Below the pieces are notes generated by a model, which did no database searches, had not been told where the DNA came from, and worked only from the letters and a program-made list of their open reading frames with translations. 5,348 bases of DNA from Candidatus Poribacteria bacterium (GTDB lineage: Bacteria; Poribacteria; DTPJ01; WJIO01): positions 1-5,348 of the forward strand of contig WJIO01000170.1 in assembly GCA_014730235.1 (NCBI GenBank), written 5' to 3'. Below are positions 1 to 5,348 of this stretch, piece after piece. Position 1 is the stretch's first letter. Each line of letters opens with the position of its first letter. The translations under genes were made by a program, and so were the position numbers.

Positions 1-535
1 ATATAATACTGCTGTCTTTATAACGGGAAACCAGGTCGCGGATCCAGTCGTTAAGCATTTTCCGGCTTAAGGAATAGGGGTTACGGACAAAATCCTCCAA
101 ACTTTCATGAGCTAAATCAACCCAGGCCCCGATATGCCAGGCTATAGTGGGGATAATCCTGATTGATCGTTCTGAGCAATCTTCCAGCATTATGTCAAAA
201 CGCTGCCAGAAAATTTTCCGGTTTTCTTCAGCAAGGTAGGTTTTTTCGATCTGGGCTGGCCAGAATTGACTGGCTCTTACCCTTATGGTATCAACTCCTA
301 AATCCTGAAGCATATCCAGAGAATTACGGGCTTCCGATAGGGAACTATCAAGATTACCACCCATCAGGTCTGCCACGTAGAAATCCAGGAGTTCATGTTT
401 ATTTACCCCGACAGATCGAAAAGGTTTTTCATTCATCAGTAGTTGATTTCCACGCCGATTCAGGAAATAATTATTATCCTCCTGAGAAAGTGCGCCATAA
501 AATAATAAACTTATTAGATATAAATGAATTAACAT
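1..535 (-). CDS. Secreted glycoside hydrolase, GH5/cellulase-like, N-terminal part (cut by window edge)
   Basis: The frame reads from ATG at 535 to the left edge without a stop, giving 178 residues and no C-terminus. GGAG at 545-548 lies 9 bases before the ATG. Residues 1-17 look like a signal peptide: a hydrophobic run ending in GALS, with cleavage likely before QED. The n-region has no Lys or Arg, which is weak but acceptable. The mature protein begins with the strand typical of GH5-like (beta/alpha)8 hydrolases (RRGNQLLMNEKPFRSVGVN, about residues 27-45). GVDTIRVR (80-87) follows, then IRIIPTIAWHIGAW (125-138), then an NPYSLSRKMLNDWIRDLVSRY-like helix (152-172) that in this superfamily precedes the strand carrying the acid/base Glu. 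Both catalytic glutamates would lie beyond the window. The likely role is hydrolysis of a beta-linked polysaccharide outside the cytoplasm; the substrate cannot be told. It is transcribed away from the 781-1167 gene. Confidence 0.8.
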   Translation of the reverse strand, partial: MLIHLYLISLLFYGALSQEDNNYFLNRRGNQLLMNEKPFRSVGVNKHELLDFYVADLMGGNLDSSLSEARNSLDMLQDLGVDTIRVRASQFWPAQIEKTYLAEENRKIFWQRFDIMLEDCSERSIRIIPTIAWHIGAWVDLAHESLEDFVRNPYSLSRKMLNDWIRDLVSRYKDSSII

Positions 536-583
536 CGTATTATTCTCCAGTGGGGAAGATTGATAATATCAAATATGAATTGT

Positions 584-612
584 TTAATAACATATAAAAG
601 CTTTAGTGTCAA
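584..612 (-). promoter_or_regulatory. Sigma-70 promoter for the glycoside hydrolase gene
   Basis: On the minus strand TTGACA (612-607) is followed by a 17-bp spacer and TATTAA (589-584). A TG one base before the -10 makes it an extended -10 promoter. The predicted transcription start is near 577, giving a leader of about 42 bases before the ATG at 535. The match is seen in the sequence; activity is inferred. Confidence 0.6.
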
Positions 613-640
613 GGTATAGTAAAAATTACCAGAATATTAT

Positions 641-669
641 TTGACATTCATCGTATTAAATGGTATAAT
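641..669 (+). promoter_or_regulatory. Consensus sigma-70 promoter for the small secreted protein
   Basis: TTGACA (641-646) and TATAAT (664-669) both match the sigma-70 consensus perfectly and are separated by the optimal 17 bp. The start would fall near 676, leaving a leader of about 105 bases before the ATG at 781. A promoter this strong in front of a short secreted protein suggests high expression unless it is repressed. It is divergent from the hydrolase promoter, whose -35 lies 28 bp away. Confidence 0.8.
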
Positions 670-678
670 TAATACATG

Positions 679-704
679 TTAAACATTTATGTTATTAAAC
701 ATTT
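679..704 (+). repeat. Direct repeat TTAAACATTT (two copies) at the predicted transcript start
   Basis: TTAAACATTT occurs at 679-688 and 695-704, a 16-bp period. The first copy overlaps a short inverted repeat (AACAT 682-686, ATGTT 689-693). The position, immediately downstream of the predicted start near 676, is where a repressor operator would sit. The repeats are seen directly; the operator role is inferred. Confidence 0.4.
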
Positions 705-711
705 GTGTATA

Positions 712-728
712 TCATGGTATATCCATGA
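712..728 (+). promoter_or_regulatory. Inverted repeat in the leader of the small secreted protein gene
   Basis: TCATGG (712-717) and CCATGA (723-728) form a perfect 6-bp inverted repeat around a 5-base centre. It could be a small RNA hairpin in the 5' leader or a DNA-binding dyad. No riboswitch class is recognised. Confidence 0.35.
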
Positions 729-780
729 GATAACCATTTCTTAGATCACCTTATTCATAGGGTAGATTAGGGAGGGAAAA

Positions 781-1167
781 ATGAAAAGAAGGATTTTACT
801 TACTGGTCTTATTATCACTGGACTTCTTATAGTGTCAACAGCTATGGCTGGAGTTGCAGGCGATGAATGGACGGTCTCTATGTGGGACAGCGATGGAGAG
901 CTTTTGACAGATACCTGGTGCATTAATATGGCCAATGCCACTATTGGTAAAGTAGATTCTGATTCTTATGGTGAAGGTGGAGTAACATGCCGCACAAACT
1001 TTTTTGGTAAAAAAAGAATTCTGCTTAATTTCCCGGATGACTATACAATATTTAGCGGAATTTTCATTACCAATCATGGTGGTTCTGAAGTAATTTACGG
1101 TATGTTTGTAAATTATATTACAGGTTATCATGGAACTTTTGTAGCAGTTCCCGGAACTCCTGCCTGA
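781..1167 (+). CDS. Small secreted protein of unknown function
   Basis: The frame encodes 128 residues. An AGGGAGGG purine tract (769-776) ends 4 bases before the ATG and supports the start. Residues 1-23 form a textbook signal peptide: KRR, a hydrophobic core (5-18), then STAMA with predicted cleavage before GVAG. The mature chain of about 105 residues has only two cysteines (C47 and C70), which could pair, and is rich in Gly, aromatic and beta-branched residues, suggesting a small all-beta fold. It has no lipobox, no sortase signal and no second membrane segment. I do not recognise the family. The gene stands alone, with its own consensus promoter and the palindromic terminator just after the TGA stop. 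An exported structural, binding or inhibitor-like protein is possible, but no function can be assigned. The reading frame itself is convincing. Confidence 0.8.
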   Translation: MKRRILLTGLIITGLLIVSTAMAGVAGDEWTVSMWDSDGELLTDTWCINMANATIGKVDSDSYGEGGVTCRTNFFGKKRILLNFPDDYTIFSGIFITNHGGSEVIYGMFVNYITGYHGTFVAVPGTPA

Positions 1168-1176
1168 TAATTGAAA

Positions 1177-1234
1177 ATATTTAAAACCAGAAAAGGCAGG
1201 ATAATATTATCCTGCCTTTTCTGGTTTTAAATAT
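1177..1234. terminator. Bidirectional terminator, perfect 58-bp palindrome between convergent genes
   Basis: Bases 1177-1234 are perfectly self-complementary about 1205/1206 (29-bp arms, no fixed loop). The arm contains CCAGAAAAGGCAGG flanked by A and T runs, so on either strand the RNA would form a long hairpin followed by a U-rich tail. A further ATTG/CAAT pair (1170-1173 and 1235-1238) extends the stem across a 3-base bulge. It begins 10 bases after the stop of the upstream plus-strand gene and 8 bases after the stop of the facing minus-strand gene, the expected place for a shared terminator. Confidence 0.85.
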
Positions 1235-1241
1235 CAATAGT

Positions 1242-2051
1242 TTATATATTTTCTTTCAGCCATTTATAGCATTTAGTATAACCCAAAAAACCAGTATCTG
1301 CACCTTCGGGTCCTTCATATTCAGAACACCACACGCCGTCATATTCAGCATCTTTAAGGCATTTTACAGCATATTCCAGATCTATTTCACCATCTCCCAA
1401 AGCTGCACCTTTGTAATTACTCAGGCTTCCTGTTCCATCTTTCATATGTGTGTGGAAGGTATAAGGGGCTACTATTTCATAGTAATGGGCCAGTTCCTGC
1501 AAGGTATGTCCAGCCCATCGGTAATTCATAGTGTCCATATTTGCGCCGACCCAATCTGAGCCGACTTTTTCAAATAGCTCTACCTGTAGATCACCGTCAT
1601 TGGTGATATAACCATGATTATCCACAGCTAATTTAATATTATTCTTTTCAGCGGCATCAACGCATCGCACCAGACATCCGGCCATGGCATCAACCCACTT
1701 TTCCTCAGGAACCGAGTCTTTTGGACTTCCACCTTCTGTGCGAATTGCATATGCACCCAGAATATTACCTAAACCACAGATGCGATTCATACGCTCAACC
1801 TGGGCTTTTATCTTTTCTTCATCCAGTACCACAAAATCATTTCCTGCGGAAAGGGCAGAAACTTTGAGGCCAAAGGATTCTACTTCTTTCCTTACTTCTT
1901 CGGCTTTTGCTTCAGGATTATCAATTTCAGGAGTCCAGACATCAGAGATGGCCAGTTCCAGATATTCATAACCCGTATCTTTGGCATATTTAAGGTAATC
2001 TGTAAAGGACAATCCGGGGAAGTTATAGTGAATAACACCGATTTTTGCCAT
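1242..2051 (-). CDS. Alternative internal translation product: stand-alone sugar phosphate isomerase (269 aa)
   Basis: Within the 411-codon frame, ATG at 2051 is preceded by AAGGAG (2066-2061) with a 9-base spacer, one of the best ribosome binding sites in the window. The product starts exactly where this isomerase family normally starts, and its 269 residues are a normal length for a complete barrel. Either two neighbouring genes have been joined by loss of a stop codon, or the locus makes both products. The sequence cannot say which. The feature is listed separately because it changes how the gene should be annotated. Confidence 0.6.
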   Translation of the reverse strand: MAKIGVIHYNFPGLSFTDYLKYAKDTGYEYLELAISDVWTPEIDNPEAKAEEVRKEVESFGLKVSALSAGNDFVVLDEEKIKAQVERMNRICGLGNILGAYAIRTEGGSPKDSVPEEKWVDAMAGCLVRCVDAAEKNNIKLAVDNHGYITNDGDLQVELFEKVGSDWVGANMDTMNYRWAGHTLQELAHYYEIVAPYTFHTHMKDGTGSLSNYKGAALGDGEIDLEYAVKCLKDAEYDGVWCSEYEGPEGADTGFLGYTKCYKWLKENI

Positions 2052-2477
2052 TTTATTTTTCTCCTTTTTAATGTTGCTAAACAAATCATCCACTGTCTTT
2101 GCAGACTTAAATTTTGTCAGATTTGTTGTAACAAAAAGTATGCGTCTACCTTTCTTACCCTTAATTGATTCAGGTAAATGCTTAACCTCACCTGTATTAA
2201 CTTTATAATATTCCTTATCAGCGTCAGGATGGTCTTTTTCCAGCGGCAGTAACTGGGAACGCTTCAATCTGGATATACTTTTAATTTCAGCCCAATAATC
2301 AATTTTCCATTTCTCCTTGCCAAAGGCACTTGTCTGGTAAAATGCTATGTATCGGACATTTTTCAATTCAGCAGGGGCTTTATCAACAGGTATTCGATAC
2401 CAGTTTTGGGTATGAGCTATGTGCAGATCGCGCTTGTTATTTACTATAACTACAAGCACTAACTCATCTTTTTCCAA
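1242..2477 (-). CDS. Sugar phosphate isomerase/epimerase with fused N-terminal domain of unknown function
   Basis: The frame encodes 411 residues from a TTG at 2477, with GGAG 7 bases upstream. Residues 1-142 form a soluble alpha/beta domain with NWYRIPV (25-31), IAFYQTSAFGKEKW (44-57) and EYYKVNTGEVKHLP (89-102). I have a sense of having seen stand-alone bacterial proteins like this, but I cannot name a function. Residues 143-411 form a complete xylose-isomerase-like TIM barrel (AP endonuclease family 2 type), starting MAKIGVIHYNFPG as free enzymes do. Probable metal ligands, numbered from that Met, are D144 (in DNHG), D173 (in NMDTMNY), H202 (in HTHMKDG) and E244 (in CSEYEGP). D144 replaces the Glu more usual in this superfamily. 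The family isomerises or epimerises sugars or inositol derivatives; the substrate is not readable here. A strong internal start at 2051 means the isomerase may also be made alone. A weak GATAAT -10 (2518-2513) lacks a good -35. Confidence 0.85.
   Translation of the reverse strand: MEKDELVLVVIVNNKRDLHIAHTQNWYRIPVDKAPAELKNVRYIAFYQTSAFGKEKWKIDYWAEIKSISRLKRSQLLPLEKDHPDADKEYYKVNTGEVKHLPESIKGKKGRRILFVTTNLTKFKSAKTVDDLFSNIKKEKNKMAKIGVIHYNFPGLSFTDYLKYAKDTGYEYLELAISDVWTPEIDNPEAKAEEVRKEVESFGLKVSALSAGNDFVVLDEEKIKAQVERMNRICGLGNILGAYAIRTEGGSPKDSVPEEKWVDAMAGCLVRCVDAAEKNNIKLAVDNHGYITNDGDLQVELFEKVGSDWVGANMDTMNYRWAGHTLQELAHYYEIVAPYTFHTHMKDGTGSLSNYKGAALGDGEIDLEYAVKCLKDAEYDGVWCSEYEGPEGADTGFLGYTKCYKWLKENI
2061..2066 (-). 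promoter_or_regulatory. Internal ribosome binding site before the isomerase domain
   Basis: AAGGAG on the minus strand, 9 bases before the ATG at 2051 and in the middle of an open frame. It decides the likely start of the free isomerase. It also codes for the Lys-Glu-rich linker IKKEKNK between the two domains, so linker composition alone does not prove an evolved interdomain hinge. Confidence 0.65.
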
Positions 2478-2922
2478 TCTTTATCTCCGTATTTCACCAC
2501 CATCAGGGCAATATTATCATCCTGAATTTATTTTTTTTGGCTCTTCTGAATTGAGTGTGGAAATAATTTAAAACTTTCTAAGCATTTCATTCCTGCAAAA
2601 GCAGGAATGACAGCATAAAGAAGTTTCTTATTTTTAACAAACTAAACCCGGAAGAACCTTTTTTTAAGACCCATATCCGAAAACTTTTCAAATCCCCTAT
2701 TAGTGAATCCCTGATCTGTTCGACATTATCACCAATATCAGAAGGTATCATCCTAACCAAACGAGCAAATTCCATTGGTAAAACATGTTTGCATATCGAG
2801 TGTCTACGGTATGTCTGTATAAAAATCGGTTTAAAATATAGAGGGTGGTGGGTATGGGGTAATAACTTCCGACATACATACGGTTGGCTGATTGTAAAAT
2901 GGCGGCTATAATACTTCCAGGT
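2478..2922. other. Gene-poor region downstream of accA
   Basis: This 445-bp stretch holds no gene I can support. Its contents are the ribosome binding site of the fused isomerase gene (near 2485), a hairpin at 2587-2610, and two short minus-strand frames. One frame (2930-2748, 60 codons) overlaps the accA stop. The other (2775-2587, 62 codons) includes a polar stretch near its start (residues 9-28) that could be part of a decayed gene. Neither has a Shine-Dalgarno site or a recognisable product. No clear rho-independent terminator for accDA is visible close to the accA stop. Confidence 0.5.
2587..2610. repeat. REP-like short palindrome TCATTCCTGC-AAAA-GCAGGAATGA
   Basis: A perfect 10-bp stem (2587-2596 with 2601-2610) around an AAAA loop. 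The wording resembles the dispersed extragenic palindromes of the CATTCCTGC...GCAGGAATG type known in many bacteria. It has no U-tract on either side, so it is a poor intrinsic terminator, although it could stabilise or end the accDA transcript. Confidence 0.55.
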
Positions 2923-3891
2923 TTATTCATAATTTTCATCAATAAATTCGCCAATATTCCTGTATTTCTGGTATCTCTGTTCAACCAGATCATCAATTTC
3001 AAGCTTAACAAGGACATCAAGATTTTTCTTGACAGCTCTTCCCACTCTTTGTATTGCAGTTTCTATATCCCTATGAGCACCTTCCAGGGGTTCTTTAATT
3101 ATCTCGTCAACTATACCGAATTCATGTAATTCTTCTGCAGTCAATTTTAATGCTACAGCCGATTCAGGCGGGGTGATATGCGCTCTCCAGAGGATTTCGC
3201 TGCAAGTTTCAGGCAGACATACGCTGTATATTGCGTTTTCCAGCATCAATATTTTATCGGCAACACCGATTCCCAGAGCGCCGCCGCTTCCTCCTTCTCC
3301 AATAACAACGCAGATTATGGGAGTTTCGAGGGCTGACATTTCGGCCAGATTTTCGGCAATGGCAAAAGCTTGTCCCCGTTCTTCAGCATCAACACCTGGA
3401 TGGGCTCCCTGGGTATCCACAAATGTTATCACTGGTTTTTTGAATTTTTCTGCCAACTTCATAATACGAAGAGCTTTTCTATAACCCTCAGGATGCATCA
3501 AACCGAAGTTTCTTTCCAGACGCTCTTTTGTATCTTTTCCTTTTTCCTGACCCAGGAATACTACGTCATAGTTTCTGAATTTCCCTATCCCGGCTATAAG
3601 GGCGAGATCATCACCGTAAATGCGGTCTCCAAAAAGTTCAGTTTTATTCCTTATCAGTGAATTTATATAATCAGAAGCCCTTGGTCGCTGGACTTCCCGC
3701 TGCATTAAAACCTTATACCAGGGGGAAATATTGGAGTATAGAGCCCGTTTTTCCCTGTTAAGCTTTTTTTCCAGCAGTTCGATTTCCCGGGAGAAATCCG
3801 TTTGAAATGAAGATACAGTTTCTTTCAACTCTTCAATTTTACTTTCAAGTTCCATTATGGGTTTTTCAAAATCAAGTATATTTTTATCCAT
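2923..3891 (-). CDS. accA: Acetyl-CoA carboxylase carboxyltransferase subunit alpha
   Basis: The product is 322 residues, the family's usual length, and forms the carboxyltransferase with AccD; together they move the carboxyl group from carboxybiotin to acetyl-CoA, the committed step of fatty acid synthesis in the cytoplasm. Visible family landmarks are LDFEKPI near the N-terminus with a coiled-coil helix (about 13-50), RPRASDYI (69-76), GDRIYGDD (88-95), RNFGLMHPEGYRKALR (127-142), GAHPGVDAEERGQ (162-174), GEGGSGGAL (198-206) and EPLEGAHRD (267-275). I chose ATG 3891 over the in-frame GTG 3900 because AGGTG lies just upstream of the ATG and no site precedes the GTG, which directly abuts the accD stop. 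It lies 9 bp after accD and is surely co-transcribed and translationally coupled. Departures from common family wording include DTQGAHPG for DTPGAYPG and PETC for PEGC. Confidence 0.95.
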   Translation of the reverse strand: MDKNILDFEKPIMELESKIEELKETVSSFQTDFSREIELLEKKLNREKRALYSNISPWYKVLMQREVQRPRASDYINSLIRNKTELFGDRIYGDDLALIAGIGKFRNYDVVFLGQEKGKDTKERLERNFGLMHPEGYRKALRIMKLAEKFKKPVITFVDTQGAHPGVDAEERGQAFAIAENLAEMSALETPIICVVIGEGGSGGALGIGVADKILMLENAIYSVCLPETCSEILWRAHITPPESAVALKLTAEELHEFGIVDEIIKEPLEGAHRDIETAIQRVGRAVKKNLDVLVKLEIDDLVEQRYQKYRNIGEFIDENYE

Positions 3892-3900
3892 ATCCAACAC

Positions 3901-4689
3901 CTATGAAAAGAAATCCAGCAGGTCTGCCAGAACTGATTTCATTTCGTTTCTTTCAACAATCATATCTATCATCCCGCGTTCTACCATGAATTTTGCTGTC
4001 TGGAAACCTTCGGGCAGTTCCTGGCTAATACTGGACCTGCCACGTTCACCAGTAAAGCCTATTTGAGTTCCTGGTTCGGCAATAATAATGTGCCCCAATC
4101 CAGCAAAACTTGCCATTACTCCGGCAAAGGACTTAAAAGACAGTACGTTAATATATAATATTCGGGCTTTGCGTAGCTTTTTACTTGAGGCACTAGTTTT
4201 TGCCATTTGCATCAGTGATAGCATACCCTCCTGCATTCTGGCGCCGCCTCCTGAACTAGAGAATATTATCACTGGAAGATTTTCTTCTATAGCTTTTTCC
4301 ATACATCGGGTTATTTTTTCGCCTAAAACAGAACCCATGCTGCCCATTCTGAACCTATAGTCCGTAATACCTATAACAAGAGGTATTCCATTTAATTCAC
4401 CTTTACCGGTTATAACGGCATCAACAAGACCTGTTGATTTCTGATCTTTCTTTATCCTTTCTTTATAAAGGGGGAAATTCAGGGGATCTGATGTATTTAA
4501 CACGGGATCATATTCTATAAAAGTTCCCGGATCCAAAAGCATACTTATACGCTCCTGGGCCCCAACAGGATTATGATAATTGCAGAAAGGGCATACTTTA
4601 TAATTTTTCAGCAGTTCCTCATCGTCAATGCTTTTACCGCATTCAGGACAATTAAAACTTCCTTCGATATTCACTGTATTTCTTGCCAT
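3901..4689 (-). CDS. accD: Acetyl-CoA carboxylase carboxyltransferase subunit beta
   Basis: The product is 262 residues. A zinc ribbon sits at the N-terminus (C14, C17, C33, C36), followed by the crotonase-like carboxyltransferase fold with MGSMGSVLGEKITR (115-128), GGGARMQEGMLSLMQMAKTSA (147-167), MASFAGLGHIIIAEP (192-206) and LPEGFQ (225-230). It pairs with AccA. I chose ATG 4689 rather than in-frame GTG 4701 because AGGTGG lies 8 bases before the ATG, so the GTG is part of the ribosome binding site. It is first in a two-gene operon with its own promoter; accB and accC are elsewhere. Two normally conserved stretches differ. Where E. coli has VLTDPTMGGV this protein has VLSFKSFAGV (182-191), and where GPRVIEQT is expected it reads GERGRSSI (214-221), one residue shorter overall. 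The frame is intact, so this looks like divergence rather than decay. Confidence 0.93.
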   Translation of the reverse strand: MARNTVNIEGSFNCPECGKSIDDEELLKNYKVCPFCNYHNPVGAQERISMLLDPGTFIEYDPVLNTSDPLNFPLYKERIKKDQKSTGLVDAVITGKGELNGIPLVIGITDYRFRMGSMGSVLGEKITRCMEKAIEENLPVIIFSSSGGGARMQEGMLSLMQMAKTSASSKKLRKARILYINVLSFKSFAGVMASFAGLGHIIIAEPGTQIGFTGERGRSSISQELPEGFQTAKFMVERGMIDMIVERNEMKSVLADLLDFFS

Positions 4690-4748
4690 ATTATTCGCCA
4701 CCTGACTTGCTGATGGATGAATATTAGAAGTATAAATAGATTAATAGA

Positions 4749-4777
4749 ATTATAGCTGTATTCGTAAATCAAGTCAA
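4749..4777 (-). promoter_or_regulatory. Sigma-70 promoter for accDA
   Basis: On the minus strand TTGACT (4777-4772), a 17-bp spacer and a perfect TATAAT (4754-4749). The transcript would start near 4742, leaving a leader of about 53 bases before the accD ATG at 4689. I see no operator resembling the FapR dyad of Bacillus lipid genes. Confidence 0.8.
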
Positions 4778-4886
4778 CAATAAACAAGCTAATCCCCAAG
4801 CATAAATTTCTTGTCCGGATAAAATACTGGCATATACAATGCGTGATTACCAGGGATCTGGATTCATGAAATGAGATGACAAAAAA

Positions 4887-4928
4887 GGCATATCCCTATA
4901 CAATAAGAATCTGTAAGGAAGATATGCC
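4887..4928 (+). promoter_or_regulatory. Inverted repeat flanking the ribosome binding site of the truncated frame
   Basis: GGCATATC (4887-4894) pairs with GATATGCC (4921-4928) around a 26-base loop holding AAGGAA (4915-4920). The distal arm ends 2 bases before the ATG at 4931. In RNA the stem would abut the start codon and hamper initiation. Some insertion sequences use such hairpins to block translation from read-through transcripts; that role here is inferred. It could also be part of an element end. Confidence 0.4.
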
Positions 4929-4930
4929 CG

Positions 4931-5060
4931 ATGAAAAATAAAAAAGATATAAAGAATAATACAGAATTAGGCCAACTTTGACAAGAGGAAATAATGAAGC
5001 TATCAGAAGTAACCCCTGGGAGTCTTGATGCTCTGGAGAATCGGATTGAAGATACACTAC
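4931..5060 (+). pseudogene. Truncated, stop-containing 5' end of a gene, probably a transposase
   Basis: From ATG 4931 (AAGGAA upstream) the frame reads MKNKKDIKNNTELGQL, meets TGA (4979-4981), then continues in the same frame as QEEIMKLSEVTPGSLDALEN and on to the IS3-element end at 5061. The TGA sits where a single change from TGG (Trp) would restore one 43-codon amphipathic N-terminus, so a nonsense mutation is likely. The inserted element then removed the rest. A second start at ATG 4994 with AGAGGA upstream is possible but also leads straight into the element. The leader hairpin and the setting suggest an insertion-sequence transposase, but I cannot name the family and the protein could be something else. 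Confidence 0.45.
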
Positions 5061-5085
5061 TGGACTGCACCCCCAATAACGGACA
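5061..5085 (+). repeat. Terminal inverted repeat of the IS3-family element
   Basis: The sequence begins TGGACTGCACCCCC and continues AATAACGGACA, matching the usual IS3-family pattern of a TG tip followed by CTG and a C-run. The family is well known for such ends; the exact inner limit of the repeat cannot be set without the partner end. Confidence 0.65.
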
Positions 5086-5090
5086 CTGAA

Positions 5091-5348
5091 TTAAGCCAGT
5101 GTTATTTTTGATTTTACCATCTGCTCCTCAAACTCATCAGGGGGCATATATCTCAGGGATGAATGGAGACGTTTCTGGTTATACACGTCACCTATGAAAT
5201 GGGATATACGCTCACAGGCTTCATGCCTGTTGTCATACTCATACAAATATACTTCTTCCACTTTCACCGTCTTAATGAAGCTCTCAGCAAAGGGGTTGTC
5301 CTGGGGGCAACCTTTACGACTCATGCTGATGCTTATCTCATGGGATTC
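5091..5348 (-). CDS. IS3-family transposase OrfB, C-terminal part of the integrase core (cut by window edge)
   Basis: The frame is open from the right edge to TAA at 5091, 85 residues. Translation from the edge gives ESHEISIS then MSRKGCPQDNPFAESFIKTVK, the last block of the DDE integrase core of IS3 transposases. The Glu of AESF is the third catalytic acid and the Lys seven residues later is the conserved family Lys. The C-terminal segment YNQKRLHSSLRYMPPDEFEE is the classic end of this family. The apparent Met at 5324 is internal, not a start. The two catalytic aspartates and the upstream orfA would be beyond the window. OrfA-OrfB proteins, usually made by frameshifting, cut and join the element ends. 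Whether this copy is active cannot be told. Confidence 0.9.
   Translation of the reverse strand, partial: ESHEISISMSRKGCPQDNPFAESFIKTVKVEEVYLYEYDNRHEACERISHFIGDVYNQKRLHSSLRYMPPDEFEEQMVKSKITLA

Follow-up and report, generated by a model that had tools for sequence, protein, structure and literature searches.

The window, which is the complete 5348-bp contig analysed here and belongs to a draft genome of 5.53 Mb in 451 contigs, carries one open frame that joins a PUA-like domain to a sugar isomerase-like barrel. We interpret this frame as the in-frame fusion, peculiar to this lineage, of two genes that stand apart in all other genomes examined, with a surviving internal start and two products, a reading to which we assign a probability of about 60%. 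The original prediction had described a single frame of 411 codons in which the isomerase begins at residue 143, with AAGGAG nine bases before its Met. ORF analysis found exactly this arrangement (Table 1), and the only detail missing from that otherwise correct description is the TTG start codon of the fused frame.

Table 1. Features of the fused locus in the window, with positions on the contig.
Feature	Position	Strand	Description
Fused ORF: PUA-like domain and sugar isomerase-like barrel	1242..2477	-	411-codon uninterrupted open frame, TTG start
N-terminal PUA-superfold (EVE/YTH/ASCH-like) domain, predicted	2076..2477	-	residues 1-134; no Pfam, NCBIfam, PHROG or PADLOC model
Junction	2052..2075	-	residues 135-142, linker pLDDT <50; codons hold the isomerase ribosome-binding site
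AAGGAG, Shine-Dalgarno-like	2061..2066	-	9 bases 5′ of the isomerase ATG; also present before the unfused sister gene
Xylose isomerase-like TIM barrel (PF01261)	1242..2051	-	269 aa and stop, ATG at 2051
GGAG, Shine-Dalgarno-like	2485..2488	-	about 7 bases 5′ of the fused-frame TTG

Among the checks named in the original prediction were a separate search of the two halves and a comparison of gene arrangement in relatives, and both were run. Residues 143-411 match PF01261 in a Pfam profile search (E=1e-29), with 104.3 bits against a cut-off of 31.1 over profile positions 2-233 of 249, while residues 1-142 have no match in Pfam, NCBIfam or PHROGs. The closest NCBIfam models to the barrel are those for IolO and L-ribulose-5-phosphate 3-epimerase. 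None of the named isomerase equivalogs (IolO, L-ribulose-5-phosphate 3-epimerase, hydroxypyruvate isomerase) reaches its NCBIfam cut-off, the best scoring 33 bits against 300, and because all of these models lie so far below their cut-offs the substrate of the barrel is not assignable. Orthologues of the isomerase, 57-76% identical to the barrel, were found in 46 of 57 related genomes and are unfused in every case (46/46), with open frames of 265-332 codons compared with 412 in the window. The sister genome, from the same order, has an unfused isomerase gene that is 76% identical, begins with the corresponding Met and likewise has AAGGAG ahead of the ATG; this gene has an unrelated upstream neighbour, and the sister accA is on a different contig. 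Since the first residue of eight aligned orthologues, the sister included, exactly matches Met143, and since the sister keeps the AAGGAG, we regard the ATG at 2051 as the ancestral start of the isomerase.

The junction itself is short. Only about 8 codons separate the end of the domain from the isomerase ATG, so an open junction is not improbable once the upstream stop has been lost, and residues 135-142 are coded by the ribosome-binding region of the isomerase (AAGGAG-AAAAATAAA-ATG). Judged by what precedes the barrel, a conserved and independent domain of 134 codons, the join is not just a frame that happens to be long. One neighbouring frame is stop-dense across the junction (SG*FV*QH*KGEK*NG), and therefore a single small indel, real or artefactual, is enough to join or part the two genes. 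At the other end of the domain, the TTG start in the window aligns with the ATG starts of relatives (e.g. loci L123 and L140).

The orthologue starts, together with the AAGGAG common to the sister, suggest that the isomerase start at 2051 is probably still used. The original prediction had offered a fusion plus a free enzyme from one frame as one of its explanations, and we favour this outcome as probable in view of the 46 unfused orthologues, the position of the start and the AAGGAG: the locus would then yield both the 411-residue fusion and a free 269-residue isomerase. The RNA structure around the internal start is the same as that of shuffled sequences (z 0.34), and being no better than shuffles it is neutral as to initiation at 2051. 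An AlphaFold2 model of the whole protein consists of two modules connected by a low-confidence linker (residues 136-142) predicted to be disordered, with a weakly modelled second half of the barrel and a pTM of 0.61; given this linker and pTM, no fixed arrangement of the two domains is predicted. The isomerase start also holds one arm (2021-2037) of a 17-nt inverted repeat (16/17), whose second arm lies close to where the fused frame starts (2435-2451); the repeat may be a chance occurrence.

We then consider the N-terminal domain. Its 46 aligned relatives have no meaningful Pfam or NCBIfam family match, none of the 47 family members matches the Pfam EVE, YTH or ASCH profiles, and a profile of the 47 sequences retrieves nothing from PDB chain sequences up to E=1; a PADLOC search with the entire 411-residue protein likewise gave no match. 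The AlphaFold2 model of the domain (pLDDT 86, pTM 0.80) has PUA-superfold proteins as its structural neighbours, namely YTH, ASCH and EVE domains and the N-terminal domains of McrB and VcaM4I. For a PUA-type beta barrel the informative result is that EVE, YTH and ASCH structures occupy the top matches to the model, with best Foldseek E-values of 5e-4 to 1e-3. VIA-align against EVE (2p5d, 2hd9), YTH and ASCH structures gives Z 8-9 over 102-119 residues at 6-16% identity, and because such Z values are moderate we keep the claim to the level of the fold: the model places the domain in the PUA superfold, nearest to EVE/YTH/ASCH. EVE and YTH domains are binders of modified bases that occur with McrB and PD-(D/E)XK nucleases (PMC7641849); the main text of that paper names none of DUF559, UvdE and Chloroflexi. 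From its predicted fold, the domain in the window is likely a reader of nucleic acid or modified bases, and its relatives point to nucleic-acid recognition as well.

The domain family has its own signature (D17, WYR.P, A.Y, R73..L, Y90), and the homology of the window domain to its relatives stops at about residue 134. Within this stretch the window domain keeps 25 of the 28 columns that are ≥90% conserved among 60 homologues, which is within the range of intact relatives, and by this measure it is without sign of decay. A phage or plasmid origin was rejected, as no match was found among phages, plasmids and viral contigs.

The family is rare in the phylum of the window, where it was found in only 5 other genomes of 84, and the members with an intact frame (L002, L003, L005, L006) run on into a DUF559/MTES_1575-like nuclease half that begins directly where the window homology ends. 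The L004 copy (G056:C194), also of the domain-nuclease type, has an in-frame TGA inside the domain and has lost segments, and is probably a pseudogene. Relatives from Bacteroidota, Armatimonadota, Desulfococcaceae and Caldilineaceae are built in the same way, being 260-290 aa long with the domain followed by a DUF559/MTES_1575 nuclease; the identity between the window domain and nuclease-bearing members is about 39-47%. Proteins of this composition (L002, L003, L005, L006, L037-L041, L124) look, from their domain content, like a candidate family of modification-dependent (type IV-like) restriction enzymes. Of 400 genomes from the phylum to which the Caldilineaceae record belongs, 90 have the domain, as do 345 of 396 sampled genomes (87%) of the Chloroflexota class that contains this record. 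Among the loci read, many encode the domain as a protein of its own, about 150-200 aa long, and in others it is followed by a nuclease half, either intact or degenerate.

A second partner recurs in these loci. In 12 of the 61 distinct loci (L090, L104, L110, L116, L117, L123, L126, L129, L134, L139, L140, L141) the domain gene comes directly after a gene for the UV endonuclease UvdE in the same orientation, and at three of them (L129, L134, L139) UvdE and the domain share one open frame. The UvdE assignment was verified by PF03851 in L129, L134 and L123, with E down to 2.5e-46. The flanks scanned were 1.5 kb for most loci, so these neighbourhood counts are lower bounds.

The original prediction had further suggested that a shared product would tie the N-terminal domain to sugar metabolism. 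This is not supported: the domain has a predicted PUA-like fold, and its partners are DUF559-type nucleases and UvdE, and never an isomerase in the examined loci. No isomerase like that of the window lies beside any of the other domain loci examined (1.5-kb flanks for most), and no copy of the domain was found near the other isomerase loci; we therefore rejected the tie, as there is no second neighbourhood that combines domain and isomerase.

As to the origin of the fusion, what was observed is an open frame with two domains, each of which also exists independently in other genomes, a first domain whose conserved residues are intact, and an internal start that is conserved; the mutational event, the reader function of the domain and both products are inferred. 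The upstream ancestor would have been a small gene for a PUA-superfold domain, likely a nucleic-acid or modified-base reader, and the downstream ancestor a gene for a sugar isomerase/epimerase-like barrel with its own Shine-Dalgarno site. A small deletion, a frameshift or a single-base change where the upstream gene ended may have removed its stop, with any C-terminal tail, and left the ribosome-binding site of the isomerase in place. The resulting single mRNA would have two complete starts, the TTG at 2477 leading to the 411-residue fusion and the ATG at 2051 to the free isomerase; because the stop would be lost while the isomerase ribosome-binding site survived, two products from one mRNA are probable. 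The original prediction had also named a recent loss of a stop codon that joined two genes. The in-frame join is indeed limited to this lineage, but its recency does not follow, as the domain has the same third-position G+C (0.34) as its neighbours (0.33-0.35 for the isomerase, accA and accD).

The simplest account of the source gene would be that a gene for the domain alone lay directly ahead of the isomerase and lost its stop or a short tail. A tree of 55 domains places the one in the window (support 96/93) with L131, L098 and L137, which are stand-alone, nuclease-free proteins of 177-189 aa, although long branches make this placement less than certain. Another stand-alone protein of the family, L091, has its last residue at the equivalent of residue 132. 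The main alternative origin is the truncation of a nuclease-bearing gene, in which the nuclease half was deleted from a PUA-like/DUF559 protein and the remaining N-terminal fragment was fused to the isomerase. This would fit the many family members, including the four of the same phylum, that continue into a nuclease half, and it would fit the window genome, in which a search for a nuclease half elsewhere found none, so that we rejected such a copy. The window protein itself has no nuclease half after residue 135. We consider such a remnant unlikely: the nearest relatives in the tree are stand-alone with nuclease-free tails of about 45-55 aa (an argument weakened by the long branches), L091 stops at the same point without being part of a longer protein, and the domain in the window shows no decay.

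An error of assembly or base calling is an unlikely explanation. On this view the living genome keeps the two genes apart, and the frame is open only through a lost base or a chimeric join, which is conceivable for a contig of only 5348 bp in a draft of 451 contigs, for a junction crowded by stops in a neighbouring frame and for a fusion that occurs in no other genome examined. However, the junction is about 2 kb or more away from both contig ends, the last codons of the domain contain no long homopolymer, and the sequence across the junction occurs just once in the genome, which makes a repeat-driven chimera unlikely.

A selected bifunctional enzyme, in which the PUA-like domain recruits or regulates the isomerase by binding modified nucleic acid or RNA, or in which nucleic acid is the target of the barrel as it is of UvdE, is very improbable: both halves look intact, and family members in Chloroflexota adjoin or are fused in frame with UvdE, which is also a barrel of the xylose isomerase-like superfamily, but the barrel in the window shares 57-76% identity with sugar isomerase-like proteins that are not fused, and it has no match to a UvdE model; moreover, the domain precedes the barrel in the window but follows UvdE in Chloroflexota, and the arrangement is confined to one genome. 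The barrel as UvdE was rejected for want of a PF03851 match, and the whole genome has no UvdE. That the fusion is selected, with free and reader-tethered isomerase made on purpose, seems to us highly doubtful; if true, a metabolic enzyme would be coupled to a sensor of RNA or modified bases, drawn from an uncatalogued family of the PUA superfold that is found elsewhere with nucleases and a UV endonuclease.

The remainder of the contig holds several other features. At about 2535-2658 lies a dispersed long-palindrome element of about 123 bp, of which the genome has at least 40 copies, 82-93% identical and in both orientations; it is the only repeated part of the region 2040-3000 and folds as one hairpin (-44.2 kcal/mol, z -6.6). 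A-rich runs flank the element and could be a target-site duplication, and the element looks like a MITE. An open remnant of 22 residues, IQDDNIALMVVKYGDKDWKKMS (2462-2527, minus strand), extends across the start of the fused frame and almost reaches the palindrome; its likeness by eye to the end of a SpoIIE-type phosphatase is unproven, as the remnant and the stretch upstream have no Pfam match and no relative matches. Rfam matches at 1152-1255 are all below gathering scores, in a region that coincides with a terminator-like hairpin. Elsewhere on the contig, a glycoside hydrolase-like N-terminus (2-535, minus strand) is cut by the contig end and matches nothing significantly in Pfam. A small protein (781-1167, plus strand) is probably secreted and likewise lacks a Pfam match, and the opposite contig end carries the end of an integrase-core transposase (5091-5348, minus strand).

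Taken together, the fusion offers a small and testable case of gene merging in which the downstream start signal would have survived. The domain family, which has no model in the searched libraries, is worth more attention than the fusion itself: its reader-like predicted fold and recurrent link to DUF559-type nucleases or uvdE make the reading of modified or damaged DNA directly testable.

Compared with known systems, the domain is alike in predicted fold to the EVE/YTH/ASCH domains of the PUA superfamily, including the N-terminal domains of McrB (6n0s) and VcaM4I (6yex), and differs from them in having no sequence match to the Pfam models and a signature of its own. EVE/YTH-like domains are fused to PD-(D/E)XK-like nucleases (PMC7641849), as is part of the family of the window domain. 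Those DUF559/MTES_1575 PD-(D/E)XK-like nucleases that have this domain at the N-terminus share it with the window protein, which is without the nuclease half. With the PF01261 sugar-phosphate isomerase/epimerase-type proteins it has the whole barrel in common, to which the window adds an in-frame domain of 134 residues in front. In cheA, infB and mcrB, a second in-frame start gives a long and a short product. The window resembles these genes in that a single frame has two complete starts, each with a ribosome-binding site, and differs in that its long form joins unrelated genes and that its two products are predicted ones.
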